Shown here in pieces: positions 1 to 64,000 of a stretch of 64,000 nt of DNA. A program made the position numbers and the translations under genes. The DNA comes from Paludibacteraceae bacterium. GTDB taxonomy: Bacteria > Bacteroidota > Bacteroidia > Bacteroidales > Paludibacteraceae. Under the pieces are notes generated by a model. The model searched no databases. It was not told the DNA's origin and saw nothing but the letters and a program-made list of their open reading frames with translations. How positions within the stretch are numbered: position 1 is the first letter of the stretch; each line of letters begins with the position of its first letter. The stretch lies in contig JAFTCC010000065.1 of the NCBI GenBank assembly GCA_017454915.1, positions 1 through 64,000 on the forward strand. The letters are read 5' to 3'.

Positions 1-292
1 AGCTTCCTTTCCTGAATACATGAAAACTCAACATAATGAAGGTATTGTTGATTTTTCCAAACATTGGGAGGAATATATACGAAAATAATTCTTTTTGTCC
101 CTCGAAGAATAAAGTGTTACTTCGGGGGACAGATGGGGGACTAAATGGGCTAAAATCTGCAAATATCGAAGTTAAAAGTCAAAAATCTGCAAAAATGAAC
201 GAAATTCTTAATGCTTGAAATTATGCTATTTATGAGCTATATTTGCAGATAGTATGCTTTTCTTTGCAAAAAATCACTTTCCCATGCAGAAT
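1..292. other. Intergenic sequence with one 12-bp inverted repeat
   Basis: I see no convincing gene here. A possible 60-codon frame at 36-218 has low-complexity composition and no recognisable domain. Bases 96-107 and 120-131 form a 12-bp inverted repeat (TGTCCCTCGAAG with CTTCGGGGGACA, one T-G pair) around a 12-base loop. It has no following T-tract on either strand, so it is not a standard terminator. The segment AAATCTGCAAA occurs twice (about 153 and 184). The last 20 bases before mnmE hold a degenerate copy of the mnmE 3' end. Confidence 0.5.
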
Positions 293-1651
293 CTACTTTC
301 CGATGCAAAACCTACTGAATATTGTGTGTAAAACCGTATCTGACGTTATTTGGCCGGTTATTTCGCCTATGTGACGATTGCAAAGGCGCAAATCTTCGGC
401 TACCAAGTCCGTAGCAATCCCATTCTTCAAACCGAAAAGCGTGCGGTTTAGCGCCTCGCCGGCTGACCTAAGGCATTGGTAATGACGCTCATTGGTAATA
501 ATCACATCACTTTCAGCTATCTCATTTGCTTTTGACAGGGCAATCAACCGCGCCTTTAGAACGTCAATGTTTACGTCATTTTTGGCTGAAATACATACCG
601 CATTATCGTACTGCTTTTCCAGTTCTGAAATACGATCCGGACCTACCTTGTCAATCTTATTGATGACGTTCAATATCTTGCTTACGGCACCATTAAGCAA
701 GGCTGCTGTCCGCTCGTCGCTCGCATCAATCAGATTGATTACAATGTCTGCTTTCTGTATATGGTGCTTTGTAATCTCAATGCCCAGACGTTCTATCTCG
801 TCCGACGTTTCACGCAGGCCTGCCGTGTCTATAAATCTGAAAAGAACACCATCTATGTTCACCGGAACTTCTATTGCATCGCGGGTTGTGCCGTCTATGT
901 CAGAAACTATTGCACGTTGATCCTCCGCAAGCAGGTTCAGAAGTGTTGATTTGCCTGCATTCGTATTGCCAACTATAGCAACGGGTATTCCATTTTTTAG
1001 GGCATTGCCCAGCCTAAATGAATCAGATAAGCTGGATATCTCACCCTGTAAGCCAACACATGTGTCTATCAAGGTCTTACGGTCAGCAAACTCAACATCT
1101 TCTTCCGAAAAATCAAGCTCCAATTCAAGCAACGCTGACAACTCAACAAGGCGATTATGCAAATCTGCAAGTTTTTCTGATATGCGGCCGCTCATCTGCG
1201 AAATCGCTAATTTATGGCTCATTTTGCTCTGCGAAGCTATTAGGTCTGCTATTGCCTCGGCTTGCGCAAGGTCAAACTTCCCGTTGGCAAAGGCGCGGCG
1301 TGAAAACTCACCGGGCATCGCAAGTCGGGCTCCTTTTGAACACAACAGCCTCAACACCTCTTGCTGGACATACGAAGAACCATGTACGGACACCTCAACA
1401 CTGTCTTCGCCCGTAAAGGAATTTGGATGCCTGAAAACAGACACTAAAACATCATCTACGATTTCGCCATAACAATCCGATATTGTGCCGTAGGTTACCG
1501 TGTGCGTTTTGCGGTCTGAAAGTCTAACGCCAGTGCGATGAGCGCTAAAAACACTGTCAACTATACTTATCGCATCATCGCCGCTCACACGTATCACGGC
1601 TATTGCGCCTATCCCGCGAGCTGTAGAAATTGCACAAATTGTATCATTCAT
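293..1651 (-). CDS. mnmE: tRNA-5-carboxymethylaminomethyluridine(34) synthesis GTPase MnmE
   Basis: This is the GTPase partner of MnmG, which modifies the wobble uridine of certain tRNAs in the cytoplasm. The 452-residue product has the usual family length. The N-terminal tetrahydrofolate-binding domain begins MNDTICAISTARGIGAIAVI. A Ras-like G domain inserted in a helical domain shows G1 GNTNAGKST (about residue 228), G3 DTAGLRET and G4 NKID. The protein ends in CIGK, the C-terminal cysteine motif needed for modification activity. It lies 44 bp downstream of the hydrolase gene on the same strand, so it may be co-transcribed or have its own weak promoter. Identification is secure. Confidence 0.97.
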   Translation of the reverse strand: MNDTICAISTARGIGAIAVIRVSGDDAISIVDSVFSAHRTGVRLSDRKTHTVTYGTISDCYGEIVDDVLVSVFRHPNSFTGEDSVEVSVHGSSYVQQEVLRLLCSKGARLAMPGEFSRRAFANGKFDLAQAEAIADLIASQSKMSHKLAISQMSGRISEKLADLHNRLVELSALLELELDFSEEDVEFADRKTLIDTCVGLQGEISSLSDSFRLGNALKNGIPVAIVGNTNAGKSTLLNLLAEDQRAIVSDIDGTTRDAIEVPVNIDGVLFRFIDTAGLRETSDEIERLGIEITKHHIQKADIVINLIDASDERTAALLNGAVSKILNVINKIDKVGPDRISELEKQYDNAVCISAKNDVNIDVLKARLIALSKANEIAESDVIITNERHYQCLRSAGEALNRTLFGLKNGIATDLVAEDLRLCNRHIGEITGQITSDTVLHTIFSRFCIGK

Positions 1652-1695
1652 AATATCTTAATTCACAATCATTTTAGCTAACTAACAATTGCTAT

Positions 1696-2916
1696 TCACC
1701 GGCCCCATTTATCCAAAAAATCAAATGCTGTTTTCTGCCTGTCAACATCAAACACATGACCGCCTGCAGCCATGACCAAACTCAAACGTTCATGAACATC
1801 ACTATACGCCTTACGCACCACATCAAAAGCGCAATTGACGCTTTCACGTGTGAACAGCACGTCATCATTGCCTTGAATATACATAGCAGGTGTCGGGCTG
1901 CTAATGGCGGCTATATCCCCAAAATCCAAATATTGAGCCAAACGGGGAAAATACATGGTATATGCAGTCTGACCACGAGTAATGTTGTTTCCGTCGACAA
2001 CCAAATCTCTAACATTACCAAGCCAGCACACAGACACTACTGCAGCAAGGCTTCTCGATGCGGCTGCAAGCGTCCAAGCACGAAAAGCTCCATAACTGAA
2101 TCCCATGGCACTGATGCGGTCATCATCAACACATGGTAGGCTGCGGACATACTCAAGCGTACGCAAGTCATCATGCAATGTTATGCCTGCCCACGAATAA
2201 CCCAAATGCAGGAAATTCGACGCGATTGCCTGCTGCTCGACATACCTGCTGCCGCTCTTCGCACCACGCTCTCCGAAATACGGAGCGTCAATTGCCGCTA
2301 CAACATAACCAAGGTGGGCCAACTCATCACCAACATATCTACCACCATAACAACGCTCAACCCACGTTGCGGCATCTAATGCCACTACCGAATCCGAATG
2401 CGTTAGTATGGGTCTTACAACTTTCTCCTTGCCAATGCTAAAATGAGCACCATGGTCATGCATTAAAACTACTGCAGGGTGGGGGACACTATCGTCGGGA
2501 ATTAGCAAATACATGTTTATGCGCTCCCATGATGACAAATTAAGCGATACCTTCTTAACCACATAGCCGTCGCGTTGTTCCTCCATCAATACTTCAGCAT
2601 CAAATTCACAATCTGGCGGAAATGGACCTGCCATTTCCATGAATTTTGTGTGTGCCGCATTCCTCCATGACTCAATCTCACCTACATACTCAGACAACGA
2701 CAGCGTTGGGGCGTTTTCCTGCCGCATTTGCTCATAGTACAGTGGCAAATTATTCTCAAACTCATAGCCCAATGTGCATGGCGCATCATTCTTTCGAGCG
2801 GCTTCAATCTTATTACTTACACTATTTTCCGACATTAACTCATAACAGTTAAATGATAACAATAATATGCCAATATAAATAACTTTTTTCAACATCATAT
2901 TATTTTTTTCTAACAC
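1696..2916 (-). CDS. Secreted alpha/beta hydrolase (dienelactone hydrolase / acetyl-xylan-esterase-like)
   Basis: This 406-residue protein has an N-terminal hydrophobic signal segment (about residues 8-26), so export to the periplasm is likely. The catalytic triad is visible: nucleophile Ser near residue 273 in GFSYGAFRAW, Asp near 352 in GNDDVLF, and His near 387 in AAGGHVFD. The sequence AVVLMHDHGAHFSIGKE fits the oxyanion strand-turn. Related Bacteroidales proteins are often labelled dienelactone hydrolase or acetyl xylan esterase; the substrate cannot be read from sequence. The next gene upstream is an MBOAT O-acyltransferase, so a de-esterification role is possible but only inferred. Starts at 2916, 2898 or 2895 are all plausible; the later ones give a more typical signal peptide. 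Confidence 0.8.
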   Translation of the reverse strand: MLEKNNMMLKKVIYIGILLLSFNCYELMSENSVSNKIEAARKNDAPCTLGYEFENNLPLYYEQMRQENAPTLSLSEYVGEIESWRNAAHTKFMEMAGPFPPDCEFDAEVLMEEQRDGYVVKKVSLNLSSWERINMYLLIPDDSVPHPAVVLMHDHGAHFSIGKEKVVRPILTHSDSVVALDAATWVERCYGGRYVGDELAHLGYVVAAIDAPYFGERGAKSGSRYVEQQAIASNFLHLGYSWAGITLHDDLRTLEYVRSLPCVDDDRISAMGFSYGAFRAWTLAAASRSLAAVVSVCWLGNVRDLVVDGNNITRGQTAYTMYFPRLAQYLDFGDIAAISSPTPAMYIQGNDDVLFTRESVNCAFDVVRKAYSDVHERLSLVMAAGGHVFDVDRQKTAFDFLDKWGR

Positions 2917-2928
2917 GTTCTACTATGA

Positions 2929-2936
2929 CAAAGTTA
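2929..2936 (-). promoter_or_regulatory. Bacteroidetes -7 promoter element for the hydrolase gene
   Basis: TAACTTTG reads on the minus strand 13 bases upstream of the hydrolase start at 2916. It lies in the 67-bp gap after the MBOAT gene, which suggests independent transcription. No clear TTTG -33 element is seen at the right spacing. Confidence 0.5.
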
Positions 2937-2983
2937 TATTCCGAAACGGCATTCATCGTTGACCCAATATGCCATAGCAGCCA

Positions 2984-4927
2984 CTAAAACTGGAAATATA
3001 TGAACGCCTGCAAATCGGATGTGATAAACTGATAAAGCACAAACACTATACATACCACCACAAAAAGCATTATGGGGATTGGCAAAACAGCAAAACAATA
3101 CCGATAACGTCGTTTCAAGCGGTCCGGAAGCCAATGAATCAGCATGCCCAAAATGATTAGTGCGAAAACTTTCCAATACGCAGCACATATATCCGGAACT
3201 ACACCGAGGTTCCATGCACTGCCTATTTGGTTGACCATGTTTTTTGCCGTGTTCCACGCTACTTGGTTCGCGGTTTCTGGGTCAAGATTTGAACCGGAAC
3301 GGAAAAACAAACGAGTAAATGTAATAAAAACAAAAGTCTGTATTACGGCCCACGCCTGACCAGCCTTCGACACTATAGAAATAGCCTTAACCGAGCCAAA
3401 CAATAGGTAGTAAACATATCGTATGACACTACCGGCTGTGATTATCAAAAGCCATACACCGAACAGATTCCACACTGGGGCTGGAAATAGCTCCGCCAAT
3501 GCGAGAACCCCGCCCGTTACCAGCAAAAGTAACAGCATTCGCATGTGCCAGCCCATGTCTTTCCACAATTTGTACACTATCATCCCGATGCCATTCAGAC
3601 CACCCCAAATCATGAAATTCCAACTCGCACCATGCCATAGGCCACCAAGTAGCATCGTTATGAAGGAATTTAGGTTGGCATATAATTTCTTGCGGCGATC
3701 TGGACGCAGCCATGCGGCTAAAAGCACTGACAGAGCTACCGTAAGAATTGCAAGCAAAGCCCACAACGAACCTGTTAAAATCAATGCTATGGCAGCTATC
3801 GTGACAATCCAAAAATATGTGCCAAAACTCGTGCGGCGGTTGCCGCCAAGAGGAATATATAAATAATTCTGAAGCCAACGGCTCAAAGATATGTGCCAAC
3901 GTTTCCAGAACTCATGGGCCGACTGGGCTTTATAAGGTGAGTTAAAGTTTTGAGGCAAAAAGAAACCCATCAGCATCGCTACGCCTATGGCTATGTCTGT
4001 GTAACCCGAAAAATCTGCATACACTTGAAGAGAATAGCCGAATATCGCGGCAAAGTTCTCAAAACCACTAAATAGCAACGGGTTCTCAAATACACGGTCT
4101 ATGAAATTAACTGCTATATAGTCCGACAGTATGATTTTTTTTGCCAAACCGTTCAATATCCAAAATACAGCATACCCGAACTGACGGCGAGTCAAAAAAA
4201 ACGGACGGTACAACTGAGGGATAAAGTCGGAAGCCTTTACTATCGGACCTGCAACAAGTTGAGGGAAAAAACTCACATACAACCCAAAATCCAATATATT
4301 CCTAACGGGTTTAACTTCACCCCGATACACATCTACAATATAACTTATAATCTGGAATATGTAAAAAGAGATACCGACTGGCAGGACTATCCTGTCTACA
4401 GAAAACACTGGACTACCCGCAAGCTCATTGCCGATTAAACCGAAAACATTGAAGACATGCAGGTTGGTGTCAAGCATATCATTCAACATATTGGTGAAAA
4501 AGTACGAGTATTTGAAATAGGCAAGTAGCCCCAAATCAATGCAAACTGACACTATGAGCCAACATTTAGCACATACATCTCCCCACTTCCGCTCAGTTTT
4601 TTTCAGTTCATCGCCCTCATTGCCTGACTTAGCATTTTCGGCTTTGGGCTTATTGCCCTCATCTTCTGACCATTTTAAACTATATATGCGCTTGGCTATT
4701 AAAAAATCAGACAATGTCACAAATAGCAATATCAACAGCGCAAGACCGCTTGTCTTGTAGTAGAAAAAAACACTTACAAAAAACAAAAAGGCATTGCGGA
4801 GCAAACGCTTACGGTGTAGAAGGCTGAATATAGCATATACTATAGCAAAGAACCCCCAAAAATAAAATTGAGTGAACAGTAACGGGGAATTCGGGTCAAA
4901 AGAAAATATGCGAGAAAAAAAATCCAC
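2984..4927 (-). CDS. MBOAT family O-acyltransferase (AlgI/DltB-like)
   Basis: This is a 647-residue polytopic inner-membrane protein of the membrane-bound O-acyltransferase family. Members transfer acyl, usually acetyl, groups to extracytoplasmic polysaccharides. Family signatures are ADFSGYTDIAIG, HEFWKRWHISLSRW followed by LQNYLYIPLGGNR, and GGLWHGASWNF, whose His near residue 432 is the expected catalytic residue. It is longer than typical AlgI (about 470-520). The extra length is a charged cytoplasmic loop near residues 85-115 and additional C-terminal membrane segments. No AlgJ/AlgX-like or SGNH partner is adjacent, only the secreted hydrolase downstream. The acceptor is unknown. Confidence 0.9.
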   Translation of the reverse strand: MDFFSRIFSFDPNSPLLFTQFYFWGFFAIVYAIFSLLHRKRLLRNAFLFFVSVFFYYKTSGLALLILLFVTLSDFLIAKRIYSLKWSEDEGNKPKAENAKSGNEGDELKKTERKWGDVCAKCWLIVSVCIDLGLLAYFKYSYFFTNMLNDMLDTNLHVFNVFGLIGNELAGSPVFSVDRIVLPVGISFYIFQIISYIVDVYRGEVKPVRNILDFGLYVSFFPQLVAGPIVKASDFIPQLYRPFFLTRRQFGYAVFWILNGLAKKIILSDYIAVNFIDRVFENPLLFSGFENFAAIFGYSLQVYADFSGYTDIAIGVAMLMGFFLPQNFNSPYKAQSAHEFWKRWHISLSRWLQNYLYIPLGGNRRTSFGTYFWIVTIAAIALILTGSLWALLAILTVALSVLLAAWLRPDRRKKLYANLNSFITMLLGGLWHGASWNFMIWGGLNGIGMIVYKLWKDMGWHMRMLLLLLVTGGVLALAELFPAPVWNLFGVWLLIITAGSVIRYVYYLLFGSVKAISIVSKAGQAWAVIQTFVFITFTRLFFRSGSNLDPETANQVAWNTAKNMVNQIGSAWNLGVVPDICAAYWKVFALIILGMLIHWLPDRLKRRYRYCFAVLPIPIMLFVVVCIVFVLYQFITSDLQAFIYFQF

Positions 4928-4999
4928 TAATACCTATATCTCTCATTATTTACTATTATTCAACTGGAGCTGCATTTCTCCTTCTTCTGTTTTGCTATG

Positions 5000-5007
5000 C
5001 AAAGTTA
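5000..5007 (-). promoter_or_regulatory. -7 promoter element for the MBOAT gene
   Basis: TAACTTTG on the minus strand lies 72 bases upstream of the MBOAT start. It matches the Bacteroidetes TAnnTTTG element; the -33 element is not obvious. Confidence 0.45.
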
Positions 5008-5126
5008 CAACTTTTTTCCCAAACTCCATACACAACAACGTCTTGCTTCAGACAAGGTGTTTCGTCATGCTGAATTTTAGAGCAAGTAGGGCATTAGATT
5101 TTCCGTTTTTTTAGATGTTTATAAAT

Positions 5127-5162
5127 AAAGTTAAGCACACCATATAAGGCGTGCTTAACTTT
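5127..5162 (-). terminator. Intrinsic terminator after aspS
   Basis: A 15-bp inverted repeat, AAAGTTAAGCACACC with GGCGTGCTTAACTTT (one wobble pair), has a 6-base loop. It begins 16 bases beyond the aspS stop and is followed on the minus strand by a T-rich tail. It separates the fabD-aspS unit from the MBOAT gene. Confidence 0.75.
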
Positions 5163-5178
5163 CAAGTAAGAACTAATC

Positions 5179-6927
5179 TTATTCTTTTACAACGTTTATT
5201 TTCAGTTCGTCAAGCTGAGCAGGTTCAAGCTCTGTTGGAGCATCAAGCATCACGTCACGGCCCTGATTGTTCTTTGGGAAGGCTATGCAGTCCCTGATGC
5301 TGTCCAGACCGGCAAGAAGACTTACATAACGGTCAAGACCATAAGCAAGACCGCCATGGGGAGGCGCTCCATACTTGAATGCATTCATCAAAAATCCAAA
5401 GTTTAGTTGCGCGCGTTCTGGAGTAAAACCTAATATCTCAAACATCTTCTGTTGCAGCTGGCTGTCATGAATCCTTATTGAGCCGCCGCCAACTTCCACA
5501 CCGTTGATTACCATATCATAGGCATTTGCGCGAACTGAACCTGGATCTGTGTCAAGCAGCGGAATGTCTTCGGGTTTAGGCGAAGTGAAAGGGTGGTGCA
5601 TGGCGTAGAAACGCTCATCCTCTTCGCTCCATTCTAACAACGGAAAATCAACAACCCACAAACAAGCGTATTTGTTTTTGTCGCGAAGGCCCAGCTGATT
5701 GCCCATCTCAAGACGCAATTCGCACAGCTGTTTGCGAGTCTTATTGGCATTTTCGCCACTCAATATCAATATTAAGTCACCGGACTCTGCGCCAAAGGCG
5801 GATTTCATTTGTTGAAGGACATCCTGACTATAGAACTTATCTACAGATGACTTCACATTACCGTCTTCTTCAATTCGGGCATAGACAAGACCCTTGGCGC
5901 CTATTTGTGGACGCTTTACATATTCAGTCAATTGATCCAACTGCTTGCGCGTGTAATGGGCTGCACCTTTAGCGCAAATGCCACCTATGTATTCCGCATT
6001 GTCAAATACGCTGAAACCATAGCCCTTTAGAATGTCCATTAATTCGACAAACTTCATGTCAAATCGTATGTCTGGCTTGTCTGAACCATAGTATTTCATC
6101 GCATCGTGCCATGTCATGCGGGGCAGGGTAGGCAAGTCAATACCCTTGATAGTCTTAAATATGTGGCGGCTTAAACCCTCAAACATATTTAGAATATCTT
6201 CTTGCTCCACAAACGACATCTCGCAGTCTATCTGGGTGAATTCGGGTTGACGGTCTGCACGCAAATCCTCATCGCGGAAACACTTCACAATCTGAAAGTA
6301 ACGGTCTATGCCACTTACCATTAGCAACTGTTTCAACGTCTGAGGACTTTGAGGCAAAGCATAAAATTGACCAGGATTCATGCGGCTTGGAACAACAAAG
6401 TCACGTGCGCCTTCGGGAGTCGAGTTCACAAGCACAGGAGTCTCTATCTCCAAGAAACCCTGCTTGTCAAGATAATCCCTCACGGCAATCGTTACCTTAT
6501 GCCGTAACTCCAAATTTTTGCGGACGGCGTCACGTCTTAAGTCCAAATAACGGTATTTCATGCGCAAATCATCCCCACCGTCTGTGTTGTCCTCTATAGT
6601 AAAGGGTGGGGTAATTGCCTCATTTAATACCACAAGCGATGAAACTATGATTTCTATATCTCCTGTGGACATGTTGGCGTTTTTGCTCGTGCGCTCTGCT
6701 ACGCGGCCGGTCGCTTGAAGCACCCATTCGCGACCTGCATGGTTTATTTTATCACATAATTCTGGCTGATCTTGGTCAAATACCAATTGAGTAATGCCAT
6801 AACGGTCACGAAGGTCGCAGAATGTCATTCCGCCCATACGACGGATACGCTGAACCCAACCGGACAAAGTAACAGTCTTACCTGCGTCCGACAACCGAAG
6901 TTCACCGCATGTGTGTGTCCTGTACAT
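5179..6927 (-). CDS. aspS: Aspartate--tRNA ligase
   Basis: This class II aminoacyl-tRNA synthetase charges tRNA-Asp. The 582-residue product is full length. It has an N-terminal OB-fold anticodon-binding domain ([15 protein letters not shown]), class II motif 2 ([18 protein letters not shown]), the bacterial GAD insertion domain and motif 3 ([16 protein letters not shown]). It follows fabD by 33 bp on the same strand and is probably transcribed from the promoter upstream of fabD. Whether it also charges tRNA-Asn cannot be judged here. Identification is secure. Confidence 0.97.
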
Positions 6928-6960
6928 TATATTATTATAATTAACGAATGTGAAAATCTA

Positions 6961-7830
6961 TTATAAGGTTTGCACAGTGCTGTCTATCTTTCTTATAAGA
7001 CCTTTCAGCACATCACCAGGACCAAACTCATGAAACTCGGTAGCACCGTCTGCTATCATGTTCCTGACTGTTTGTGTCCATCTTACCGGAGCTGTCAACT
7101 GAGCTACCAAATTTTGCTTTATCAACTCGGCATCCGTTTGAGCATAAGCGTTAACATTCTGATAAATAGGGCATTTGGGAGAATGAAACTCTGTCGCAAG
7201 TATTGCGTTGCGCAACTCTTCGGCTGCTGGCTGCATCAGAGGAGAGTGGAATGCGCCGCCAACTGACAGCTTTATTGCACGCTTGGCGCCTTTCTCCTTC
7301 AGTATTTCGCAAGCGCGGTCTATGCCATTGATTGAACCGGATATAACAACCTGACCGGGGCAGTTGAAGTTTGCCGCTACAACCACTTCGTCTGTTATGC
7401 TATCGCACACATCGTCAACTACTTCATCCGGCAAAGCTATTATCGCTGCCATCGTCGATGGCTCCAGTTCGCACGCTTTTTGCATTGCCTGCGCGCGTGC
7501 AGATACAAGGCGAAGACCATCGTCAAAATTTAGTGCGCCACTTACTACCAATGCGCTGAACTCTCCAAGTGAGTGGCCGGCTACCATGTCAGGTTTGCCG
7601 TCCGAATTTACTATGGCTGATATTACGCTATGTAAAAATACCGCGGGTTGAGTAACTTTAGTTTGGCGCAGGTCTTCGTCTGTGCCTGAAAACATTATGT
7701 CTGTAATACGAAAGCCCAATATCTCATTTGCGCATTCAAAGAGATCGTGGGCTACTTGGTTTGTCTCGTACAGGTCTTTGCCCATACCAACAAATTGGGC
7801 GCCTTGCCCAGGAAATACGTATGCTTTCAT
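6961..7830 (-). CDS. fabD: Malonyl-CoA:ACP transacylase
   Basis: FabD loads malonate from CoA onto acyl carrier protein for type II fatty-acid synthesis in the cytoplasm. The 289-residue protein has the N-terminal FPGQGAQFVGMG motif and the nucleophile Ser87 in GHSLGE. The catalytic His lies in GGAFHSPLM, and a Gln sits in the IYQNVNA region, all as in the family. It has its own promoter with both elements and is transcribed divergently from the O-methyltransferase gene. aspS follows in the same unit. Confidence 0.95.
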   Translation of the reverse strand: MKAYVFPGQGAQFVGMGKDLYETNQVAHDLFECANEILGFRITDIMFSGTDEDLRQTKVTQPAVFLHSVISAIVNSDGKPDMVAGHSLGEFSALVVSGALNFDDGLRLVSARAQAMQKACELEPSTMAAIIALPDEVVDDVCDSITDEVVVAANFNCPGQVVISGSINGIDRACEILKEKGAKRAIKLSVGGAFHSPLMQPAAEELRNAILATEFHSPKCPIYQNVNAYAQTDAELIKQNLVAQLTAPVRWTQTVRNMIADGATEFHEFGPGDVLKGLIRKIDSTVQTL

Positions 7831-7860
7831 TTTTCAGTTTTTTTTGTTTTTTTTCAATTG

Positions 7861-7891
7861 CAAAGGTACGTTTTTTTTTACTATTTACAAA
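7861..7891 (-). promoter_or_regulatory. fabD promoter (TTTG, 19 bp, TACCTTTG)
   Basis: On the minus strand TTTG (7891-7888) is followed after 19 bp by TACCTTTG (7868-7861). This is a near-perfect Bacteroidetes housekeeping promoter, and it predicts a leader of about 25 bases before the fabD start at 7830. Confidence 0.8.
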
Positions 7892-7947
7892 ATACAATAT
7901 AAATGGAATTGATATTATGTTAAATAATAGATCTCTATTTTTTTTGC

Positions 7948-7955
7948 TAACTTTG
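7948..7955 (+). promoter_or_regulatory. -7 element for the O-methyltransferase gene
   Basis: TAACTTTG lies 15 bases before the ATG at 7971 and predicts a very short leader. It rules out longer starts that would begin near 7728, inside the fabD gene on the other strand. No good -33 match is seen. Confidence 0.6.
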
Positions 7956-7970
7956 CAAAAAAAAATAATA

Positions 7971-8609
7971 ATGAACGAACAAATAAACCAATATATCGCA
8001 ACGCATATTGACCCGGAACCTCGATATCTCTATCAAATCTGGAGGGAGACCAACGTCACTCAACTTAACGGAAGAATGGCGTCAGGGCACATACAAGGAC
8101 GAATACTGTCATTATTCTCAAATATCATTAATCCGACTCTTGCTATAGAGATCGGAACATTTACGGGATATTCAGCACTATGCATCGCCGAAGGACTGCA
8201 AGATTCTGGAATACTTCACACTTTTGAGATAGATGACGAGCTTGAAGACGTCATAAAGGATAATTTTGCCAAAACTTCCATATCAAGTAAAATTTCATTG
8301 CATATTGGTGATGCTACGCAATTGATTGGAAATATGCGATTTACCCCCCACTCTATAGATTTCGCGTTTATTGATGCCGACAAGCGTCAATACCTTGAAT
8401 ACTACACGATTTTATTGCCTTTGATGAAAAATCACGGCATAATTATTGCAGACAACACGCTGTGGAGCGAAAAAATAATTGATGATAAAGCTAAAGACGC
8501 TCAGACTATCGCATTAAGAAAATTTAACGACTTCGTGCATAACGACTTGCGAGTCAGCACCACGATACTACCTGTGCGCGACGGAATGACAATTATAAGA
8601 GTGTTATAA
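7971..8609 (+). CDS. Class I SAM-dependent O-methyltransferase (catechol OMT-like)
   Basis: This 212-residue protein belongs to the Methyltransf_3 / caffeoyl-CoA and catechol O-methyltransferase type. The SAM-binding motif I is EIGTFTGYSALCIAEGL. FIDADKRQYLEYY carries the metal-binding Asp, and IIADNTLW is the following conserved segment. I chose the ATG at 7971 because it follows the -7 element directly and matches the family N-terminus. An upstream extension would cross the fabD promoter. The substrate is unknown. It opens a short plus-strand run with the thioesterase, DUF59 and lpxH genes. Confidence 0.88.
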   Translation: MNEQINQYIATHIDPEPRYLYQIWRETNVTQLNGRMASGHIQGRILSLFSNIINPTLAIEIGTFTGYSALCIAEGLQDSGILHTFEIDDELEDVIKDNFAKTSISSKISLHIGDATQLIGNMRFTPHSIDFAFIDADKRQYLEYYTILLPLMKNHGIIIADNTLWSEKIIDDKAKDAQTIALRKFNDFVHNDLRVSTTILPVRDGMTIIRVL

Positions 8610-8639
8610 TACATATAATTTCAACGACTTATATAACTA

Positions 8640-9062
8640 ATGCAGCATCAATTTTTTATAAAAGACATTGTGCGTGATTATGAGTGCGATTTACAAGGAA
8701 TTGTAAATAACGCCATCTACATGCACTACACTGAACACGCTCGGCATGAATTTTTGCGGGTCAATGGCATTAGCTTCTCTAAACTGCATGACGAGGGATG
8801 TGATGCCGTGCTGGCTAAAGCCGAAGTGCAATACAAAAGTTCACTGCGCTCGCAAGACGAGTACATCAGTTGCGTAAGCGTAGCTAAAGACGGACTCCGA
8901 TACGTGTTCTCACATTACATTTACAGAAGCCGTGACAAAGTGCTATGCGTTAAAGCCAAAATGGAAGTCGTGTGCGTAGTCAACGGTACCCTCGCACAAG
9001 GCTACCCTATTATTGACGAATTTATCAATAAAATCAACAACGCGCCTCTTATCGAAATTTAA
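8640..9062 (+). CDS. Acyl-CoA thioesterase, hotdog fold (YbgC/4HBT type)
   Basis: This 140-residue single-domain hotdog protein has the YbgC/4-hydroxybenzoyl-CoA thioesterase signature DLQGIVNNAIYMHYTEHAR. Its Asp precedes GIVNN and is the likely catalytic residue. Such enzymes hydrolyse acyl-CoA thioesters in the cytoplasm. The acyl specificity is not evident. It follows the methyltransferase by 30 bp and precedes the DUF59 gene by 6 bp, so the three are probably co-transcribed. There is no tol-pal locus nearby, unlike ybgC in Proteobacteria. Confidence 0.85.
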   Translation: MQHQFFIKDIVRDYECDLQGIVNNAIYMHYTEHARHEFLRVNGISFSKLHDEGCDAVLAKAEVQYKSSLRSQDEYISCVSVAKDGLRYVFSHYIYRSRDKVLCVKAKMEVVCVVNGTLAQGYPIIDEFINKINNAPLIEI

Positions 9063-9068
9063 TTCATT

Positions 9069-9404
9069 ATGAACGCTGAAGAATTTGAGAATAAACAAAA
9101 ACTTGAAGAAGAGATTGTTAAGATGCTTAAAACGGTATACGACCCGGAAATTCCTGTGTCTATTTATGACCTCGGACTTGTGTACAGAGTAGAACTTAAC
9201 GAGCAATGCGATTCTATTGACATGGATATGACAATGACTGCTCCTAATTGCCCAAGCGCTGAATTCATTATGGAAGATGCAAGACTTAAACTCATGTCCA
9301 TCAATGGAATACAAAATGTCAACATTAACTTGGTTTTTGAGCCTGAGTGGAATAAGGACATGATGAGCGAAGAAGCTAAACTCGAACTCGGATTTGACAT
9401 ATAA
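9069..9404 (+). CDS. DUF59/MIP18 family iron-sulfur assembly protein (SufT/PaaD-like)
   Basis: This 111-residue cytoplasmic protein of the MIP18 family has the hallmarks DPEIPVSIYDLGLVY and TMTAPNCPSAEF. The single conserved Cys is in the second motif. Family members assist Fe-S cluster maturation or metal handling. No suf genes are visible in this window. A short N-terminal Glu/Lys-rich helix precedes the domain. The start is fixed by tight spacing (6 bp) after the thioesterase gene. Confidence 0.85.
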   Translation: MNAEEFENKQKLEEEIVKMLKTVYDPEIPVSIYDLGLVYRVELNEQCDSIDMDMTMTAPNCPSAEFIMEDARLKLMSINGIQNVNINLVFEPEWNKDMMSEEAKLELGFDI

Positions 9405-9512
9405 CGCTTTATCGTTCCATTTAGAACTCTTATCGCTTGTTTCCTAATAATTATAATTTAGCGATATCTATCATTTTTAGTGCTTTAATTGATTTTGACA
9501 TAACAATATTAT

Positions 9513-10274
9513 ATGATTTATTTTCTTTCTGATGCCCATCTCGGCTCACGCATCTTACCTGACAAACAGGCTGCGCATAAGCAAGAACGCAAAGTTTGCG
9601 CAATGTTAAGGACGCTCGCCAAAGACGCAACTGAAATTTTTCTGCTCGGAGACATGATAGACTTTTGGTTCGAATACGCATACACAGTTCCCAAAGGGCA
9701 AACAAGATTTCTCGGAACTCTCGCCGAGATTGCTGACTCTGGCATTGTAGTACATTATTTCACTGGTAATCACGACATGTGGACTTATGGCTATCTGCAG
9801 GAAGAATGTGGCGTCATTGTCCATAAAAAGCCCGAATCTATAGAAATTAATGGGAAAAAATGTTTTTTAGCACACGGAGATGGACTTAAAGAAACTAATA
9901 CCGGGGTCAAAATCATTCAATGGATTTTCCATAGCGAAGTTTGCAAGAAACTTTTTTGCTTAATTCCATCTCGTTTTGGCATAAATTTTGGTCTATGGTG
10001 GTCAGCCAAGAATAGAACTAAAGAACTTCAATTGCATAACAGATATCGTGGAGAAAACAGTGAACGCCTCGTGCTGTTTGCAAAAGATGCGGAAAAGGTT
10101 GAACATCACGACTATTATATCTTTGGGCACAGGCACATCCTGCTTGACCTTATGATAAAAAAGGATTCAAGGGTAATCATTTTGGGGGACTGCATTAACG
10201 AGTTTTCATATGCGGCAATAGATGATAATGGGGATATTTCCCTACTCCATTTTGACGAAGAATCTTTACTATAA
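9513..10274 (+). CDS. lpxH: UDP-2,3-diacylglucosamine diphosphatase (calcineurin-like phosphoesterase)
   Basis: LpxH cleaves UDP-2,3-diacylglucosamine to lipid X and UMP in lipid A synthesis at the inner membrane face. The 253-residue protein carries all metallophosphoesterase motifs in order: DAHLGS, GDMIDFWFEY, GNHDMW, HGDG and GHRH. It is similar in length to E. coli LpxH (240). The start MIYFLSDAHLG puts the first metal-binding Asp at residue 7, as expected. It lies 32 bp upstream of moxR and may be read together with it. Confidence 0.88.
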   Translation: MIYFLSDAHLGSRILPDKQAAHKQERKVCAMLRTLAKDATEIFLLGDMIDFWFEYAYTVPKGQTRFLGTLAEIADSGIVVHYFTGNHDMWTYGYLQEECGVIVHKKPESIEINGKKCFLAHGDGLKETNTGVKIIQWIFHSEVCKKLFCLIPSRFGINFGLWWSAKNRTKELQLHNRYRGENSERLVLFAKDAEKVEHHDYYIFGHRHILLDLMIKKDSRVIILGDCINEFSYAAIDDNGDISLLHFDEESLL

Positions 10275-10305
10275 AATTCTGAATAAACTTAATTACATAC
10301 ATATT

Positions 10306-11304
10306 ATGTCGGAAACTACAATTGACATTCGTGAATTAAACGAAAGAATTGAGCGCCAAAGCGCTTTTGTTGATGCGCTCACAATGGGCATGAACAACAC
10401 CATTGTGGGGCAGAAGCATCTTATCGAGTCTCTTCTTATCGGATTGCTTGCTGACGGACACATTCTGCTCGAAGGCGTGCCGGGATTGGCTAAAACACTG
10501 GCAATCAAAACACTTGCCGACCTTATCAAAGCCGATTTCAGCCGAATACAGTTCACGCCAGACCTCTTGCCGGCTGACGTTATTGGAACAATGATCTATA
10601 GCCCAAGAACTGAAGAGTTCTCAATCAAAAAAGGTCCGGTATTCGCTAACCTCATACTTGCCGACGAAATCAACAGAGCACCGGCCAAAGTGCAAAGCGC
10701 GTTGCTTGAGGCTATGCAGGAAAGACAAGTTACTATTGGCGAAAAAACTTTCAAACTGCCCCAGCCTTTCCTCGTGTTGGCTACTCAAAACCCTATTGAG
10801 CAAGAAGGTACATATCCGCTCCCTGAAGCGCAAGTGGACAGATTTATGCTCAAAGTGGTTATTGACTACCCTGCCAAAGACGAAGAAAAAATCATCGTAA
10901 GACAAAATATCAGTCAGTCGGGCAACACTATTGCGGCTATGCTCAACACGGCTGACATCATTTCTGCAAGAGAAGTTGTTAAGCAAGTCTATATCGACGA
11001 AAAAATAGAAAAATACATTATTGACATTATTTTCGCCACGAGATACCCAGAACAATATGGCCTGCAAAATCTTAAAGAAATGATTTCATTCGGCGCCTCA
11101 CCGCGTGGAAGCATCAACCTGGCACTTGCGGCAAGAGCCTATGCTTTCATCAAAAGGCGCGGATATGTCATTCCGGAAGACATCAGGGCTGTGTGCTATG
11201 ACGTGCTCAGGCACAGAATTGGCATGAGCTACGAAGCTGAAGCTAATAACCTTACCAGCGAAGAAGTCATCACAGAAATCCTTAATGCGGTTGAAGTGCC
11301 CTAA
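10306..11304 (+). CDS. MoxR family AAA+ ATPase of the Bat operon
   Basis: This 332-residue AAA+ ATPase is the first gene of the aerotolerance cluster. It has Walker A in EGVPGLAKT (near residue 60), Walker B in ILADEINRAP, and the sensor region ATQNPIEQEGTYPLPEAQ. MoxR proteins act as chaperones with von Willebrand factor A partners, which are encoded just downstream (DUF58, BatA, BatB). The start MSETTIDIRELNER was chosen over an upstream frame that overlaps lpxH. A 90-bp gap follows before the DUF58 gene. Confidence 0.95.
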   Translation: MSETTIDIRELNERIERQSAFVDALTMGMNNTIVGQKHLIESLLIGLLADGHILLEGVPGLAKTLAIKTLADLIKADFSRIQFTPDLLPADVIGTMIYSPRTEEFSIKKGPVFANLILADEINRAPAKVQSALLEAMQERQVTIGEKTFKLPQPFLVLATQNPIEQEGTYPLPEAQVDRFMLKVVIDYPAKDEEKIIVRQNISQSGNTIAAMLNTADIISAREVVKQVYIDEKIEKYIIDIIFATRYPEQYGLQNLKEMISFGASPRGSINLALAARAYAFIKRRGYVIPEDIRAVCYDVLRHRIGMSYEAEANNLTSEEVITEILNAVEVP

Positions 11305-11394
11305 CCATTCACCCTGTCGTGCGGCCTAACCGATTGGGCTTTAAGCTAACAAATTGGCTGCGGCACTTACCACCTTATATAACTAACAAAAACA

Positions 11395-12258
11395 ATGGAA
11401 ACCTCCGAACTGATAAAAAAAGTACGCCGAATCGAAATTAAAACGCGAGGACTTTCGCAGAACATCTTCGCCGGAGAATATCATACTGCATTCAAAGGAA
11501 GAGGCATGACGTTCAGCGAAGTCCGAGAATATCAATACGGAGACGATGTAAGAAGTATCGATTGGAATGTGACCGCAAGATTCAACAAACCTTTTATTAA
11601 GGTCTTTGAAGAAGAACGGGAACTCACACTCATACTGCTTATTGACATTTCCGCAAGCCGCAATTTCGGCACCAAAGTGATGTACAAGAAGGACCTCATT
11701 GCCGAAGTTGCCGCTACACTCGCATTCTCAAGCCTGCAAAATAACGATAAAGTCGGCGTCATCATGTTTTCTGACAAAATTGAGAAATTCATTCCGCCTC
11801 AAAAAGGAAGAAAACATGTCTTGCATATTATTAGGGAATTGCTCGATTTTGAGCCACAAAGCAGTAAAACGGATATCGCAATGGCTTTGCAGTATTTCAC
11901 CAATGTCATCAAGAAAAGAAGCACCGCATTCCTCATTTCTGACTTCATTTGCGACAATTTCGAAAAAGCATTGATGATTGCAAACAGAAAGCATGACATC
12001 GCGGCTCTCGAAATTTCGGACCCGAGGGAAGACTATATGCCAAATGTCGGACTTGTCAAATTCAAAGACGCTGAAACTGGAGAAAGAATTTGGATTGACA
12101 CCAGCGACAAGCAGACAAGGGAAATGTACAACAAAAGGCAATTGCTAAGAAGAAACAAAAATTACGAAAGTTTTACTAAAGCTGGTGTTGACCACGTCAA
12201 CATGACTACCGATGGCGACTATGTCAAAGCGCTCATGAAACTTTTCAAAATGCGATGA
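11395..12258 (+). CDS. DUF58 domain protein (VWA-like) of the Bat operon
   Basis: This 287-residue cytoplasmic protein shows the DUF58 signature YGDDVRSIDWNVTARF (about residues 43-58). It is followed by a degenerate MIDAS-like motif LLIDISASRNF. DUF58 proteins always accompany MoxR ATPases and are thought to be their substrates or adaptors. The stop overlaps the earliest possible start of the next gene (ATGA), which indicates translational coupling. There are no membrane segments. Confidence 0.92.
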   Translation: METSELIKKVRRIEIKTRGLSQNIFAGEYHTAFKGRGMTFSEVREYQYGDDVRSIDWNVTARFNKPFIKVFEEERELTLILLIDISASRNFGTKVMYKKDLIAEVAATLAFSSLQNNDKVGVIMFSDKIEKFIPPQKGRKHVLHIIRELLDFEPQSSKTDIAMALQYFTNVIKKRSTAFLISDFICDNFEKALMIANRKHDIAALEISDPREDYMPNVGLVKFKDAETGERIWIDTSDKQTREMYNKRQLLRRNKNYESFTKAGVDHVNMTTDGDYVKALMKLFKMR

Positions 12259-12281
12259 TTTTTAACTTTCTACACCACACT

Positions 12282-13241
12282 ATGAAATGTAATGGTTTAA
12301 TAATATCGTTACTCATAACCACTTCAGTACTTAATGCACAGGCTAGACTTGCGCAAGTTGAACTTGACAGCACGGTTTGCGTTATTGGTGGGCAAGTCAA
12401 TATGTATATAACCGCACAAAATGACGAGGGCGACATTTTGTTCCCATCATTCAATGACACTCTCAACTCCGACATCGAAGTGCTCAGCGGACCGGTTATC
12501 GACACGCTAAACGAAAACAACTCGAAAAAATTAAAAGCCACATACACTCTGACTTGTTTCGAAGACTCGCTCTACTCTATCGCACAGTTGCCTGTCGTTA
12601 TGCAGCAAGATACCGTTTGGACTAACCCGGTTTCAATCAGATTTATACAACCATTCGAAATTGACACCACAAAACTCGCGCTGTTTGACATTAAACCTCC
12701 AATCGCACCACCATTCTATTGGAAGGGCTATGCTTTGGCTGCCGCTCTTATCTTATGCATTATCGGACTTCTCGTGGCTATTTGGCTACTCTTCAGAAAA
12801 TTCTTTGTCAAAGATGTCGTAATTGAAAAAATACCGCCACAAGTCAGAAGAAGAAACGCATACGATGTCGCAATCGGAGAGCTTAACAGGATTAAAGACG
12901 AAAAACGGTGGCAACAGCAGGGACAACAGAAAATTTATCATTCTGAAGTTACCGATGCTTTACGACAGTACATTGACGACCTATATGACATTGGTTGCAT
13001 GGAAATGCCTTCGTCTGAAATTCTGGCACACATGAAGGCATTGCTCAAAAATAATTCTGAAGCATATTCCGAGCTCAATTCAATACTAAATATCGCAGAC
13101 CTCGTAAAATTCGCCAAATACAATGCGCTTCCTGACGAAAATGAAAATGTCCTTAACAGCGCATATGATTTCGTCGAACGTACTAAACCCGCTCAAGAGG
13201 CTGATGACAGCCAATCAACTCAAGATAATTCTCTAAAATGA
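12282..13241 (+). CDS. Membrane protein of the Bat operon, function unassigned
   Basis: This 319-residue protein has a signal peptide (MKCNGLIISLLITTSVLNAQA). A roughly 130-residue periplasmic region looks beta-rich and BatD-like, starting ARLAQVELDSTVCVIGGQ. One transmembrane helix lies near residues 148-172 (ALAAALILCIIGLLVAIWLL), followed by a basic, helical cytoplasmic tail. The architecture resembles a shortened BatD: extracytoplasmic beta domain, one helix, cytoplasmic helical domain. I used the ATG at 12282 because it gives a clean signal peptide; 12255 is an alternative that overlaps the upstream stop. It overlaps batA by 4 bp. Confidence 0.8.
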   Translation: MKCNGLIISLLITTSVLNAQARLAQVELDSTVCVIGGQVNMYITAQNDEGDILFPSFNDTLNSDIEVLSGPVIDTLNENNSKKLKATYTLTCFEDSLYSIAQLPVVMQQDTVWTNPVSIRFIQPFEIDTTKLALFDIKPPIAPPFYWKGYALAAALILCIIGLLVAIWLLFRKFFVKDVVIEKIPPQVRRRNAYDVAIGELNRIKDEKRWQQQGQQKIYHSEVTDALRQYIDDLYDIGCMEMPSSEILAHMKALLKNNSEAYSELNSILNIADLVKFAKYNALPDENENVLNSAYDFVERTKPAQEADDSQSTQDNSLK

Positions 13242-14224
13242 CTTTCCTATCACCATCATATTTGTTCCTTCTGCTGCTGTTGGTGCCGGCTATCGCGTGG
13301 TATGTCAAAGAGTTGCGGAAGTCCGATGCCAGTTTGCAAATTTCGTCTGTCGCCAATTTCAAAGGAGCCAAAACATCATGGCGCATCGCATTAATGCATG
13401 TGCCGTTCGCCTTGTTCTGTGTGGCATTCACCGCACTGGCGGTTGCGCTTGCAAGACCACAAACTAAATTCTCATGGAACAAACAAAGCACAGAAGGCAT
13501 TGACATCATGGTCGCACTTGATATCTCTGGAACCATGCAAGCCGAAGACCTAAAGCCAAACAGATTAGAGGCGGCTAAAAACGTTGCTTCAGAATTTGTC
13601 ATGGCAAGACCTAACGACAATATCGGACTTGTTGTGTTTGCGGGAGAAAGTTTCACACAGTGCCCATTAACTACCGACCATAATGTACTCGTCAATCTGT
13701 TTCAAGCTGTTAAGTTCGGAATGATTGAAGACGGAACTGCTATCGGACTTGGAATTGCAAATGCGGTCAACAGGATGAAAGACAGCCCAACCAAATCAAA
13801 AGTCATTATCTTGCTCACCGATGGTAGCAACAATAGAGGAGACATATCACCGCAAACGGCTGCCGATATCGCTAAAACTTATGGTATAAGAATTTATGCC
13901 ATTGGAGTCGGCTCGCACGGACAAGTCAGAATGCCAGTGCAAGGCCCGTTTGGAACCGAATACATTACTATGGACTCCGAGTTCGACGAAAACACGCTCA
14001 AACAAGTCGCGGCAACAACTGGAGGTGAGTATTTCAGGGCTACCGACAACAAAACATTACAAGACATATATCAACAAATCGACCAATTAGAAAAAACAAA
14101 AATACATGTCAATGAATTTAGCAAACGTAACGAGGCATACGAAATGTTCGCTGCCATTGCGGCACTTGCTATCATCCTTCTGATACTTATTAAGAACTTT
14201 GTGCTTAAGTCCCTAACCAACTAA
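13238..14224 (+). CDS. batA: BatA, von Willebrand factor A membrane protein
   Basis: This 328-residue inner-membrane protein has two N-terminal membrane segments (about residues 5-22 and 52-72). A VWA domain follows with MIDAS motif ALDISGTMQAED (DxSxS is here DISGT) and downstream Thr/Asp residues in DGTAIGLGI and LLTDGSNNRGD. A C-terminal membrane helix (near 300-320) closes it. The N-terminal FLSPSYLFLLLLLVPA is typical of BatA. It is coupled to the preceding gene by a 4-bp overlap and precedes batB by 13 bp. In Bacteroides fragilis the bat locus is reported to affect aerotolerance. Confidence 0.93.
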   Translation: MTFLSPSYLFLLLLLVPAIAWYVKELRKSDASLQISSVANFKGAKTSWRIALMHVPFALFCVAFTALAVALARPQTKFSWNKQSTEGIDIMVALDISGTMQAEDLKPNRLEAAKNVASEFVMARPNDNIGLVVFAGESFTQCPLTTDHNVLVNLFQAVKFGMIEDGTAIGLGIANAVNRMKDSPTKSKVIILLTDGSNNRGDISPQTAADIAKTYGIRIYAIGVGSHGQVRMPVQGPFGTEYITMDSEFDENTLKQVAATTGGEYFRATDNKTLQDIYQQIDQLEKTKIHVNEFSKRNEAYEMFAAIAALAIILLILIKNFVLKSLTN

Positions 14225-14237
14225 AATCACTCATAAC

Positions 14238-15272
14238 ATGTTTCGTTTTGCTAATCCACAATATCTGCTGCTGCTCGCCATTATCCCGCTACTCATCGCG
14301 GCATACATCATTGTGTGCCGACGAAAAAAAATGTTACTGAAGACATTCGGGGACATGGCTATGCTGCAACAGCTTATGCCTAATAAATCTACTGTCAGAC
14401 CGGCAATAAAATTCACATTGCAAATACTTGCGTTTGCGGCTGTCATCTTTGCACTCGCAAGACCACAATTCGGGACAGCTCCTCAAACTATTAAGAGACA
14501 AGGCATTGAAATGATGATTGCTGTAGATGTGTCTAACTCCATGATGGCTGAAGACAAAACATCTATAGCACGACTTGACAGAGCTAAACAACTGCTGTCC
14601 AAAATAATTGACAACAACGCTGACGACAGAGTCGGACTTATTGTCTTTGCCGGAGACGCGTATATCCAGTTGCCAATAACTTGCGACTACATCTCAGCCA
14701 AAATGTATCTCAACAACATCAATACTAATGCTGTGCCCAGACAAGGTACCAACATTGAGGCGGCTATCAATATGGCTATCAATGCGTTTGGCGAACCTAA
14801 TGACAAATCTCGGGCAATAATAATCATTACTGATGGTGAAGATCACGACGGAAACGCTGAGCAAGCCGCTAAAGCCGCTAAAGAGGCGGGGATTGAATTG
14901 TTCATTGTCGGGATTGGGAAGACTGACGGAAGCCCTATCCCTATTCCTGGTAGCAGAGACTTCAAAAGAGACAATCAAGGCAATGTCGTTATCACTAAAC
15001 TTAACGAACAGATGTGCCAGCAAGTGGCACAAGCTGCGGACGGAATTTATGTCCATGCCGACAACACAAATTCTGCATTGAGGACCATAAACGCTGAAAT
15101 CGACAAATTGGCAAAAAGCGAAATTGAAACTAAAGTGTACGCTGCATATAATGAACAGTACCAGTCGTTCGTAGCCTTGGCAATAATCCTTTTGCTGATT
15201 GACTACATAATTCTTGGCAGAAAAAACAAACGTTTAAGCAAAATAAACCTTTTTGAAAGAAAAAATGCATAA
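14238..15272 (+). CDS. batB: BatB, von Willebrand factor A membrane protein
   Basis: This is a second VWA protein of 344 residues with the same layout as BatA. The MIDAS motif is complete here, AVDVSNSMMAED (DxSxS), followed by GTNIEAAIN and IITDGEDHDGN. It has two N-terminal helices (from FANPQYLLLLAIIPLLI) and one C-terminal helix. BatA and BatB are proposed to form a complex in the membrane with the TPR proteins BatC and BatE. The 3' end overlaps batC by 8 bp. Confidence 0.93.
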   Translation: MFRFANPQYLLLLAIIPLLIAAYIIVCRRKKMLLKTFGDMAMLQQLMPNKSTVRPAIKFTLQILAFAAVIFALARPQFGTAPQTIKRQGIEMMIAVDVSNSMMAEDKTSIARLDRAKQLLSKIIDNNADDRVGLIVFAGDAYIQLPITCDYISAKMYLNNINTNAVPRQGTNIEAAINMAINAFGEPNDKSRAIIIITDGEDHDGNAEQAAKAAKEAGIELFIVGIGKTDGSPIPIPGSRDFKRDNQGNVVITKLNEQMCQQVAQAADGIYVHADNTNSALRTINAEIDKLAKSEIETKVYAAYNEQYQSFVALAIILLLIDYIILGRKNKRLSKINLFERKNA

Positions 15273-15972
15273 ACATCTCTTAATAATATTTTTAATTTCG
15301 TTCGCCGCCTCGGCGAATCTGTGCGCCCAAAAGGAAAACAACATTATTCGCAAGGGCAACAAGGCATATCAGAAAGAACAATATGATGCCGCGGCCACTG
15401 AATACAAAAAAGCGCTGGAGCGAAACAGACACAGTTTTGCCGCTAAATTCAACATGGCTGACGCTTTGTTCAAACAAGAGAAATATGATGACGCGGCTAA
15501 ACTTTACCAAGATGCACTGGCGCTAATTGACTCAAAAACTAATAAAGACAGTGTTGCCGCGGCATACCATAACATCGGAAACTGCCATTTCGCAAAACAG
15601 CAATTTCAAGAAAGCGTGGAGGCATATAAAAAAGCACTGAGGGCAAACCCTACTGATGACGAAACAAGATACAACCTTGCTGTTGCTAAAATGATGCAAC
15701 AAAAACAAGAAGAACAACAACAGAATCAGCAGAACCAGAACCAACAACAACAGCAGCAGCAGCAACAAGAGAAGCAAGAGCAGGAACAAAATCAGCAGCA
15801 GCAAGAAGAGCAGCGACAACAAGACCAACAGCAGAACGAAAGCGACATGACGCAGGAAAAAGCTGAACGAATTTTACAGGCTCTCGAACAAGACGAAAAA
15901 GACACACAAGATAAAGTACAAGAGGCACAAAGAATGAAAGCGAATGGAAAACGTAACGAAAAAGATTGGTAA
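15265..15972 (+). CDS. batC: BatC, TPR protein with long Gln-rich tail
   Basis: This 235-residue exported protein begins with a signal peptide (MHKHLLIIFLISFAASANLCAQ). About three TPR units follow (residues 30-145, ending RANPTDDETRYNLAVAKMM). A very Gln-rich low-complexity segment (about 145-195) and a charged end complete it. I chose ATG 15265 over an upstream TTG. It overlaps batB by 8 bp and shares one base (TAATG) with batD. The Gln tract is encoded by mixed CAA/CAG and GAA/GAG codons, so it is a repeat prone to length change. Confidence 0.9.
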   Translation: MHKHLLIIFLISFAASANLCAQKENNIIRKGNKAYQKEQYDAAATEYKKALERNRHSFAAKFNMADALFKQEKYDDAAKLYQDALALIDSKTNKDSVAAAYHNIGNCHFAKQQFQESVEAYKKALRANPTDDETRYNLAVAKMMQQKQEEQQQNQQNQNQQQQQQQQQEKQEQEQNQQQQEEQRQQDQQQNESDMTQEKAERILQALEQDEKDTQDKVQEAQRMKANGKRNEKDW

Positions 15973-17846
15973 TGAATATGATGAATAAAAAAATAATAAC
16001 TATCCTATTTTTATTGTCGGCATTATTTGCTTTGCCGCTCATGGCGGATGTCGAATTTTCTGCGACCGGCCCATCTACGGTTGTTGTGGACAACCCTTTC
16101 CAAATTCACTACAGTGTCAATGACAAAGGACGTGACATTAGGCTGCCGCAGTTCAGCGACTTTGAAATCCTTGCTGGACCTTTCACCAGCACAAGCTCAA
16201 GCATGTCATTTATTAACGGGAAAAGAACATCAAGTTACGAGCAACGTTACACATATACAATTATCGCACACAAAGACGGAACATTTACCATTCCGCCGGC
16301 TCAAATAACTGTTGATGGAAATAAATACACCAGTAATGGACTAAAAATTAAGGTGCTCCCGCCTGACGACAATACCAATCAACAATCACAGTATTCTGGT
16401 GGAGGAAACCAGCAACAAAATACACAACAGCAAGCAAGGCAACTGCAAAACGAGAACGAATTTAACGCCGAAGTCGCTAATGATAATATCTTCATTCGCA
16501 CATCACTCTCAAAAACCAAGGTGCATGAGCAAGAATGCATACTGTTGACATACAAACTCTACTCTCTTGTCGATGTGCTTCAGTTCACAGGAAGCGACAT
16601 CCCTGATTTCACGGGATTTGTAAAACAGGAAATTGACCTGCCACGAAACACGCAGCTACAGGCTGAGCACTATAAAGGGAGAAATTATATGACCGCAACG
16701 CTTTATCAAGCGCTACTCTACCCACAACATTCCGGAACGCTGCAAATACCACAAGCAACTTTCGATGCTGTAGTCAGAGTGAGAAATCAAGCGCAGGCCA
16801 GAAGCATTTTCGATAGTTTCTTCGACTCATATGTCAATGTTAACAAAACTCTTAAAGCGCCAGGGGCTAAAGTTAATGTTGAGGCGTTACCAAAGGGGAA
16901 ACCCGCAGACTTTAGCGGAGCTGTGGGAACTTTTGACATCAAATCTGACATAAGTGCCACACAAGTAAAAAACAACGAAGCTGTTACTCTTAAAATCACC
17001 ATAAATGGTAATGGTAACCTCAAACTAATTAAAACTCCACAAATCACTTTCCCTGGTGATTTTGAAGTGTATGACCCTAAGGTTACTAACAATTTCCAGA
17101 CGAATACCAGTGGTCTTTCTGGCGCAAAAACCCTTGAGTATCTTTTCATTCCTCGCTCCAGCGGTACTTTCAACATTCCGGCTGTTCAGTTCTCATATTT
17201 TGACATTCAATCAAAAACGTATAAAACTCTTACGACCAAAGAATACACGCTCAATGTCGAAAAATCAGATGATGACACAAAAGAAGCCACTGTCAGCTCC
17301 TATGTCAATCAAAAAGAGGATGTTAAACAACTCGGCAGCGACATCAGATACATTCACACGGCCTCGATTGGCAACAGGCCCGGACAAGAGCTGTTCGGTA
17401 CTACTACTGCATTGCTCATGTTCCTCCTGCCACTGCTGATTGCACTCCTTACCGCTGTGGCATTACGCAAACATCTGCACGACATCAGAGACGTGGGAAG
17501 AATGAAAAATAAGAAGGCAAACAAAGTGGCGAAAAAAAGGCTTAAACTCGCTAAAAAATATGCTGACAGCAATGATAAAGAAAACTTTTATAACGAAATA
17601 CTAAGAGCATCATGGACGTATGTAAGTGATAAACTTAACATTCCTACTGCCGAACTCAACAAGTCAAACATTGCCGAAGCACTTAAACAAAAGGGTGTTA
17701 ACGAACAAATAATCAGTGAATTTAACGACCTTCTTAATGAGGCCGAATTTGCGAGGTTTGCACCTACACAAAATGACACTGCAATGATTGAACTTTACAA
17801 AAAAACCGCAGAACTGATTAGTAAACTCGAAAATGAAATTAAATAG
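15972..17846 (+). CDS. batD: BatD family protein
   Basis: This large exported protein of about 624 residues has a signal peptide (ILFLLSALFALPLMADVEF). Repeated beta-sandwich domains follow, with a Gln/Asn/Gly-rich linker near residue 140. One transmembrane helix lies near 475-500 (ALLMFLLPLLIALLTAVALR), and the cytoplasmic tail is helical. The domain order is that of BatD/BamD-like aerotolerance proteins. Starts at 15972, 15978 or 15981 are equally possible; the first shares a base with the batC stop. It precedes batE by 9 bp. Confidence 0.9.
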   Translation: MNMMNKKIITILFLLSALFALPLMADVEFSATGPSTVVVDNPFQIHYSVNDKGRDIRLPQFSDFEILAGPFTSTSSSMSFINGKRTSSYEQRYTYTIIAHKDGTFTIPPAQITVDGNKYTSNGLKIKVLPPDDNTNQQSQYSGGGNQQQNTQQQARQLQNENEFNAEVANDNIFIRTSLSKTKVHEQECILLTYKLYSLVDVLQFTGSDIPDFTGFVKQEIDLPRNTQLQAEHYKGRNYMTATLYQALLYPQHSGTLQIPQATFDAVVRVRNQAQARSIFDSFFDSYVNVNKTLKAPGAKVNVEALPKGKPADFSGAVGTFDIKSDISATQVKNNEAVTLKITINGNGNLKLIKTPQITFPGDFEVYDPKVTNNFQTNTSGLSGAKTLEYLFIPRSSGTFNIPAVQFSYFDIQSKTYKTLTTKEYTLNVEKSDDDTKEATVSSYVNQKEDVKQLGSDIRYIHTASIGNRPGQELFGTTTALLMFLLPLLIALLTAVALRKHLHDIRDVGRMKNKKANKVAKKRLKLAKKYADSNDKENFYNEILRASWTYVSDKLNIPTAELNKSNIAEALKQKGVNEQIISEFNDLLNEAEFARFAPTQNDTAMIELYKKTAELISKLENEIK

Positions 17847-17855
17847 CATAACAAT

Positions 17856-18605
17856 ATGAGAAAAGCAATAACCTTAATATCAATTATATTTCTCGGATTC
17901 GTCAATGTCTTGGCGCAGAATGCGTGGGATGAGGCGAACAGCCTATATGCCGCAGGCGACTATGAAAATGCTATCAGAACATATAAAAGCATTGAAGAAA
18001 ACGAGGGAGCGTCTGACGAACTTTATTATAATATCGGCAATGCATATTACAAACTCAATGACTATGCCAATGCCATCATATTCTACCGCAGGGCTTTAAA
18101 AATCAATCCCAGGCACGAAGATGCCATATTCAACATTAAAATGGCAAAAGCAAGGGTCAAGGACAACATCGAGGTAGAAAACGTTTTTTTCATCAAGTCA
18201 TGGGCGATAGCTTTTGTCGGATTGCAAAGTGCTAACATTTGGCTGATACAATCGGCCGTGTGCTTCGCGCTTGCGTTACTCGCCATCATTATTTTCCTAT
18301 TTGCCTCCGCTGTCGCAGCACGCAAAGCTGGCTTCTACTCAGCAGTGGTTTTTATTTTCTTGTTCTGTATTACGTTGGCATGCAGCATTGCAAAACATTA
18401 TGACGAAACAAACAAGGATGATGCCGTTATCACGGCAGGTTCGGTTACTCTCAAAAGTTCACCTGACCAGTCCGGGACAGACCTCTTCATACTTCATGCT
18501 GGAACTGAAGTGGAAATAAAAGAACAAGTCGGAGAATGGATTAACATTAGACTGGCAAATGGCGATATGGGGTGGACTATGTTACAAAACATCGAAAGAA
18601 TTTAA
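17856..18605 (+). CDS. batE: BatE, TPR and SH3-like membrane protein
   Basis: This 249-residue protein has a signal peptide or first helix (ITLISIIFLGFVNVLAQ) and two to three TPR units (DEANSLYAAGDYENAIRTYK, LYYNIGNAYYKLNDYANAI). Two transmembrane helices follow (about 125-180), with a C-terminal bacterial SH3 domain (from VTLKSSPDQSG to GDMGWTMLQNIE). This is the standard BatE arrangement. It closes the Bat group and is followed after 4 bp by the PAP2 gene. Confidence 0.92.
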   Translation: MRKAITLISIIFLGFVNVLAQNAWDEANSLYAAGDYENAIRTYKSIEENEGASDELYYNIGNAYYKLNDYANAIIFYRRALKINPRHEDAIFNIKMAKARVKDNIEVENVFFIKSWAIAFVGLQSANIWLIQSAVCFALALLAIIIFLFASAVAARKAGFYSAVVFIFLFCITLACSIAKHYDETNKDDAVITAGSVTLKSSPDQSGTDLFILHAGTEVEIKEQVGEWINIRLANGDMGWTMLQNIERI

Positions 18606-18609
18606 CTTT

Positions 18610-19266
18610 ATGTCTGCTGGCATACAATACCTTAACGACATTGACGGACAATTGTTGCTGCTAATCAACAATGCGCACAATAGTTTTTTTGACGAGTTTT
18701 TCTACACATTTAGCGGAAGACACGTTTGGATTGCGCTTTATGTAGCGTTAATTGCCTACTGTGTAATTAGATGGAAAGCCCAAGGGCTCTGGATTGTGTT
18801 GGCGCTAATAGCCAGCGTCGTACTCGCTGACCAAATTAGCGCACATTTAATAAAACCGCTTGTGTGCAGACTAAGGCCAACTCACGATCCTATTCTCGCT
18901 CAATATGTGCATCTCGTGCACGAATACCGTGGAGGACTATACGGGTTCGTGTCTTCGCATGCCGCCAACTGCTTTGCCATTGCCACACTTACAACTCTGT
19001 TCTCAAAAGATAGGTTGCTCGCGACAACACTATTCACATGGGCTTCAATTAACGCCTATTCAAGAATGTACCTTGGCGTGCACTACCCTGGCGATATTCT
19101 GTGTGGAACAATTATTGGAGTCTTAATCGCATTGTGCCTCTATGGTATCACTAAAAGGTGGCTCACATATAGCAAGGCGAATTACAACAACATAATAAAA
19201 TGGATTATTCCTGCCACATTTATTGCCACAATCATAATTATTATTCTATTATCTGCTTTATTTTGA
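18610..19266 (+). CDS. PAP2 family phosphatase
   Basis: This 218-residue inner-membrane phosphatase has five to six helices. The three acid-phosphatase motifs are present: KPLVCRLRPTHD, SSHAANCF (SSHA replaces the usual PSGH), and SRMYLGVHYPGD. Members dephosphorylate lipid phosphates such as undecaprenyl pyrophosphate, phosphatidylglycerophosphate or lipid A. Which one applies here is not determinable. It sits 4 bp after batE and is probably the last gene of that transcript. The rho promoter -33 element overlaps its stop codon. Confidence 0.9.
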   Translation: MSAGIQYLNDIDGQLLLLINNAHNSFFDEFFYTFSGRHVWIALYVALIAYCVIRWKAQGLWIVLALIASVVLADQISAHLIKPLVCRLRPTHDPILAQYVHLVHEYRGGLYGFVSSHAANCFAIATLTTLFSKDRLLATTLFTWASINAYSRMYLGVHYPGDILCGTIIGVLIALCLYGITKRWLTYSKANYNNIIKWIIPATFIATIIIIILLSALF

Positions 19267-19292
19267 TATTTCAAAAAAAAGTGTTAACTTTG
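19262..19292 (+). promoter_or_regulatory. rho promoter (TTTG, 19 bp, TAACTTTG)
   Basis: TTTG at 19262-19265 and TAACTTTG at 19285-19292 are separated by 19 bp, a full Bacteroidetes consensus. It predicts a leader of about 125 bases before rho. A long rho leader is consistent with Rho autoregulation known in other bacteria, but no specific attenuator was identified. Confidence 0.8.
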
Positions 19293-19422
19293 CAATGTTC
19301 ATGGAAAACTATTCCTTGAAAAGCTAAAACACCCACCTCCTCTATTTATTGAAACTAATTTTAACCGTGTGCGCATTGCGCCACTTCCACTTGCGCCACA
19401 CGACACGTTCCCAACTATATTT

Positions 19423-21243
19423 ATGACCAACTACAATTTACTGCAACTCACAACATTGATGAGTTTGAACCAAGTAAAAGAAATTGCTAAATCATTCGGT
19501 ATCAATGCGGATGACTTTACAAGCCGTTTCGAACTTGCTGACGCTATTATCAAAAGACAGAATGAGATGGCTAATGAACCGCATAATGGAGATGATGCTA
19601 ACGAGAACAACAAGGATATGGATAATGAAGAGGTTAAACCTGCCCCTAAAAAAAGAGGAAGAAAACCCAAAGCTGTTGTAGAAGCCGAAAAAGCGCAAGA
19701 AGCAAGCACAAGCAGCGAACAGCAGCCATTACCTGTTGAGCCGCAAACAGAACAACCTAAAAGACGCGGAAGACCGAGAAAAAATCCCATTGAAAATGCT
19801 GTACAAGAGCCTAATGTGGACCAAGTAGCCGTTGAAGCGGATTCAAAAGAGCAAAACGCCGCTCCAGCTATTCGATTAGAGCAGACTAAAACAATAAACC
19901 CGCAACAAAAACTGGGCGAAGAAGATGGGCTGCCGCAGCGCAAGAACATATTCGCCGACAAAGTGGCGTTAGTTAATACAGTTAAAAAAGATAGCGGCAA
20001 TGCAAGGCGAAGGGTTTCACTGACCCCAACGGCTGGAAACATTCAAATAATGCAGCAAGGGGACAATCTTGAAAACAATACCGCTGAAATTGGTCTTGAA
20101 AATGCAGCAAAAGGATTCAATTTCGACGGAATACTCAAAGGCACCGGCACTCTCGAAATAATGCCAGAAGGTTATGGATACCTGCGAAGTTCTGATTACA
20201 ACTATTTCCCTTCTCCCGATGATATATACGTGTCTCAAAGCCAAGTTAAACTTTTCGGACTCAAGAATGGCGATATGGTAACTGGCGACATCAGGCCACC
20301 AAGAGAAGGTGAACGATATTATCCGCTTATCAGAGTAAACCAAATAAACGGCAGAAGTCCTGAATACGTCCGGGACAGAGTGGCATTCGAAAACCTTACG
20401 CCACTCTTCCCTAATGAAAAATTCACTATCACCCAAGGCAAAAACGACCCGCTGAGCATGCGGATAATTGATTTGTTTGCGCCTATCGGTAAAGGACAAA
20501 GAGGGCTTATTGTCGCGCAGCCTAAAACAGGTAAGACTGTCTTGCTCAAAGAACTCGCCAATGCTATCGCTGCCAACCATCCCGAAGTTTACATGATTGT
20601 TCTGCTTATTGACGAAAGACCGGAAGAAGTAACGGATATGCAACGAAGCGTTAAGGCTGAAGTTGTCGCCTCTACATTCGATGAATCGGCTGAACATCAC
20701 GTCCATGTAGCGAGCATGGTACACGAGAAAGCCAAAAGGCTTGTAGAATGCGGACACGATGTCGTTATTCTCCTCGATTCAATTACACGACTTGCAAGAG
20801 CATACAACACTGTTTCACCTGCAAGCGGAAAAGTATTATCAGGAGGTGTGGAAGCCACTGCATTGCATAAGCCAAAACAATTCTTCGGAGCTGCCCGCAA
20901 CATCGAAAATGGCGGTTCGCTCACAATCATTGCCACTGCCCTGACTGAAACCGGCTCAAAAATGGATGACGTCATTTTCGAAGAATTTAAAGGTACTGGC
21001 AATATGGAACTGCAACTCGATAGAAAACTATCCAACAAACGCATATTCCCTGCTGTGGACATCACAGCATCTGGCACACGTCGTGACGACCTGCTGTTAG
21101 AGCCGGAAACCCTATCCAGAATTAACCTCTACAGGAGAGCTAAAATTTCAGAACGCAATTCCGTTGAGGCCATGGAACAATTACGTAAGGATATTGAGTA
21201 CACAAGAAACAACATTGAGTTCATTATATCAATGAACAGTTAA
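19423..21243 (+). CDS. rho: Transcription termination factor Rho with long disordered insertion
   Basis: Rho is an RNA-dependent hexameric ATPase that terminates transcription. The 606-residue protein is much longer than E. coli Rho (419). The extra sequence is a low-complexity, charged and Gln/Asn-rich stretch (about residues 50-230) between the N-terminal helical domain and the RNA-binding domain ([15 protein letters not shown]). It contains two AT-hook-like basic motifs, KKRGRKPK and [10 protein letters not shown]. Walker A is AQPKTGKT and Walker B is [10 protein letters not shown]. The ATG at 19423 was preferred to an upstream GTG. A similar insertion in Bacteroides thetaiotaomicron Rho is reported to drive phase separation. 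Confidence 0.96.
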
Positions 21244-21249
21244 TCCGTC

Positions 21250-21960
21250 ATGCACACAAAAACTGACGCCGTTATACTGCACGTTACCCCTTACGACGAC
21301 AAGTCAATCATTGTTAACCTCTACACAAAAACGGCTGGACGCATAGATTGCATGACAACAAGGGCGAGCGGCAAAAAATCGCAATACATCACTGCTATGC
21401 TCTCGCCGCTTAACATCGTCAATGTGCAAATTAGCAGTAAGCCTGCCCATACCATGGGCAGGCTTACTGCCATTGAAACTAAACATATCAATTTCAGAGA
21501 CGACCTCGCAAGACAATGCGTTAGAATGTACATTGCAGAACTACTTTTTAGAACACTAAAACAACCACTGCCAGAAACTGAATTGTTTAACTTCATCGAA
21601 CAAACAATCATAAATATAGACAGCGACATCAATATTGCAAACATACACCTGCACTTTATGCTCACACTGTCGGCATTTATGGGGTTTGAACCTAATTTGA
21701 ATGCGCAAGGACGTTTTCTCGATCTCGAGAATGGAACAATCACTGATGCCAGAAGTTCATATCAATACTGTCTTAACGAGCATTATACAGAGCTAATACG
21801 AAAAATGATGACGTCTGAATACAAGCTTGCCGAAAACGTGAAAATGACCCGAGAAGACAGGCATTTCCTAATCAAAAATCTCGAATTATACTATAAACTG
21901 CATATCGCGGACTTTGACGGTATGAAATCAACTGACACTTTGTTGCAAATATTCGATTGA
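21250..21960 (+). CDS. recO: DNA repair protein RecO
   Basis: This 236-residue protein has an N-terminal OB fold (TDAVILHVTPYDDKSIIVNL) and a C-terminal helical domain of the RecO family. RecO works with RecR to load RecA onto SSB-coated DNA. The C-terminal zinc-binding cysteines found in some RecO proteins are absent, as is common in Bacteroidetes. It starts 6 bp after rho and is likely co-transcribed. Identification rests on the N-terminal motif, length and overall pattern. Confidence 0.85.
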   Translation: MHTKTDAVILHVTPYDDKSIIVNLYTKTAGRIDCMTTRASGKKSQYITAMLSPLNIVNVQISSKPAHTMGRLTAIETKHINFRDDLARQCVRMYIAELLFRTLKQPLPETELFNFIEQTIINIDSDINIANIHLHFMLTLSAFMGFEPNLNAQGRFLDLENGTITDARSSYQYCLNEHYTELIRKMMTSEYKLAENVKMTREDRHFLIKNLELYYKLHIADFDGMKSTDTLLQIFD

Positions 21961-22028
21961 AATTGCGCTTTAAGCAACAACCATGTCAAAAACTCTTTCA
22001 AAAACGCACAAAATGAGATTTTTTTTTG

Positions 22029-22036
22029 TAAATTTG
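22029..22036 (+). promoter_or_regulatory. Possible -7 element upstream of the deoxynucleoside kinases
   Basis: TAAATTTG lies 81 bases before the first kinase ATG in a 157-bp gap after recO. No TTTG is seen 19-20 bp upstream, so the call is tentative. Confidence 0.35.
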
Positions 22037-22117
22037 CACATAATTGATTCTAATATCAAAAACATCGTTTCATTGCATTTGAAACACTGCATTTTATTTA
22101 TTACTAATTAAAAGCTG

Positions 22118-22735
22118 ATGCACATTGCCGTAGCAGGAAATATCGGAGCTGGTAAAACAACACTCACACGAATGTTGTCTGACCATTACGGCTGGGAACC
22201 AAGGTTTGAGCCGGTGGTCATTAACCCCTATCTTGAAGACTATTACCAAGACATTGCAAGATGGAGTTTTTGCCTTGAAGTATATTTCCTAAAACAACGT
22301 TTCAAAGACGTGCTCGACATAGCAAAAACTAACCACACTGTCATACAAGACAGATCCATTTACGAAGGTGTGTATGTCTTTGTGGAAAACAACTTCAGAC
22401 AAGGAAACCTTTCGCAGAGGGACTTCACAACATATATGGAACTTTTCGAGCTGATGACAACTATCACTAAAGAGCCGGACCTGATGATATATTTGAGGAA
22501 AACCGTACCAAGCCTGATAGCACAAATACAGAAAAGAGGACGGTCTTACGAGCAGACAATGCAGCTTGATTATCTCAAAGGGCTTAACGAAAGATACGAA
22601 GATTTCATTTTCAAAAAATATAAAGGGAAAGTGCTCGTCATCGAAAGCGACAACTTGGACTTTGAGCACGTGCCAACAGACTTCAGGTACATTGTCGAAA
22701 AAATTGACGCAGAACTTTTTGGACTTTTTTCGTAG
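22118..22735 (+). CDS. Deoxynucleoside kinase (first of a tandem pair)
   Basis: This 205-residue P-loop kinase of the dCK/dGK/dAK family salvages deoxynucleosides to monophosphates. The P-loop AGNIGAGKTTLTRML is at the N-terminus. The substrate-binding segment RFEPVVINPYLEDYY includes the Glu expected to act as general base. The family DRS motif is QDRSIYEG, and the lid Arg-rich segment is IQKRGRSYE. It lies 25 bp before a clearly homologous kinase, suggesting a duplicated pair with split specificity. The exact nucleoside cannot be assigned. Confidence 0.92.
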   Translation: MHIAVAGNIGAGKTTLTRMLSDHYGWEPRFEPVVINPYLEDYYQDIARWSFCLEVYFLKQRFKDVLDIAKTNHTVIQDRSIYEGVYVFVENNFRQGNLSQRDFTTYMELFELMTTITKEPDLMIYLRKTVPSLIAQIQKRGRSYEQTMQLDYLKGLNERYEDFIFKKYKGKVLVIESDNLDFEHVPTDFRYIVEKIDAELFGLFS

Positions 22736-22760
22736 AATAACAACATAAAATTATTTAATT

Positions 22761-23408
22761 ATGCATATCGCAATCGCAGGAAACATCGGAAGCGGCAAAA
22801 CAACTCTCACCAACATGCTCGCAAAGTACTACGGATGGCAACCACGATTTGAATCCGTTGAATTTAACCCCTACCTTGAGGACTTCTATGCCGACATGTC
22901 AAGGTGGAGTTTCAACCTGCAAATCTATTTCCTCAATAAAAGGTTCAAGGATGTAGTTGAAATCGGAAAAACGAAAGAAACTATCATACAAGACAGAACA
23001 ATTTATGAGGATGCGCGCATATTTGCCCCCAATCTCTATGAGCAAGGAAATATGTCCGAGAGGGATTTCAAAAACTACTGCGATTTGTTCGACCTAATGA
23101 TGAGTTTGGTCAAAATGCCCGACTTGCTTATATACATCAGATCTTCTATACCTAACCTTGTCGCACAAATCCAAAAACGAGGGAGAGAATATGAGGCATC
23201 TATTAGGATTGATTATCTGCAGGGACTTAATGACAAATACGAAAAATGGATATCTGAATATAAGGGGAAACTGCTCATTATTGACGGAGACCGAGTGAAG
23301 TTCGCTGACAACACTGAGGATTTTCGCTTCGTTACAGACAAAATCGACGCTGAATTATTTGGACTTTTCCCATTTGAAGGCACTGAAGGCGTTGGGAAAG
23401 AAGTGTAA
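22761..23408 (+). CDS. Deoxynucleoside kinase (second of a tandem pair)
   Basis: This 215-residue paralogue of the preceding gene has P-loop AGNIGSGKTTLTNML, substrate segment RFESVEFNPYLEDFY and lid segment IQKRGREYE. Two differences from its neighbour lie in functional motifs: DRT (QDRTIYEDARIF) instead of DRS, and ESVEFNP instead of EPVVINP. The C-terminus is about 10 residues longer. Tandem dAK/dGK-type genes that form heterodimers are known in lactobacilli, so a similar arrangement is possible here but untested. Confidence 0.92.
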   Translation: MHIAIAGNIGSGKTTLTNMLAKYYGWQPRFESVEFNPYLEDFYADMSRWSFNLQIYFLNKRFKDVVEIGKTKETIIQDRTIYEDARIFAPNLYEQGNMSERDFKNYCDLFDLMMSLVKMPDLLIYIRSSIPNLVAQIQKRGREYEASIRIDYLQGLNDKYEKWISEYKGKLLIIDGDRVKFADNTEDFRFVTDKIDAELFGLFPFEGTEGVGKEV

Positions 23409-23716
23409 CACCTTTCCAGCCAAACACCACACGCTCATTTACGTTCTCGCCTTACTAATTGTGTTTTTTCGCACCAGCAATTAACTCATGGACACGCATC
23501 AGACGTGTCCATGAGTGGTTAATTTCGCCCCATGCTTGCTCCGCAACTTGGCAAGTGCATAATGGCAGTAAAGCAAAAATCCGTCAGCCCATCCACTAAA
23601 TCTGTGGACCCAAATATACGTTTCACTCGTTCAATTCATGCCCCCCAAAGCAGCTCCACAGGCTCAATCTGTGGACATGACAAGGACTTTCCAAAACTAT
23701 AGCAAAGTGAGTACAA
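23409..23716. repeat. Intergenic region with three hairpins sharing GTGGAC/GTCCA cores
   Basis: No gene is seen. A perfect 13-bp stem ACTCATGGACACG / CGTGTCCATGAGT (23484-23496 and 23504-23516) has a 7-base loop and no T-tract. Two smaller hairpins follow: TCCAC...GTGGA near 23591-23609, and TCCACAG...CTGTGGA near 23655-23675. The latter two share the direct repeat AATCTGTGGAC. The first may terminate the kinase transcript, but its function is unclear. Confidence 0.5.
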
Positions 23717-23753
23717 TATAAAAAGAAAACAGCACAGGAGATTCCTGCGCTGT
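23717..23753 (-). terminator. Intrinsic terminator after the tRNA gene
   Basis: On the minus strand, ACAGCGCAGGA and TCCTGTGCTGT form an 11-bp stem with a 3-base loop and one wobble pair. TTTTCTTTTT follows. It starts 3 bases beyond the tRNA 3' end. Confidence 0.85.
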
Positions 23754-23755
23754 TG

Positions 23756-23829
23756 TGGTCCCACTAGGGCTTGAACCTAGGACCCCCTGATTATGAGTCA
23801 GATGCTCTAACCAACTGAGCTATGGGACC
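23756..23829 (-). tRNA. tRNA with anticodon CAT (tRNA-Met, or tRNA-Ile2)
   Basis: This 74-nt cloverleaf reads on the minus strand. The acceptor stem is GGTCCCA / TGGGACC with discriminator A, and the D arm is GCTC...GAGC. The anticodon stem is TCTGA / TCAGG with loop CTCATAA, and the T arm is CTAGG-TTCAAGC-CCTAG. The anticodon occupies plus-strand 23793-23795. CAT can be elongator Met or lysidine-modified Ile; sequence reading does not separate these. The first pair G-C and the elongator-type anticodon stem argue against initiator tRNA. The 3' CCA is not encoded. Confidence 0.93.
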
Positions 23830-23908
23830 AAGCATTTACTATGCTTTCTTAAATGCGACTGCAAAGGTAAGAAAAAAAATACGTCTAACAAAATAAATTA
23901 AGATTTTT

Positions 23909-24364
23909 TTACAAATTTATCACTTGTGACGTGTTGTCTTCAAATATCAAAATTATTGTCTTCACCGGCTTCAGGTTACTTTGAACTTTAGGCACGACAT
24001 TTCCGGCATTATTATTCATATCCGCAATTGGAGCCGCAACGCTTGATGGTTTGGACTCAAAATGAGCTTCTTCTGACTTTGATGCCGTGTGCGCAGAGGC
24101 AGTAAACATATCACCGTCTCCAAATAATAGCCAGTGAGGATTAATTTGCGGATAAGCCTGCATTATTTTTTTCATAACATCAAGACTCGGTTTATTGCGC
24201 CCGCTCAAGATGTGGGACAATATAGCTTGAGGAACACCTATTGACATCGCAAATTGATTTTTGTTAATCTGAAGCCACGATATTAATTTAAAGATTTGTT
24301 CCGCTCCGGTTATTGCCGGCGTCTGATCATTTGCTGGATATTCTGTTATTTCGTCTTCAAACAT
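23909..24364 (-). CDS. XRE-family helix-turn-helix regulator
   Basis: This 151-residue protein has an XRE/Cro-type helix-turn-helix (about residues 25-80). It includes FAMSIGVPQAILSHILSGRN and PSLDVMKKIMQAYPQINPHW, and is followed by WLLFGDGDMF, a common ending of this domain in Bacteroidales. The C-terminal half is low-complexity, ending in a hydrophobic strand (TIILIFEDN). No peptidase or ligand domain is seen. The ATG at 24364 was preferred because an upstream Ile-rich extension looks non-native. It has its own promoter. The target is unknown. Confidence 0.82.
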   Translation of the reverse strand: MFEDEITEYPANDQTPAITGAEQIFKLISWLQINKNQFAMSIGVPQAILSHILSGRNKPSLDVMKKIMQAYPQINPHWLLFGDGDMFTASAHTASKSEEAHFESKPSSVAAPIADMNNNAGNVVPKVQSNLKPVKTIILIFEDNTSQVINL

Positions 24365-24422
24365 GATTATTATCAAAAAAATTGCATTTTCTATATGATA
24401 ACATTTATATTATTTCAATTTA

Positions 24423-24454
24423 CAAAGATAGTAAATTTTGTTAACTTAGCCAAA
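24423..24454 (-). promoter_or_regulatory. Promoter of the XRE regulator (TTTG, 20 bp, TATCTTTG)
   Basis: On the minus strand TTTG (24454-24451) is followed after 20 bp by TATCTTTG (24430-24423). This predicts a leader of about 50 bases. It fits the Bacteroidetes consensus well. Confidence 0.75.
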
Positions 24455-25028
24455 TTATATTTGTAATAAATTTTACATAAGTTCTCAACATCAACTTGGC
24501 ATACATTTGTTAACATATCACACGCAAAAATGTCAATAATATCCAATCTTATAGATTTCAGCCATAAACGGACAATTCATCACACAATACTTAAGCTTTC
24601 CGTTTTAATACCTTTTGCACTGATTTACAAGCATTATACTCCACAACGATATATAAAATGGGCGATTATACATATTTTATTCATGCATGGCACGAATTAT
24701 GTTGCCCCGCTCAACATAAATACTTATAAATGCCTAAAAATTAAGTCTTAAACACTATTTATTCGTGATAGATTTGGCACAAATCGCTATGCATCGGGCG
24801 CCGTTTTACTTATGTATAGGTCCTGTGGTGACACTACTCGCCCGTCGCCGTGCCTCATCTGATTTTAACATTTGTATTGTGCTACGTGGTGTGCTTATTG
24901 TTTACTTTTGTAATAAGTTTTTTGTCTTTGGATATTTGTCGATAGAATGTCTTAACCTACTCTGCTGAGATTTGAATATTTTTCTATCACCTTGCGTGAG
25001 TTCGTAAATAACTGAGCCTGCAACTGCG
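24455..25028. other. Non-coding stretch, no supported gene
   Basis: About 570 bases between the XRE promoter and the yicC promoter hold no supported gene. Open frames at 24530-24751 and 24765-24968 on the plus strand have no domain, atypical composition and no promoter. No terminator with a T-tract and no tRNA were found. A small RNA cannot be excluded. Confidence 0.5.
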
Positions 25029-25060
25029 CTTGTATATGTAGAAAAAAAAATGTACCTTTG
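25029..25060 (+). promoter_or_regulatory. Promoter of the yicC-gmk-nadD-dnaX unit (CTTG, 20 bp, TACCTTTG)
   Basis: CTTG at 25029-25032 and TACCTTTG at 25053-25060 are 20 bp apart. The predicted leader is about 97 bases and contains a small hairpin, GTCTT-TTT-AAGAC, at 25071-25083. Confidence 0.7.
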
Positions 25061-25161
25061 TATAAATAATGTCTTTTTAAGACATTTCTTCTGTTAAACC
25101 TATCATTACCGCTAAAAACGGGAGAGATGTCAAATTTTGTTTAATTTTTTTTGAGAGAATT

Positions 25162-26049
25162 ATGGTTTTATCAATGACTGGCTACGGCAAAGCCGAATGC
25201 GACTTCGGCTGCAGGCACATTATTATCGAAGTTAAATCACTTAATAGCAAGCAACTTGATTTGCAAATGCGTACGGCAAGCCTATACCGCAGCCATGATA
25301 TCGAATTTCGGAACATTATTGTTGAACGTTTGTTAAGAGGAAAAGTGGACCTGAGCATCCAAGTCGAACACCGGCATGGCACGGATAACTCTATTACGAT
25401 GATCAATGAACCGGTGTTCCTCGACTATAAGCAGAGTATTGAAAGGCTATGCAAGAACAATTCCATGCCGCTGCCAGACAACATTACAGAAATTGTGCTT
25501 CGCATTCCAGACGTGTACAAGCAAGATAACGACGAGGTTTCTGACGAGGAAATAAAAGCCGTTCTTTCAACTCTCAATGCCGCGCTTGATAATTTAATCG
25601 AATTCAGAAAACAAGAAGGAGACAGCCTCAAACGGATGTTTTATAATAAACTGAAAGCAATTGAGGGATATCTTAAGGACGTCGAGCAGTACGAACACGC
25701 AAGGCTTGAACACATTCGCATGAGGCTTAATGAAGGACTTGACAAACTCGCGCAAATGCAAAAAATCGATGTCGACCGTTCAAGGCTTGAGCAAGAGATG
25801 ATATTCTATATCGAGAAACTGGACATCAACGAAGAAAAAGTTAGGCTCAAAAACCATCTCGAGTATTTTGCCGCTACGATGGAAAATGAAGACAACATCG
25901 GTAAAAAACTCGGATTTATAGCGCAAGAAATGGGGCGAGAGATTAACACATTGGGCTCAAAATCCAATCAGAGTGACATGCAAATACTCGTCGTAAAAAT
26001 GAAAGACGAGCTTGAACAAATTAAAGAGCAAGTGCTTAATGTTCTTTGA
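25162..26049 (+). CDS. YicC/YloC family endoribonuclease
   Basis: This 295-residue protein begins with the family signature SMTGYGKAECDFGCRHI and has the conserved EVKSLNSKQLD. Its C-terminal domain (DUF1732) includes LEQEMIFYIEKLDINEE, ENEDNIGKKLGFIAQEMGRE and NTLGSKSN. E. coli YicC is reported to be an endoribonuclease acting on small RNA. The conserved order with guanylate kinase and nadD is typical of Bacteroidales. It leads the operon. Confidence 0.93.
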   Translation: MVLSMTGYGKAECDFGCRHIIIEVKSLNSKQLDLQMRTASLYRSHDIEFRNIIVERLLRGKVDLSIQVEHRHGTDNSITMINEPVFLDYKQSIERLCKNNSMPLPDNITEIVLRIPDVYKQDNDEVSDEEIKAVLSTLNAALDNLIEFRKQEGDSLKRMFYNKLKAIEGYLKDVEQYEHARLEHIRMRLNEGLDKLAQMQKIDVDRSRLEQEMIFYIEKLDINEEKVRLKNHLEYFAATMENEDNIGKKLGFIAQEMGREINTLGSKSNQSDMQILVVKMKDELEQIKEQVLNVL

Positions 26050-26083
26050 ATTAGAAGTTTTACGTAAAGCTGAGGTTTAATAT

Positions 26084-26647
26084 ATGATTGTCATTTTTTG
26101 TGCACCATCTGGTTCCGGCAAAAGCACTATTGTGCATCATCTGCTCGAAAAATTTCATGACCTTGAGTTCTCCATTTCTGCCACGAGCAGACCTCCACGA
26201 GGGAAAGAACAGGACGGCGTTGACTATTATTTCATCAGCGCAGATGATTTTAGGCAGAAAATCAAGGCTGGTGAGTTCGTCGAATATGAGGAAGTGTACG
26301 GCGGCAGGCTATACGGGACTCTCAAAAGCGAAATCGAGAGAATAGAAAAAAACGGACATCACGTGATTTTTGACATTGACGTGAAAGGCGGCATAAACCT
26401 CAAACGTATATTCGGTGACGACGCTCTATCAGTATTTATTGCACCGCCAAGCATTGACGAACTTAGGCGTAGGCTGGTAGGAAGAAACACTGACGCCCCA
26501 GAAATGATTGAAGAAAGGCTTGCAAAGGCACATATTGAGATGGAGGATGCGCCACAATTTGATGTTATCATCGTTAATGATAACCTCAATGATGCATTAA
26601 AAGAATCCGAAATGCTTGTTGATAATTTCATTCATGCTAAAAAATGA
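26084..26647 (+). CDS. gmk: Guanylate kinase
   Basis: Guanylate kinase converts GMP to GDP using ATP. The 187-residue protein is of normal length. The P-loop is APSGSGKSTIVHHL, and the GMP-binding region is SATSRPPRGKEQDGVDYYF. Further conserved elements are EYEEVYGGRLYGT and DIDVKGGINL. It overlaps nadD by 4 bp (ATGA), showing translational coupling. Confidence 0.97.
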   Translation: MIVIFCAPSGSGKSTIVHHLLEKFHDLEFSISATSRPPRGKEQDGVDYYFISADDFRQKIKAGEFVEYEEVYGGRLYGTLKSEIERIEKNGHHVIFDIDVKGGINLKRIFGDDALSVFIAPPSIDELRRRLVGRNTDAPEMIEERLAKAHIEMEDAPQFDVIIVNDNLNDALKESEMLVDNFIHAKK

Positions 26648-27237
26648 CTACCTGCATTTTTCCCGGCTCTTTCAATCCGATACATAATGGCCACATCAAC
26701 CTTGCGCAGTATGTATTAGACAATTGTGAAATTGACGAACTATGGCTGATGGTTTCACCTGAAAATCCACTTAAGACCGGCCTTTACACCGTTTCGGCTC
26801 AAGACAGGCTTGCCATGCTCAATATCGCTGTAAAAGAAAGGCCATCATTGCGGGCGTCGGATTATGAACTCAAGTTGCCTACTCCAACATATACCTGCAA
26901 CACGTTGCGAAGTCTCAAATGCGATTTTCCCGACAGGGACTTCGCTCTGCTTGTGGGGGCTGACAATATGGTTGTTTTTGACCGGTGGCGAGAATATCAA
27001 TTCATAATCGACAATTTTCCGATACTTGTGTATCCTCGTCCTGGAATTGACATTGAAAAACTTAAAATCAAGTACCCTACTATGCGAATCGTTGACGGTG
27101 CTCCGCAGTTTGAAGTTAGCAGCACGCAAATCAGGCAACGCATTGTCAATGGCGCTAATTGTGATACGCTGCTCGACCGTGAAGTCTTGAAATATATCAA
27201 AAGAAAAAAACTATATCGGGTAAATGCCCCTAAATGA
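26644..27237 (+). CDS. nadD: Nicotinate-nucleotide adenylyltransferase
   Basis: NadD converts nicotinate mononucleotide and ATP to deamido-NAD. The 197-residue protein has the nucleotidyltransferase motif PGSFNPIHNGHINLA, with the HxGH-type signature, near its N-terminus. The second motif, SSTQIRQRI, lies near residue 158. A separate NadR-like kinase domain is encoded at 45.3 kb. It is coupled to gmk and followed after 36 bp by dnaX. Confidence 0.95.
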   Translation: MTTCIFPGSFNPIHNGHINLAQYVLDNCEIDELWLMVSPENPLKTGLYTVSAQDRLAMLNIAVKERPSLRASDYELKLPTPTYTCNTLRSLKCDFPDRDFALLVGADNMVVFDRWREYQFIIDNFPILVYPRPGIDIEKLKIKYPTMRIVDGAPQFEVSSTQIRQRIVNGANCDTLLDREVLKYIKRKKLYRVNAPK

Positions 27238-27273
27238 GCTTTTTAACAGTATAAAATTCAATAATTATAACAA

Positions 27274-29112
27274 ATGGAGAATTATGTTGTATCCGCACGT
27301 AAGTACAGACCCGACACATTCAAAAGTGTGGTCGGACAGCAAGCCCTCACTACTACACTGAAAAATGCCATCGTCAGTGCAAGGCTCGCACATGCATACC
27401 TATTCTGCGGACCTCGCGGAGTCGGTAAAACAACATGTGCGCGAATTTTCGCTAAAACCATCAACTGCATGCACCCCACTTCCGAGCACGAAGCTTGCAA
27501 TGAGTGCGAAAGCTGTATGGCTTTTAACGAACAGCGCTCCATGAACATACATGAACTTGACGCGGCGTCCAACAACTCTGTTGATGACATCAGAAATCTT
27601 ATCGCTCAGGTGCGTATTCCGCCGCAAATAGGAAAATACAGTGTTTTCATCATCGATGAGGTGCACATGCTATCACAAGCCGCATTCAACGCATTCCTCA
27701 AAACGCTTGAAGAACCTCCAGCACACGCAATTTTTATTCTTGCCACAACCGAAAAGCACAAGATACTGCCGACTATACTTAGCAGGTGCCAGATATACGA
27801 CTTTTCACGCATTACTATGCGGGATATTATAAGCCATCTGAAGTTTGTAGCGGACAATGAGGGGGTTAAGGTGGATGAGCAGACCTTGGAAGTCGTAGCG
27901 CAAAAAGCGGATGGAGGAATGAGAGACGCATTGTCTATTTTTGACCAGTTGGTAAGCTTCTCAGGAAAAGAAATCAGCTATAACACGGCCATAACTAACC
28001 TGAATGTTTTAGACTCTGTTCATTATTTCAACCTTATCAACTACGCTTTGCAATGTGATGTCCCTAAATCACTATTACTCTACGACGAAATACTCACATT
28101 GGGATTTGATGCTCAAAATTTCATCAACGGACTCGGAACCCATCTGCGAAACCTGCTGGTCAGTAAAACGCCTGAAACCATTCGCTTGCTCGAGAGCGGA
28201 GAAAAAACTATGGAGCAGTATAAGGAGCAGGCGGCAAGATGCCACCACAAGTTTATTTTCAAGGCTTTGCAAATTGTGGCTGATGCGGCACAACAATATC
28301 GGATAACTAACAACAAGCGGCTTTGTGTTGAAATTATGCTGATAAAACTTTGTCAGATAATGACTGGCGGACCAGAAACAGAGCAGAAAACCAAAGTGCA
28401 AAGCATAACATCCACTGCGGTCCAATCTGCAGTTCAGAATGGCAATAACACCTCTGCTGGCACCACTAATGCTGCAGCCGTTGTCAAACAAAGCGCTACG
28501 GGCACCGAGACCCAATCTCCTGCTCAACCACAAAATGTCGAGTCTAACGAAAAAAAAGTTGATGCTAACAAGGTAAACGTCGAAATACCCAAAATCATTG
28601 AGACACAACCGCAACAAGTGGAAATAAGCAATATAGATTTTGTTGCACCGCCCTCAATGAGCACTGCCTCTGAAGCCCTGCAAAGTACATATCAAGTTCA
28701 AGAAAAGCCCAAAGAAACACCGGCACAGACTCGCAAGTCATACGGGAATATGGCATACACCGAACAAATGATAGTAAACGCATGGAAGCAATGCAAAACT
28801 CAAACTAAAGACACAAGGTTAGCCAGCATTTTCGAAACACTTGTCCCGCAACGCAATGGCGATACCGACACGTGGAGCGTTGTGCTCTACCCGCTCCAAA
28901 AGCAAATGATTGAGGACAAAATGCCGGTGGTTAACGATTTTGTCAGGCAGCAAGTCAGCAACGATAACGTTGTTATTAATATCATCGTTGCCAAGGAGAG
29001 TAACGAAGTTTCTGCGAAACTTTATATGCCCAAAGACAAACTTGAAAAAATGATGGCAGACAATCCAAACCTTAACACGTTGATTGATAATTTCAAATTA
29101 AGATTAGATTGA
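27274..29112 (+). CDS. dnaX: DNA polymerase III subunit gamma/tau
   Basis: This 612-residue clamp-loader subunit has an AAA+ domain with Walker A GPRGVGKTTCARIF. Zinc-binding cysteines (CMHP...CNECESC), Walker B FIIDEVHML and the SRC motif LSRCQIYDF follow. A Gln/Thr-rich linker (about 375-490) and a tau-like C-terminal domain complete it. No A-rich slippage site for a shorter gamma form stands out, apart from a run of seven A at 28551-28557 that does not sit at a typical frameshift signal. It overlaps phoH by 4 bp. Confidence 0.95.
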   Translation: MENYVVSARKYRPDTFKSVVGQQALTTTLKNAIVSARLAHAYLFCGPRGVGKTTCARIFAKTINCMHPTSEHEACNECESCMAFNEQRSMNIHELDAASNNSVDDIRNLIAQVRIPPQIGKYSVFIIDEVHMLSQAAFNAFLKTLEEPPAHAIFILATTEKHKILPTILSRCQIYDFSRITMRDIISHLKFVADNEGVKVDEQTLEVVAQKADGGMRDALSIFDQLVSFSGKEISYNTAITNLNVLDSVHYFNLINYALQCDVPKSLLLYDEILTLGFDAQNFINGLGTHLRNLLVSKTPETIRLLESGEKTMEQYKEQAARCHHKFIFKALQIVADAAQQYRITNNKRLCVEIMLIKLCQIMTGGPETEQKTKVQSITSTAVQSAVQNGNNTSAGTTNAAAVVKQSATGTETQSPAQPQNVESNEKKVDANKVNVEIPKIIETQPQQVEISNIDFVAPPSMSTASEALQSTYQVQEKPKETPAQTRKSYGNMAYTEQMIVNAWKQCKTQTKDTRLASIFETLVPQRNGDTDTWSVVLYPLQKQMIEDKMPVVNDFVRQQVSNDNVVINIIVAKESNEVSAKLYMPKDKLEKMMADNPNLNTLIDNFKLRLD

Positions 29113-30059
29113 TGATTGAAAGGATTATCGAATTAGGACAAAGTATTGACACTGCAGAATTTTATGGTGTCAATAACGCCAATATACTCTTGCTGCGCAA
29201 CTTAAATCCCAATGTACACCTCATCGCCCGTGGCCATCTGCTCAAGGTCAGCGGTGAAGAAAAAGATGTAAAGGCGTTTGAAATTGCTATTCGAAAAATC
29301 GAAGAGTTCTGTGAAGAATATGGCAATGTTACTACTGAACAAATAATCGGGCTGCTCAAAGGAGAACAAATGTTGCGGACTGACGAAAAAACGCTTATTT
29401 TACATGGCGTTAATGGCAAGCCTATTATTGCAAGAAGCAAAAACCAGCAGAAACTTGTCTATGAGTTCGAAAAACACGATATGCTATTCGCCATTGGACC
29501 GGCCGGAAGCGGAAAAACTTATACTGCCATAGCACTGGCAGTAAAGGCGCTTAAAAACAAAATGGTGCGAAGAATAGTATTAAGCAGGCCGGCTGTCGAA
29601 GCGGGAGAAAAACTCGGATTTCTGCCTGGAGACATGAAAGAAAAGGTTGACCCGTACCTTCAGCCATTGTATGATGCGTTGCAGGATATGATTCCTGCAC
29701 AGAAATTGCAGGATTATATCGCTAACGGAACAATACAAATTGCACCGCTTGCATTCATGAGGGGACGAACATTGGGAGATGCCGTGATTATATTAGACGA
29801 GGCACAAAACACTTCCACTGCGCAAATTAAAATGTTTATGACGCGCCTTGGACTTAATGCAAAAATGATTATCACTGGCGACTTAACACAAATTGACCTG
29901 CCGCGCAACCAGCTTTCCGGACTAAGCGAAGCCGTTCGCATACTCAAAGGAATCAAGGGTATCGCTTTCATCAATTTTGAGCAATCTGATATCGTGCGCC
30001 ACAATTTGGTGCAACGCATTGTTGACGCATACGAGAAGGACCATGATAAGAATGAATAA
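29109..30059 (+). CDS. PhoH family ATPase
   Basis: This 316-residue protein has an N-terminal KH-like segment (NPNVHLIARGHLLKVSG). The PhoH ATPase domain has Walker A AIGPAGSGKTYTAIA and Walker B VIILDEAQNTS, and the conserved LSRPAVEAGEKLGFLPGD. PhoH proteins are RNA-associated ATPases whose cellular role is not settled. It is coupled to dnaX (ATGA overlap) and overlaps the FecCD permease start by 8 bp. Confidence 0.93.
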   Translation: MMIERIIELGQSIDTAEFYGVNNANILLLRNLNPNVHLIARGHLLKVSGEEKDVKAFEIAIRKIEEFCEEYGNVTTEQIIGLLKGEQMLRTDEKTLILHGVNGKPIIARSKNQQKLVYEFEKHDMLFAIGPAGSGKTYTAIALAVKALKNKMVRRIVLSRPAVEAGEKLGFLPGDMKEKVDPYLQPLYDALQDMIPAQKLQDYIANGTIQIAPLAFMRGRTLGDAVIILDEAQNTSTAQIKMFMTRLGLNAKMIITGDLTQIDLPRNQLSGLSEAVRILKGIKGIAFINFEQSDIVRHNLVQRIVDAYEKDHDKNE

Positions 30060-31047
30060 AGCCGCAAGCAACATAGTAATCTTTTCACTTCTCACCATAG
30101 CTCTATTAATTACCAGTGCTGCGGATGTGATTTTTGGCAGTGTCAACATCGGACTTGATAGCATAATCGACAGCCTGACATCTGCTAACAACGGGATTGA
30201 GCACGAAATCATTATGAACATACGGCTGCCCAAAATGCTTACCGCCATTCTATCTGGAGCCGGGCTCGGCGTGGCTGGCTTAATGATGCAGACGATGTTC
30301 CGAAACCCGCTGGCAGGACCTTACATTTTAGGAATTAGTTCGGGCGCCACATTAGGCGTGTCTATCGTTATCATGCTTGGCACATTTCTCGGTATCAGTA
30401 TGTTTAACCACTGGCTTACGATTGGAGCGGCTGTGGCAGGAGCGCTTATCATACTACTGCTGGTGCTTGCTGTGTCAAAATATGTTAAAAGCAATGTTTC
30501 ACTGCTCATCATTGGCATGATGATCGGAAACATTGCAACTTCTGTAGTCGGCATAATACAAAACTATAGCAATCCGGATGCTCTCAAGTTGTTCATCCTA
30601 TGGACATACGGTAGCCTTGACTCTGTCAACTGGCACGAGCTTTACATTCTTGCCTGCGTTATCTCACTGGGGCTGATGATTGCCATATTCGAGCTTAAAT
30701 CGCTTAATGCCATGTTGTTGGGTGAGATGTATGCCGGGAGCATGGGAGTCAATATCAAACGTAGCAGAATCGCAATAATACTATCAACAGGTCTGCTGGC
30801 AGGAGGCGTAACCGCATTTGTGGGTCCCATAGCATTTGTGGGAGTAGCCGTACCGCATATTGCACGGGGATTTATGAAAAGCGCAAACCACAGACTGCTC
30901 ATTCCTGCAACCGCCCTCATAGGCAGCACGCTTGTGCTCTGTTGCGACATTATCTCACACCTTTTCACACATTCAATACCTATCAGTACCATCAGCGCGC
31001 TTGTCGGAGCACCAATAATTATTTACATATTACTTAAAGGAGAATGA
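30052..31047 (+). CDS. FecCD-family ABC transporter permease (iron-siderophore/heme/B12 type)
   Basis: This 331-residue inner-membrane permease of the BtuC/FecCD family has about ten helices. Conserved segments are NIRLPKMLTAILSGAGLGVAG, QTMFRNPLAGPYILGISSGA, GVNIKRSRI (coupling helix region) and FVGPIAFVGVAVPHIAR. It normally needs an ATPase and a binding protein. Neither is encoded here: only a 26-codon frame follows, then a convergent gene. Starts at 30043 and 30052 are both possible. Its substrate is unknown. Confidence 0.9.
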   Translation: MNKAASNIVIFSLLTIALLITSAADVIFGSVNIGLDSIIDSLTSANNGIEHEIIMNIRLPKMLTAILSGAGLGVAGLMMQTMFRNPLAGPYILGISSGATLGVSIVIMLGTFLGISMFNHWLTIGAAVAGALIILLLVLAVSKYVKSNVSLLIIGMMIGNIATSVVGIIQNYSNPDALKLFILWTYGSLDSVNWHELYILACVISLGLMIAIFELKSLNAMLLGEMYAGSMGVNIKRSRIAIILSTGLLAGGVTAFVGPIAFVGVAVPHIARGFMKSANHRLLIPATALIGSTLVLCCDIISHLFTHSIPISTISALVGAPIIIYILLKGE

Positions 31048-31124
31048 CGCATATTCCTGTAACACACCGACATACATCTGCAACTACTCCATTATCTCAA
31101 GACGGAAAAAGCCCGCTAATTTGA
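31044..31124 (+). pseudogene. 26-codon stub where an ABC ATPase gene is expected
   Basis: An ATG overlapping the permease stop (ATGA) opens a frame of 26 codons that ends in TGA at 31122. The AAGGAGA just upstream is a good Shine-Dalgarno match and the coupling looks like that of a real downstream gene. The translated stretch MTHIPVTHRHTSATTPLSQD shows no Walker motif. It may be the remnant of a deleted ATPase gene or just chance. It overlaps the 3' end of the convergent DUF3108 gene. Confidence 0.3.
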
Positions 31125-31782
31125 AGTGAAGTTTTGCGCTGATTATTTTTTGCGAATTAACATCAACGTAAACTGTCAGTGCGTCTTTTTGCTCCAACAA
31201 GTTACCGGGGTCAACCAGTGGCGACAGGCTATGGCATGTGTAATACTTTTTCCCGACTTTCACCTTTTCTATGCCATTATACCTCACCTCTACCGGAAAT
31301 TGTTTTTCTTCGTGATACATATAGTATTTCCTGCGTTTGCCGATGTCTGATTGGCTATAGTTTATTTTTGTGATGTTCACAAGGGCGGCAACCATGTCAC
31401 GCAAATTAGGAGCTGCAGTCTCTGTTCCAGCTAATGAGCTGGTTACCGTGTTCTGGACGCGGTCGAAACTTAAATCCTCTCGTTTCGTGTATGATTTGCC
31501 TTCATGTATGTCACGATATGCTGAGATGGGAAGACGCGCTGAGTCATATGTGCTCGAAAAAATATCGTGAACATGCCACAAGGCATCGGCTAAACCTTTT
31601 GTGCGGCCATCTAAAACAGTCGTATACACTTGTTTACCATTTACCACCTGACTTGTTGTGGTTATCGTGGCGGTTGCACCTACTATCGCACCATAGCGGA
31701 AACGATACTTATCAACTGTAGTTTCTGACATCAGCAATTGAGCTATGGCAGCTATCACAAACAACAAAGTTATTCTTTTCAT
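31084..31782 (-). CDS. DUF3108 domain protein, exported
   Basis: This 232-residue protein has a signal peptide (MKRITLLFVIAAIAQLLMSE). A beta-rich DUF3108 domain follows: YRFRYGAIVGATATITTTSQ near the start, DGRTKGLADALWHVHDIFSS and VEVRYNGIEKVKVGKKYYTC. Its expected location is the periplasm or outer membrane. The function of the family is unknown. Its stop lies 37 bp from the permease stop on the opposite strand, so the two transcripts converge. Confidence 0.8.
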   Translation of the reverse strand: MKRITLLFVIAAIAQLLMSETTVDKYRFRYGAIVGATATITTTSQVVNGKQVYTTVLDGRTKGLADALWHVHDIFSSTYDSARLPISAYRDIHEGKSYTKREDLSFDRVQNTVTSSLAGTETAAPNLRDMVAALVNITKINYSQSDIGKRRKYYMYHEEKQFPVEVRYNGIEKVKVGKKYYTCHSLSPLVDPGNLLEQKDALTVYVDVNSQKIISAKLHFKLAGFFRLEIME

Positions 31783-31850
31783 GACCGTAATTTTTAGATG
31801 TTTCTAATAAATACTTGATTATATAATCATACTATTTCAAAAGGTGTACC

Positions 31851-31895
31851 AAAAAAAAAGACGGGATTCACTTATACATTAGTGTCCCGTCTTTT
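31851..31895 (-). terminator. Intrinsic terminator after tpiA
   Basis: AGACGGGA (31859-31866) pairs with TCCCGTCT (31885-31892). Further pairing TCACT/AGTG extends the stem internally. On the minus strand it ends in a run of T (31859 down to 31851). It lies about 90 bases past the tpiA stop. The plus strand also ends in TTTTGTT, so it could act in both directions. Confidence 0.85.
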
Positions 31896-31982
31896 GTTAT
31901 ATTGTTCTAACCCAAATCGTGCATTAGAACATTATAATGTATCACTTATATTGAGTTGTCTCCTATATAGTGACTCAATTAC

Positions 31983-32738
31983 TTATCTTGCGTTGATTAT
32001 TGTAAGGAAATCAGGAGCTTTAAGCGAAGCGCCGCCAATCAGACCGCCGTCAACATCAGGGTTTGCAAACAATTCTGCTGCATTCTTGGCATTGCATGAG
32101 CCGCCATATAGAATTGTCGTGTCATTGGCACGTTGCTCACCATATTTTGATGCAAGCAGGCTACGGATATACGCGTGCATTTCCTGTGCCTGTTCCGGGG
32201 TGGCTGTTAAGCCGGTGCCTATTGCCCACACGGGTTCGTACGCTAATGTGATGTTAGCAAATTGCTCATCGCTGAGGTTAAACAACGAACCTTCCAATTG
32301 AGATTTTACAACTTCATTTTGCTTGCCGGCCTCACGTTCTTCCTTGACTTCGCCGATGCAGAATATTACTTTCAAACCGTTCTCAAGCGCGCGGAGGACT
32401 TTCTCTTTAAGCAATTCATTATCTTCATGATAATATGCGCGTCTTTCTGAATGGCCTAATATGCAGTATTCCGCACCTGTCGATTTCACCATTTCGGCAC
32501 TAACTTCACCTGTGTATGCGCCAGACACTTTGTCGCTGCAGTTCTCGGCTGATAAACGGATTGGAGAATCTTTTATCACTTGAGCTACTGTCGCCAAATG
32601 AATAAATGGAGTGCCTATAACTACTTCGCAACGGGGAGTTGTGCCCTTGAGGGCTGATGTTAGTTCTTGTGCCAATGCGACACCTTCCTGCAGGTTCTTG
32701 TTCATTTTCCAGTTACCTGCAACCATTGTTTTTCTCAT
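31983..32738 (-). CDS. tpiA: Triose-phosphate isomerase
   Basis: This glycolytic enzyme interconverts dihydroxyacetone phosphate and glyceraldehyde 3-phosphate. The 251-residue protein has N-terminal GNWKMN with the catalytic Lys and ILGHSERR with the catalytic His. [10 protein letters not shown] carries the catalytic Glu, and LYGGSC and [10 protein letters not shown] bind phosphate. It shares one base with the upstream gene stop (TAATG) and is the last gene of a three-gene minus-strand unit. Confidence 0.97.
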
Positions 32739-33877
32739 TAGTCTAATTTATTTTTTAATTGGTTTTGAATGTCTCGTAAATTATATTTCTCCATTATGCG
32801 TCCGCGTTGCAACACTATTACGCCAGGATTGGCCCTAACTATTGTTTTAAGCGTTACAGGGTCACATGTCAAGAACGGAATATCTAAATCTTGGTTTTCC
32901 GCAAATTCTTTTATTGCCCACGAGCCTGAACCGGTAACTGCATAGAGATTATCATAATGGTCTTTTAGCTCATCAAGGTTTTCGCGCAGCAGACTTGTAT
33001 TTGTTTTGCTCAAGTCATACATGATTAGTAGTGCTATTGGTTCGTCCGACGATAAAATTTCGTCAGTTATGTCAAGCGGGTCTTCGCCATTGGTCACCAA
33101 AACAAAATCATGGATTGGAGGCTCATAACCTTTCTCCACCAGTTTACGGTTCTGCTTCACGAAATGCCAAGTTGAGTCATTGCGTGGATAATCTTCAAGA
33201 GTAAACTCTTTCTCTACTCCATTGTTTTCATACACAAGCGAAACTTCATACTTGTCGTGAGGCGCGTCATCCGGTATTTCCATTAGCGCTGGAATATCAG
33301 CGCATACTTTATATGGCCTGAAGTCGAGCAATGGCAAATGGCGTAAACAGTATATCGATATAGTAAGCGAAGCCACTAACAGAAGGACGAGCAGACTCCA
33401 CTCGGCTTTAGGGGTATAAAGTGAATGTATATGCTTATAATCAAGAAACACTAACAAAAGCAGCAGGCAAAGCACTATGTTCTTCCAAAATGTCGCCCAG
33501 TTGCTCAATATCAGGGCGTCACCAAAGCAGCCGCAGTCTGACACAGGATTATACAGCGCTATATATAGTGTTAAAGGTGTCATGAACAGCATAAACACTA
33601 ATAGCAGCCAAGGCGTCAATTTAGGCTTTATGTGAAGCAATAACGACAAGCCTAACACAAACTCAAGCATAACAAGGCACATCGCGGCCGGAAATGCAAG
33701 GATATCTATCTTCAGGAAGAAACCTCCAAATGCGTGAAGATAGTCCTCTATCTTATACGTCGTGCCAAGAGGGTCTATGATTTTCACAAAGCCCGAAAAG
33801 GTAAATACCAAACCCAACAACAAACGTGAGATTGTTGCTATCACGCCCATTATTTTGTTTCTTTGCTCTAAAGTCAT
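32738..33877 (-). CDS. DoxX-like membrane protein (BT_3928-type)
   Basis: This 379-residue protein has an N-terminal DoxX/MauE-like membrane domain of four to five helices ([19 protein letters not shown] to about residue 185). It includes a Cys pair in [11 protein letters not shown] roughly 190-residue extracytoplasmic domain with weak thioredoxin-like character follows ([30 protein letters not shown]). The same architecture recurs next to tpiA in other Bacteroidales and is sometimes labelled the BT_3928 family. A redox role is inferred from the Cys motif and the MauE resemblance only. Confidence 0.8.
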
Positions 33878-33901
33878 CGCGTTGCTTAATTAAATGATTG
33901 A

Positions 33902-34453
33902 TTATTCTATTAATGCCGCTTCATCCGACATCTTTATCAAAGCAAATATCGAGTAATTGATGATGTCCTGATAGTTGCCTTCAACACCCTCACTTACCAG
34001 TGTTTTACCTTGATTATCTTCAATTTCCTTTATCCTGTTTAGTTTCGTCAGTATTATGTCTGTAAAGGAACTTATGCGCATACTGCGCCAAGCTTCGTCA
34101 TAGTCGTGGTTCTTGTTGCACATCAAATCTTTGGTGGCACCGAGGTACTTGTCGTATAGCCGCTCACTTTGGTCCACACTCATGTCTATGCAATCAGAAT
34201 AACCTTTCTCACACTGTATTAAAGCTATTATTCCATAATTAACCATTGCCTCAAAATCACCGCGCAAATCCTCACCTACCAGGTTTTCACCAGATGTCTC
34301 TATTTTACGGATACGCTTCGCTTTAATGAATATCTGATCCGTTACGCTGCTCGGACGCATTATGCGCCACGACGGGCCATAGTCCTTTAGTTTGGACATG
34401 AAGACCTGCTTACATTCCTTGGTGGCATTATCAAATTGCTGGTTAGTATCCAT
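33902..34453 (-). CDS. DUF1599 protein with two tandem repeats
   Basis: This 183-residue protein contains two copies of the DUF1599 (nucleotide-modification-associated domain 1) unit. The first is DYGPSWRIMRPSSVTDQI...KRIRKIE and the second DYDEAWRSMRISSFTDII...NRIKEIE, each followed by NYGIIALIQ or NYSIFALIK. The biochemical role is not known. The ATG at 34453 was chosen because the preceding 12 codons are hydrophobic and overlap the promoter region. It heads the unit containing the DoxX-like gene and tpiA. Confidence 0.85.
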   Translation of the reverse strand: MDTNQQFDNATKECKQVFMSKLKDYGPSWRIMRPSSVTDQIFIKAKRIRKIETSGENLVGEDLRGDFEAMVNYGIIALIQCEKGYSDCIDMSVDQSERLYDKYLGATKDLMCNKNHDYDEAWRSMRISSFTDIILTKLNRIKEIEDNQGKTLVSEGVEGNYQDIINYSIFALIKMSDEAALIE

Positions 34454-34486
34454 TCTTTTTTTGAGTATTAGAAAGATTATTACTTG

Positions 34487-34494
34487 CAAAGTTA
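34487..34494 (-). promoter_or_regulatory. -7 element for the DUF1599-DoxX-tpiA unit
   Basis: TAACTTTG on the minus strand lies 33 bases before the ATG at 34453. This excludes a start at 34489, which lies within the element. No clear -33 element is seen. Confidence 0.6.
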
Positions 34495-34526
34495 CGTAAT
34501 TTTATTAGAATTAGAAATATTTTTGC

Positions 34527-34534
34527 TAAATTTG
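34527..34534 (+). promoter_or_regulatory. -7 element for the def unit
   Basis: TAAATTTG lies 21 bases before the def ATG. Together with 34487-34494 it forms a divergent promoter pair. The -33 match is weak. Confidence 0.55.
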
Positions 34535-34555
34535 CATAAAATTAAAACATTAGAC

Positions 34556-35101
34556 ATGATAATGCCCATTTACACCTACGGACAGACCGCTCTTCGCAAG
34601 CCGACCGTAGAAATTGACAACACATACCCGAATCTTAAAGATCTGGTTGCCAACATGTTCGATACCGTAGTTCATGCCGACGGATGCGGGTTGGCCGCGC
34701 CTCAAGTGGGGCTGTCTATCCGATTGTTCGTCGTTGACGCTACTCTGCTCGAAGAAGACTATCCAGAGTGCAAAGACTTCAAAAAAGCATTCATTAATCC
34801 TAAAATCACAGCACTTAGCGAGGAGACATCTACATACTCTGAAGGTTGCTTAAGTTTGCCGGGAATTAACGAAAAAGTAGTAAGGCCTAAATCACTTACT
34901 ATCACATACTATGACGAACAATTTGTACAGCATACCGAGCAATATGACAATTTTGCGGCGCGGATTATTCTCCATGAATATGACCACCTTGAGGGACATG
35001 TTTTTACTGACAGGATTTCGCCTATACGCAAACAACTTGTAAACGGGAAACTCAGACGCATTCAAGACAAAAAATTTTCTTGCAGATATAAAACAAAATA
35101 A
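34556..35101 (+). CDS. def: Peptide deformylase
   Basis: Peptide deformylase removes the N-formyl group from nascent proteins. The 181-residue protein has all three motifs: GCGLAAPQVG, EGCLSLPG (metal-binding Cys) and HEYDHLEG (metal-binding His residues and catalytic Glu; HEYDH replaces HExDH with Tyr at the variable place). Starts at 34556 and 34562 (M-I-M-P) are both possible. The bactofilin gene begins 1 base after the stop codon. Confidence 0.96.
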   Translation: MIMPIYTYGQTALRKPTVEIDNTYPNLKDLVANMFDTVVHADGCGLAAPQVGLSIRLFVVDATLLEEDYPECKDFKKAFINPKITALSEETSTYSEGCLSLPGINEKVVRPKSLTITYYDEQFVQHTEQYDNFAARIILHEYDHLEGHVFTDRISPIRKQLVNGKLRRIQDKKFSCRYKTK

Positions 35102-35102
35102 T

Positions 35103-35477
35103 ATGGCTAAGGACATTCAAAACAATATGAGTGGTGCGCGCTACAATGCCATCACTACCGGAAGTAAAGTTATAGGTACCATACAAGCCGATGATGACAT
35201 TCGTATTGACGGATGCCTCGAGGGAGACCTTTTGTGCAAGGGGAAACTCATCGTAGGGCAACAAGGCTTGATTAAAGGAAACGCAAAATGTGTCAACGTC
35301 GAAATTTTTGGTACCGTTGACGGTGACTTCACAGTTAGCGAAGGCATAATGCTGCACTCCACCGCACGCTTTAACGGCAACCTCAACACCAAGGTGCTCA
35401 CCATTGAGCCTAATGCTGTGTTCAACGGCACTTGCGTTATGGATGACGTACTGCCAGCGCAAAACATTGCCGAATAA
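35103..35477 (+). CDS. Bactofilin (polymer-forming cytoskeletal protein)
   Basis: This 124-residue protein consists mainly of a bactofilin right-handed beta-helix. Regular repeats such as GTIQADDDIRIDGCLEGDLL, GKLIVGQQGLIKGNAKC and GTVDGDFTVSEGIMLHST are visible. Bactofilins polymerise without nucleotide and often position cell-wall or polar machinery. N- and C-terminal tails are short. It is close-packed with def and is probably co-transcribed with it. No peptidase partner (LytM-type) is adjacent. Confidence 0.9.
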   Translation: MAKDIQNNMSGARYNAITTGSKVIGTIQADDDIRIDGCLEGDLLCKGKLIVGQQGLIKGNAKCVNVEIFGTVDGDFTVSEGIMLHSTARFNGNLNTKVLTIEPNAVFNGTCVMDDVLPAQNIAE

Positions 35478-35545
35478 TTAAGTCAAACTATATGGCTTTA
35501 CAATTTTTCATGCCGAAATCATTAACCTAAAGAAAATCTATAATC

Positions 35546-36793
35546 ATGTCAACTATTCGTCCTTTTAGGGGGGTACGCCCACCACAGGCTTTAGTTAAAG
35601 CCGTTGCATCACGTCCCTACGATGTGCTAAACTCCGAAGAAGCAAGAGCTGAAGCGGCAGGGAACGAGAAAAGCCTTTATCATATCATTAAACCAGAGAT
35701 TGATTTTGAGCCGGGAACTGACGAACATGACGTAAGGGTGTATGCAAAAGCGCTCGAAAACTACAATAAGTTCAAAGCCAACGGATGGCTCATCAAAGAC
35801 GCCAAACCTTGCTACTATGTTTATGCCCAAACAATGAACGGAAGAACGCAGTACGGACTCGTGGTTTGCGCATACGTGCCTGACTATATGGAAGGCAGGA
35901 TTAAGAAACATGAGCTCACCCGCAAAGACAAGGAAGAAGACCGCATGAAACACGTGAGAACGTGCAATGCGAACATGGAACCTGTGTTCTTCGCATACCC
36001 GCACCGTGATGACCTTGATGCGATAGTAGCCAAAATAACCGCGCAACCGGCTTATTATGACTTCACTGCGGATTTAGACGGATTCAGACACCAGTTCTGG
36101 ATTATCGATGATGACGAAACTATCAAGCGTATTACCGAAATTTTTGCTCAAATCCCGAGCATGTATATCGCAGACGGACACCATCGGTCTGCAGCGGCGG
36201 CTCTCGTAGGAGATGAAAAAAGACGCCAAAATCCCAACCACAAGGGCGATGAGGAGTACAACTTTTTTATGGCGGTATGCTTCCCCGACAATCAGCTCAA
36301 CATCATCGACTACAACCGTGTCGTCAAAGACCTTAACGGAATGACGGAACAGCAGTTCCTTGACGCGCTTAAGAAAAACTTTGATGTGCAGTGCATGCAA
36401 GATGCTGAATACAGACCTAACAAACTGCATAATTTCAGCCTCTATATGGGGGGTAAATGGTATTCGCTCACAGCTCATCCGGGCACCTATGATGACAACG
36501 ACCCGATTGGTGTGCTTGACGTTACAATATCGTCCAACTTTATTTTGCGTGACCTTCTGGGCATCACCGACCTGCGAACCGACAAGCGCATCGATTTCGT
36601 CGGCGGCATTCGCGGGCTCGGAGAGTTAAAACGCAGAGTTGACAATGGAGAAATGAAAATGGCACTTGCGCTCTACCCGGTGTCTATGAAGCAACTTATT
36701 GACATCGCTGATTCCGGAAACATCATGCCTCCCAAAACCACATGGTTTGAACCAAAACTTAGGAGCGGATTAGTAATTCATGAATTAGAATGA
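35546..36793 (+). CDS. DUF1015 family protein
   Basis: This 415-residue protein has the DUF1015 N-terminal signature RPFRGVRPPQALVKAVASRP with PYDVLNSEEAR. The central YIADGHHRSAAA and the C-terminal FVGGIRGLGELKRRVDNGE region are also conserved. The family is widespread in anaerobes and often near serine or phosphoglycerate metabolism genes, but no activity is firmly established. No such neighbour is seen here. It overlaps the OmpA-family gene by 4 bp. Confidence 0.92.
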   Translation: MSTIRPFRGVRPPQALVKAVASRPYDVLNSEEARAEAAGNEKSLYHIIKPEIDFEPGTDEHDVRVYAKALENYNKFKANGWLIKDAKPCYYVYAQTMNGRTQYGLVVCAYVPDYMEGRIKKHELTRKDKEEDRMKHVRTCNANMEPVFFAYPHRDDLDAIVAKITAQPAYYDFTADLDGFRHQFWIIDDDETIKRITEIFAQIPSMYIADGHHRSAAAALVGDEKRRQNPNHKGDEEYNFFMAVCFPDNQLNIIDYNRVVKDLNGMTEQQFLDALKKNFDVQCMQDAEYRPNKLHNFSLYMGGKWYSLTAHPGTYDDNDPIGVLDVTISSNFILRDLLGITDLRTDKRIDFVGGIRGLGELKRRVDNGEMKMALALYPVSMKQLIDIADSGNIMPPKTTWFEPKLRSGLVIHELE

Positions 36794-38781
36794 ACCAAAA
36801 CAAATTCACCCATATTGCGGCATCTTTTCTTATTATTTTTGCCGTGCTACTTTGCGGATGCGGGATTGGAGCCCGTATCCGCAAAGCCGATATGAAGTAT
36901 GAAATTGGAGAGTACTATGCCGCAGGTGAATTATACAAGCGCATATACCCAAAACTTAAGCGAGGTGATAAGCGTAAAGCTGAAATCGCCTTTAAGCAGG
37001 GCGAATGCTACAGACTACTTGGACATCCAAGAACGCCTAATGCATACCAAAACGCCATTAGACTGCACTATCCCGATTCTATCGTGTTTTTGCGACAGGG
37101 ACAGGCATTCATGAGGCAAGGCAAATATTCTGACGCCATCAAACCTTTCGAAACATATCTTGAAGGCTACCCTGATGACTCTCTCGCAAAAAACGGGCTT
37201 TTAGCCGCTAAAAACGCAGCGGCATGGCGAAAAGAATTTTCGCGATACAAAATTCAAGAGGTTGACGTGTTTAACCAAAAGAGGACCAGCAACTTCTCTC
37301 CGCAATTTATTGGCAGTTCCGCCGATGCGCTCATGTTCACTTCTAACAGGCGGGCCAAAGGCTCAAAAGAAATTAGGCCAAGCCAAATCACCGGGCAGAT
37401 GACCAACAACCTCTACTCCACCCGAACCAACTCACAAGGCAAGTGGGAAAGCCCTGAGCCATGTGAAGAACTTAATGCGGAAGGTATGGAGCAAGGCGTA
37501 TGCTCTTTCACACAAGACGGCAAAACAATGTACTTCAGCCGCTCGTTTTCGTCTGACACTATTGATGTGGGTGCGCAAATTTATGTGTCGGAACGTGGCG
37601 GTGGAGAATGGACAGAACCTCACCAGGTCATTCTTTTCAGCGACTCGACCATATCGGTTGGACACCCTGCCATTTCTGCCGACGGCGAAACACTGGTCTT
37701 CGTCAGCGATGCGCCAGAGGGACTCGGAGGCAAAGACCTTTGGGTCGGACGCAAAGAAGGCGACAGCTGGATTGTCGATAATTTAGGACCTGACATCAAC
37801 ACGGCTGGCGATGAGATGTTCCCCACTCTCCGCAAGAACGGCAGACTCTATTTCGCAAGCAACGGACACCCGGGCATGGGAGGACTTGACATATTCATAG
37901 CCACATACGATGAGAACACGCAGCGCTGGCATGTTGCCAATATCGGTCAGCCATTTAATAGCGAGGCGGATGATTTCGGCATCACTTTCGCACCTGAAGG
38001 AGAACACGGTTTCTTCTCCAGCAACAGAAACCAGCGTAAAGGTTTCGACCACATCTATTCATTCGAACTCCCTGAATTAAGGTACATCGTTGAAGGCAAA
38101 GTCACAGACACGTCTAACGAAATAATCGGCGATGGTGCCGTGAGGATAATTGGAACGGACGGTTTCAACGCAAAGGTGCAACTCAAAAAAGATGGGACAT
38201 ATAAGGTAAAACTTAATCCCAATGCACAATATGTAATGCTTTGCACTTCACGAGGCTATCTCAACCAGAAAAGCCAACTCACAACTGCTGGTGAGCGGGA
38301 CTCAAAAACATATACGCAAAACTTCAGCCTCGCCACTATTTCCAAACCCGTGACGATGGACAACATCTTCTATGAGTTCGGAAAATGGGAACTCACACCG
38401 CAGTCTGAGGCAGGACTTCAAAGCCTCGTCAAACTGCTCAACGACAATCCGAACATCACCATCGAGCTGAGCGCTCACACCGATATGGTCGGCAACGAGG
38501 CTGCTAACAAAACGTTGTCCGAGAAACGCGCACAATCCGTTGTGGACTACCTTATTAAGAACGGAATTGAAAAGGAACGCTTGACACCTGTAGGATACGG
38601 TAAAGACAAGCCTGTCGTAGTGGATGCGGCACTTAACAAGAAATATAATTTCCTGCCGGTCGGACAACAGTTGACGCCCGATTTCATTCTCACGCTCACA
38701 GAGCCGCAACAGGAAACTGCGAACCAAATAAACCGCCGAACTGAATTCAAAGTCATCAGCACAACATACAAACTATATTAG
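36790..38781 (+). CDS. OmpA-family lipoprotein with TPR, beta-propeller and CRD domains (PorE-like)
   Basis: This 663-residue outer-membrane lipoprotein has lipobox LLCGC near residue 24. Domains in order are TPR (about 30-140), WD40/PD40-type beta-propeller (about 165-420; YFASNGHPGMGGLDIFIATY, FFSSNRNQRKGFDHIY), a carboxypeptidase-regulatory-like beta-sandwich (about 430-510) and a C-terminal OmpA peptidoglycan-binding domain (IELSAHTDMVGNEAANKTLS). This order matches PorE of the type IX secretion system; similar proteins also occur outside that system. It is coupled to the DUF1015 gene (ATGA). Confidence 0.88.
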   Translation: MNQNKFTHIAASFLIIFAVLLCGCGIGARIRKADMKYEIGEYYAAGELYKRIYPKLKRGDKRKAEIAFKQGECYRLLGHPRTPNAYQNAIRLHYPDSIVFLRQGQAFMRQGKYSDAIKPFETYLEGYPDDSLAKNGLLAAKNAAAWRKEFSRYKIQEVDVFNQKRTSNFSPQFIGSSADALMFTSNRRAKGSKEIRPSQITGQMTNNLYSTRTNSQGKWESPEPCEELNAEGMEQGVCSFTQDGKTMYFSRSFSSDTIDVGAQIYVSERGGGEWTEPHQVILFSDSTISVGHPAISADGETLVFVSDAPEGLGGKDLWVGRKEGDSWIVDNLGPDINTAGDEMFPTLRKNGRLYFASNGHPGMGGLDIFIATYDENTQRWHVANIGQPFNSEADDFGITFAPEGEHGFFSSNRNQRKGFDHIYSFELPELRYIVEGKVTDTSNEIIGDGAVRIIGTDGFNAKVQLKKDGTYKVKLNPNAQYVMLCTSRGYLNQKSQLTTAGERDSKTYTQNFSLATISKPVTMDNIFYEFGKWELTPQSEAGLQSLVKLLNDNPNITIELSAHTDMVGNEAANKTLSEKRAQSVVDYLIKNGIEKERLTPVGYGKDKPVVVDAALNKKYNFLPVGQQLTPDFILTLTEPQQETANQINRRTEFKVISTTYKLY

Positions 38782-38829
38782 TGTGTTATCGCTGATTTAA
38801 CCCGAATCGCATAATCGTAACATAACTTC

Positions 38830-39624
38830 ATGCTCCAATACCTTGACCTTATGCGCCACGTGTTAGACAATGGCGCAATAAAAAATGACCGCACCGGCAC
38901 CGGCACTAAATCAGTGTTCGGCTATCAAATGCGGTTCGACCTGTCAAAAGGTTTCCCGCTCCTGACAACGAAAAAACTCCATCTTAAGAGCATCATATAT
39001 GAGTTGTTGTGGTTCCTGCAAGGTGACACCAACATACACTACCTCAACGAGCATGGCGTAAGCATTTGGGACGAATGGGCTGACAGCAATGGCGACTTAG
39101 GGCATATCTATGGCTACCAATGGCGCAGTTGGCCAGCACCAGACGGAGGACATATCGACCAGATACAGCAAGTCATTGACACTCTGAAGAACAATCCTGA
39201 CTCACGGCGCATCATCGTCAGCGCTTGGAACGTGGCGGACATCGACAACATGAAACTCCCGCCCTGCCATGCGCTGTTTCAGTTCTACGTTGCAGACGGG
39301 CGCTTAAGCCTGCAACTCTACCAGCGCAGCGCCGACATTTTCCTCGGTGTGCCATTCAACATCGCGTCCTACGCACTGTTGCTCATGATGGTCGCACAAG
39401 TAACAGGATACCAAGTCGGCGAGTTCATACACACACTTGGCGATGCCCACCTCTATCTCAACCACCTCGAACAGGCGCAGCTCCAACTCACCCGTGAACC
39501 GCGTGAACTGCCGCGAATGGTCATCAATCCCGACGTCAAAAGCGTCTTCGACTTCAAGTACGAGGATTTCACACTCGAGAACTACAACCCCCACCCCCAC
39601 ATCAAGGCCGCAGTCTCTGTCTAA
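38830..39624 (+). CDS. thyA: Thymidylate synthase
   Basis: ThyA methylates dUMP to dTMP using methylenetetrahydrofolate. The 264-residue protein has the E. coli-type length. It has the N-terminal [28 protein letters not shown] and the nucleophile Cys in [29 protein letters not shown] and the terminal IKAAVSV are also present. Dihydrofolate reductase often follows thyA in related genomes but is absent here; an intergenic repeat region and a convergent gene follow instead. Confidence 0.97.
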
Positions 39625-39934
39625 GACTTGTCAGCGAATTATACGAATATTAGTCGAAAGCCAAGGTTATTCGACGCTTTGACTATGCAAAGATACAACA
39701 TTCGTTAGGCGTGGGTTGCGTTTTGCATACTTATGCAGCCTTATATGTCTCCGCACTGAAGGTGTGACGATTTGACAATTTACGACAAATTAACATTTGC
39801 TACCCTCTCCTTATACACTCCTTATACACTCCTTATACATTCCGTAGATTATTGTTCACGAATTAAACGAATGGGATTGGGGGGGGCGATTTATGACTAC
39901 ACTGTAAATAATGGTCTATAATTGTTGACCCTAC
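39625..39934. repeat. Intergenic region with short dispersed and tandem repeats
   Basis: No gene is seen in these 310 bases. Three tandem copies of the 11-mer CTCCTTATACA occupy 39807-39839. GTTCACGAATTAAACGAATG at 39854-39873 recurs with one mismatch and inverted at 63562-63581. A degenerate copy lies near 39634-39655. A run of eight G follows at about 39880. Confidence 0.6.
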
Positions 39935-39972
39935 AAAAAAATCTGCGGAGCAAATAATGCCCCGCAGATTTT
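39935..39972 (-). terminator. Terminator between thyA and the LRR gene, probably bidirectional
   Basis: AATCTGCGG and CCGCAGATT form a stem of at least 9 bp that extends with A-T pairs, around a 13-base loop. On the minus strand it ends in a T run (39940 to 39935). On the plus strand it ends in TTTTCTC. It lies 18 bases past the LRR gene stop. Confidence 0.8.
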
Positions 39973-39989
39973 CTCGTTCATCCGGCTAA

Positions 39990-41636
39990 TTATTTGCCTA
40001 ATGCTCTGCCGGTGGTGTCGAACTTGCGTCCGTCGGGCATGAGGATGATTACACGTCCTTCTTCAAGCACTTTGCGGGGCTTCAGAGCCACGCCGTCGGC
40101 GTTGACTTCCTCTATTGCCGTGTAATATGTTGAGAAGTCTTGAGAGAAAGTTTGTAGCACGTTGCCGTCTACGTCTTGGGCGTTGAGCGTGAGCGAATAT
40201 GCGCTGCCGTCTTCAAGCCCAGTCACAGTGAACTGGAAGCCCTGACCTGCAGCGCGTGCAGATTCAGCGGCAGGTGCCTGAAAATCTATGCTCGCCAATT
40301 GCCCCTGAGCATTGAACGTAAGTGCGCATATAACGACATTGCCCTGCGCTATTGTTAGTTCGTATGTTGCTGCGTTAGCCACCAAGGGCCATGTGACATC
40401 AACGGTTGTTTGGTGGGGCGTAATAGTCAAATCATCAGCCTGCACTGATGCCGCGCCAAGCGGACGAACGTCATACAGACCCCAAATGTCATGCATCATA
40501 TATGCGGGTTGGTAGTCAGCAAGAACATAAACGATGGTGCTGTAAGGTATGTTTAAATAAAACGGACGACTTTCGCCGTAGTTTGTTATCACTGCCGGCG
40601 GGCGCAGACTATAGCATGTTATGCTCTGCAAGCCCTTGCAGGCATAGAAAGCATCGTAGTAAATGGTCTTCACACCGCTTCCGATAACAACACTTTCTAA
40701 TCCTATGCAGTCAGAGAATGCTTTACCTGGTATGATTGTAACGCTGTTGGGGATGGTGATGCTCTTCAGACTCTTGCAGGCCATGAAAGCACTGCTGCCT
40801 ATGCTCGTTACGCTATTTGGGATAGCGATGCTCGTAAGAGCAGAGCAATATGTGAAAGCATATTTTCCTATGCTCGTCACGCTGCTGGGAATAGTGATGC
40901 TCGTAAGGCCTGTGCAGCCAGTGAAAGCACTACCACCTATGCTCTTCACGCTGTTGGGGATTTCTATGCTCGTCAGACCAGTGCAGCCAGAGAATGCGTT
41001 GCTGCCAATAAATTTTGTTCCATCCTTAATTGTGTATGTAGCCAATGTCTTATCTACTGCTTCTATCAGATATGTATCTGCGTATCGGCAATTGTCTATA
41101 ATTGGCAGACCTGTGCAATTTCTGAAAGCATAATTTCCTATGCTTGTCACGCTGTTACCTATGGTCACGTTCGTCAGACCTTCGCAGTACTCGAAAGCAC
41201 TTTGTCCTATGCTTGTCACGCTGTTAGGGATGGTGATGCTCGTCAGACTCTTGCAGTTGTTGAAAGCAGATGCTCCTATGCTCGTTACGCCGGTGCCTAT
41301 GGTGACGCTCGTCAGACCAGTGCAACGAGAGAAAGCACTTTGTCCTATGCTCGTCACGCTGTCGGGGATAGTGATGCTCGTCAGACCAGTGCAGGATTGG
41401 AAAGCCACATCTCCAATGCTCGTAACGGTGTATGTCTTACCCCGGTATGTCACAGACGATGGAATATTCACGCTGCCGGAATATTTTGTAGAACAATCAG
41501 TTGTTCCTCCGCAGGCGTTCGTCACTTCAGCCGTGCCGTCATCATTAAGATTGTAATAAATGCCGTCGATTCTTGTTGCTGCCCATGTCGCTGTACACAA
41601 TAGCGTAAGGGCAAGGGTTAAAAATGTTTTTTTCAT
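39990..41636 (-). CDS. BspA-type leucine-rich-repeat surface protein
   Basis: This 548-residue exported protein has a signal peptide (MKKTFLTLALTLLCTATWA). A short N-terminal domain is followed by about ten LRR_5 repeats of 23 residues of the form CTGLTSITIPDSVTSIG. One repeat near residue 180 is interrupted by a longer segment (YADTYLIEAVDKTLATYTIK). A fibronectin-like beta domain follows (about 400-500), and the protein ends LMPDGRKFDTTGRALGK, a tail shared by many secreted Bacteroidales proteins. BspA-like proteins can bind host or bacterial surfaces; no ligand can be assigned. The DNA repeats have a 69-bp period. Confidence 0.9.
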   Translation of the reverse strand: MKKTFLTLALTLLCTATWAATRIDGIYYNLNDDGTAEVTNACGGTTDCSTKYSGSVNIPSSVTYRGKTYTVTSIGDVAFQSCTGLTSITIPDSVTSIGQSAFSRCTGLTSVTIGTGVTSIGASAFNNCKSLTSITIPNSVTSIGQSAFEYCEGLTNVTIGNSVTSIGNYAFRNCTGLPIIDNCRYADTYLIEAVDKTLATYTIKDGTKFIGSNAFSGCTGLTSIEIPNSVKSIGGSAFTGCTGLTSITIPSSVTSIGKYAFTYCSALTSIAIPNSVTSIGSSAFMACKSLKSITIPNSVTIIPGKAFSDCIGLESVVIGSGVKTIYYDAFYACKGLQSITCYSLRPPAVITNYGESRPFYLNIPYSTIVYVLADYQPAYMMHDIWGLYDVRPLGAASVQADDLTITPHQTTVDVTWPLVANAATYELTIAQGNVVICALTFNAQGQLASIDFQAPAAESARAAGQGFQFTVTGLEDGSAYSLTLNAQDVDGNVLQTFSQDFSTYYTAIEEVNADGVALKPRKVLEEGRVIILMPDGRKFDTTGRALGK

Positions 41637-41658
41637 GACCGATAATCATTTAATTATT

Positions 41659-42003
41659 TTACATTAGTTTTTGTAATTCTTTACCTGAAATTTTGCCGGA
41701 CAAATAATGATATACATACTGCGATGCATTCACTTTTTTCAATATTGCTTGATGTATCAGTTCTGGAATGATGAACCATGTCGCATATGATGATGAAATA
41801 GGAGTACCAGATTTCCCATAAAACCACCTTATGCCCAAAGCCGGTTTCTTATCCCAGTCAAGAGCGACAATTGCCCATCGTTGCTTTTTGTCTCTATAAA
41901 CGACACACCAAGGTCCTCCAACTCTGTGGCGAGGAGAGTTGATTTGTAAAAGTTCCTCATCCTTATCAAAAGGAAATCTTTCGCCTGCTTTCTTTTTTGC
42001 CAT
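41659..42003 (-). CDS. Hypothetical protein, 114 residues, unrecognised
   Basis: This small soluble protein has a basic, charged N-terminus (MAKKKAGERFPFDKDEE). A Trp/Tyr-rich central part follows (GGPWCVVYRDKKQRWAIVAL, GIRWFYGKSGTP) and a helical C-terminus. No signal peptide or membrane segment is present, and I do not recognise the family. It lies 22 bases upstream of the LRR gene on the same strand and downstream of a fragmentary P-loop ATPase. The region may therefore be of accessory origin. The coding potential looks real: even codon use and a stable predicted domain. Confidence 0.65.
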   Translation of the reverse strand: MAKKKAGERFPFDKDEELLQINSPRHRVGGPWCVVYRDKKQRWAIVALDWDKKPALGIRWFYGKSGTPISSSYATWFIIPELIHQAILKKVNASQYVYHYLSGKISGKELQKLM

Positions 42004-42109
42004 AATTTAATATTGTTTAATTGTTGAATAAATAAAAAAGCTGATTTTAGATAATGTTTTACTAAATGATTGATATAGTGTCAAATATAGTTTTTGACAT
42101 TAAAGCAGT

Positions 42110-42250
42110 TTATGGTTTTGGTTTAGATGTCACGACTTGCCAGTCTTTACTGGCATTAAAATGTTCAATGACTTCATTTAAGAAAGTCGTTTTGCCGTGG
42201 GCGGCACTTGCCACATCGCAGATAATGTACCTGTTGCACATATTCATCAT
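42110..42250 (-). pseudogene. Fragment of a P-loop ATPase (46 codons)
   Basis: On the minus strand a 46-codon frame reads MMNMCNRYIICDVAS, then AAHGKTTFLNEVIEHFN, then SKDWQVVTSKPKP and stop. The YIICDVAS strand followed by GKTTFLNEVI is the layout of a strand and Walker A loop in STAND- or ParA-like ATPases, although the usual GxxxxGK is degenerate. Nothing further of an ATPase follows in frame. It looks like the remnant of a longer gene. Confidence 0.4.
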
Positions 42251-42653
42251 GTTTAATGGTTTTGATGTTAGGTATTTGCTTTGTTACGGACACAAAAAGA
42301 AAAGCGTGAAACACATTGTTTTCACACTTTCGGAGGTATTCGCAGTACCTTGACTTGATAGAAAACAGTTGATGCTCACGCTGTAGATATGCAAACCATC
42401 ACACCTTTTATAGGCGTGGTAAAGGCATTACATACCCAAAGAGAGCATTCATTGTTACTGTTGCGGTCAAGCATTGAAAGTTGCGAATTTTCCGAAAGCC
42501 GCTAAACAGCGTCAATAAACGCTTTTTTTATGTCTTTGTCTGGAGTTGTCTCCGACACCGCAAAGTTAATAAAAGTTTTTGAAACTGCAAGAAAATTTAT
42601 AATCGAACCTCATGGCAGGTTCAACATAAAAGTTCTTTTTCGACGGAACAGCG
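42251..42653. other. Non-coding stretch upstream of the ATPase fragment
   Basis: About 400 bases with no supported gene on either strand. Frames are short and interrupted. No terminator or promoter with both elements is seen. It may be decayed sequence related to the P-loop fragment at 42110-42250. Confidence 0.45.
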
Positions 42654-42697
42654 TAAAAAAACATGTGATTGAAAGAAAATTCCTCCAATCACATGTT
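42654..42697 (-). terminator. Intrinsic terminator after the metal ATPase gene
   Basis: On the minus strand AACATGTGATTG pairs with CAATCACATGTT around a 14-base loop. A run of T (42660 to 42655) follows. It lies about 32 bases beyond the ATPase stop. Confidence 0.88.
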
Positions 42698-42728
42698 CTA
42701 TAAGTGTCGAAATTCCAAATCTGTCAAA

Positions 42729-44591
42729 TCAAAGTGTACGCATTGAATTGAGGACGGCAATGACCGTTACTCCAACGTCTGCGAACACTGCAAGCCACAT
42801 GGGCGCCAATCCGCATGCCGCCATAATCAATACTATCATTTTTACGGCTATTGCGAATACCACATTCTGCCGCGCAATGCCGACCGTTCGACGAGAAAGC
42901 GCTATTGCCGTTGAAATTTTTTGAGGGTCATCATCCATCAGTACAACGTCTGCTGCATCTATGGCCGCATCGCTGCCCAACGCACCCATCGCGATGCCGA
43001 CATCAGCGCGGGCAAGCACTGGGGCATCGTTCACACCGTCGCCAACAAAAAGCACACTGCCTGCTGTTTCTCCCATAACAGCCTCCAACTCACGCACTTT
43101 ACCGTCCGGCAAAAGTCCGGCATGATAACTGTCAAGTTGTAGAGTTGACGCCACTGATTTTGCCACGGCCTCACGGTCACCGGTGAGCATGACGATAAGT
43201 TTTACGCCCATTTCACGCAGTGCCGCGATTGCCTTACTGGCTGTAGGCTTAACATTATCAGCAACAGCAATGTGCCCTGCATATACGCCGTTTATTGCCA
43301 CATGCACGAGTGTGCCCTCGTGCTCACACGCCGGAACCTCCAGCCCAAGCGTCTCCATCAGCGCTGTGTTACCCACAGCCACTGTCTTGCCTTCTACAGT
43401 CGCTGTGATGCCTTTACCCGGTGCCTCTGTGATGTCCTCTACATGGCAGTTGTCAGTCGCGTGATCAGGATATGCCATTTTAAGCGCCATGGCAATGGGA
43501 TGTGTGCTATAGTGTTCAACATGAGCCGCAAGGTGAAGCAATTCACGCTCGTCAACATCAAATGGGTGAACAACCGTAACTGAAAAGCGCCCTTCAGTCA
43601 GTGTGCCTGTCTTGTCCATCACTACAGCCTCGGCATTAGCAAGAGCATCCATGTAGTTACCGCCTTTGATGAGAATGCCACGACGAGAGGCGCCACCTAT
43701 GCCGCCAAAGAATGCCAAAGGAACGGAAATCACAAGTGCGCAAGGGCAGGACACTACCAAGAATGTCAACGCCCGGAACAACCATACGGACAATGCTGAC
43801 GAATAACTTTCGTAAAACAATGGCGGCACAAAGGCGCATAACACAGCAGCAACAACAACCACAGGAGTATATACACGGGCGAAGCGTGTGATAAACGACT
43901 CACTGCGGGATTTTTTCTCCTGTGAGTTTTCAACAAGGTCGAGAATGCGCGCCACCGTTGACTGCTCAAAGGGTTTGGTGACTCTAACTTGTATCACGCT
44001 GCTGACATTCACGCAGCCGGAAAAAACATCGTCGCCCTCATGCACGTCAACAGGAACGCTTTCGCCTGTCAATGCCATGGTGTTGATTGACGAAATGCCA
44101 TTAAGCACAACACCGTCAAGCGGCACCTTCTCGCCGGGGCGGACAACAATGACATCGCCCACCCTAACAGCCTCTGGAGACACGACTTTCTCAGTGCCAT
44201 TTTCAAGCACGCATGCCGTGTCAGGACGAATATCCATAAGGTGGGAAATAGACTCGCGGCTTTTATCCTCTGCGTAATCTTCAAACAGTTCACCTATTTG
44301 GAAGAACAGCATAACAAACACTGCCTCTGCAAATTCCGGTTCTGCGCCAGGCAGAAATCCTATCGCCAACGCCCCTATTGTGGCTATGCACATCAGAAAG
44401 TCTTCGTCAAACACCTCGCCCTCGATGATGCCTTCAGCCGCCTCATGAATCACATCGTAGGAAATCAGCAAATACGGCACAAGATAGACAAGCAGCAACT
44501 GCCACAGTTCAAGGGCGCAAAAACGCTGTACCGCGTATGCCGCAGCAAGAAGCAGCCCTGTGATTAATATTCGTATAAGTTTCTTATTCAT
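42729..44591 (-). CDS. P1B-type heavy-metal-exporting ATPase (Zn/Cd/Pb type)
   Basis: This 620-residue inner-membrane pump lacks the usual N-terminal metal-binding HMA domain. Motifs include the actuator TGESVPVD and the metal-binding CPC in VVSCPCALVISVPLAF. The phosphorylation site is DKTGTLTEG, the P1B HP dipeptide is in HYSTHPIAMA, and GDGVNDAPVLARADVGIAMG is conserved. Membrane helices at the start, around residues 70-105, 225-290 and at the C-terminus fit the topology. Similarity is closest to ZntA/CadA, so Zn or Cd export is likely. A Fur-family regulator lies just upstream on the same strand. Confidence 0.92.
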   Translation of the reverse strand: MNKKLIRILITGLLLAAAYAVQRFCALELWQLLLVYLVPYLLISYDVIHEAAEGIIEGEVFDEDFLMCIATIGALAIGFLPGAEPEFAEAVFVMLFFQIGELFEDYAEDKSRESISHLMDIRPDTACVLENGTEKVVSPEAVRVGDVIVVRPGEKVPLDGVVLNGISSINTMALTGESVPVDVHEGDDVFSGCVNVSSVIQVRVTKPFEQSTVARILDLVENSQEKKSRSESFITRFARVYTPVVVVAAVLCAFVPPLFYESYSSALSVWLFRALTFLVVSCPCALVISVPLAFFGGIGGASRRGILIKGGNYMDALANAEAVVMDKTGTLTEGRFSVTVVHPFDVDERELLHLAAHVEHYSTHPIAMALKMAYPDHATDNCHVEDITEAPGKGITATVEGKTVAVGNTALMETLGLEVPACEHEGTLVHVAINGVYAGHIAVADNVKPTASKAIAALREMGVKLIVMLTGDREAVAKSVASTLQLDSYHAGLLPDGKVRELEAVMGETAGSVLFVGDGVNDAPVLARADVGIAMGALGSDAAIDAADVVLMDDDPQKISTAIALSRRTVGIARQNVVFAIAVKMIVLIMAACGLAPMWLAVFADVGVTVIAVLNSMRTL

Positions 44592-44616
44592 AACATAGAT
44601 TATTTTTTTTCTGCTG

Positions 44617-44624
44617 CAAAGTTA
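44617..44624 (-). promoter_or_regulatory. -7 element for the metal ATPase
   Basis: TAACTTTG on the minus strand lies 26 bases before the ATG. No TTTG is seen at the correct distance, which could fit an activated or repressed promoter. No obvious Fur-type palindrome was found beside it. Confidence 0.5.
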
Positions 44625-44798
44625 TCCCATTTTTTTTGCAACTCGGTGGCAAAACTCATCGAACGACCTCACATTAGTCTGCGAATTTAGTGCATATCAA
44701 ATTGTGCCACAACAGACGGCTTCCATGCCTTTCTTTCTCTCAGTCATGAGAATGTCACGGTGTGCGATTACATCACAAATATCTCACTCTATAACAAA

Positions 44799-44832
44799 CA
44801 AATGGGCGAAACCTTTACGAACCGCCCATTTG
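44799..44832 (-). terminator. Probable terminator after the Fur-family gene
   Basis: On the minus strand CAAATGGGCG and CGCCCATTTG form a perfect 10-bp stem around a 14-base loop. TTTGTTA follows. It lies 24 bases after the regulator stop. The T-tract is short. Confidence 0.65.
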
Positions 44833-44855
44833 TATGTGCCGATAGCAGAAACACG

Positions 44856-45257
44856 TCACGAGCAGTCCTTGCACACGCCTTTGATGACGAACGACAAGCC
44901 TTGCGCCACAAAGCCATCGGGCAAACGGATTGCCGACAAGTCAACATTGTCAAGACAAAAACTGCGGTGACATTTCACGCAATAGAAATGAGAATGCGCA
45001 TCATGATGGTCACATTCGCCCTCATTGTGACACAGCTCATAATTCTCCACGCCACGGCCGTCCTCAAAACTATGCACAATGTCATGATCCAAAAACAATG
45101 TTAGCACACGAAAGATAGACGATTTGTCCAACGTTGGAAGCATGACCTCCAAGTCGGCAAGAGTCACTGGCATATCAGCATTCTCAAGCGCTCGCAACAC
45201 GAGGATGCGGTTCGAGGTTGACCTGACGCCTTTTGATGACAATACATCTTGTAACAT
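44856..45257 (-). CDS. Fur-family metal-responsive repressor (Fur/Zur type)
   Basis: This 133-residue DNA-binding protein has a winged helix (SSKGVRSTSNRILVLRALEN...LDKSSIFRVLTLF). The C-terminal dimerisation domain contains a His-rich stretch (ECDHHDAHSHFYC) and the structural zinc cysteines CVKC and GVCKDC. Its position next to a Zn/Cd-type exporter suggests it senses zinc or a related metal, but iron cannot be excluded. The promoter -7 element ends 5 bases before the ATG, so a leaderless mRNA is predicted. Confidence 0.9.
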   Translation of the reverse strand: MLQDVLSSKGVRSTSNRILVLRALENADMPVTLADLEVMLPTLDKSSIFRVLTLFLDHDIVHSFEDGRGVENYELCHNEGECDHHDAHSHFYCVKCHRSFCLDNVDLSAIRLPDGFVAQGLSFVIKGVCKDCS

Positions 45258-45261
45258 GACG

Positions 45262-45291
45262 CAAAGTTAGTAAAAAATAAAATAATACAAA
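45262..45291 (-). promoter_or_regulatory. Promoter of the Fur-family gene (TTTG, 18 bp, TAACTTTG)
   Basis: On the minus strand TTTG (45291-45288) is followed after 18 bp by TAACTTTG (45269-45262). The expected start of transcription coincides with the ATG at 45257. It overlaps the divergent upstream region of the NadR-like gene. Confidence 0.7.
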
Positions 45292-45300
45292 ATAAATTCT

Positions 45301-45308
45301 TAACTTTG
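45301..45308 (+). promoter_or_regulatory. -7 element for the NadR-like gene
   Basis: TAACTTTG lies 36 bases before the ATG at 45345, divergent from the Fur-family promoter. A start at 45306 would sit inside the element, so it was rejected. Confidence 0.6.
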
Positions 45309-45344
45309 CAAGTAAATACCATAATAAAGAATAAAATAATCAGC

Positions 45345-45809
45345 ATGCATACAATAGGAATCATAGGTGCGGAAAGCGTAGGCAAAACTTCGTTGTGCCG
45401 TTATTTGGCGCAAACTATGGGAGGATGGGCTGAAGAGGAATATGCCCGCACATACGTCGAGCGACTCAACCGTCCGTACACTTTTGAGGACGTCCTGCGG
45501 ATTGCGAGGTATCAGATTGACAGGGAATTGGAACTGCGCGCGAAACTCTCTATCAGCGGACTTGACTACGTCTTTTTCGACACTGAACTCATCACCACAA
45601 AAGTCTGGCTTATAGACAAATACAGTGAATGCCCGACATGGATTGAGCGACACATTCAAAACCATCCGCACGACCTCTACCTGCTACTGAAACCAACGCT
45701 GCCTTTCGTACCTGACCCAGTTAGGGAGAATCCGGACCGCAGGGAGGAACTTACCGAATGGTATGAGCGCGAACTTAAGCATTACAATGTGAAATATAGA
45801 ATTATATGA
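45345..45809 (+). CDS. NadR-like nicotinamide riboside kinase domain (AAA_28), apparently C-terminally short
   Basis: This 154-residue P-loop protein resembles the C-terminal kinase domain of NadR. Walker A is GIIGAESVGKTSLCRYLAQ; EEYARTYVE, FFDTELITTKVW and the Arg-containing PDPVRENPDRREE also fit. It lacks the helix-turn-helix and adenylyltransferase domains of E. coli NadR; nadD is encoded separately at 26.6 kb. It ends at KHYNVKYRII, about 15-25 residues before the usual C-terminus, where the next promoter begins. Whether it is active is unclear. No PnuC transporter is adjacent. Confidence 0.78.
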   Translation: MHTIGIIGAESVGKTSLCRYLAQTMGGWAEEEYARTYVERLNRPYTFEDVLRIARYQIDRELELRAKLSISGLDYVFFDTELITTKVWLIDKYSECPTWIERHIQNHPHDLYLLLKPTLPFVPDPVRENPDRREELTEWYERELKHYNVKYRII

Positions 45810-45816
45810 CACGTGT

Positions 45817-45847
45817 TTTGCCGTATGAAAAAAAATGCCTACCTTTG
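45817..45847 (+). promoter_or_regulatory. Promoter of the glycosyltransferase gene (TTTG, 19 bp, TACCTTTG)
   Basis: TTTG at 45817-45820 and TACCTTTG at 45840-45847 are 19 bp apart, a complete consensus. It overlaps an upstream in-frame ATG at 45835 and therefore sets the true start of the next gene at 45865. Confidence 0.8.
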
Positions 45848-45864
45848 TATATAAACTCGTTGAA

Positions 45865-46623
45865 ATGCAAAATAGACTTGTATCGATAATAACTCCAGTG
45901 TATAATGCGGAGCGTTACGTTGGCCTTACGATTGAAAGTGTGCTCAAGCAGACTTACACTGAATGGGAGATGCTAATAATAAATGATGGCTCAAGCGACC
46001 GCAGCGAAGAAATCATAAAACAATATGTTGAACGTGATTCGCGCATCAAGTTGTTCACTCAAAAGAATTCAGGTTCTGCTGCTGCACGCAACAATGGCAT
46101 TAGACGTGCACAAGGAAGGTACATTTGCTTGCTTGATGCCGATGACATGTGGGATTGCGACTTCCTCGAAATGCAGCTTCAGCTCATGGAACGCAAAAAC
46201 GCACAACTCGTCTATTCATCTTTCAGGCGTGTGGATGCCGAAGGGAAAGAGTGCTTAAGACCATTTCTCGTGCCTAAAACAATCAGCTACACCGATATGC
46301 TCAAAACAAATTCCATCGGATGCCTGACTGGAATTTACGACCGCAGAAAATACGGCAAGTTTTTCCTGCACGAAGAACTCGGCAGCCTGCGAGATGATTA
46401 TGTCTATTGGCTTGAAATACTAAAAAAAGTCGGATTTGCACACGGCAATCAACAAGTGCTTGCTTCATACAGAATATCGAGCACTTCACAAACCCACGAC
46501 AAGCGAAAAATGATTAAACACCAGTTTAACGTTTACCGCAACATCATCAAACTCAACCTTATAAAAAGCCTTTACTACCTTGCTTGCTGGGCTTGGTATG
46601 GCTACAAAAAATACAAAGAATAA
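45865..46623 (+). CDS. Family 2 glycosyltransferase
   Basis: This 252-residue GT-A glycosyltransferase begins MQNRLVSIITPVYNAERYVG. It has the nucleotide-binding segment IINDGSSDRSEEII and the DxD-like motif LLDADDMWDCDFLEMQL. The acceptor-side EELGSLRDDYVYWLEI fits capsule or LPS side-chain transferases. There is no membrane helix except a hydrophobic patch near the C-terminus (SLYYLACWAWYGY). The start at 45865 is set by the promoter. The sugar specificity is unknown. It shares one base with murI (TAATG). Confidence 0.9.
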   Translation: MQNRLVSIITPVYNAERYVGLTIESVLKQTYTEWEMLIINDGSSDRSEEIIKQYVERDSRIKLFTQKNSGSAAARNNGIRRAQGRYICLLDADDMWDCDFLEMQLQLMERKNAQLVYSSFRRVDAEGKECLRPFLVPKTISYTDMLKTNSIGCLTGIYDRRKYGKFFLHEELGSLRDDYVYWLEILKKVGFAHGNQQVLASYRISSTSQTHDKRKMIKHQFNVYRNIIKLNLIKSLYYLACWAWYGYKKYKE

Positions 46624-47447
46624 TGTCTGCTATCGGCATATTCGATTCGGGTTACGGTGGATTGACGATTTTACGTGATATCCGCCGCAAACTTCCACAA
46701 TACGACTATCTATACCTTGGTGATAATGCACGCTCACCATACGGAACACGCTCTTTTGAAGTCGTTTACCGCTATACATTACAATGTGTCAACTGGCTGT
46801 TTGAGCAAGGCTGCCAGCTCGTCATACTTGCGTGCAACACTGCTTCTGCAAAAGCTTTGAGAACCATACAGCAGAACGACCTCAAAGACCGAACTGACAA
46901 AAGAGTGTTGGGCGTCATTAGACCTACAACTGAGCAAATTGGCAATTATACACGCAACAACCATGTGGGACTTCTTGCCACACAAGGAACCGTGCAGTCC
47001 AACTCCTACTCCATCGAGATTTCAAAGCTATTCCCGGCAATACAACTCAGCCAGCAACCATGCCCAATGTTTGTGCCACTGGTGGAAAACGGGGAGGCTA
47101 ACAATGCCGGAGCTGACTACTTCGTCAATAAATACACTGCTGAATTGCTTGAGAAAGACCCTGATATCGACACCGTGATACTGGGATGCACCCACTATCC
47201 GATACTCTTGGAAAAACTTCGCAAAGCATTACCGGAAAACATCGCAATAGTGTCGCAAGGCGGACTTGTTGCTGCAAGCCTGGCACATTACCTTGAACGG
47301 CACGCCAATATAGAGCGCAATATCGACAGAAACTCACAATGCACTTATTGCACTACAGAACAAAGTGAGAAATTTAACGCAACGGCATCACTCTTTATGG
47401 AGGAGGCGATTGATGCAGTGCATGTTGATTTGCCCGCTAACCACTAA
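46623..47447 (+). CDS. murI: Glutamate racemase
   Basis: MurI makes D-glutamate for peptidoglycan. The 274-residue protein starts SAIGIFDSGYGGLTILRDI. It has YLGDNARSPYG, the first catalytic Cys in LACNTASAKALR, and the second in ILGCTHYPILL. The start at 46623 overlaps the stop of the glycosyltransferase gene, so the two are coupled. A 75-bp gap separates it from glf. Confidence 0.96.
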   Translation: MSAIGIFDSGYGGLTILRDIRRKLPQYDYLYLGDNARSPYGTRSFEVVYRYTLQCVNWLFEQGCQLVILACNTASAKALRTIQQNDLKDRTDKRVLGVIRPTTEQIGNYTRNNHVGLLATQGTVQSNSYSIEISKLFPAIQLSQQPCPMFVPLVENGEANNAGADYFVNKYTAELLEKDPDIDTVILGCTHYPILLEKLRKALPENIAIVSQGGLVAASLAHYLERHANIERNIDRNSQCTYCTTEQSEKFNATASLFMEEAIDAVHVDLPANH

Positions 47448-47522
47448 CATTTGAATAAAGCTTCCCTACTTGGGGAAAACGGTCTTTTCAACTTTAGCAA
47501 AAATTTAACCCGTTCATAAAAT

Positions 47523-48626
47523 ATGTTCCAATACGATTTTCTCATTGTTGGCGCAGGACTGTTTGGAGCCGTCTTTGCACACGAAATGAACAACAAAGGT
47601 AAGAAGTGTCTCGTGGTTGAGCAACGCAACCACACGGGAGGAAATATACACAACACTCTTGTGGACGGAATACACGTTCATGAATACGGAGCACACATAT
47701 TTCACACTGACGACAAAAACGTTTGGGACTACGTGAACCGCTTCGTAACAATGAACAGGTTCACCAACAGCCCCCTTGCCCGCAATGGCAGCGAACTCTT
47801 TAACCTGCCATTCAACATGAACACTTTCCACCAGCTGTGGGGAGTCGTAACTCCGGCTGAAGCATGGGAAAAGATTGAAAGCCAGTGTGCAAAATACAAG
47901 GATATCGTACCGCAAAATCTTGAAGAGCAGGCTCTGAAACTTGTTGGACATGACATCTACGAGAAACTCATCAAGCACTATACAGAAAAACAATGGGGCA
48001 GACGATGCGACGAATTGCCGGCATTCATTATACGACGTGTCCCTCTACGTTTTACGTACGACAACAACTACTTTAACGATCCATATCAAGGCATTCCGGT
48101 TGAAGGGTACAACCAACTGATTGACAAACTGCTTGAAGGTTGCGAAGTAATTCTTGGCGTGGACTATTTGTCTGACCGCCAAACTTTTGACAGCAAAGCC
48201 CGACGTGTGCTTTACACAGGATGTTTAGACGCCTATTTCGATTATCGATTGGGCGAACTGGAATACCGCAGCCTGCGGTTTGAACATGAGCACTTGAACA
48301 TTCCTGACTATCAGGGTAATGCCGTTGTCAATTACACTGGAGCCGAAGTGCCATACACACGCATTATCGAGCACAAGCATTTCGAGTTCGGCAAACAAGA
48401 CACCACTATCATAACACGCGAATTTCCAGATCAATATGAGCGTGGTAAAATACCATATTATCCCGTGAACGATGAGCAAAATACACAGCTCTACGAACAA
48501 TATCGCCAACTGGCGGCTTGTGACGACAAACTGATTATCGGTGGTAGGCTCGCTATGTACAAGTACTTTGACATGGACGACACAATCGCTGAAGCACTCA
48601 AACTTGTTGATGAAATAACCAACTAA
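47523..48626 (+). CDS. glf: UDP-galactopyranose mutase
   Basis: This flavoenzyme interconverts UDP-galactopyranose and UDP-galactofuranose for surface polysaccharides. The 367-residue protein has an N-terminal FAD-binding GAGLFGAVFA and HTGGNIHN. EYGAHIFHTDDKNVW, FNLPFNMNTF, YTEKQWG and the C-terminal GRLAMYKYFDMDD are further conserved motifs. With the preceding family 2 glycosyltransferase it suggests galactofuranose in a surface glycan, though no full locus is present. Confidence 0.96.
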   Translation: MFQYDFLIVGAGLFGAVFAHEMNNKGKKCLVVEQRNHTGGNIHNTLVDGIHVHEYGAHIFHTDDKNVWDYVNRFVTMNRFTNSPLARNGSELFNLPFNMNTFHQLWGVVTPAEAWEKIESQCAKYKDIVPQNLEEQALKLVGHDIYEKLIKHYTEKQWGRRCDELPAFIIRRVPLRFTYDNNYFNDPYQGIPVEGYNQLIDKLLEGCEVILGVDYLSDRQTFDSKARRVLYTGCLDAYFDYRLGELEYRSLRFEHEHLNIPDYQGNAVVNYTGAEVPYTRIIEHKHFEFGKQDTTIITREFPDQYERGKIPYYPVNDEQNTQLYEQYRQLAACDDKLIIGGRLAMYKYFDMDDTIAEALKLVDEITN

Positions 48627-48633
48627 CAACATC

Positions 48634-51600
48634 ATGATTCGTTTTTTTGACAGCGTCGCGCAAACTGTTGTGTCAGCATTTGACGGTAATATGCTCAATC
48701 TCCATTTTGTGTTTCCTAACCGTCGCGGTGGAGTATATTTTTCGCGTAGCCTCAACAAATATGCTAACGGCAGGGTGATGATGCCGTATATTGAAACCAT
48801 GTCGGACGTGTGCCAAGCCATCAGCGGGCTCAAACCTGCTAACGACATGCAATTGCTACTTGCACTTTACCATGCCAGCGAAAAATACGACAAGCTAAAC
48901 AATAAGGAAAATGGAAATTTTTGGGGACGGGCTGACGTACTGCTCGAAAACATGATGCTATGGGATCAGTACAACGTTGACGTGACAAATATGTTGAGAG
49001 AGTGCCTGAACTGGGACAAACTTGAAAGTCGCGACTTTCTAAACGATGAGCAAAAAAAAGCAATCGAAAAGTATTGGGGCATTGAAATTGATAGGCTTGA
49101 CACGACACGAAACCCCGAAGAATGGTGGAATAGAATACTTTTCCTGTATAATGAGCAACGCCGCATGATGAGTGAAATGGGATATGGAGATGACGGTATG
49201 ATTGCGCGCGATGCGCTAAACAAAATCAAAAGCAACACTGCGAACATTGAGGGACAGATGTTTATGTTCATTGGCTTTAATGAACTTACAGGATGCACTA
49301 AAGAAATCATGAGGGTGCTCAAATCACGAAATCAGGCTATTTTCTTTTGGGACTACGACGGCTTGATAACACAGCAGGCAAGCGGTCCAGCTGACCTCGA
49401 GGAATATGTCTTCAAGTTTCGCAACGCTAACCTGCAGTTATTTCCCGACTATAGGAAATCACATGGTTACAATATAAACCAACATATCGACAACACACCT
49501 CCCAAACTACATCAAATTGGTGTCAACAGCCATTATGGAGTAAACGTGATTGCCACAAAAATCTTGGAAGATATCAGCTCTGCGGATAGCGACTTGACAG
49601 GAACTTGTTTAATGCTAACCCACCCTGACGACCTCAAAAAACTGGTGGTTGGTTTGCCTAAAGGAATGCAGGCGAACATCACAATGCAACTGCAGATGAG
49701 GGCCACTAACGTGATGGCATGGCTTGAAGCGTGGTTCAATACTATTGACGCGCGCCAAATAATACATGGTGAAAATGCTTTTTATCATTTGCCGCTTCAG
49801 GGGCTTCTGCTCAATCCGCTCACCAAGGCAATAGATGACAAAGCATGTGAGAATACCGTCGAATTTATACGGCAAAACAGTCAAGTAGTGCCGTTGTACA
49901 AAGACATCGAGAATATAATTGGAAAAGACAACGACATCGCTCTATTGCTTGCTGACATTATTTCAATACAGGATGGACGCGGAATGCTATCGCTGCTACG
50001 CAAATGGCTGAATATCATTCTTCAAAAAGAAATTGAAAATAATGGCTCAGATCCATCTGTCAACCAGCACATAATCCGTAGTCTATGCTACTCACTCACA
50101 TTACTCAACGAGCACATCAATACGCCGCTTGGCAAAGAGGTGGATTTCAGCTTGACTACAATGCAAAGCCTCATTATCACATATTCTAACAAAGTGAAAC
50201 TCAACTTTATCGGGCATCCGCTTAGCGGAGTGCAGATTATGGGACCACTTGAAGCCAGAGGAATTGACATAAAAAGGCTCATTGTTGTCGGAGCTGGAGA
50301 AAATGCGCTTATGAAACCCGTGGCAGCTAACCACATCGTTCCTGCAGCTGTAAGGTACGCTTACGGAATGCCAACTAATGATGATGAAAAAGCCGTGGCG
50401 GCACACAACTTCATGAGATTGATGAGCCATGTGGAGGAAGTTTGGTTCGTGTTTGACAACAGAAATGATAACAACGATGGAGGCGAACTTTCTCATTATG
50501 TCAAAATTCTTAATTCTGTATTAGGCATCAAACCACGCAGCGAAGACGACCAAAAATATGAGCTGAGTGTGCTGTCGCAACTCATGCAGGAGGAAATAAC
50601 AGAGGAACATGATGACATCAAACAAGCACAGCTTATCTCCATACCCAAAAGCGATGACATCATCAACGCCCTAAACAGATTCATTTCTGGAGCAAAGCGA
50701 CAAAAAAAACTATCAGCGTCATCACTAAACACTTACCTCAATTGTCAACTGCAATTCTACTTCAAGTATATAGCCAATATATACGCTAAAGATGAACTGG
50801 ACGAAGATGTTGACGCCGCTCGATTCGGCAATATATTCCATGCGACCATGCAAGCCATCTATGAGCCGTATGTCAACAAGACACTCAGCTCCAATGATTA
50901 TGACAAGTTGCTACAAGACAAAAATTTATTGGAACAATATGTATTTGAGGCATATAGCCACGAATACCATAAAAACTGCAAAACAATACGCAAGCCCGAA
51001 GGACAATATCTCGTTGTGTGTCATGTCATTCTAAACCTTGTGATACAACAACTAAAGAAAGACAAGGCTGATGCGCCGCTCACATATATTGGGTCGGAAA
51101 AAGAAGTGGATTTGGAATGGCAACTTGCTGATGGCAGAAAAGTGATGCTGATGGGTAAACTCGACCGTGTTGACACAAAGGACGATACCGTGCGCATCAT
51201 AGACTATAAAACAAGCCGCATCACAGAATCCTTCACTGAAAAATACAGCATTTCAAAACTGCACCTGATGTTTAGCCACGAAAACGATAAAAGGCCGGAA
51301 TATGGTTTTCAAGCGCTAATGTATTCCATGATGCTTGCCAAAAGCACTGAAAAACAAATACAAAAAATTATTGCGGGCAAAAAACTACAGCCACATATTT
51401 TCATGGTATGCCTGCAGCAGGAAATGCACCCGGGACATGTCAGCAAAATTGTCGATGACTATCTTACCAGCGAGGCACAACTGACAAAAAAAGATCCGGA
51501 AAACGATAAAAAGTATTCTGAACTGGTGTCGTTGCGGCAATACTATGAAGATAATTTCCGTTCCTTGCTTGAAGAAATCTTCAACAAGGACATACCTTTC

Positions 51601-51675
51601 ACACAAGCCGCAAAGGACTCACACTGCCGTTACTGCGACTTCCTCAACATTTGTGGCCGCTCACCAAGACTGTAA
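48634..51675 (+). CDS. AddB-like PD-(D/E)XK nuclease/helicase-fold protein
   Basis: This 1013-residue protein has a degenerate UvrD-like N-terminal half and a C-terminal RecB-family nuclease domain. The nuclease core shows FGNIFHATMQAIYE, GKLDRVDTKDDTVRIIDYKT (the D...DYK catalytic motif) and YGFQALMYSMML. Cys in YLNCQLQFYFKY and the terminal CRYCDFLNIC would form the Fe-S cluster seen in AddB. It probably acts in double-strand-break repair with an AddA helicase. No addA gene is adjacent, unlike many genomes. Its 3' end overlaps the convergent acyltransferase gene by 46 bp. Confidence 0.87.
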   Translation: MIRFFDSVAQTVVSAFDGNMLNLHFVFPNRRGGVYFSRSLNKYANGRVMMPYIETMSDVCQAISGLKPANDMQLLLALYHASEKYDKLNNKENGNFWGRADVLLENMMLWDQYNVDVTNMLRECLNWDKLESRDFLNDEQKKAIEKYWGIEIDRLDTTRNPEEWWNRILFLYNEQRRMMSEMGYGDDGMIARDALNKIKSNTANIEGQMFMFIGFNELTGCTKEIMRVLKSRNQAIFFWDYDGLITQQASGPADLEEYVFKFRNANLQLFPDYRKSHGYNINQHIDNTPPKLHQIGVNSHYGVNVIATKILEDISSADSDLTGTCLMLTHPDDLKKLVVGLPKGMQANITMQLQMRATNVMAWLEAWFNTIDARQIIHGENAFYHLPLQGLLLNPLTKAIDDKACENTVEFIRQNSQVVPLYKDIENIIGKDNDIALLLADIISIQDGRGMLSLLRKWLNIILQKEIENNGSDPSVNQHIIRSLCYSLTLLNEHINTPLGKEVDFSLTTMQSLIITYSNKVKLNFIGHPLSGVQIMGPLEARGIDIKRLIVVGAGENALMKPVAANHIVPAAVRYAYGMPTNDDEKAVAAHNFMRLMSHVEEVWFVFDNRNDNNDGGELSHYVKILNSVLGIKPRSEDDQKYELSVLSQLMQEEITEEHDDIKQAQLISIPKSDDIINALNRFISGAKRQKKLSASSLNTYLNCQLQFYFKYIANIYAKDELDEDVDAARFGNIFHATMQAIYEPYVNKTLSSNDYDKLLQDKNLLEQYVFEAYSHEYHKNCKTIRKPEGQYLVVCHVILNLVIQQLKKDKADAPLTYIGSEKEVDLEWQLADGRKVMLMGKLDRVDTKDDTVRIIDYKTSRITESFTEKYSISKLHLMFSHENDKRPEYGFQALMYSMMLAKSTEKQIQKIIAGKKLQPHIFMVCLQQEMHPGHVSKIVDDYLTSEAQLTKKDPENDKKYSELVSLRQYYEDNFRSLLEEIFNKDIPFTQAAKDSHCRYCDFLNICGRSPRL

Positions 51676-52469
51676 ACCCATGAACGTACCTGCATCCCCC
51701 ACTCTCTGCTCGTCAGTTCAGAGGTAAATGTGGACGGAGATATGGGAGGACCGACATGAATAAGAAAGTGGTTGCCACGCTGACGAAACATCTCATCAAC
51801 AAGATACATCATTTCGATGTTCACCTTAATGCGGAGCCGCTTACGCCATAAAGCCAAATTGTAAAAAAAGTCAGAGTTGCGTCCTTCAAAATATAATGGA
51901 ACAATCTTACGATTGTATTTTACAGCATTTTGAATGAAGTTTTTACGCCACTCCACATCCTGAATTATTCCATTAATTTTGCGAGAGCATGCTCCTGCCG
52001 GAAATGTGAGCAGATGATGCTGCGAAGAATACTCGTCGTGCATAATCCGTGACAATTCGCGACTCTGCATACCCACTTTGTTAATTGGCAAAAACAATTC
52101 TTTCAGACCATCTACAAACATCAGAAAATCATTAACGAACACACGTAAATTGCTATCATAACGATGGCAAAGCATCTGCATTATTACCATGCCGTCCATT
52201 CCCCCAAGTGGATGGTTGCTTACAAATAGCAACGGCTCGCTGTCAGAAGGCGGCAGATTTTCGATACCTACAAATTCAGCACTGACGCCAAACTCAGAAA
52301 GCACACCGTCCAAAAACTCCACTCCATGCTTGTCGCCCACACGATCCAAGATCGCGTTCATATCGTCTTGATGCACAATACGCTTAAGATAGTTAACCAA
52401 AAATTGCGGCACCCAACGGCCCGGGAACTTCTGCGAAATAACAGCATCTATGTCAAAGTATTTGTTCAT
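51630..52469 (-). CDS. PlsC-like acyltransferase (hemolysin/GlsA-type)
   Basis: This 279-residue protein of the lysophospholipid acyltransferase group shows the acyltransferase site FVSNHPLGGMDGMVI (about residues 80-95). Further conserved parts are LTFPAGACSRKING and VPLYFEGRNSDFFY. In Bacteroides, related proteins acylate glycine lipids (GlsA) or are labelled hemolysin. No GNAT-type partner gene lies next to it. It overlaps the 3' end of the nuclease gene by 46 bp tail-to-tail. A 252-bp non-coding gap precedes it. Confidence 0.8.
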   Translation of the reverse strand: MNKYFDIDAVISQKFPGRWVPQFLVNYLKRIVHQDDMNAILDRVGDKHGVEFLDGVLSEFGVSAEFVGIENLPPSDSEPLLFVSNHPLGGMDGMVIMQMLCHRYDSNLRVFVNDFLMFVDGLKELFLPINKVGMQSRELSRIMHDEYSSQHHLLTFPAGACSRKINGIIQDVEWRKNFIQNAVKYNRKIVPLYFEGRNSDFFYNLALWRKRLRIKVNIEMMYLVDEMFRQRGNHFLIHVGPPISPSTFTSELTSREWGMQVRSWVYSLGERPQMLRKSQ

Positions 52470-52660
52470 AATAATTAGCTATTTAATACAAAATAGGTCA
52501 TCGCAACTCTGATTTATATACACAAAGTTAACAATTTTACAACAAACAGCAAAGCCCTCACCCTACTTCACACCATATTGCCTCAAAAGACAGAAACAGG
52601 CTATCAACAGCTGCACGAGATAGTCACAAATCCGTGTCACATCTTGCATTCATAATCCCA

Positions 52661-52704
52661 CAAAAGAAAACAGGATTTGCAATCGCACACCCTGTTTTCT
52701 TTTG
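52661..52704 (-). terminator. Intrinsic terminator after pgi
   Basis: CAAAAGAAAACAGG and CCTGTTTTCTTTTG form a perfect 14-bp stem around a 16-base loop, 18 bases beyond the pgi stop. The symmetric A/T flanks allow function on either strand. The remaining part of the gap (52470-52660) shows no gene. Confidence 0.85.
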
Positions 52705-52721
52705 AAATTTTATGATAGCAA

Positions 52722-54059
52722 TCAAATTCTCGCTTTTATGGCGATTGACTCTGCTTCGTATCCGGGTTTGTCGAGCAATGCAAACATGTTTTTCTTGTAT
52801 GCCTCAACACCAGGTTGGTTAAACGGATTGACACCGAGCACTATGCCCGAAATGCCGCAAGCACGTTCAAAGAAGTATATCAGTTGACCAATATGATATT
52901 CGTCAAGGGCGTCAATGGTAATGCGGATATTAGGCACACCACCGTCAACGTGAGCAAGTTGGGTTCCAAGTTCTGCCATTTTATTGACCTCATCTACACG
53001 TTTGCCCTCAAGGAAATTGAGCCCGTCAAGATTTTCATCATCATGAGGGAAAAGGAGCTTATGCTTAGGCGCCGCAACTGAAATGACGGTTTCAAACATC
53101 GAGCGTTCACCGTCTTGAATCCACTGACCCATCGAGTGCAAGTCGGTTGTGAAATCGACTGCAGCAGGGAAGATGCCTTTGTGGTCCTTACCTTCCGACT
53201 CTCCGTAAAGTTGTTTCCACCATTCGTTCATATAGTGAAGTTTGGGTTGGAAGTTTGCAAGTATTTCTATCCGCTTACCATTTGCATATAAAGCGTTGCG
53301 AATAGCGGCATATTGTTCTGACGGATTTTCCTCGTACTTAACTTCAGCAGATGTCTGACGCTCCATGTCCACTGCACCTTTAACCAAAGCCTTGATGTCA
53401 AATCCGGCGCAAGCTATTGGCAATAGTCCAACAGGAGTGAGGACGGAGAAACGACCGCCAACATTGTCTGGAATTACGTATGACTTATATCCTTCCTTAT
53501 CAGCTGTGGTGCGTGCCGCACCTTTTTTGGCATCAGTAACTGCTACAATTACTTTGCGGGCCTCTTCTTTTCCGCGCTGCTCTTCACATTGTTTTTTGAG
53601 CAGACGGAAAGCCAGTGCCGTTTCTGTTGTAGTGCCTGACTTGGAGATATTTATAACTCCAAATTTCTTGCCGCGAAGATATTCGGTGAGCTCGTACAAG
53701 TAGTCTTCGCCTATATTGTTACCGGCAAATAGAATGGTGGGCTCGTTTGCGCCTTTCGTAAGCCATTGAAAACTATTTGAGAGCGCATCAATCACAGCCT
53801 TTGCGCCGAGATAAGATCCGCCTATGCCGGCTACAACGATAGCCTCACAGTTGGCGCGGAGAACATCTGCTGTATGTTGAACATCGTCAAGAAACTCGGG
53901 CGTGATTGATGACGGAAGGTGAAGCCAACCTACATAGTCATTACCAAGACATGTTTCTTCTTCGAGAGACTTTTGAGCAGATTTAACGGCCGGCTCAAGT
54001 TTTGCGACAGCATCGTCTGCAAGAAAGCACTGCGCTTTCGCAATATCAAGTTTAAGCAT
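52722..54059 (-). CDS. pgi: Glucose-6-phosphate isomerase
   Basis: This glycolytic enzyme interconverts glucose 6-phosphate and fructose 6-phosphate. The 445-residue protein is of the short bacterial form found in Bacteroidetes and Firmicutes. It has [18 protein letters not shown], the sugar-phosphate-binding [30 protein letters not shown] and the C-terminal [12 protein letters not shown] with the catalytic Lys. It is 56 bp downstream of gpsA. Confidence 0.97.
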
Positions 54060-54115
54060 ATTTTATATGGTGTTTAATAAGTAATTAATTGTTTTTTTCT
54101 TACTATTTGTAGGCA

Positions 54116-55114
54116 TTATGCAAGCTGCTCAGTGAGTCGCCTGATTTCTAATGTGGGCGAACTCCGCTCGTATAGGATATTATAAACAGCATCAACAATC
54201 GGGATGTTAACCTGATATTTCTGGTTAAGTTCATGTATGCACTTAGTACCATAATAGCCTTCCGCAATCATTTCCATTTCCATCTGTGCCGTCTTAACGC
54301 TGTAGCCTTTGCCTATCATGTTACCAAACAGTCTATTACGGCTAAATTTGGAATAAGCTGTGACAATCAGGTCACCCAGATATGCCGATTCGTTGATGTT
54401 GCGGTGCAATGGCATTATAGCGTTTGAGAAACGGTTCATTTCTTGTGAAGCGTTGCTTATGAGCACAGCAATGAAGTTGTCGCCATATTTCAGACCATGG
54501 CAGATGCCGGCAGCAATAGCGTAAATGTTTTTCATCACAGATGAGTACTCAAGTCCGTCTACGTCATCCGACACTGCGGTTTTTACGTATGGTGTGGCAA
54601 AACGCTGCGACATATCACGAGCCTGCTCACGATCTACGCAACCGATTGTGAGGTATGAAAGCCGCTCAAAAGCAACTTCCTCGGCATGGCACGGACCGGC
54701 TATCACACCAATGTTTTCCATCGGAACGCCATAATAGTAGTGAAGATAGTCAGACACGATCATATTCTCGTCAGGAACCATCCCCTTGATGGCGCTGAAT
54801 ACAATCTTCCTGTTTATCTTGCGGCGCAGTTTCTTCAGATGGCTCTTGAGAAACGGCGAGGGTACGGCAAGAACCAGTATGTCGCTGTCGCGCACCACAT
54901 CATTGATGTTGTTGGTGAAGTTTATCCGAGACGTGTCAAACTTGGTGGCAGTAAGATATGAGGGGTTTTTGCTCAATCTAATAAAATCATCAATTTGGTC
55001 TTGACGCCTCATATACCAATTTATCGTTGGATGTTTTACCAACAGGATTTTTGCAAGTGCCGTAGCCCAGCTGCCACCGCCAAGCACCGCCACTTTTTTT
55101 GAGAAGTCACACAT
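54116..55114 (-). CDS. gpsA: NAD(P)H-dependent glycerol-3-phosphate dehydrogenase
   Basis: GpsA reduces dihydroxyacetone phosphate to sn-glycerol 3-phosphate for phospholipid synthesis. The 332-residue protein has the N-terminal nucleotide-binding VAVLGGGSWATALAKILL. AIKGMVPDENMIVSDYLH, VIAGPCHAEEVAFERL (the family GP-hAEE segment), YSSVMKNIYAIAAG (with the catalytic Lys) and LGDLIVTAYSKFSRNR follow. It lies 42 bp after lysS on the same strand. Confidence 0.96.
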   Translation of the reverse strand: MCDFSKKVAVLGGGSWATALAKILLVKHPTINWYMRRQDQIDDFIRLSKNPSYLTATKFDTSRINFTNNINDVVRDSDILVLAVPSPFLKSHLKKLRRKINRKIVFSAIKGMVPDENMIVSDYLHYYYGVPMENIGVIAGPCHAEEVAFERLSYLTIGCVDREQARDMSQRFATPYVKTAVSDDVDGLEYSSVMKNIYAIAAGICHGLKYGDNFIAVLISNASQEMNRFSNAIMPLHRNINESAYLGDLIVTAYSKFSRNRLFGNMIGKGYSVKTAQMEMEMIAEGYYGTKCIHELNQKYQVNIPIVDAVYNILYERSSPTLEIRRLTEQLA

Positions 55115-55156
55115 AGGATATGTTTTTACCTAATTATCTATGTTCTTTTTCATGTT

Positions 55157-56656
55157 TTAGATTTCTGGCCTCATCGTGGGAAACAGGAGAACTTCCTGAA
55201 TCGCGGTCTGACCAGTGAGCAGCATCGTAAGACGGTCAATGCCTATGCCTATGCCGGCTGTGGGAGGCATACCATATTGCAAACTCTGAACGAAATCGCG
55301 GTCGATGAACATGGCCTCGTCATCACCTTTTTCACTCAATCGGAGTTGCTCTTTGAAGCGTTCTTCCTGATCTATCGGATCATTGAGCTCGGAATAGGCG
55401 TTAGCCACTTCTTTGCCATTTATCATAAGCTCAAAGCGCTCTGTAAGCCCAGGCTTTGAACGATGCATTTTGGTCAGAGGGGACATCTCGACAGGATAGT
55501 CGATGATGAATGTGGGCTGCACGAATGTGCCTTCACAATACTCGCCGAAAATCTCATCTATCATCTTGCCCTTACCCATCGTGTTGTCGGCGTCTATATG
55601 CAGTTTGTGGCATATCTCGCGGATTTCGTCTTCCGACTTTTCATTGAGGTCGTATCCTGTCTTTTCTTTAATCGCATCAAGAATAGGCAAACGACGGAAC
55701 GGGGCTTTGAGCGAAATCTGCTTACCATCTATTTCTATGTCCGTCGAACCGTTTACCGCTATTGCTATACGTTCAAGCATCTGCTCTGTAAACGTCATCA
55801 TCCAATTATAATCCTTATACTGCACATAGAGTTCTATGCAGGTGAACTCGGGGTTGTGTGTTCGGTCCATGCCCTCGTTGCGGAAGTTGCGTCCGATTTC
55901 ATAGACACCCTCAAAGCCTCCAACAATAAGCCTTTTGAGATACAGTTCGGTGGCGATACGCATATATAAATCCACATCAAGCGCATTGTGATGGGTGATA
56001 AACGGACGTGCCGATGCACCGCCGGGTATTGGCTGAAGAATTGGAGTCTCAACCTCGGTGTAGCCTGCCTCATCAAGTATGTGCCTCATCGTTGAAATTA
56101 TTTTTGCGCGCTTGATGAAACGCTCACGCACACCGTCGTTAACCACGAGGTCAAGGTCGCGGTGGCGATAACGCTGCTCTGGGTCGTTAAAACCATCGTA
56201 AGCAACACCGTCTTTATACTTAACGATAGGCAGAGGCCTAAGGCTTTTGGAGAGAAGTGTCAGCGCTTTGGCATGAACACTTATCTCACCAGTTTGAGTC
56301 TTAAAAACAAAACCCTTGATACCGATAAAGTCACCGATATCAAGGAGCTTCTTGAACACAACATTATACAATTCGGGCTGCTCGTCAGTGCTGATGTCAT
56401 CACGACTAACATAACACTGTATCCTGCCCTTGCTGTCCTGAAGTTCTATAAATGACGCCTTACCCATAATGCGACGGCTCATCAGCCTACCGGCTATTGA
56501 AACCTCACGGGGTGCGGCGGTCTCATCAAATTCGTTCTTAATGTCTAAAGAATAAGCATTAACGGCATATTCCTGTGCAGGATATGGGTTTATGCCCATT
56601 GCTTTTATTTGCGCTAAACTTTGGCGGCGCACTAATTCTTGTTCGTTTAATTCCAT
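55157..56656 (-). CDS. lysS: Lysine--tRNA ligase, class II
   Basis: This 499-residue enzyme charges tRNA-Lys. It has an N-terminal OB-fold (VSIAGRLMSRRIMGKASF), motif 1 with ETPILQPIPGGASARPF, motif 2 RNFRNEGMDRTHNPEFT and motif 3 GIGIGIDRLTMLLTG. Some Bacteroidetes LysS proteins carry a C-terminal extension; this one does not. It has a -7 element 86 bases upstream and is followed by gpsA and pgi, which may be co-transcribed. Confidence 0.97.
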   Translation of the reverse strand: MELNEQELVRRQSLAQIKAMGINPYPAQEYAVNAYSLDIKNEFDETAAPREVSIAGRLMSRRIMGKASFIELQDSKGRIQCYVSRDDISTDEQPELYNVVFKKLLDIGDFIGIKGFVFKTQTGEISVHAKALTLLSKSLRPLPIVKYKDGVAYDGFNDPEQRYRHRDLDLVVNDGVRERFIKRAKIISTMRHILDEAGYTEVETPILQPIPGGASARPFITHHNALDVDLYMRIATELYLKRLIVGGFEGVYEIGRNFRNEGMDRTHNPEFTCIELYVQYKDYNWMMTFTEQMLERIAIAVNGSTDIEIDGKQISLKAPFRRLPILDAIKEKTGYDLNEKSEDEIREICHKLHIDADNTMGKGKMIDEIFGEYCEGTFVQPTFIIDYPVEMSPLTKMHRSKPGLTERFELMINGKEVANAYSELNDPIDQEERFKEQLRLSEKGDDEAMFIDRDFVQSLQYGMPPTAGIGIGIDRLTMLLTGQTAIQEVLLFPTMRPEI

Positions 56657-56741
56657 AAAATAGTTAGTTAATCCGGCCTATGTCTTTCCACAAAAAACAA
56701 AGCCGTTGTTCAACAAATAACAACCGCATTTTTCATCAGTG

Positions 56742-56749
56742 CAAAGATA
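56742..56749 (-). promoter_or_regulatory. -7 element for the lysS-gpsA-pgi unit
   Basis: TATCTTTG on the minus strand, 86 bases before the lysS ATG, matches TAnnTTTG. A -33 element is not clear. It lies between ribF and lysS and implies that lysS does not depend on the grpE unit. Confidence 0.5.
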
Positions 56750-56789
56750 CAAAAAAAAAACGCAATAACGCGATTTTTCTACTCACTCA

Positions 56790-57689
56790 TTATTCATTTT
56801 TAAGTAACTTTTTTGTCACATTAATTTTGTCCTCATCTAATTGGGCCTGTAATTGTTTAATTGTCGGGAAATTGGTTTCGCGCCTTATCAGACACACCGG
56901 CTCTACCTCAACAATTTCACCATACAGATTGCGCGGGTTTTCCCAGTCTATTATATGCACTTCTATTGATGTGCCGAAATGCGTGAGTTTGAAGGTTGGA
57001 CGGCATCCTATATTCAGCATCGCCGCCATCGGATGTGGCATATCAATCGTTTTAGCCCAGCAGGCGTAAACACCATTATGAGGCAGTAACTGAGCATTGT
57101 CAACCGACAGGTTGGCTGTTGGGAACCCTATCTTTGTCCCATTGTGGTAACCATGCTCCACACTTCCTGAAAAAACAAATGGCCGCCCCAAAAGCGCTGC
57201 GGCACTCATAAAATCCGAATTTATAATCTGCTGACGAATCAGCGTGGATGAGACGTCTGTGCCTTCATAACGCGTTGCCATAACAGCCTCAACACCAAGC
57301 TCACCGCATATTTTATCATAATAACTAAAGTTACTTATATTGTCTGAACCGAACCTGTTGTTGAACCCTATGAGCAACAATTCTGCCCCAACCTGCTCGC
57401 GAATTACATCACGCACGAATTCGCGAGCCGTCATTTTCGACATCTCGCTGTTAAAGTCCAAAACAATAACATCGTCAACATACTGCTTGAGCAGCTCTAT
57501 GCGTTCAGTGAGCGGACAAATGCAACGAGGAGCCTTATCGGGCGAAAACACTTTTGATGGATGCTGACGAAAAGTAACGGCAACAGATTTGATGCCGCGA
57601 CTTTGAGCTATGGCCCGTAACTGGCGAAGAAGGTGTTGGTGTCCTATGTGGACACCGTCATAAAAACCTATTGAAACTGCACAGCCCAT
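56790..57689 (-). CDS. ribF: Bifunctional riboflavin kinase / FAD synthetase
   Basis: RibF makes FMN and FAD from riboflavin. The 299-residue protein has an N-terminal nucleotidyltransferase core VSIGFYDGVHIGHQHLLRQL and RQHPSKVF, with LLIGFNNRFGSDN and SSTLIRQQI. The flavokinase domain shows GRPFVFSGSVEHGYHNGTKI, GFPTANL and NGVYACWA. The N-terminus is about 15 residues shorter than most homologues because the start overlaps the dnaJ stop by one base. The core motif remains complete. Confidence 0.95.
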   Translation of the reverse strand: MGCAVSIGFYDGVHIGHQHLLRQLRAIAQSRGIKSVAVTFRQHPSKVFSPDKAPRCICPLTERIELLKQYVDDVIVLDFNSEMSKMTAREFVRDVIREQVGAELLLIGFNNRFGSDNISNFSYYDKICGELGVEAVMATRYEGTDVSSTLIRQQIINSDFMSAAALLGRPFVFSGSVEHGYHNGTKIGFPTANLSVDNAQLLPHNGVYACWAKTIDMPHPMAAMLNIGCRPTFKLTHFGTSIEVHIIDWENPRNLYGEIVEVEPVCLIRRETNFPTIKQLQAQLDEDKINVTKKLLKNE

Positions 57690-58834
57690 TAACCGAAGAT
57701 GCCTCCGAAGTTAAAGAAGTTATTCTGCTTGTCTCTGTCTTTAGGATTGATGTTAGGAGACTTGGCAAGGTTTTCTATCACCTTCAGTTCGTCCCTGTTG
57801 AGGTGCTCAGGAATGTACACATTTATTTTAATGAGTTCATCGCCTCGGCCGTATGAGTTGTAGATTGGCAAGCCTTTCCCCCTCAACCTCAACACCTTTC
57901 CGGGTTGTGTTCCTGCTGGAATCGTAATTTTAGCCTTGCCGTCCACTGTCGGGATTTCCACCTGACCGCCAAGTATAGCTGTAGGCATAGGCAGCAGCAG
58001 ATTATAAACCAAGTCATTGTCCATTCTCATGAGTTGCTCGTCCTCAATCTCCTCAAAATAAACAAGCAAATCACCTGGAACTCCGCCACGTGGTGCGGCA
58101 TTGCCTTTGCCCCGCAGCTGCAACTGCATTCCGTTCATCACACCTTGGGGAACGGGAATTGTAATCACGTCCTCACCCCTGACAAGACCTTGACCATGAC
58201 AATGCGGGCAGGGGTTCTTAACTGTCTTGCCTTCGCCATGACAGTCCGGACATGGACTTTGGGTCTGCATGCGTCCAAGCATAGTCTGACGAACGCTAAC
58301 AACATAACCGCGCCCGTTACACGTACGGCAAGTCTCAACCTGACCGTCGCTTGAGCCTGTGCCATGACAATGCTCGCAGACTACATTTTTCTGGACTTTG
58401 ATTTTCTTTTCTGCGCCCTCGTTAATGTCTTTGAGCGACACTTTCACTTTAACGCGCAAGTTCGTGCCACGAGGCTGAGCAGAGCCACCTCCTCTTGACG
58501 AGCGGCCGCCGAAAAACTCCTCAAAACCGCCGAAACCGCCACCGTTAAACAGATCGCCGAACATGCTGAATATGTCGTCAACATTCATCTGCTGGGCACC
58601 TGCACCTCCTACTCCGGCAAAGCCGAATTGGTCATATTTGGCACGCTTATCGGCATCAGAAAGCACACTATATGCCTCTGCTGCTTCTTTGAACTTTTCT
58701 TCTGCCTGCTTATCACCAGGATTTTTATCAGGGTGATACTGAATCGCAAGTTTGCGGTAGGCTTTCTTTATTTCGTCGGCGCTCGCGGTTTTGTTCACAC
58801 CAAGTACCTCATAATAATCTCTCTTTTCTGCCAT
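57689..58834 (-). CDS. dnaJ: Chaperone DnaJ
   Basis: This Hsp40 co-chaperone stimulates DnaK. The 381-residue protein has an N-terminal J domain with HPD in [16 protein letters not shown] and a Gly/Phe-rich region ([19 protein letters not shown]). Four zinc-finger repeats follow ([32 protein letters not shown]), then the substrate-binding domains. It is 12 bp downstream of grpE and shares one base with ribF. dnaK is not in this window. Confidence 0.97.
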
Positions 58835-58846
58835 ATCAAATGTTTT

Positions 58847-59434
58847 TTATTGTCCCACAACAACTTTTGCATGCCGGATTACTGTGTCCCCATGCTTATA
58901 GCCGCGTGTCGTGCAGTCTATTATCTTGTTTTTCTGTTCCTCGCTTTGGGCTGGCAACACTGCTATTGCCTCATGAAGATTGGTATCAAAGTCGGCATTG
59001 GCGGTTTCTATGGCTTCCACGCCATTTTTCCGCAGATAGTCTATAAATTTCTTATAAATCAGACTGATACCCTCTTTTACGGCCTCTATGTCGGTGGCAC
59101 TTTCCACTGACACTATGGCGCGCTCCAAATCATCTATCACAGGAAGCATGTCGCGGAAAAAGCCGTCGGCTACTACATTCTTAATAGCGGCCAATTCTGC
59201 TGTTTTTTTCTTGCGGAAATTATCAAACTCTGCCATCATGCGCAGTTTCTCGTCTTTCAGCGAGGCGACTTGAGCCTCTAATTCTGCGATTCGTTCTGCC
59301 ATTTTTGTCACCTCATCCACATCATCCTCAATTGCGACGTTTTCGCCGCACGATTCTTCTGGTGAGTTGTCAAGGATTTCCTCATTAAGATTTTCGTCTT
59401 CGTTAATTTGCTGATTTATATTTTCTTCATCCAT
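58847..59434 (-). CDS. grpE: Nucleotide exchange factor GrpE
   Basis: GrpE releases ADP from DnaK. The 195-residue protein has an acidic N-terminal region (about residues 1-45) and a long coiled-coil (about 45-90: MAERIAELEAQVASLKDEKL). The conserved AEFDNFRKKKTAEL, RDMLPVIDDLERA, and the C-terminal beta domain ending GYKHGDTVIRHAKVVVGQ follow. It starts the grpE-dnaJ-ribF unit. No standard TAnnTTTG promoter is seen upstream; a TTTGGCA element shared with lon lies 74 bases before the ATG. Confidence 0.96.
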   Translation of the reverse strand: MDEENINQQINEDENLNEEILDNSPEESCGENVAIEDDVDEVTKMAERIAELEAQVASLKDEKLRMMAEFDNFRKKKTAELAAIKNVVADGFFRDMLPVIDDLERAIVSVESATDIEAVKEGISLIYKKFIDYLRKNGVEAIETANADFDTNLHEAIAVLPAQSEEQKNKIIDCTTRGYKHGDTVIRHAKVVVGQ

Positions 59435-59480
59435 AATTAGTAAAGTTTTTGTTTATTTGTTTAAGCGTTAAATATATGTT

Positions 59481-59525
59481 TTTGGCAAATAGACGCCACA
59501 TGTGTTAGTCAAAATTTTTGCCAAA
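59481..59525. repeat. Inverted repeat TTTGGCAAA...TTTGCCAAA upstream of grpE
   Basis: TTTGGCAAA at 59481-59489 and its exact reverse complement TTTGCCAAA at 59517-59525 flank a 27-base spacer in the grpE leader. No T-tract follows on either strand. The right arm is part of the element shared with lon. Confidence 0.5.
59508..59525 (-). promoter_or_regulatory. Candidate sigma-54-like or heat-shock promoter element of grpE
   Basis: On the minus strand TTTGGCAAAAATTTTGAC matches the lon upstream element at 14 of 18 positions. TTGGCA resembles a sigma-54 -24 box and TTG a -12 box, but the essential GC of the -12 box is GA here. No housekeeping promoter is visible, which is why this element was noted. 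Function is inferred. Confidence 0.4.
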
Positions 59526-59539
59526 GTTCACATGGCATA

Positions 59540-60133
59540 TTAACTGACACTTTGGCATATTTCATATTGACCGTTAAGCCATTGTGCAAAAACAGATTCG
59601 CTGCTTTGTGGAATAGACACTTCAGCCGAAATGGTCTGGTCTCCATACTCCATGCGCTCAAGTTTGCCACCCACCTGCTGCACTTTGTTTATTACTGCTT
59701 GCATTGACGTATAAGGATATGAGATGCGGAATGTCGCAAATGGTTCATACGATATTATCTCCGCTTCCTGCAGCGCAAGTTCGGTAGCTGTCCGATAGGC
59801 ATTTATCAGACCTGGCGTACCGAGCAGAACTCCTCCAAAATATCTGACCACAACAACCAGAATATCTGATAGTTGCCGCTTAATGATTTGGTTCAATATC
59901 GGTTTGCCTGCTGTGCCCGAGGGTTCACCATCATCGTTGGAGCGCTCGGTGCGACTCGGTTCGTTCAACACGTATGCAAAGCATACATGACGCGCGTCAT
60001 GAAATTTGTTGCGGTAACCGTCTATCAACTCTTTGGCGGCTTCTGCACTGCGCACATGATGAGCAAAGGCGAGAAAACGGCTTCCTCGGTCTTTGAACTG
60101 CGACGACACAGGTGAAGAAATCGAATAGTACAT
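59540..60133 (-). CDS. YigZ/IMPACT family protein
   Basis: This 197-residue protein of the IMPACT/YigZ family has the conserved SRFLAFAHHVRSAEAA, HVCFAYVLN and DDGEPSGTAGKPIL. VVVRYFGGVLLGTPGLINAY and a C-terminal ferredoxin-like domain follow. The family is proposed to act in stress-related translation control, but its bacterial role is not established. It lies 4 bp after the glycosyltransferase gene, with which it is probably transcribed. Confidence 0.9.
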   Translation of the reverse strand: MYYSISSPVSSQFKDRGSRFLAFAHHVRSAEAAKELIDGYRNKFHDARHVCFAYVLNEPSRTERSNDDGEPSGTAGKPILNQIIKRQLSDILVVVVRYFGGVLLGTPGLINAYRTATELALQEAEIISYEPFATFRISYPYTSMQAVINKVQQVGGKLERMEYGDQTISAEVSIPQSSESVFAQWLNGQYEICQSVS

Positions 60134-60137
60134 AGGG

Positions 60138-61136
60138 CTATACCGTTTTGTGAATCAGAAAATGGTCTACCAACACTGAACGCCTTGTCCAGCCCAAAGG
60201 CCGGCGCACCAAAGTTTTACTTATATTATTAATGCGGTCTTCCGCAAAACTTTTTTTCATTTTATGGTACTCTATTCGCGCGTTATACACCGCTCGGGCG
60301 TTTTGCCGCTCACCTTTCAGAAGCATCACTGCAAGTGCCAAATAATCAAGGACAAATCTCACCATCATAATTAGGAAGAAATAGCGCGAATGTGCATTTT
60401 TGTATATCATCAGAAGGTTGTTGCGGAAGTTGAGATACGTCTTGCGCGGGTTGTCGTAAGGTAAAGACGCTCCCCCATAGTGCCACACCTTTGACTGCGG
60501 AACAACATAAATCTCCATTCCGCGCGCCTTAAGCCGCCAGCATAGGTCTATTTCCTCCATGTGCGCAAAAAAACGGGCGTCAAGACCGCCGTTTTGCAAG
60601 TACGCCGAGCGACGGATGCAGAGGCATGCGCCTGATGCCCAAAAAATCGGTTCTACGGTGTCATATTGACCCTCATCCGACGCAACTTTGTCAAGCCTTC
60701 TGCCACGACAATATGGATAGCAAAACAGGTCTAACAATCCTCCTGCGGCACCGGCGTGCTCAAACATATTAGGCTCTCTGAAAGACAGTATTTTGGGCTG
60801 CACTGCGGCTACCTCATCGTGCTGATCAAGATAACTTATCAACGGCTCAAGCCAACCCTCGCTTACACTTACATCGCTGTTAAGCAAGACAACATACTCA
60901 GCTTCAACCTGCTTTATTGCGATGTTATAACCTTGCGCAAAACCATAGTTGGCATCTAATCTGACTACTTCAACAGACTCATACTGCTCCGCATATTCTG
61001 CAGAGCCGTCTGTCGAGGCATTGTCTGCCACTATTATTCTTGCCGTGGTGGAAGGGGTGTGCTCAACCACTGACGGAAGATACTTAGGCAAAACGTCCGC
61101 TCCATTCCAGTTCAGTATTATGACAGCAGTTTTCAT
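60138..61136 (-). CDS. Family 2 glycosyltransferase (rhamnosyltransferase-like)
   Basis: This 332-residue GT2 enzyme has the N-terminal AVIILNWNGADVLPKYLPSV, ADNASTDGSAEY and LLNSDVSVSEGWLEPLI. The catalytic-loop motif is HMEEIDLCWRLKARG. These features are typical of the WbbL/rhamnosyltransferase-like group. A C-terminal hydrophobic segment (SRYFFLIMMVRFVLDYLALA) suggests membrane association. It overlaps the PBP1A gene by 4 bp (ATGA), so a role at the cell surface fits but is not proven. Confidence 0.92.
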   Translation of the reverse strand: MKTAVIILNWNGADVLPKYLPSVVEHTPSTTARIIVADNASTDGSAEYAEQYESVEVVRLDANYGFAQGYNIAIKQVEAEYVVLLNSDVSVSEGWLEPLISYLDQHDEVAAVQPKILSFREPNMFEHAGAAGGLLDLFCYPYCRGRRLDKVASDEGQYDTVEPIFWASGACLCIRRSAYLQNGGLDARFFAHMEEIDLCWRLKARGMEIYVVPQSKVWHYGGASLPYDNPRKTYLNFRNNLLMIYKNAHSRYFFLIMMVRFVLDYLALAVMLLKGERQNARAVYNARIEYHKMKKSFAEDRINNISKTLVRRPLGWTRRSVLVDHFLIHKTV

Positions 61137-63409
61137 TTGCAGCCGGCGTTCGGGTCAAAGTCTGTTGGTATATCAAACTGTATGGTTTCGTCGTACTCCA
61201 GCGTTGGGTCTTCATAAACCTTTTTCATGTAAAGCGCGAAAATAGGCAATGCCATGCTTGCGCCCTGACCTTCGGCCATGCTGTCAAAATGAATCGCACG
61301 ATCTTCACCACCTACCCAGCAGCCGCCAACAAGTTGCGGCGAATAGCCCATAAACCAACCGTCGGAGTTGTTCTGCGTGGTGCCTGTTTTCCCGCCTAAA
61401 GGCATCGTCAGCCCATACTTGAAGCGTATGCGCGAACCTGTGCCTCCATCTATGACATTGCGCATCATTGTTATCATTTTATACGAGGTTTCTTCATTCA
61501 CAACCTCGTGAGTTTGAGGTGTGAACGTGGCAATCACATTGCCGTTTGCGTCTTCTATGCGGGTCACAAACAATGGTTCAATGCGAATACCTTTGTTCGG
61601 GAATGCCGTGTAGCCGCCCACCATTTCTGCAACAGATATATCGCAAATGCCAAGGCAAAGAGAAACAACAGGGTCAAGTTGCGAGCGTATGCCAAAAGCG
61701 TGCATCAGCTTGACAAGTGCCTCGGGTGAATACAAGCTCATCAGGTATGCCGAAATCCAGTTGTTGGAGTGAGCAAGACCCCACTGCAGAGTAACTACCT
61801 CGCCTACCCTTTTCTTGTCGGAATTGCGAGGCGTCCACTCCTTGCCGTTCTTGTCTATCAGCGTAATCGACTGGTTTACGGTTTTGTCGCACGGCCACAA
61901 GCCTTCTTCCATCGCAAGGGTGTAAAGATATGGTTTAACAGTCGAGCCGACCTGCCTACGGCCCTTGCTGGCCATGTCATACTGGAAATACTGGAAGTTC
62001 GGGCCGCCCACGTATGCCTTAACGTAGCCGCTGAAAGGATCCATCGACATAAAACCGCAACGCAAAAAATGCTTCACGTAGCGAATGGAGTCCATCGGTG
62101 TCATAACTGTGTCAATCGCACCGTCGTAGCTGAACACCGTCATCTCTGTCGGTGTCTCAAATGACTTGTCGATTTCATCTTCTGACGCTCCGGCGCGTTT
62201 CATGCTCCAATAGCGTTCAGATTGTTTCTTGGTGCGTTCAAGAATCGCATTCCTGTCCTTCTCGCTCAACAGGCGGCTAAAAGGAGCGTATGAGCGGTTT
62301 TTCTTTTCCTTGAAAAAAGCTTTCTGAAGTTCGGGCATGTGCTCCTGCACGGCTTCCTCGGCATAGCGCTGCATGCGGCTGTCAAGCGTGGTGTATATCT
62401 TCAGACCGTCAGAATAGATATTGTATTTTCCACCTTCTGGCTTTCTATTTTTCTCACAGAAACCATAAAGCGGATTGTTGTCCCAGAAGTACCTGTCATC
62501 ATTATACTGCTGCTCCTGCCACGACGCGTAGTTATCGCGCTTCGGCTCTTTAGCAGTCAGCCATATACGCAACATTTCACGAAAATAAGGCGCAATGCCC
62601 TCTTTGTGGTCTATACGGTGAAAATCAAGCACTATGTCTTCTTTCGACATAGTGTCAAGTTGCTCTTGCGTAATATAACCGGCCTTCTCCATCTGCGAAA
62701 GCACTACATTGCGACGTTCCTTGCAGCGTTCGCGGTGCCGTACAGGATTGTACAAAGAAGGGTTCTTGCACATTCCAACAAGCGTTGCGGCTTCTATCAC
62801 TGTCAGGTCTTTCTGACTCTTGTTAAAATAAACCTGCGCAGCAGACTTGATGCCAACAGCATTGTTCAGAAAGTCAAACTGGTTCAAGTACATCGCTATG
62901 ATTTCTTGTTTCGTATATAGACGCTCAAGCTGAACGGCTATTACCCACTCTATCGGCTTTTGAAGCGCTCGCTCAAAAATGTTCTCTGCGTGGGGAGAAT
63001 AAAGTTGCTTAGCGAGCTGCTGAGTAATCGTAGAGCCACCGCCCTTCCTGCCGAAACGCAAAAGTACGCGCATCAGGGCCTTAAAGTCAATGCCAGAATG
63101 CTCGGCGAAACGAACGTCCTCTGTCGCTATCAGAGCCTGAGAAACGTAGTCCGACACCTCATTGAACCCGACGCTAACACGATTGTCCTTACCCTGATAG
63201 TAACGGCCTATAACCTCCATGTCAGCACTGAAAATCTCTGTGGCGTATTTGTTCTTGGGGTTCTGAAGCTCCTCAAGGGGAGGAAGATAGCCCAACCAAC
63301 CTTTACTTATCATCCAAAAAACGCAGCACACACACAAAAGACCTGTCAGAAAACTAATCCAGAATATCTTAAAGAGAATGCCCCAATAGCGGGGACGAGA
63401 GTTAAACAT
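61133..63409 (-). CDS. Penicillin-binding protein 1A (class A, bifunctional)
   Basis: This 758-residue inner-membrane peptidoglycan synthase has one N-terminal helix (about residues 10-33). The glycosyltransferase domain shows ATEDVRFAEHSGIDF and GGSTITQQLAKQL. The transpeptidase domain has GSTVKPYLY (nucleophile Ser), SNN in AHSNNW and the KTGT motif in LGGKTGTTQNNSD. The C-terminus ends at IPTDFDPNAGCK without an added domain. I used the ATG at 63409 because the -7 promoter element overlaps the longer start at 63442. Confidence 0.95.
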   Translation of the reverse strand: MFNSRPRYWGILFKIFWISFLTGLLCVCCVFWMISKGWLGYLPPLEELQNPKNKYATEIFSADMEVIGRYYQGKDNRVSVGFNEVSDYVSQALIATEDVRFAEHSGIDFKALMRVLLRFGRKGGGSTITQQLAKQLYSPHAENIFERALQKPIEWVIAVQLERLYTKQEIIAMYLNQFDFLNNAVGIKSAAQVYFNKSQKDLTVIEAATLVGMCKNPSLYNPVRHRERCKERRNVVLSQMEKAGYITQEQLDTMSKEDIVLDFHRIDHKEGIAPYFREMLRIWLTAKEPKRDNYASWQEQQYNDDRYFWDNNPLYGFCEKNRKPEGGKYNIYSDGLKIYTTLDSRMQRYAEEAVQEHMPELQKAFFKEKKNRSYAPFSRLLSEKDRNAILERTKKQSERYWSMKRAGASEDEIDKSFETPTEMTVFSYDGAIDTVMTPMDSIRYVKHFLRCGFMSMDPFSGYVKAYVGGPNFQYFQYDMASKGRRQVGSTVKPYLYTLAMEEGLWPCDKTVNQSITLIDKNGKEWTPRNSDKKRVGEVVTLQWGLAHSNNWISAYLMSLYSPEALVKLMHAFGIRSQLDPVVSLCLGICDISVAEMVGGYTAFPNKGIRIEPLFVTRIEDANGNVIATFTPQTHEVVNEETSYKMITMMRNVIDGGTGSRIRFKYGLTMPLGGKTGTTQNNSDGWFMGYSPQLVGGCWVGGEDRAIHFDSMAEGQGASMALPIFALYMKKVYEDPTLEYDETIQFDIPTDFDPNAGCK

Positions 63410-63439
63410 ATCTAATAATAATGTGTTAATTTGCAAAAG

Positions 63440-63471
63440 CAAAGTTACGGCTTTTATTTCATATTAGCAAG
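63440..63471 (-). promoter_or_regulatory. Promoter of the PBP1A unit (CTTG, 20 bp, TAACTTTG)
   Basis: On the minus strand CTTG (63471-63468) is followed after 20 bp by TAACTTTG (63447-63440). It predicts a leader of about 26 bases to ATG 63409 and rules out a start at 63442. Confidence 0.7.
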
Positions 63472-63630
63472 TGCCTCCCCATTAGCCCTATTCGCCACAT
63501 TCGCCCCATTCGCCATATTAGCGAAAGGACTTCAAGGACTTAGAGGATAAAGTATTCGTGTCATTCGTTTAATTCGCGAACTACTAACCAATACGTTTAA
63601 TTTGCGACCCCAAATCGCACAAGTCATTTT
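63472..63630. repeat. Intergenic region with repeated ATTCGCC and ATTCGTTTAATTCG motifs
   Basis: No gene is seen. Degenerate copies of ATTCGCC occur between about 63484 and 63525. The 20-mer CATTCGTTTAATTCGCGAAC at 63562-63581 is an inverted one-mismatch copy of the sequence at 39854-39873. CGTTTAATTTGCGA follows near 63594. Confidence 0.55.
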
Positions 63631-63648
63631 TTTGGCACAAAGATTGGC
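63631..63648 (+). promoter_or_regulatory. Candidate sigma-54-like promoter element of lon
   Basis: TTTGGCACAAAGATTGGC contains a perfect -24-type TTGGCAC box. A TTGG follows at the spacing expected for the -12 box, where GC would be usual. It shares 14 of 18 positions with the element upstream of grpE. No TAnnTTTG promoter was found in the lon upstream region. Confidence 0.45.
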
Positions 63649-63693
63649 ATTATTATATCACACGTTCATTTATACAGTTTTTTTCATGGTGAT

Positions 63694-63725
63694 ACTGACA
63701 AAATGTCAAAAAACTGACAAAATGT
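63694..63725 (+). promoter_or_regulatory. Repeated operator-like element in the lon leader
   Basis: The 13-mer ACTGACAAAATGT occurs twice with a 19-bp period. The first copy extends to the perfect palindrome TGACA-AAA-TGTCA (63696-63708). The second copy has only one intact half plus TGTA. It lies between the candidate promoter and the lon ATG. A protein-binding role is inferred. Confidence 0.45.
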
Positions 63726-63778
63726 ATGAAATAAAAGCGACAAGGTCAGAGTTTCATTAAACTATATTTAAGGAATAT

Positions 63779-64000
63779 ATGGAAGAAAGAATCGTACAAG
63801 TTTTTGGTTCAGAAAAATTAGGTGAAGTACCACAAATTCATGACGGAGAGATGCTGCCGCTGCTACCATTGCGCAACCGCGTACTCTTTCCGGGGATATT
63901 GCTGCCAGTAACAATTTCACGCGCAGAATTCAAAGATTTAGTAAAGCGCGCAAACAAAAACCACATGCCTATTGGCGTCTGCACACAAACTTTGCGTGAC
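63779..64000 (+). CDS. lon: Lon protease, N-terminal part (runs off the window)
   Basis: The first 74 codons are present and the frame is open at the window edge. The product begins MEERIVQVFGSEKLGE. The LON substrate-binding domain signature MLPLLPLRNRVLFPGILLPV follows, with VTISRAEFKDLVKRA. Lon is an ATP-dependent serine protease that degrades misfolded and regulatory proteins. The upstream region holds two unusual elements and no standard promoter, which would fit stress control. Confidence 0.9.
   Translation, partial: MEERIVQVFGSEKLGEVPQIHDGEMLPLLPLRNRVLFPGILLPVTISRAEFKDLVKRANKNHMPIGVCTQTLRD

Follow-up and report, generated by a model that had tools for sequence, protein, structure and literature searches.

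A probable sigma-54 promoter shared by grpE and lon, and a palindrome that accompanies it at six heat-shock operons of a Paludibacteraceae bacterium

The element shared by the upstream regions of grpE and lon in a Paludibacteraceae bacterium is very probably a sigma-54 (RpoN) promoter, and a palindrome that accompanies it most likely serves as the enhancer for a stress-responsive activator at six heat-shock operons. Both genes lie in the window, the stretch of 64,000 nucleotides that was analysed. According to the proposed mechanism, RNA polymerase with RpoN would bind the -24/-12 element and then wait for an AAA+ enhancer-binding protein (bEBP). This stress-responsive activator would be brought to grpE-dnaJ, lon, dnaK, hsp20, htpG and groESL by CTG[AC]CA-N3-TG[GT]CAG, the consensus of the palindromes at both promoters of the window, and at lon the enhancer would act from the transcribed leader. 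What is established directly are the sequences, their conservation, the pairing of the two elements, their spacing and the gene set.

On the minus strand, TTTGGCAAAAATTTTGAC occupies positions 59508-59525, 73 bases (site to start) from the ATG of grpE at 59434. On the plus strand, TTTGGCACAAAGATTGGC is found at 63631-63648, 130 bases ahead of the ATG of lon at 63779. A sequence-only reading had pointed to these two words, which are indeed identical at 14 of 18 positions, and had described the genes behind them as proteostasis genes. Pfam confirms this for GrpE (58847-59434, minus strand; PF01025), for DnaJ, whose gene follows grpE (57689-58834, minus strand; PF00226/PF01556), and for the N-domain of Lon (PF02190), the 5′ end of whose gene (63779-64000, plus strand) is in the window and which runs beyond it. 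The absence of a housekeeping promoter had also been observed correctly, as TAnnTTTG has no exact match in the 200 bases before grpE or lon; a near-match, TATATTTA, is located close to each ATG. By themselves, these grounds would not have sufficed for a shared promoter class. Of shuffled pairs, 36% match equally well: in dinucleotide shuffles of both 200-base upstream regions, the best ungapped 18-mer match had at least 14 identities in 178 of 500 cases.

Conservation of the element was assessed in other Bacteroidota. The grpE set comprised 80 loci, taken from 50 named contigs and 30 whole genomes, our own included. As upstream region we used the 200 bases before the most upstream in-frame ATG, available for 79 loci (L143, with 26 bases upstream, was excluded); setting aside our own locus left 78. 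The pattern TGGCA-N6-TTG was present upstream of grpE in 65 of these, whereas 100 shuffled sets contained it 0.4 times on average and never more than twice. For lon, loci of 30 relatives were positioned by tblastn and the pattern was sought within 300 bases; 22 loci carried it (shuffle mean 0.28, maximum 2). The exact pattern is missing from 13 of the 78 grpE and 8 of the 30 lon upstream regions. That the 14 identities merely reflect chance between two A/T-rich upstream regions, as the frequency among shuffled pairs might suggest, is refuted by this conservation and seems to us exceedingly improbable. Since the element is conserved across species and paired with a palindrome, the resemblance between grpE and lon goes beyond chance.

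Both words contain the core TTGGCA-N6-TTG with identical spacing. A sigma-54 promoter has this -24/-12 layout, with GG at -24, G followed by C or A at -12, and ten bases between. Within Bacteroidota, the layout is assigned to sigma-54 in passages of a study on Flavobacterium psychrophilum (PMC9723704). The element at grpE, with TTGGCA at -24 and TTGAC at -12, is the predicted sigma-54 promoter of the grpE-dnaJ operon, and the one at lon that of lon. Counted from -12, transcription would start at about 59497 on the minus strand (grpE) and at about 63659 on the plus strand (lon). Scored with a matrix of the 65 grpE sites found in the other species, the grpE site of the window came first and the lon site seventh among 127,966 window positions. 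At the -12 base, these 65 sites have C in 26 cases, A in 25, T in 13 and G in one. Our own genome has A at grpE, dnaK, htpG and groES, C at hsp20 and G at lon, so the lon site carries an unusual GG rather than GC or GA. The htpG and groES sites have TAG in place of the TTG that is found in the other sites of this genome. A third match in the window, TTTGGCATAAATTTTGGT at 9975-9992, has its second-best matrix score; it lies within the ORF 9513-10274 and is probably a chance occurrence.

Upstream of the grpE promoter, at 59544-59558, lies the palindrome ATGCCAAAGTGTCAG, a likely enhancer site whose centre is 28 bases upstream of TGGCA; it overlaps the 3′ end of a UPF0029 gene (stop at 59540). 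In the predicted leader of lon, the palindrome CTGACAAAATGTCAA is found at 63695-63709, and a second, weaker one with two mismatches, CTGACAAAATGTATG, at 63714-63728. With at most one mismatch, the palindrome occurs in the window at these grpE and lon positions (59544-59558 and 63695-63709) and nowhere else. As a bare count this is modest evidence, because 8 of 100 window shuffles also reach two (mean 0.5). Palindromes with at most one mismatch are present before grpE in 26 of the 78 loci (shuffle mean 0.08) and before lon in 11 of the 30 (shuffle mean 0.04).

In the whole genome (2.19 Mb), four exact palindromes were found, one each ahead of hsp20, dnaK and htpG and one within a coding sequence. 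HSP20, HSP70 and HSP90 as products of these genes are backed by Pfam. The groES gene, located by its Pfam family, is preceded by a -24/-12 site and by a palindrome that deviates at one position. The two elements thus occur together in 6/6 promoters, those of grpE-dnaJ, lon, dnaK, hsp20, htpG and groESL, and three of them (grpE, lon and groES) had been chosen independently of the palindrome; the rate expected by chance is about 0.006 per 200 bases. The single Clp_N gene found in the genome has neither palindrome nor -24/-12 site. With one mismatch allowed, the palindrome has 64 genomic places compared to 20 for a reversed control. Among the matches listed, 15 loci and 10 further stretches with one mismatch were examined, and those away from heat-shock genes lie in open frames or, in one case, have no evident gene behind them. 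The core TTGGCA-N6-TTG by itself is not selective, because it has 78 places in the genome versus 34 for its reversed control, and most of the approximately 50 that were examined in context are inside genes. A genome search for links to stress genes, which the sequence-only reading had proposed and which was run in part, thus places the -24/-12 element combined with the palindrome before dnaK, hsp20, htpG and groESL in addition to grpE-dnaJ and lon. The idea of a shared stress-promoter class for grpE and lon is supported, and the class can be named as sigma-54.

The distance between palindrome and promoter follows a regular pattern. In our own genome, the palindrome centre precedes TGGCA by 28 bases at grpE, 19 at dnaK, 19 and 72 at hsp20, 18 at htpG and 19 at groES. 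The corresponding distances at 38 grpE loci group at 18-20, 28-30, 39-42 and 49-50 bases, with 71 and 83 in addition. They have a period near 10.3 with a resultant length of 0.88, or 0.83 when the 18-21 group is left out, and none of 5000 random sets was as high, the 38 related loci being treated as independent. Steps of about ten bases fit a protein that acts through DNA looping from one face of the helix. At lon the arrangement is reversed. Both elements (palindrome with at most two mismatches) are present in 15 of the 30 relatives, and in all 15 the palindrome is downstream of the promoter, at 56-57 bases in seven and at 89-135 bases in eight; two of the 15 also have a palindrome 19 bases upstream. 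In the window, the two lon palindromes are centred 69 and 88 bases downstream of TGGCA. The palindrome would therefore be within the predicted transcribed leader, at about +30 when counted for the commonest spacing. Enhancers downstream of the promoter are known for FleQ.

A different reading takes the TTGGCA words and palindromes as operators of a repressor or an ordinary activator at a sigma-70-type promoter, the likeness to sigma-54 being accidental. It could draw on TATATTTA, which differs from the housekeeping -7 box by a single base and stands at -42 (grpE) and -16 (lon), and on the missing RpoN of our own assembly (see below), but the invariant part of the conserved sequence is exactly the -24/-12 element, with fixed spacing and mostly A or C at -12. 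RpoN is also present in most relatives, and mapped starts at the same genes of F. psychrophilum fit sigma-54 in the passages concerned (PMC9723704). Moreover, the window contains neither CIRCE at up to three mismatches nor an exact sigma-32-like site. Taken together, we regard the sigma-70-type reading as improbable. The two copies of the near-match (59469-59476 and 63763-63770) could be a second promoter for grpE and lon. Textbook heat-shock control is mostly exerted by sigma-32 or HrcA. Using the generally known consensus words, control by HrcA was rejected with no occurrence of TTAGCACTC-N9-GAGTGCTAA in the window at up to three mismatches, and control by sigma-32 with none of CTTGAA-N11-16-CCCCAT, searched as an exact match.

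Returning to the sigma-54 reading, RpoN was not found in our own assembly (88% complete), either by profile or with the protein of a congener. A weak PF04552 match in this assembly sits in a transposase-like frame, which by eye we take to be IS30. Of 41 relatives, 34 scored above the cut-off for RpoN, among them the congener, whose one examined genome (65% complete) contains RpoN as well as activators of type A and type B (see below). It was not found in six relatives: G004 (100% complete), G028 (98%), G040 (96%), G020 (94%), G010 and G012. Either the bins missed the gene in such genomes, or the sites outlived it. The relatives without RpoN retain sigma-54 activators, and G004, G028 and G040 also have sites before lon. 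Judging from the sequences, we infer the use of RpoN, the binding of an activator and induction by stress at the six operons.

Activators with a PF00158 domain are encoded in 41 of 41 genomes, and in our own by G000:C18:24595-25098 (E 4e-73). By Pfam, this protein of 383 aa belongs to what we call type A, response regulators of 382-396 aa that consist of a receiver and an AAA+ domain and have no HTH. The type A protein on C18 is the candidate activator, and this assignment is the least certain step of the explanation. G[AS]FTSA replaces the GAFTGA motif in 18 of 19 type A proteins examined, and GSFTGA occurs in the ten examined from a clade of named contigs that is rich in palindromes. The type A gene starts 2.4-6 kb past the end of grpE-dnaJ in four families of the order, with two ABC-exporter genes (named by eye) in between. 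Of 23 genomes with type A, 15 have a palindrome with at most one mismatch before grpE, versus 0 of 17 without type A. For this comparison the activator class was read or inferred from the search, and G061 (read in part) and G062 (type A with an HTH) were excluded. This contrast is a lead rather than a test, because the clades are clumped and the genomes related. Prevotella-type genomes have neither a palindrome before grpE nor type A. Type A cannot by itself account for the palindrome, because it has no HTH. A type A protein of Daejeonella retains a C-terminal HTH, so the Bacteroidales proteins seem to have lost theirs. FlgR and CtcC are AAA+ bEBPs that likewise have a receiver and no HTH; likened by their general description, they share the domain plan of type A and serve other gene sets.

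It is also possible within the sigma-54 reading, though we would not count on it, that a PspF-like activator binds the palindrome CTGCCAAAATGGCAG. Such proteins (type B) combine AAA+ with a Fis-type HTH (HTH_8), have no sensor domain and measure about 400-430 aa among the proteins listed; they were assigned by simple text patterns, so that some members fall under ‘other’. Type B has an HTH and occurs in almost every genome searched, the congener's too. On the other hand, Prevotella-type genomes have type B yet no palindrome before grpE, the palindrome tracks type A among the related genomes compared above, and type B was not found in our own 88%-complete assembly. Our tentative proposal with type A, which we hold with less than even confidence, is a dedicated sigma-54 heat-shock circuit of the Bacteroidota. 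Its CTGMCA-N3-TGKCAG enhancer would lie upstream of grpE, dnaK, groESL, hsp20 and htpG but, as a conserved arrangement, at about +30 in the leader of lon. In Bacteroidales it would be driven by the HTH-less receiver-AAA+ activator, whose gene several families carry beside grpE-dnaJ, with a separate protein reading the palindrome or the activator working from solution.

The promoter class itself is not new, since reports on F. psychrophilum and on Bacteroidota as a whole precede ours, as the passages in question make clear (PMC9723704, PMC12316311). In the SM4 regulon of F. psychrophilum, mapped starts with sigma-54 motifs are described before groESL, lon, dnaK, grpE-dnaJ, htpG and clpB, and groESL, lon, dnaK, grpE-dnaJ and htpG form one co-expression cluster (PMC9723704, ISME Commun 2021). 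According to the same passages, three PF00158 proteins come into question as activator and the choice is left open. Nearly the same gene set thus has -24/-12 promoters in both organisms, but transcription starts were mapped there, whereas the set in our genome also includes hsp20, and the Clp_N gene found in it lacks a site. The passages do not name an enhancer site, and ‘palindrom’ is absent from the main text. A matrix scan of Bacteroidota for sigma-54 sites found GroEL/ES, IbpA, GrpE, DnaJ, DnaK, HtpG and COG0466/0542/1066 enriched (PMC12316311, PLoS One 2025), a regulon of chaperone and protease COGs that resembles ours and includes Lon; Sabree 2009 is cited there for grpE. Its passages contain no enhancer motif, and ‘UAS’ has no occurrence in the main text. 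In Chlamydia, a passage describes tandem sigma-66/sigma-54 promoters for the hrcA-grpE-dnaK operon (PMC8762339). A sigma-54 promoter serves grpE in both cases, but the second promoter of Chlamydia is repressed by HrcA, whereas the window has no CIRCE. Myxococcus HsfA is an NtrC-type regulator of the heat-shock lon gene lonD; this system, likened by its general description, belongs to a different phylum. In the open-licence literature, we found no paper on a Bacteroidota heat-shock enhancer site or its activator other than PMC12316311 and PMC9723704, and their passages on sigma-54 control of chaperones name neither the stress-sensing activator nor the place where it binds. New as leads are the probable enhancer with its reversed position at lon, and the candidate activator whose gene lies beside grpE-dnaJ in several families. 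Enhancer motif, downstream placement in lon and candidate activator make the question of the stress activator directly testable.

Several minor observations concern the two elements and their surroundings. In a Flavobacteriales contig (L124:6001-11273), one of the 50 named loci, type A was again found near grpE when flanks of 6 kb were considered. Prevotella-type genomes mostly have the -24/-12 site; in ten grpE promoters of this type the element is present and the palindrome absent, and the gene upstream often stops a few bases ahead of -24. The exact 15-mer of the lon site has another copy in the genome (C40:61878), which was rejected as it is within an open frame of 477 aa. The pattern TTGGCA-N5-TTG was discarded as well, its matches being mostly a dispersed intergenic repeat. 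Among the genome matches listed, this repeat has the core TTGGCATCTTTTTG 27 times and TTGGCATATTTTTG seven times; the 13 copies examined share flanking sequence, and many of them are at contig ends.
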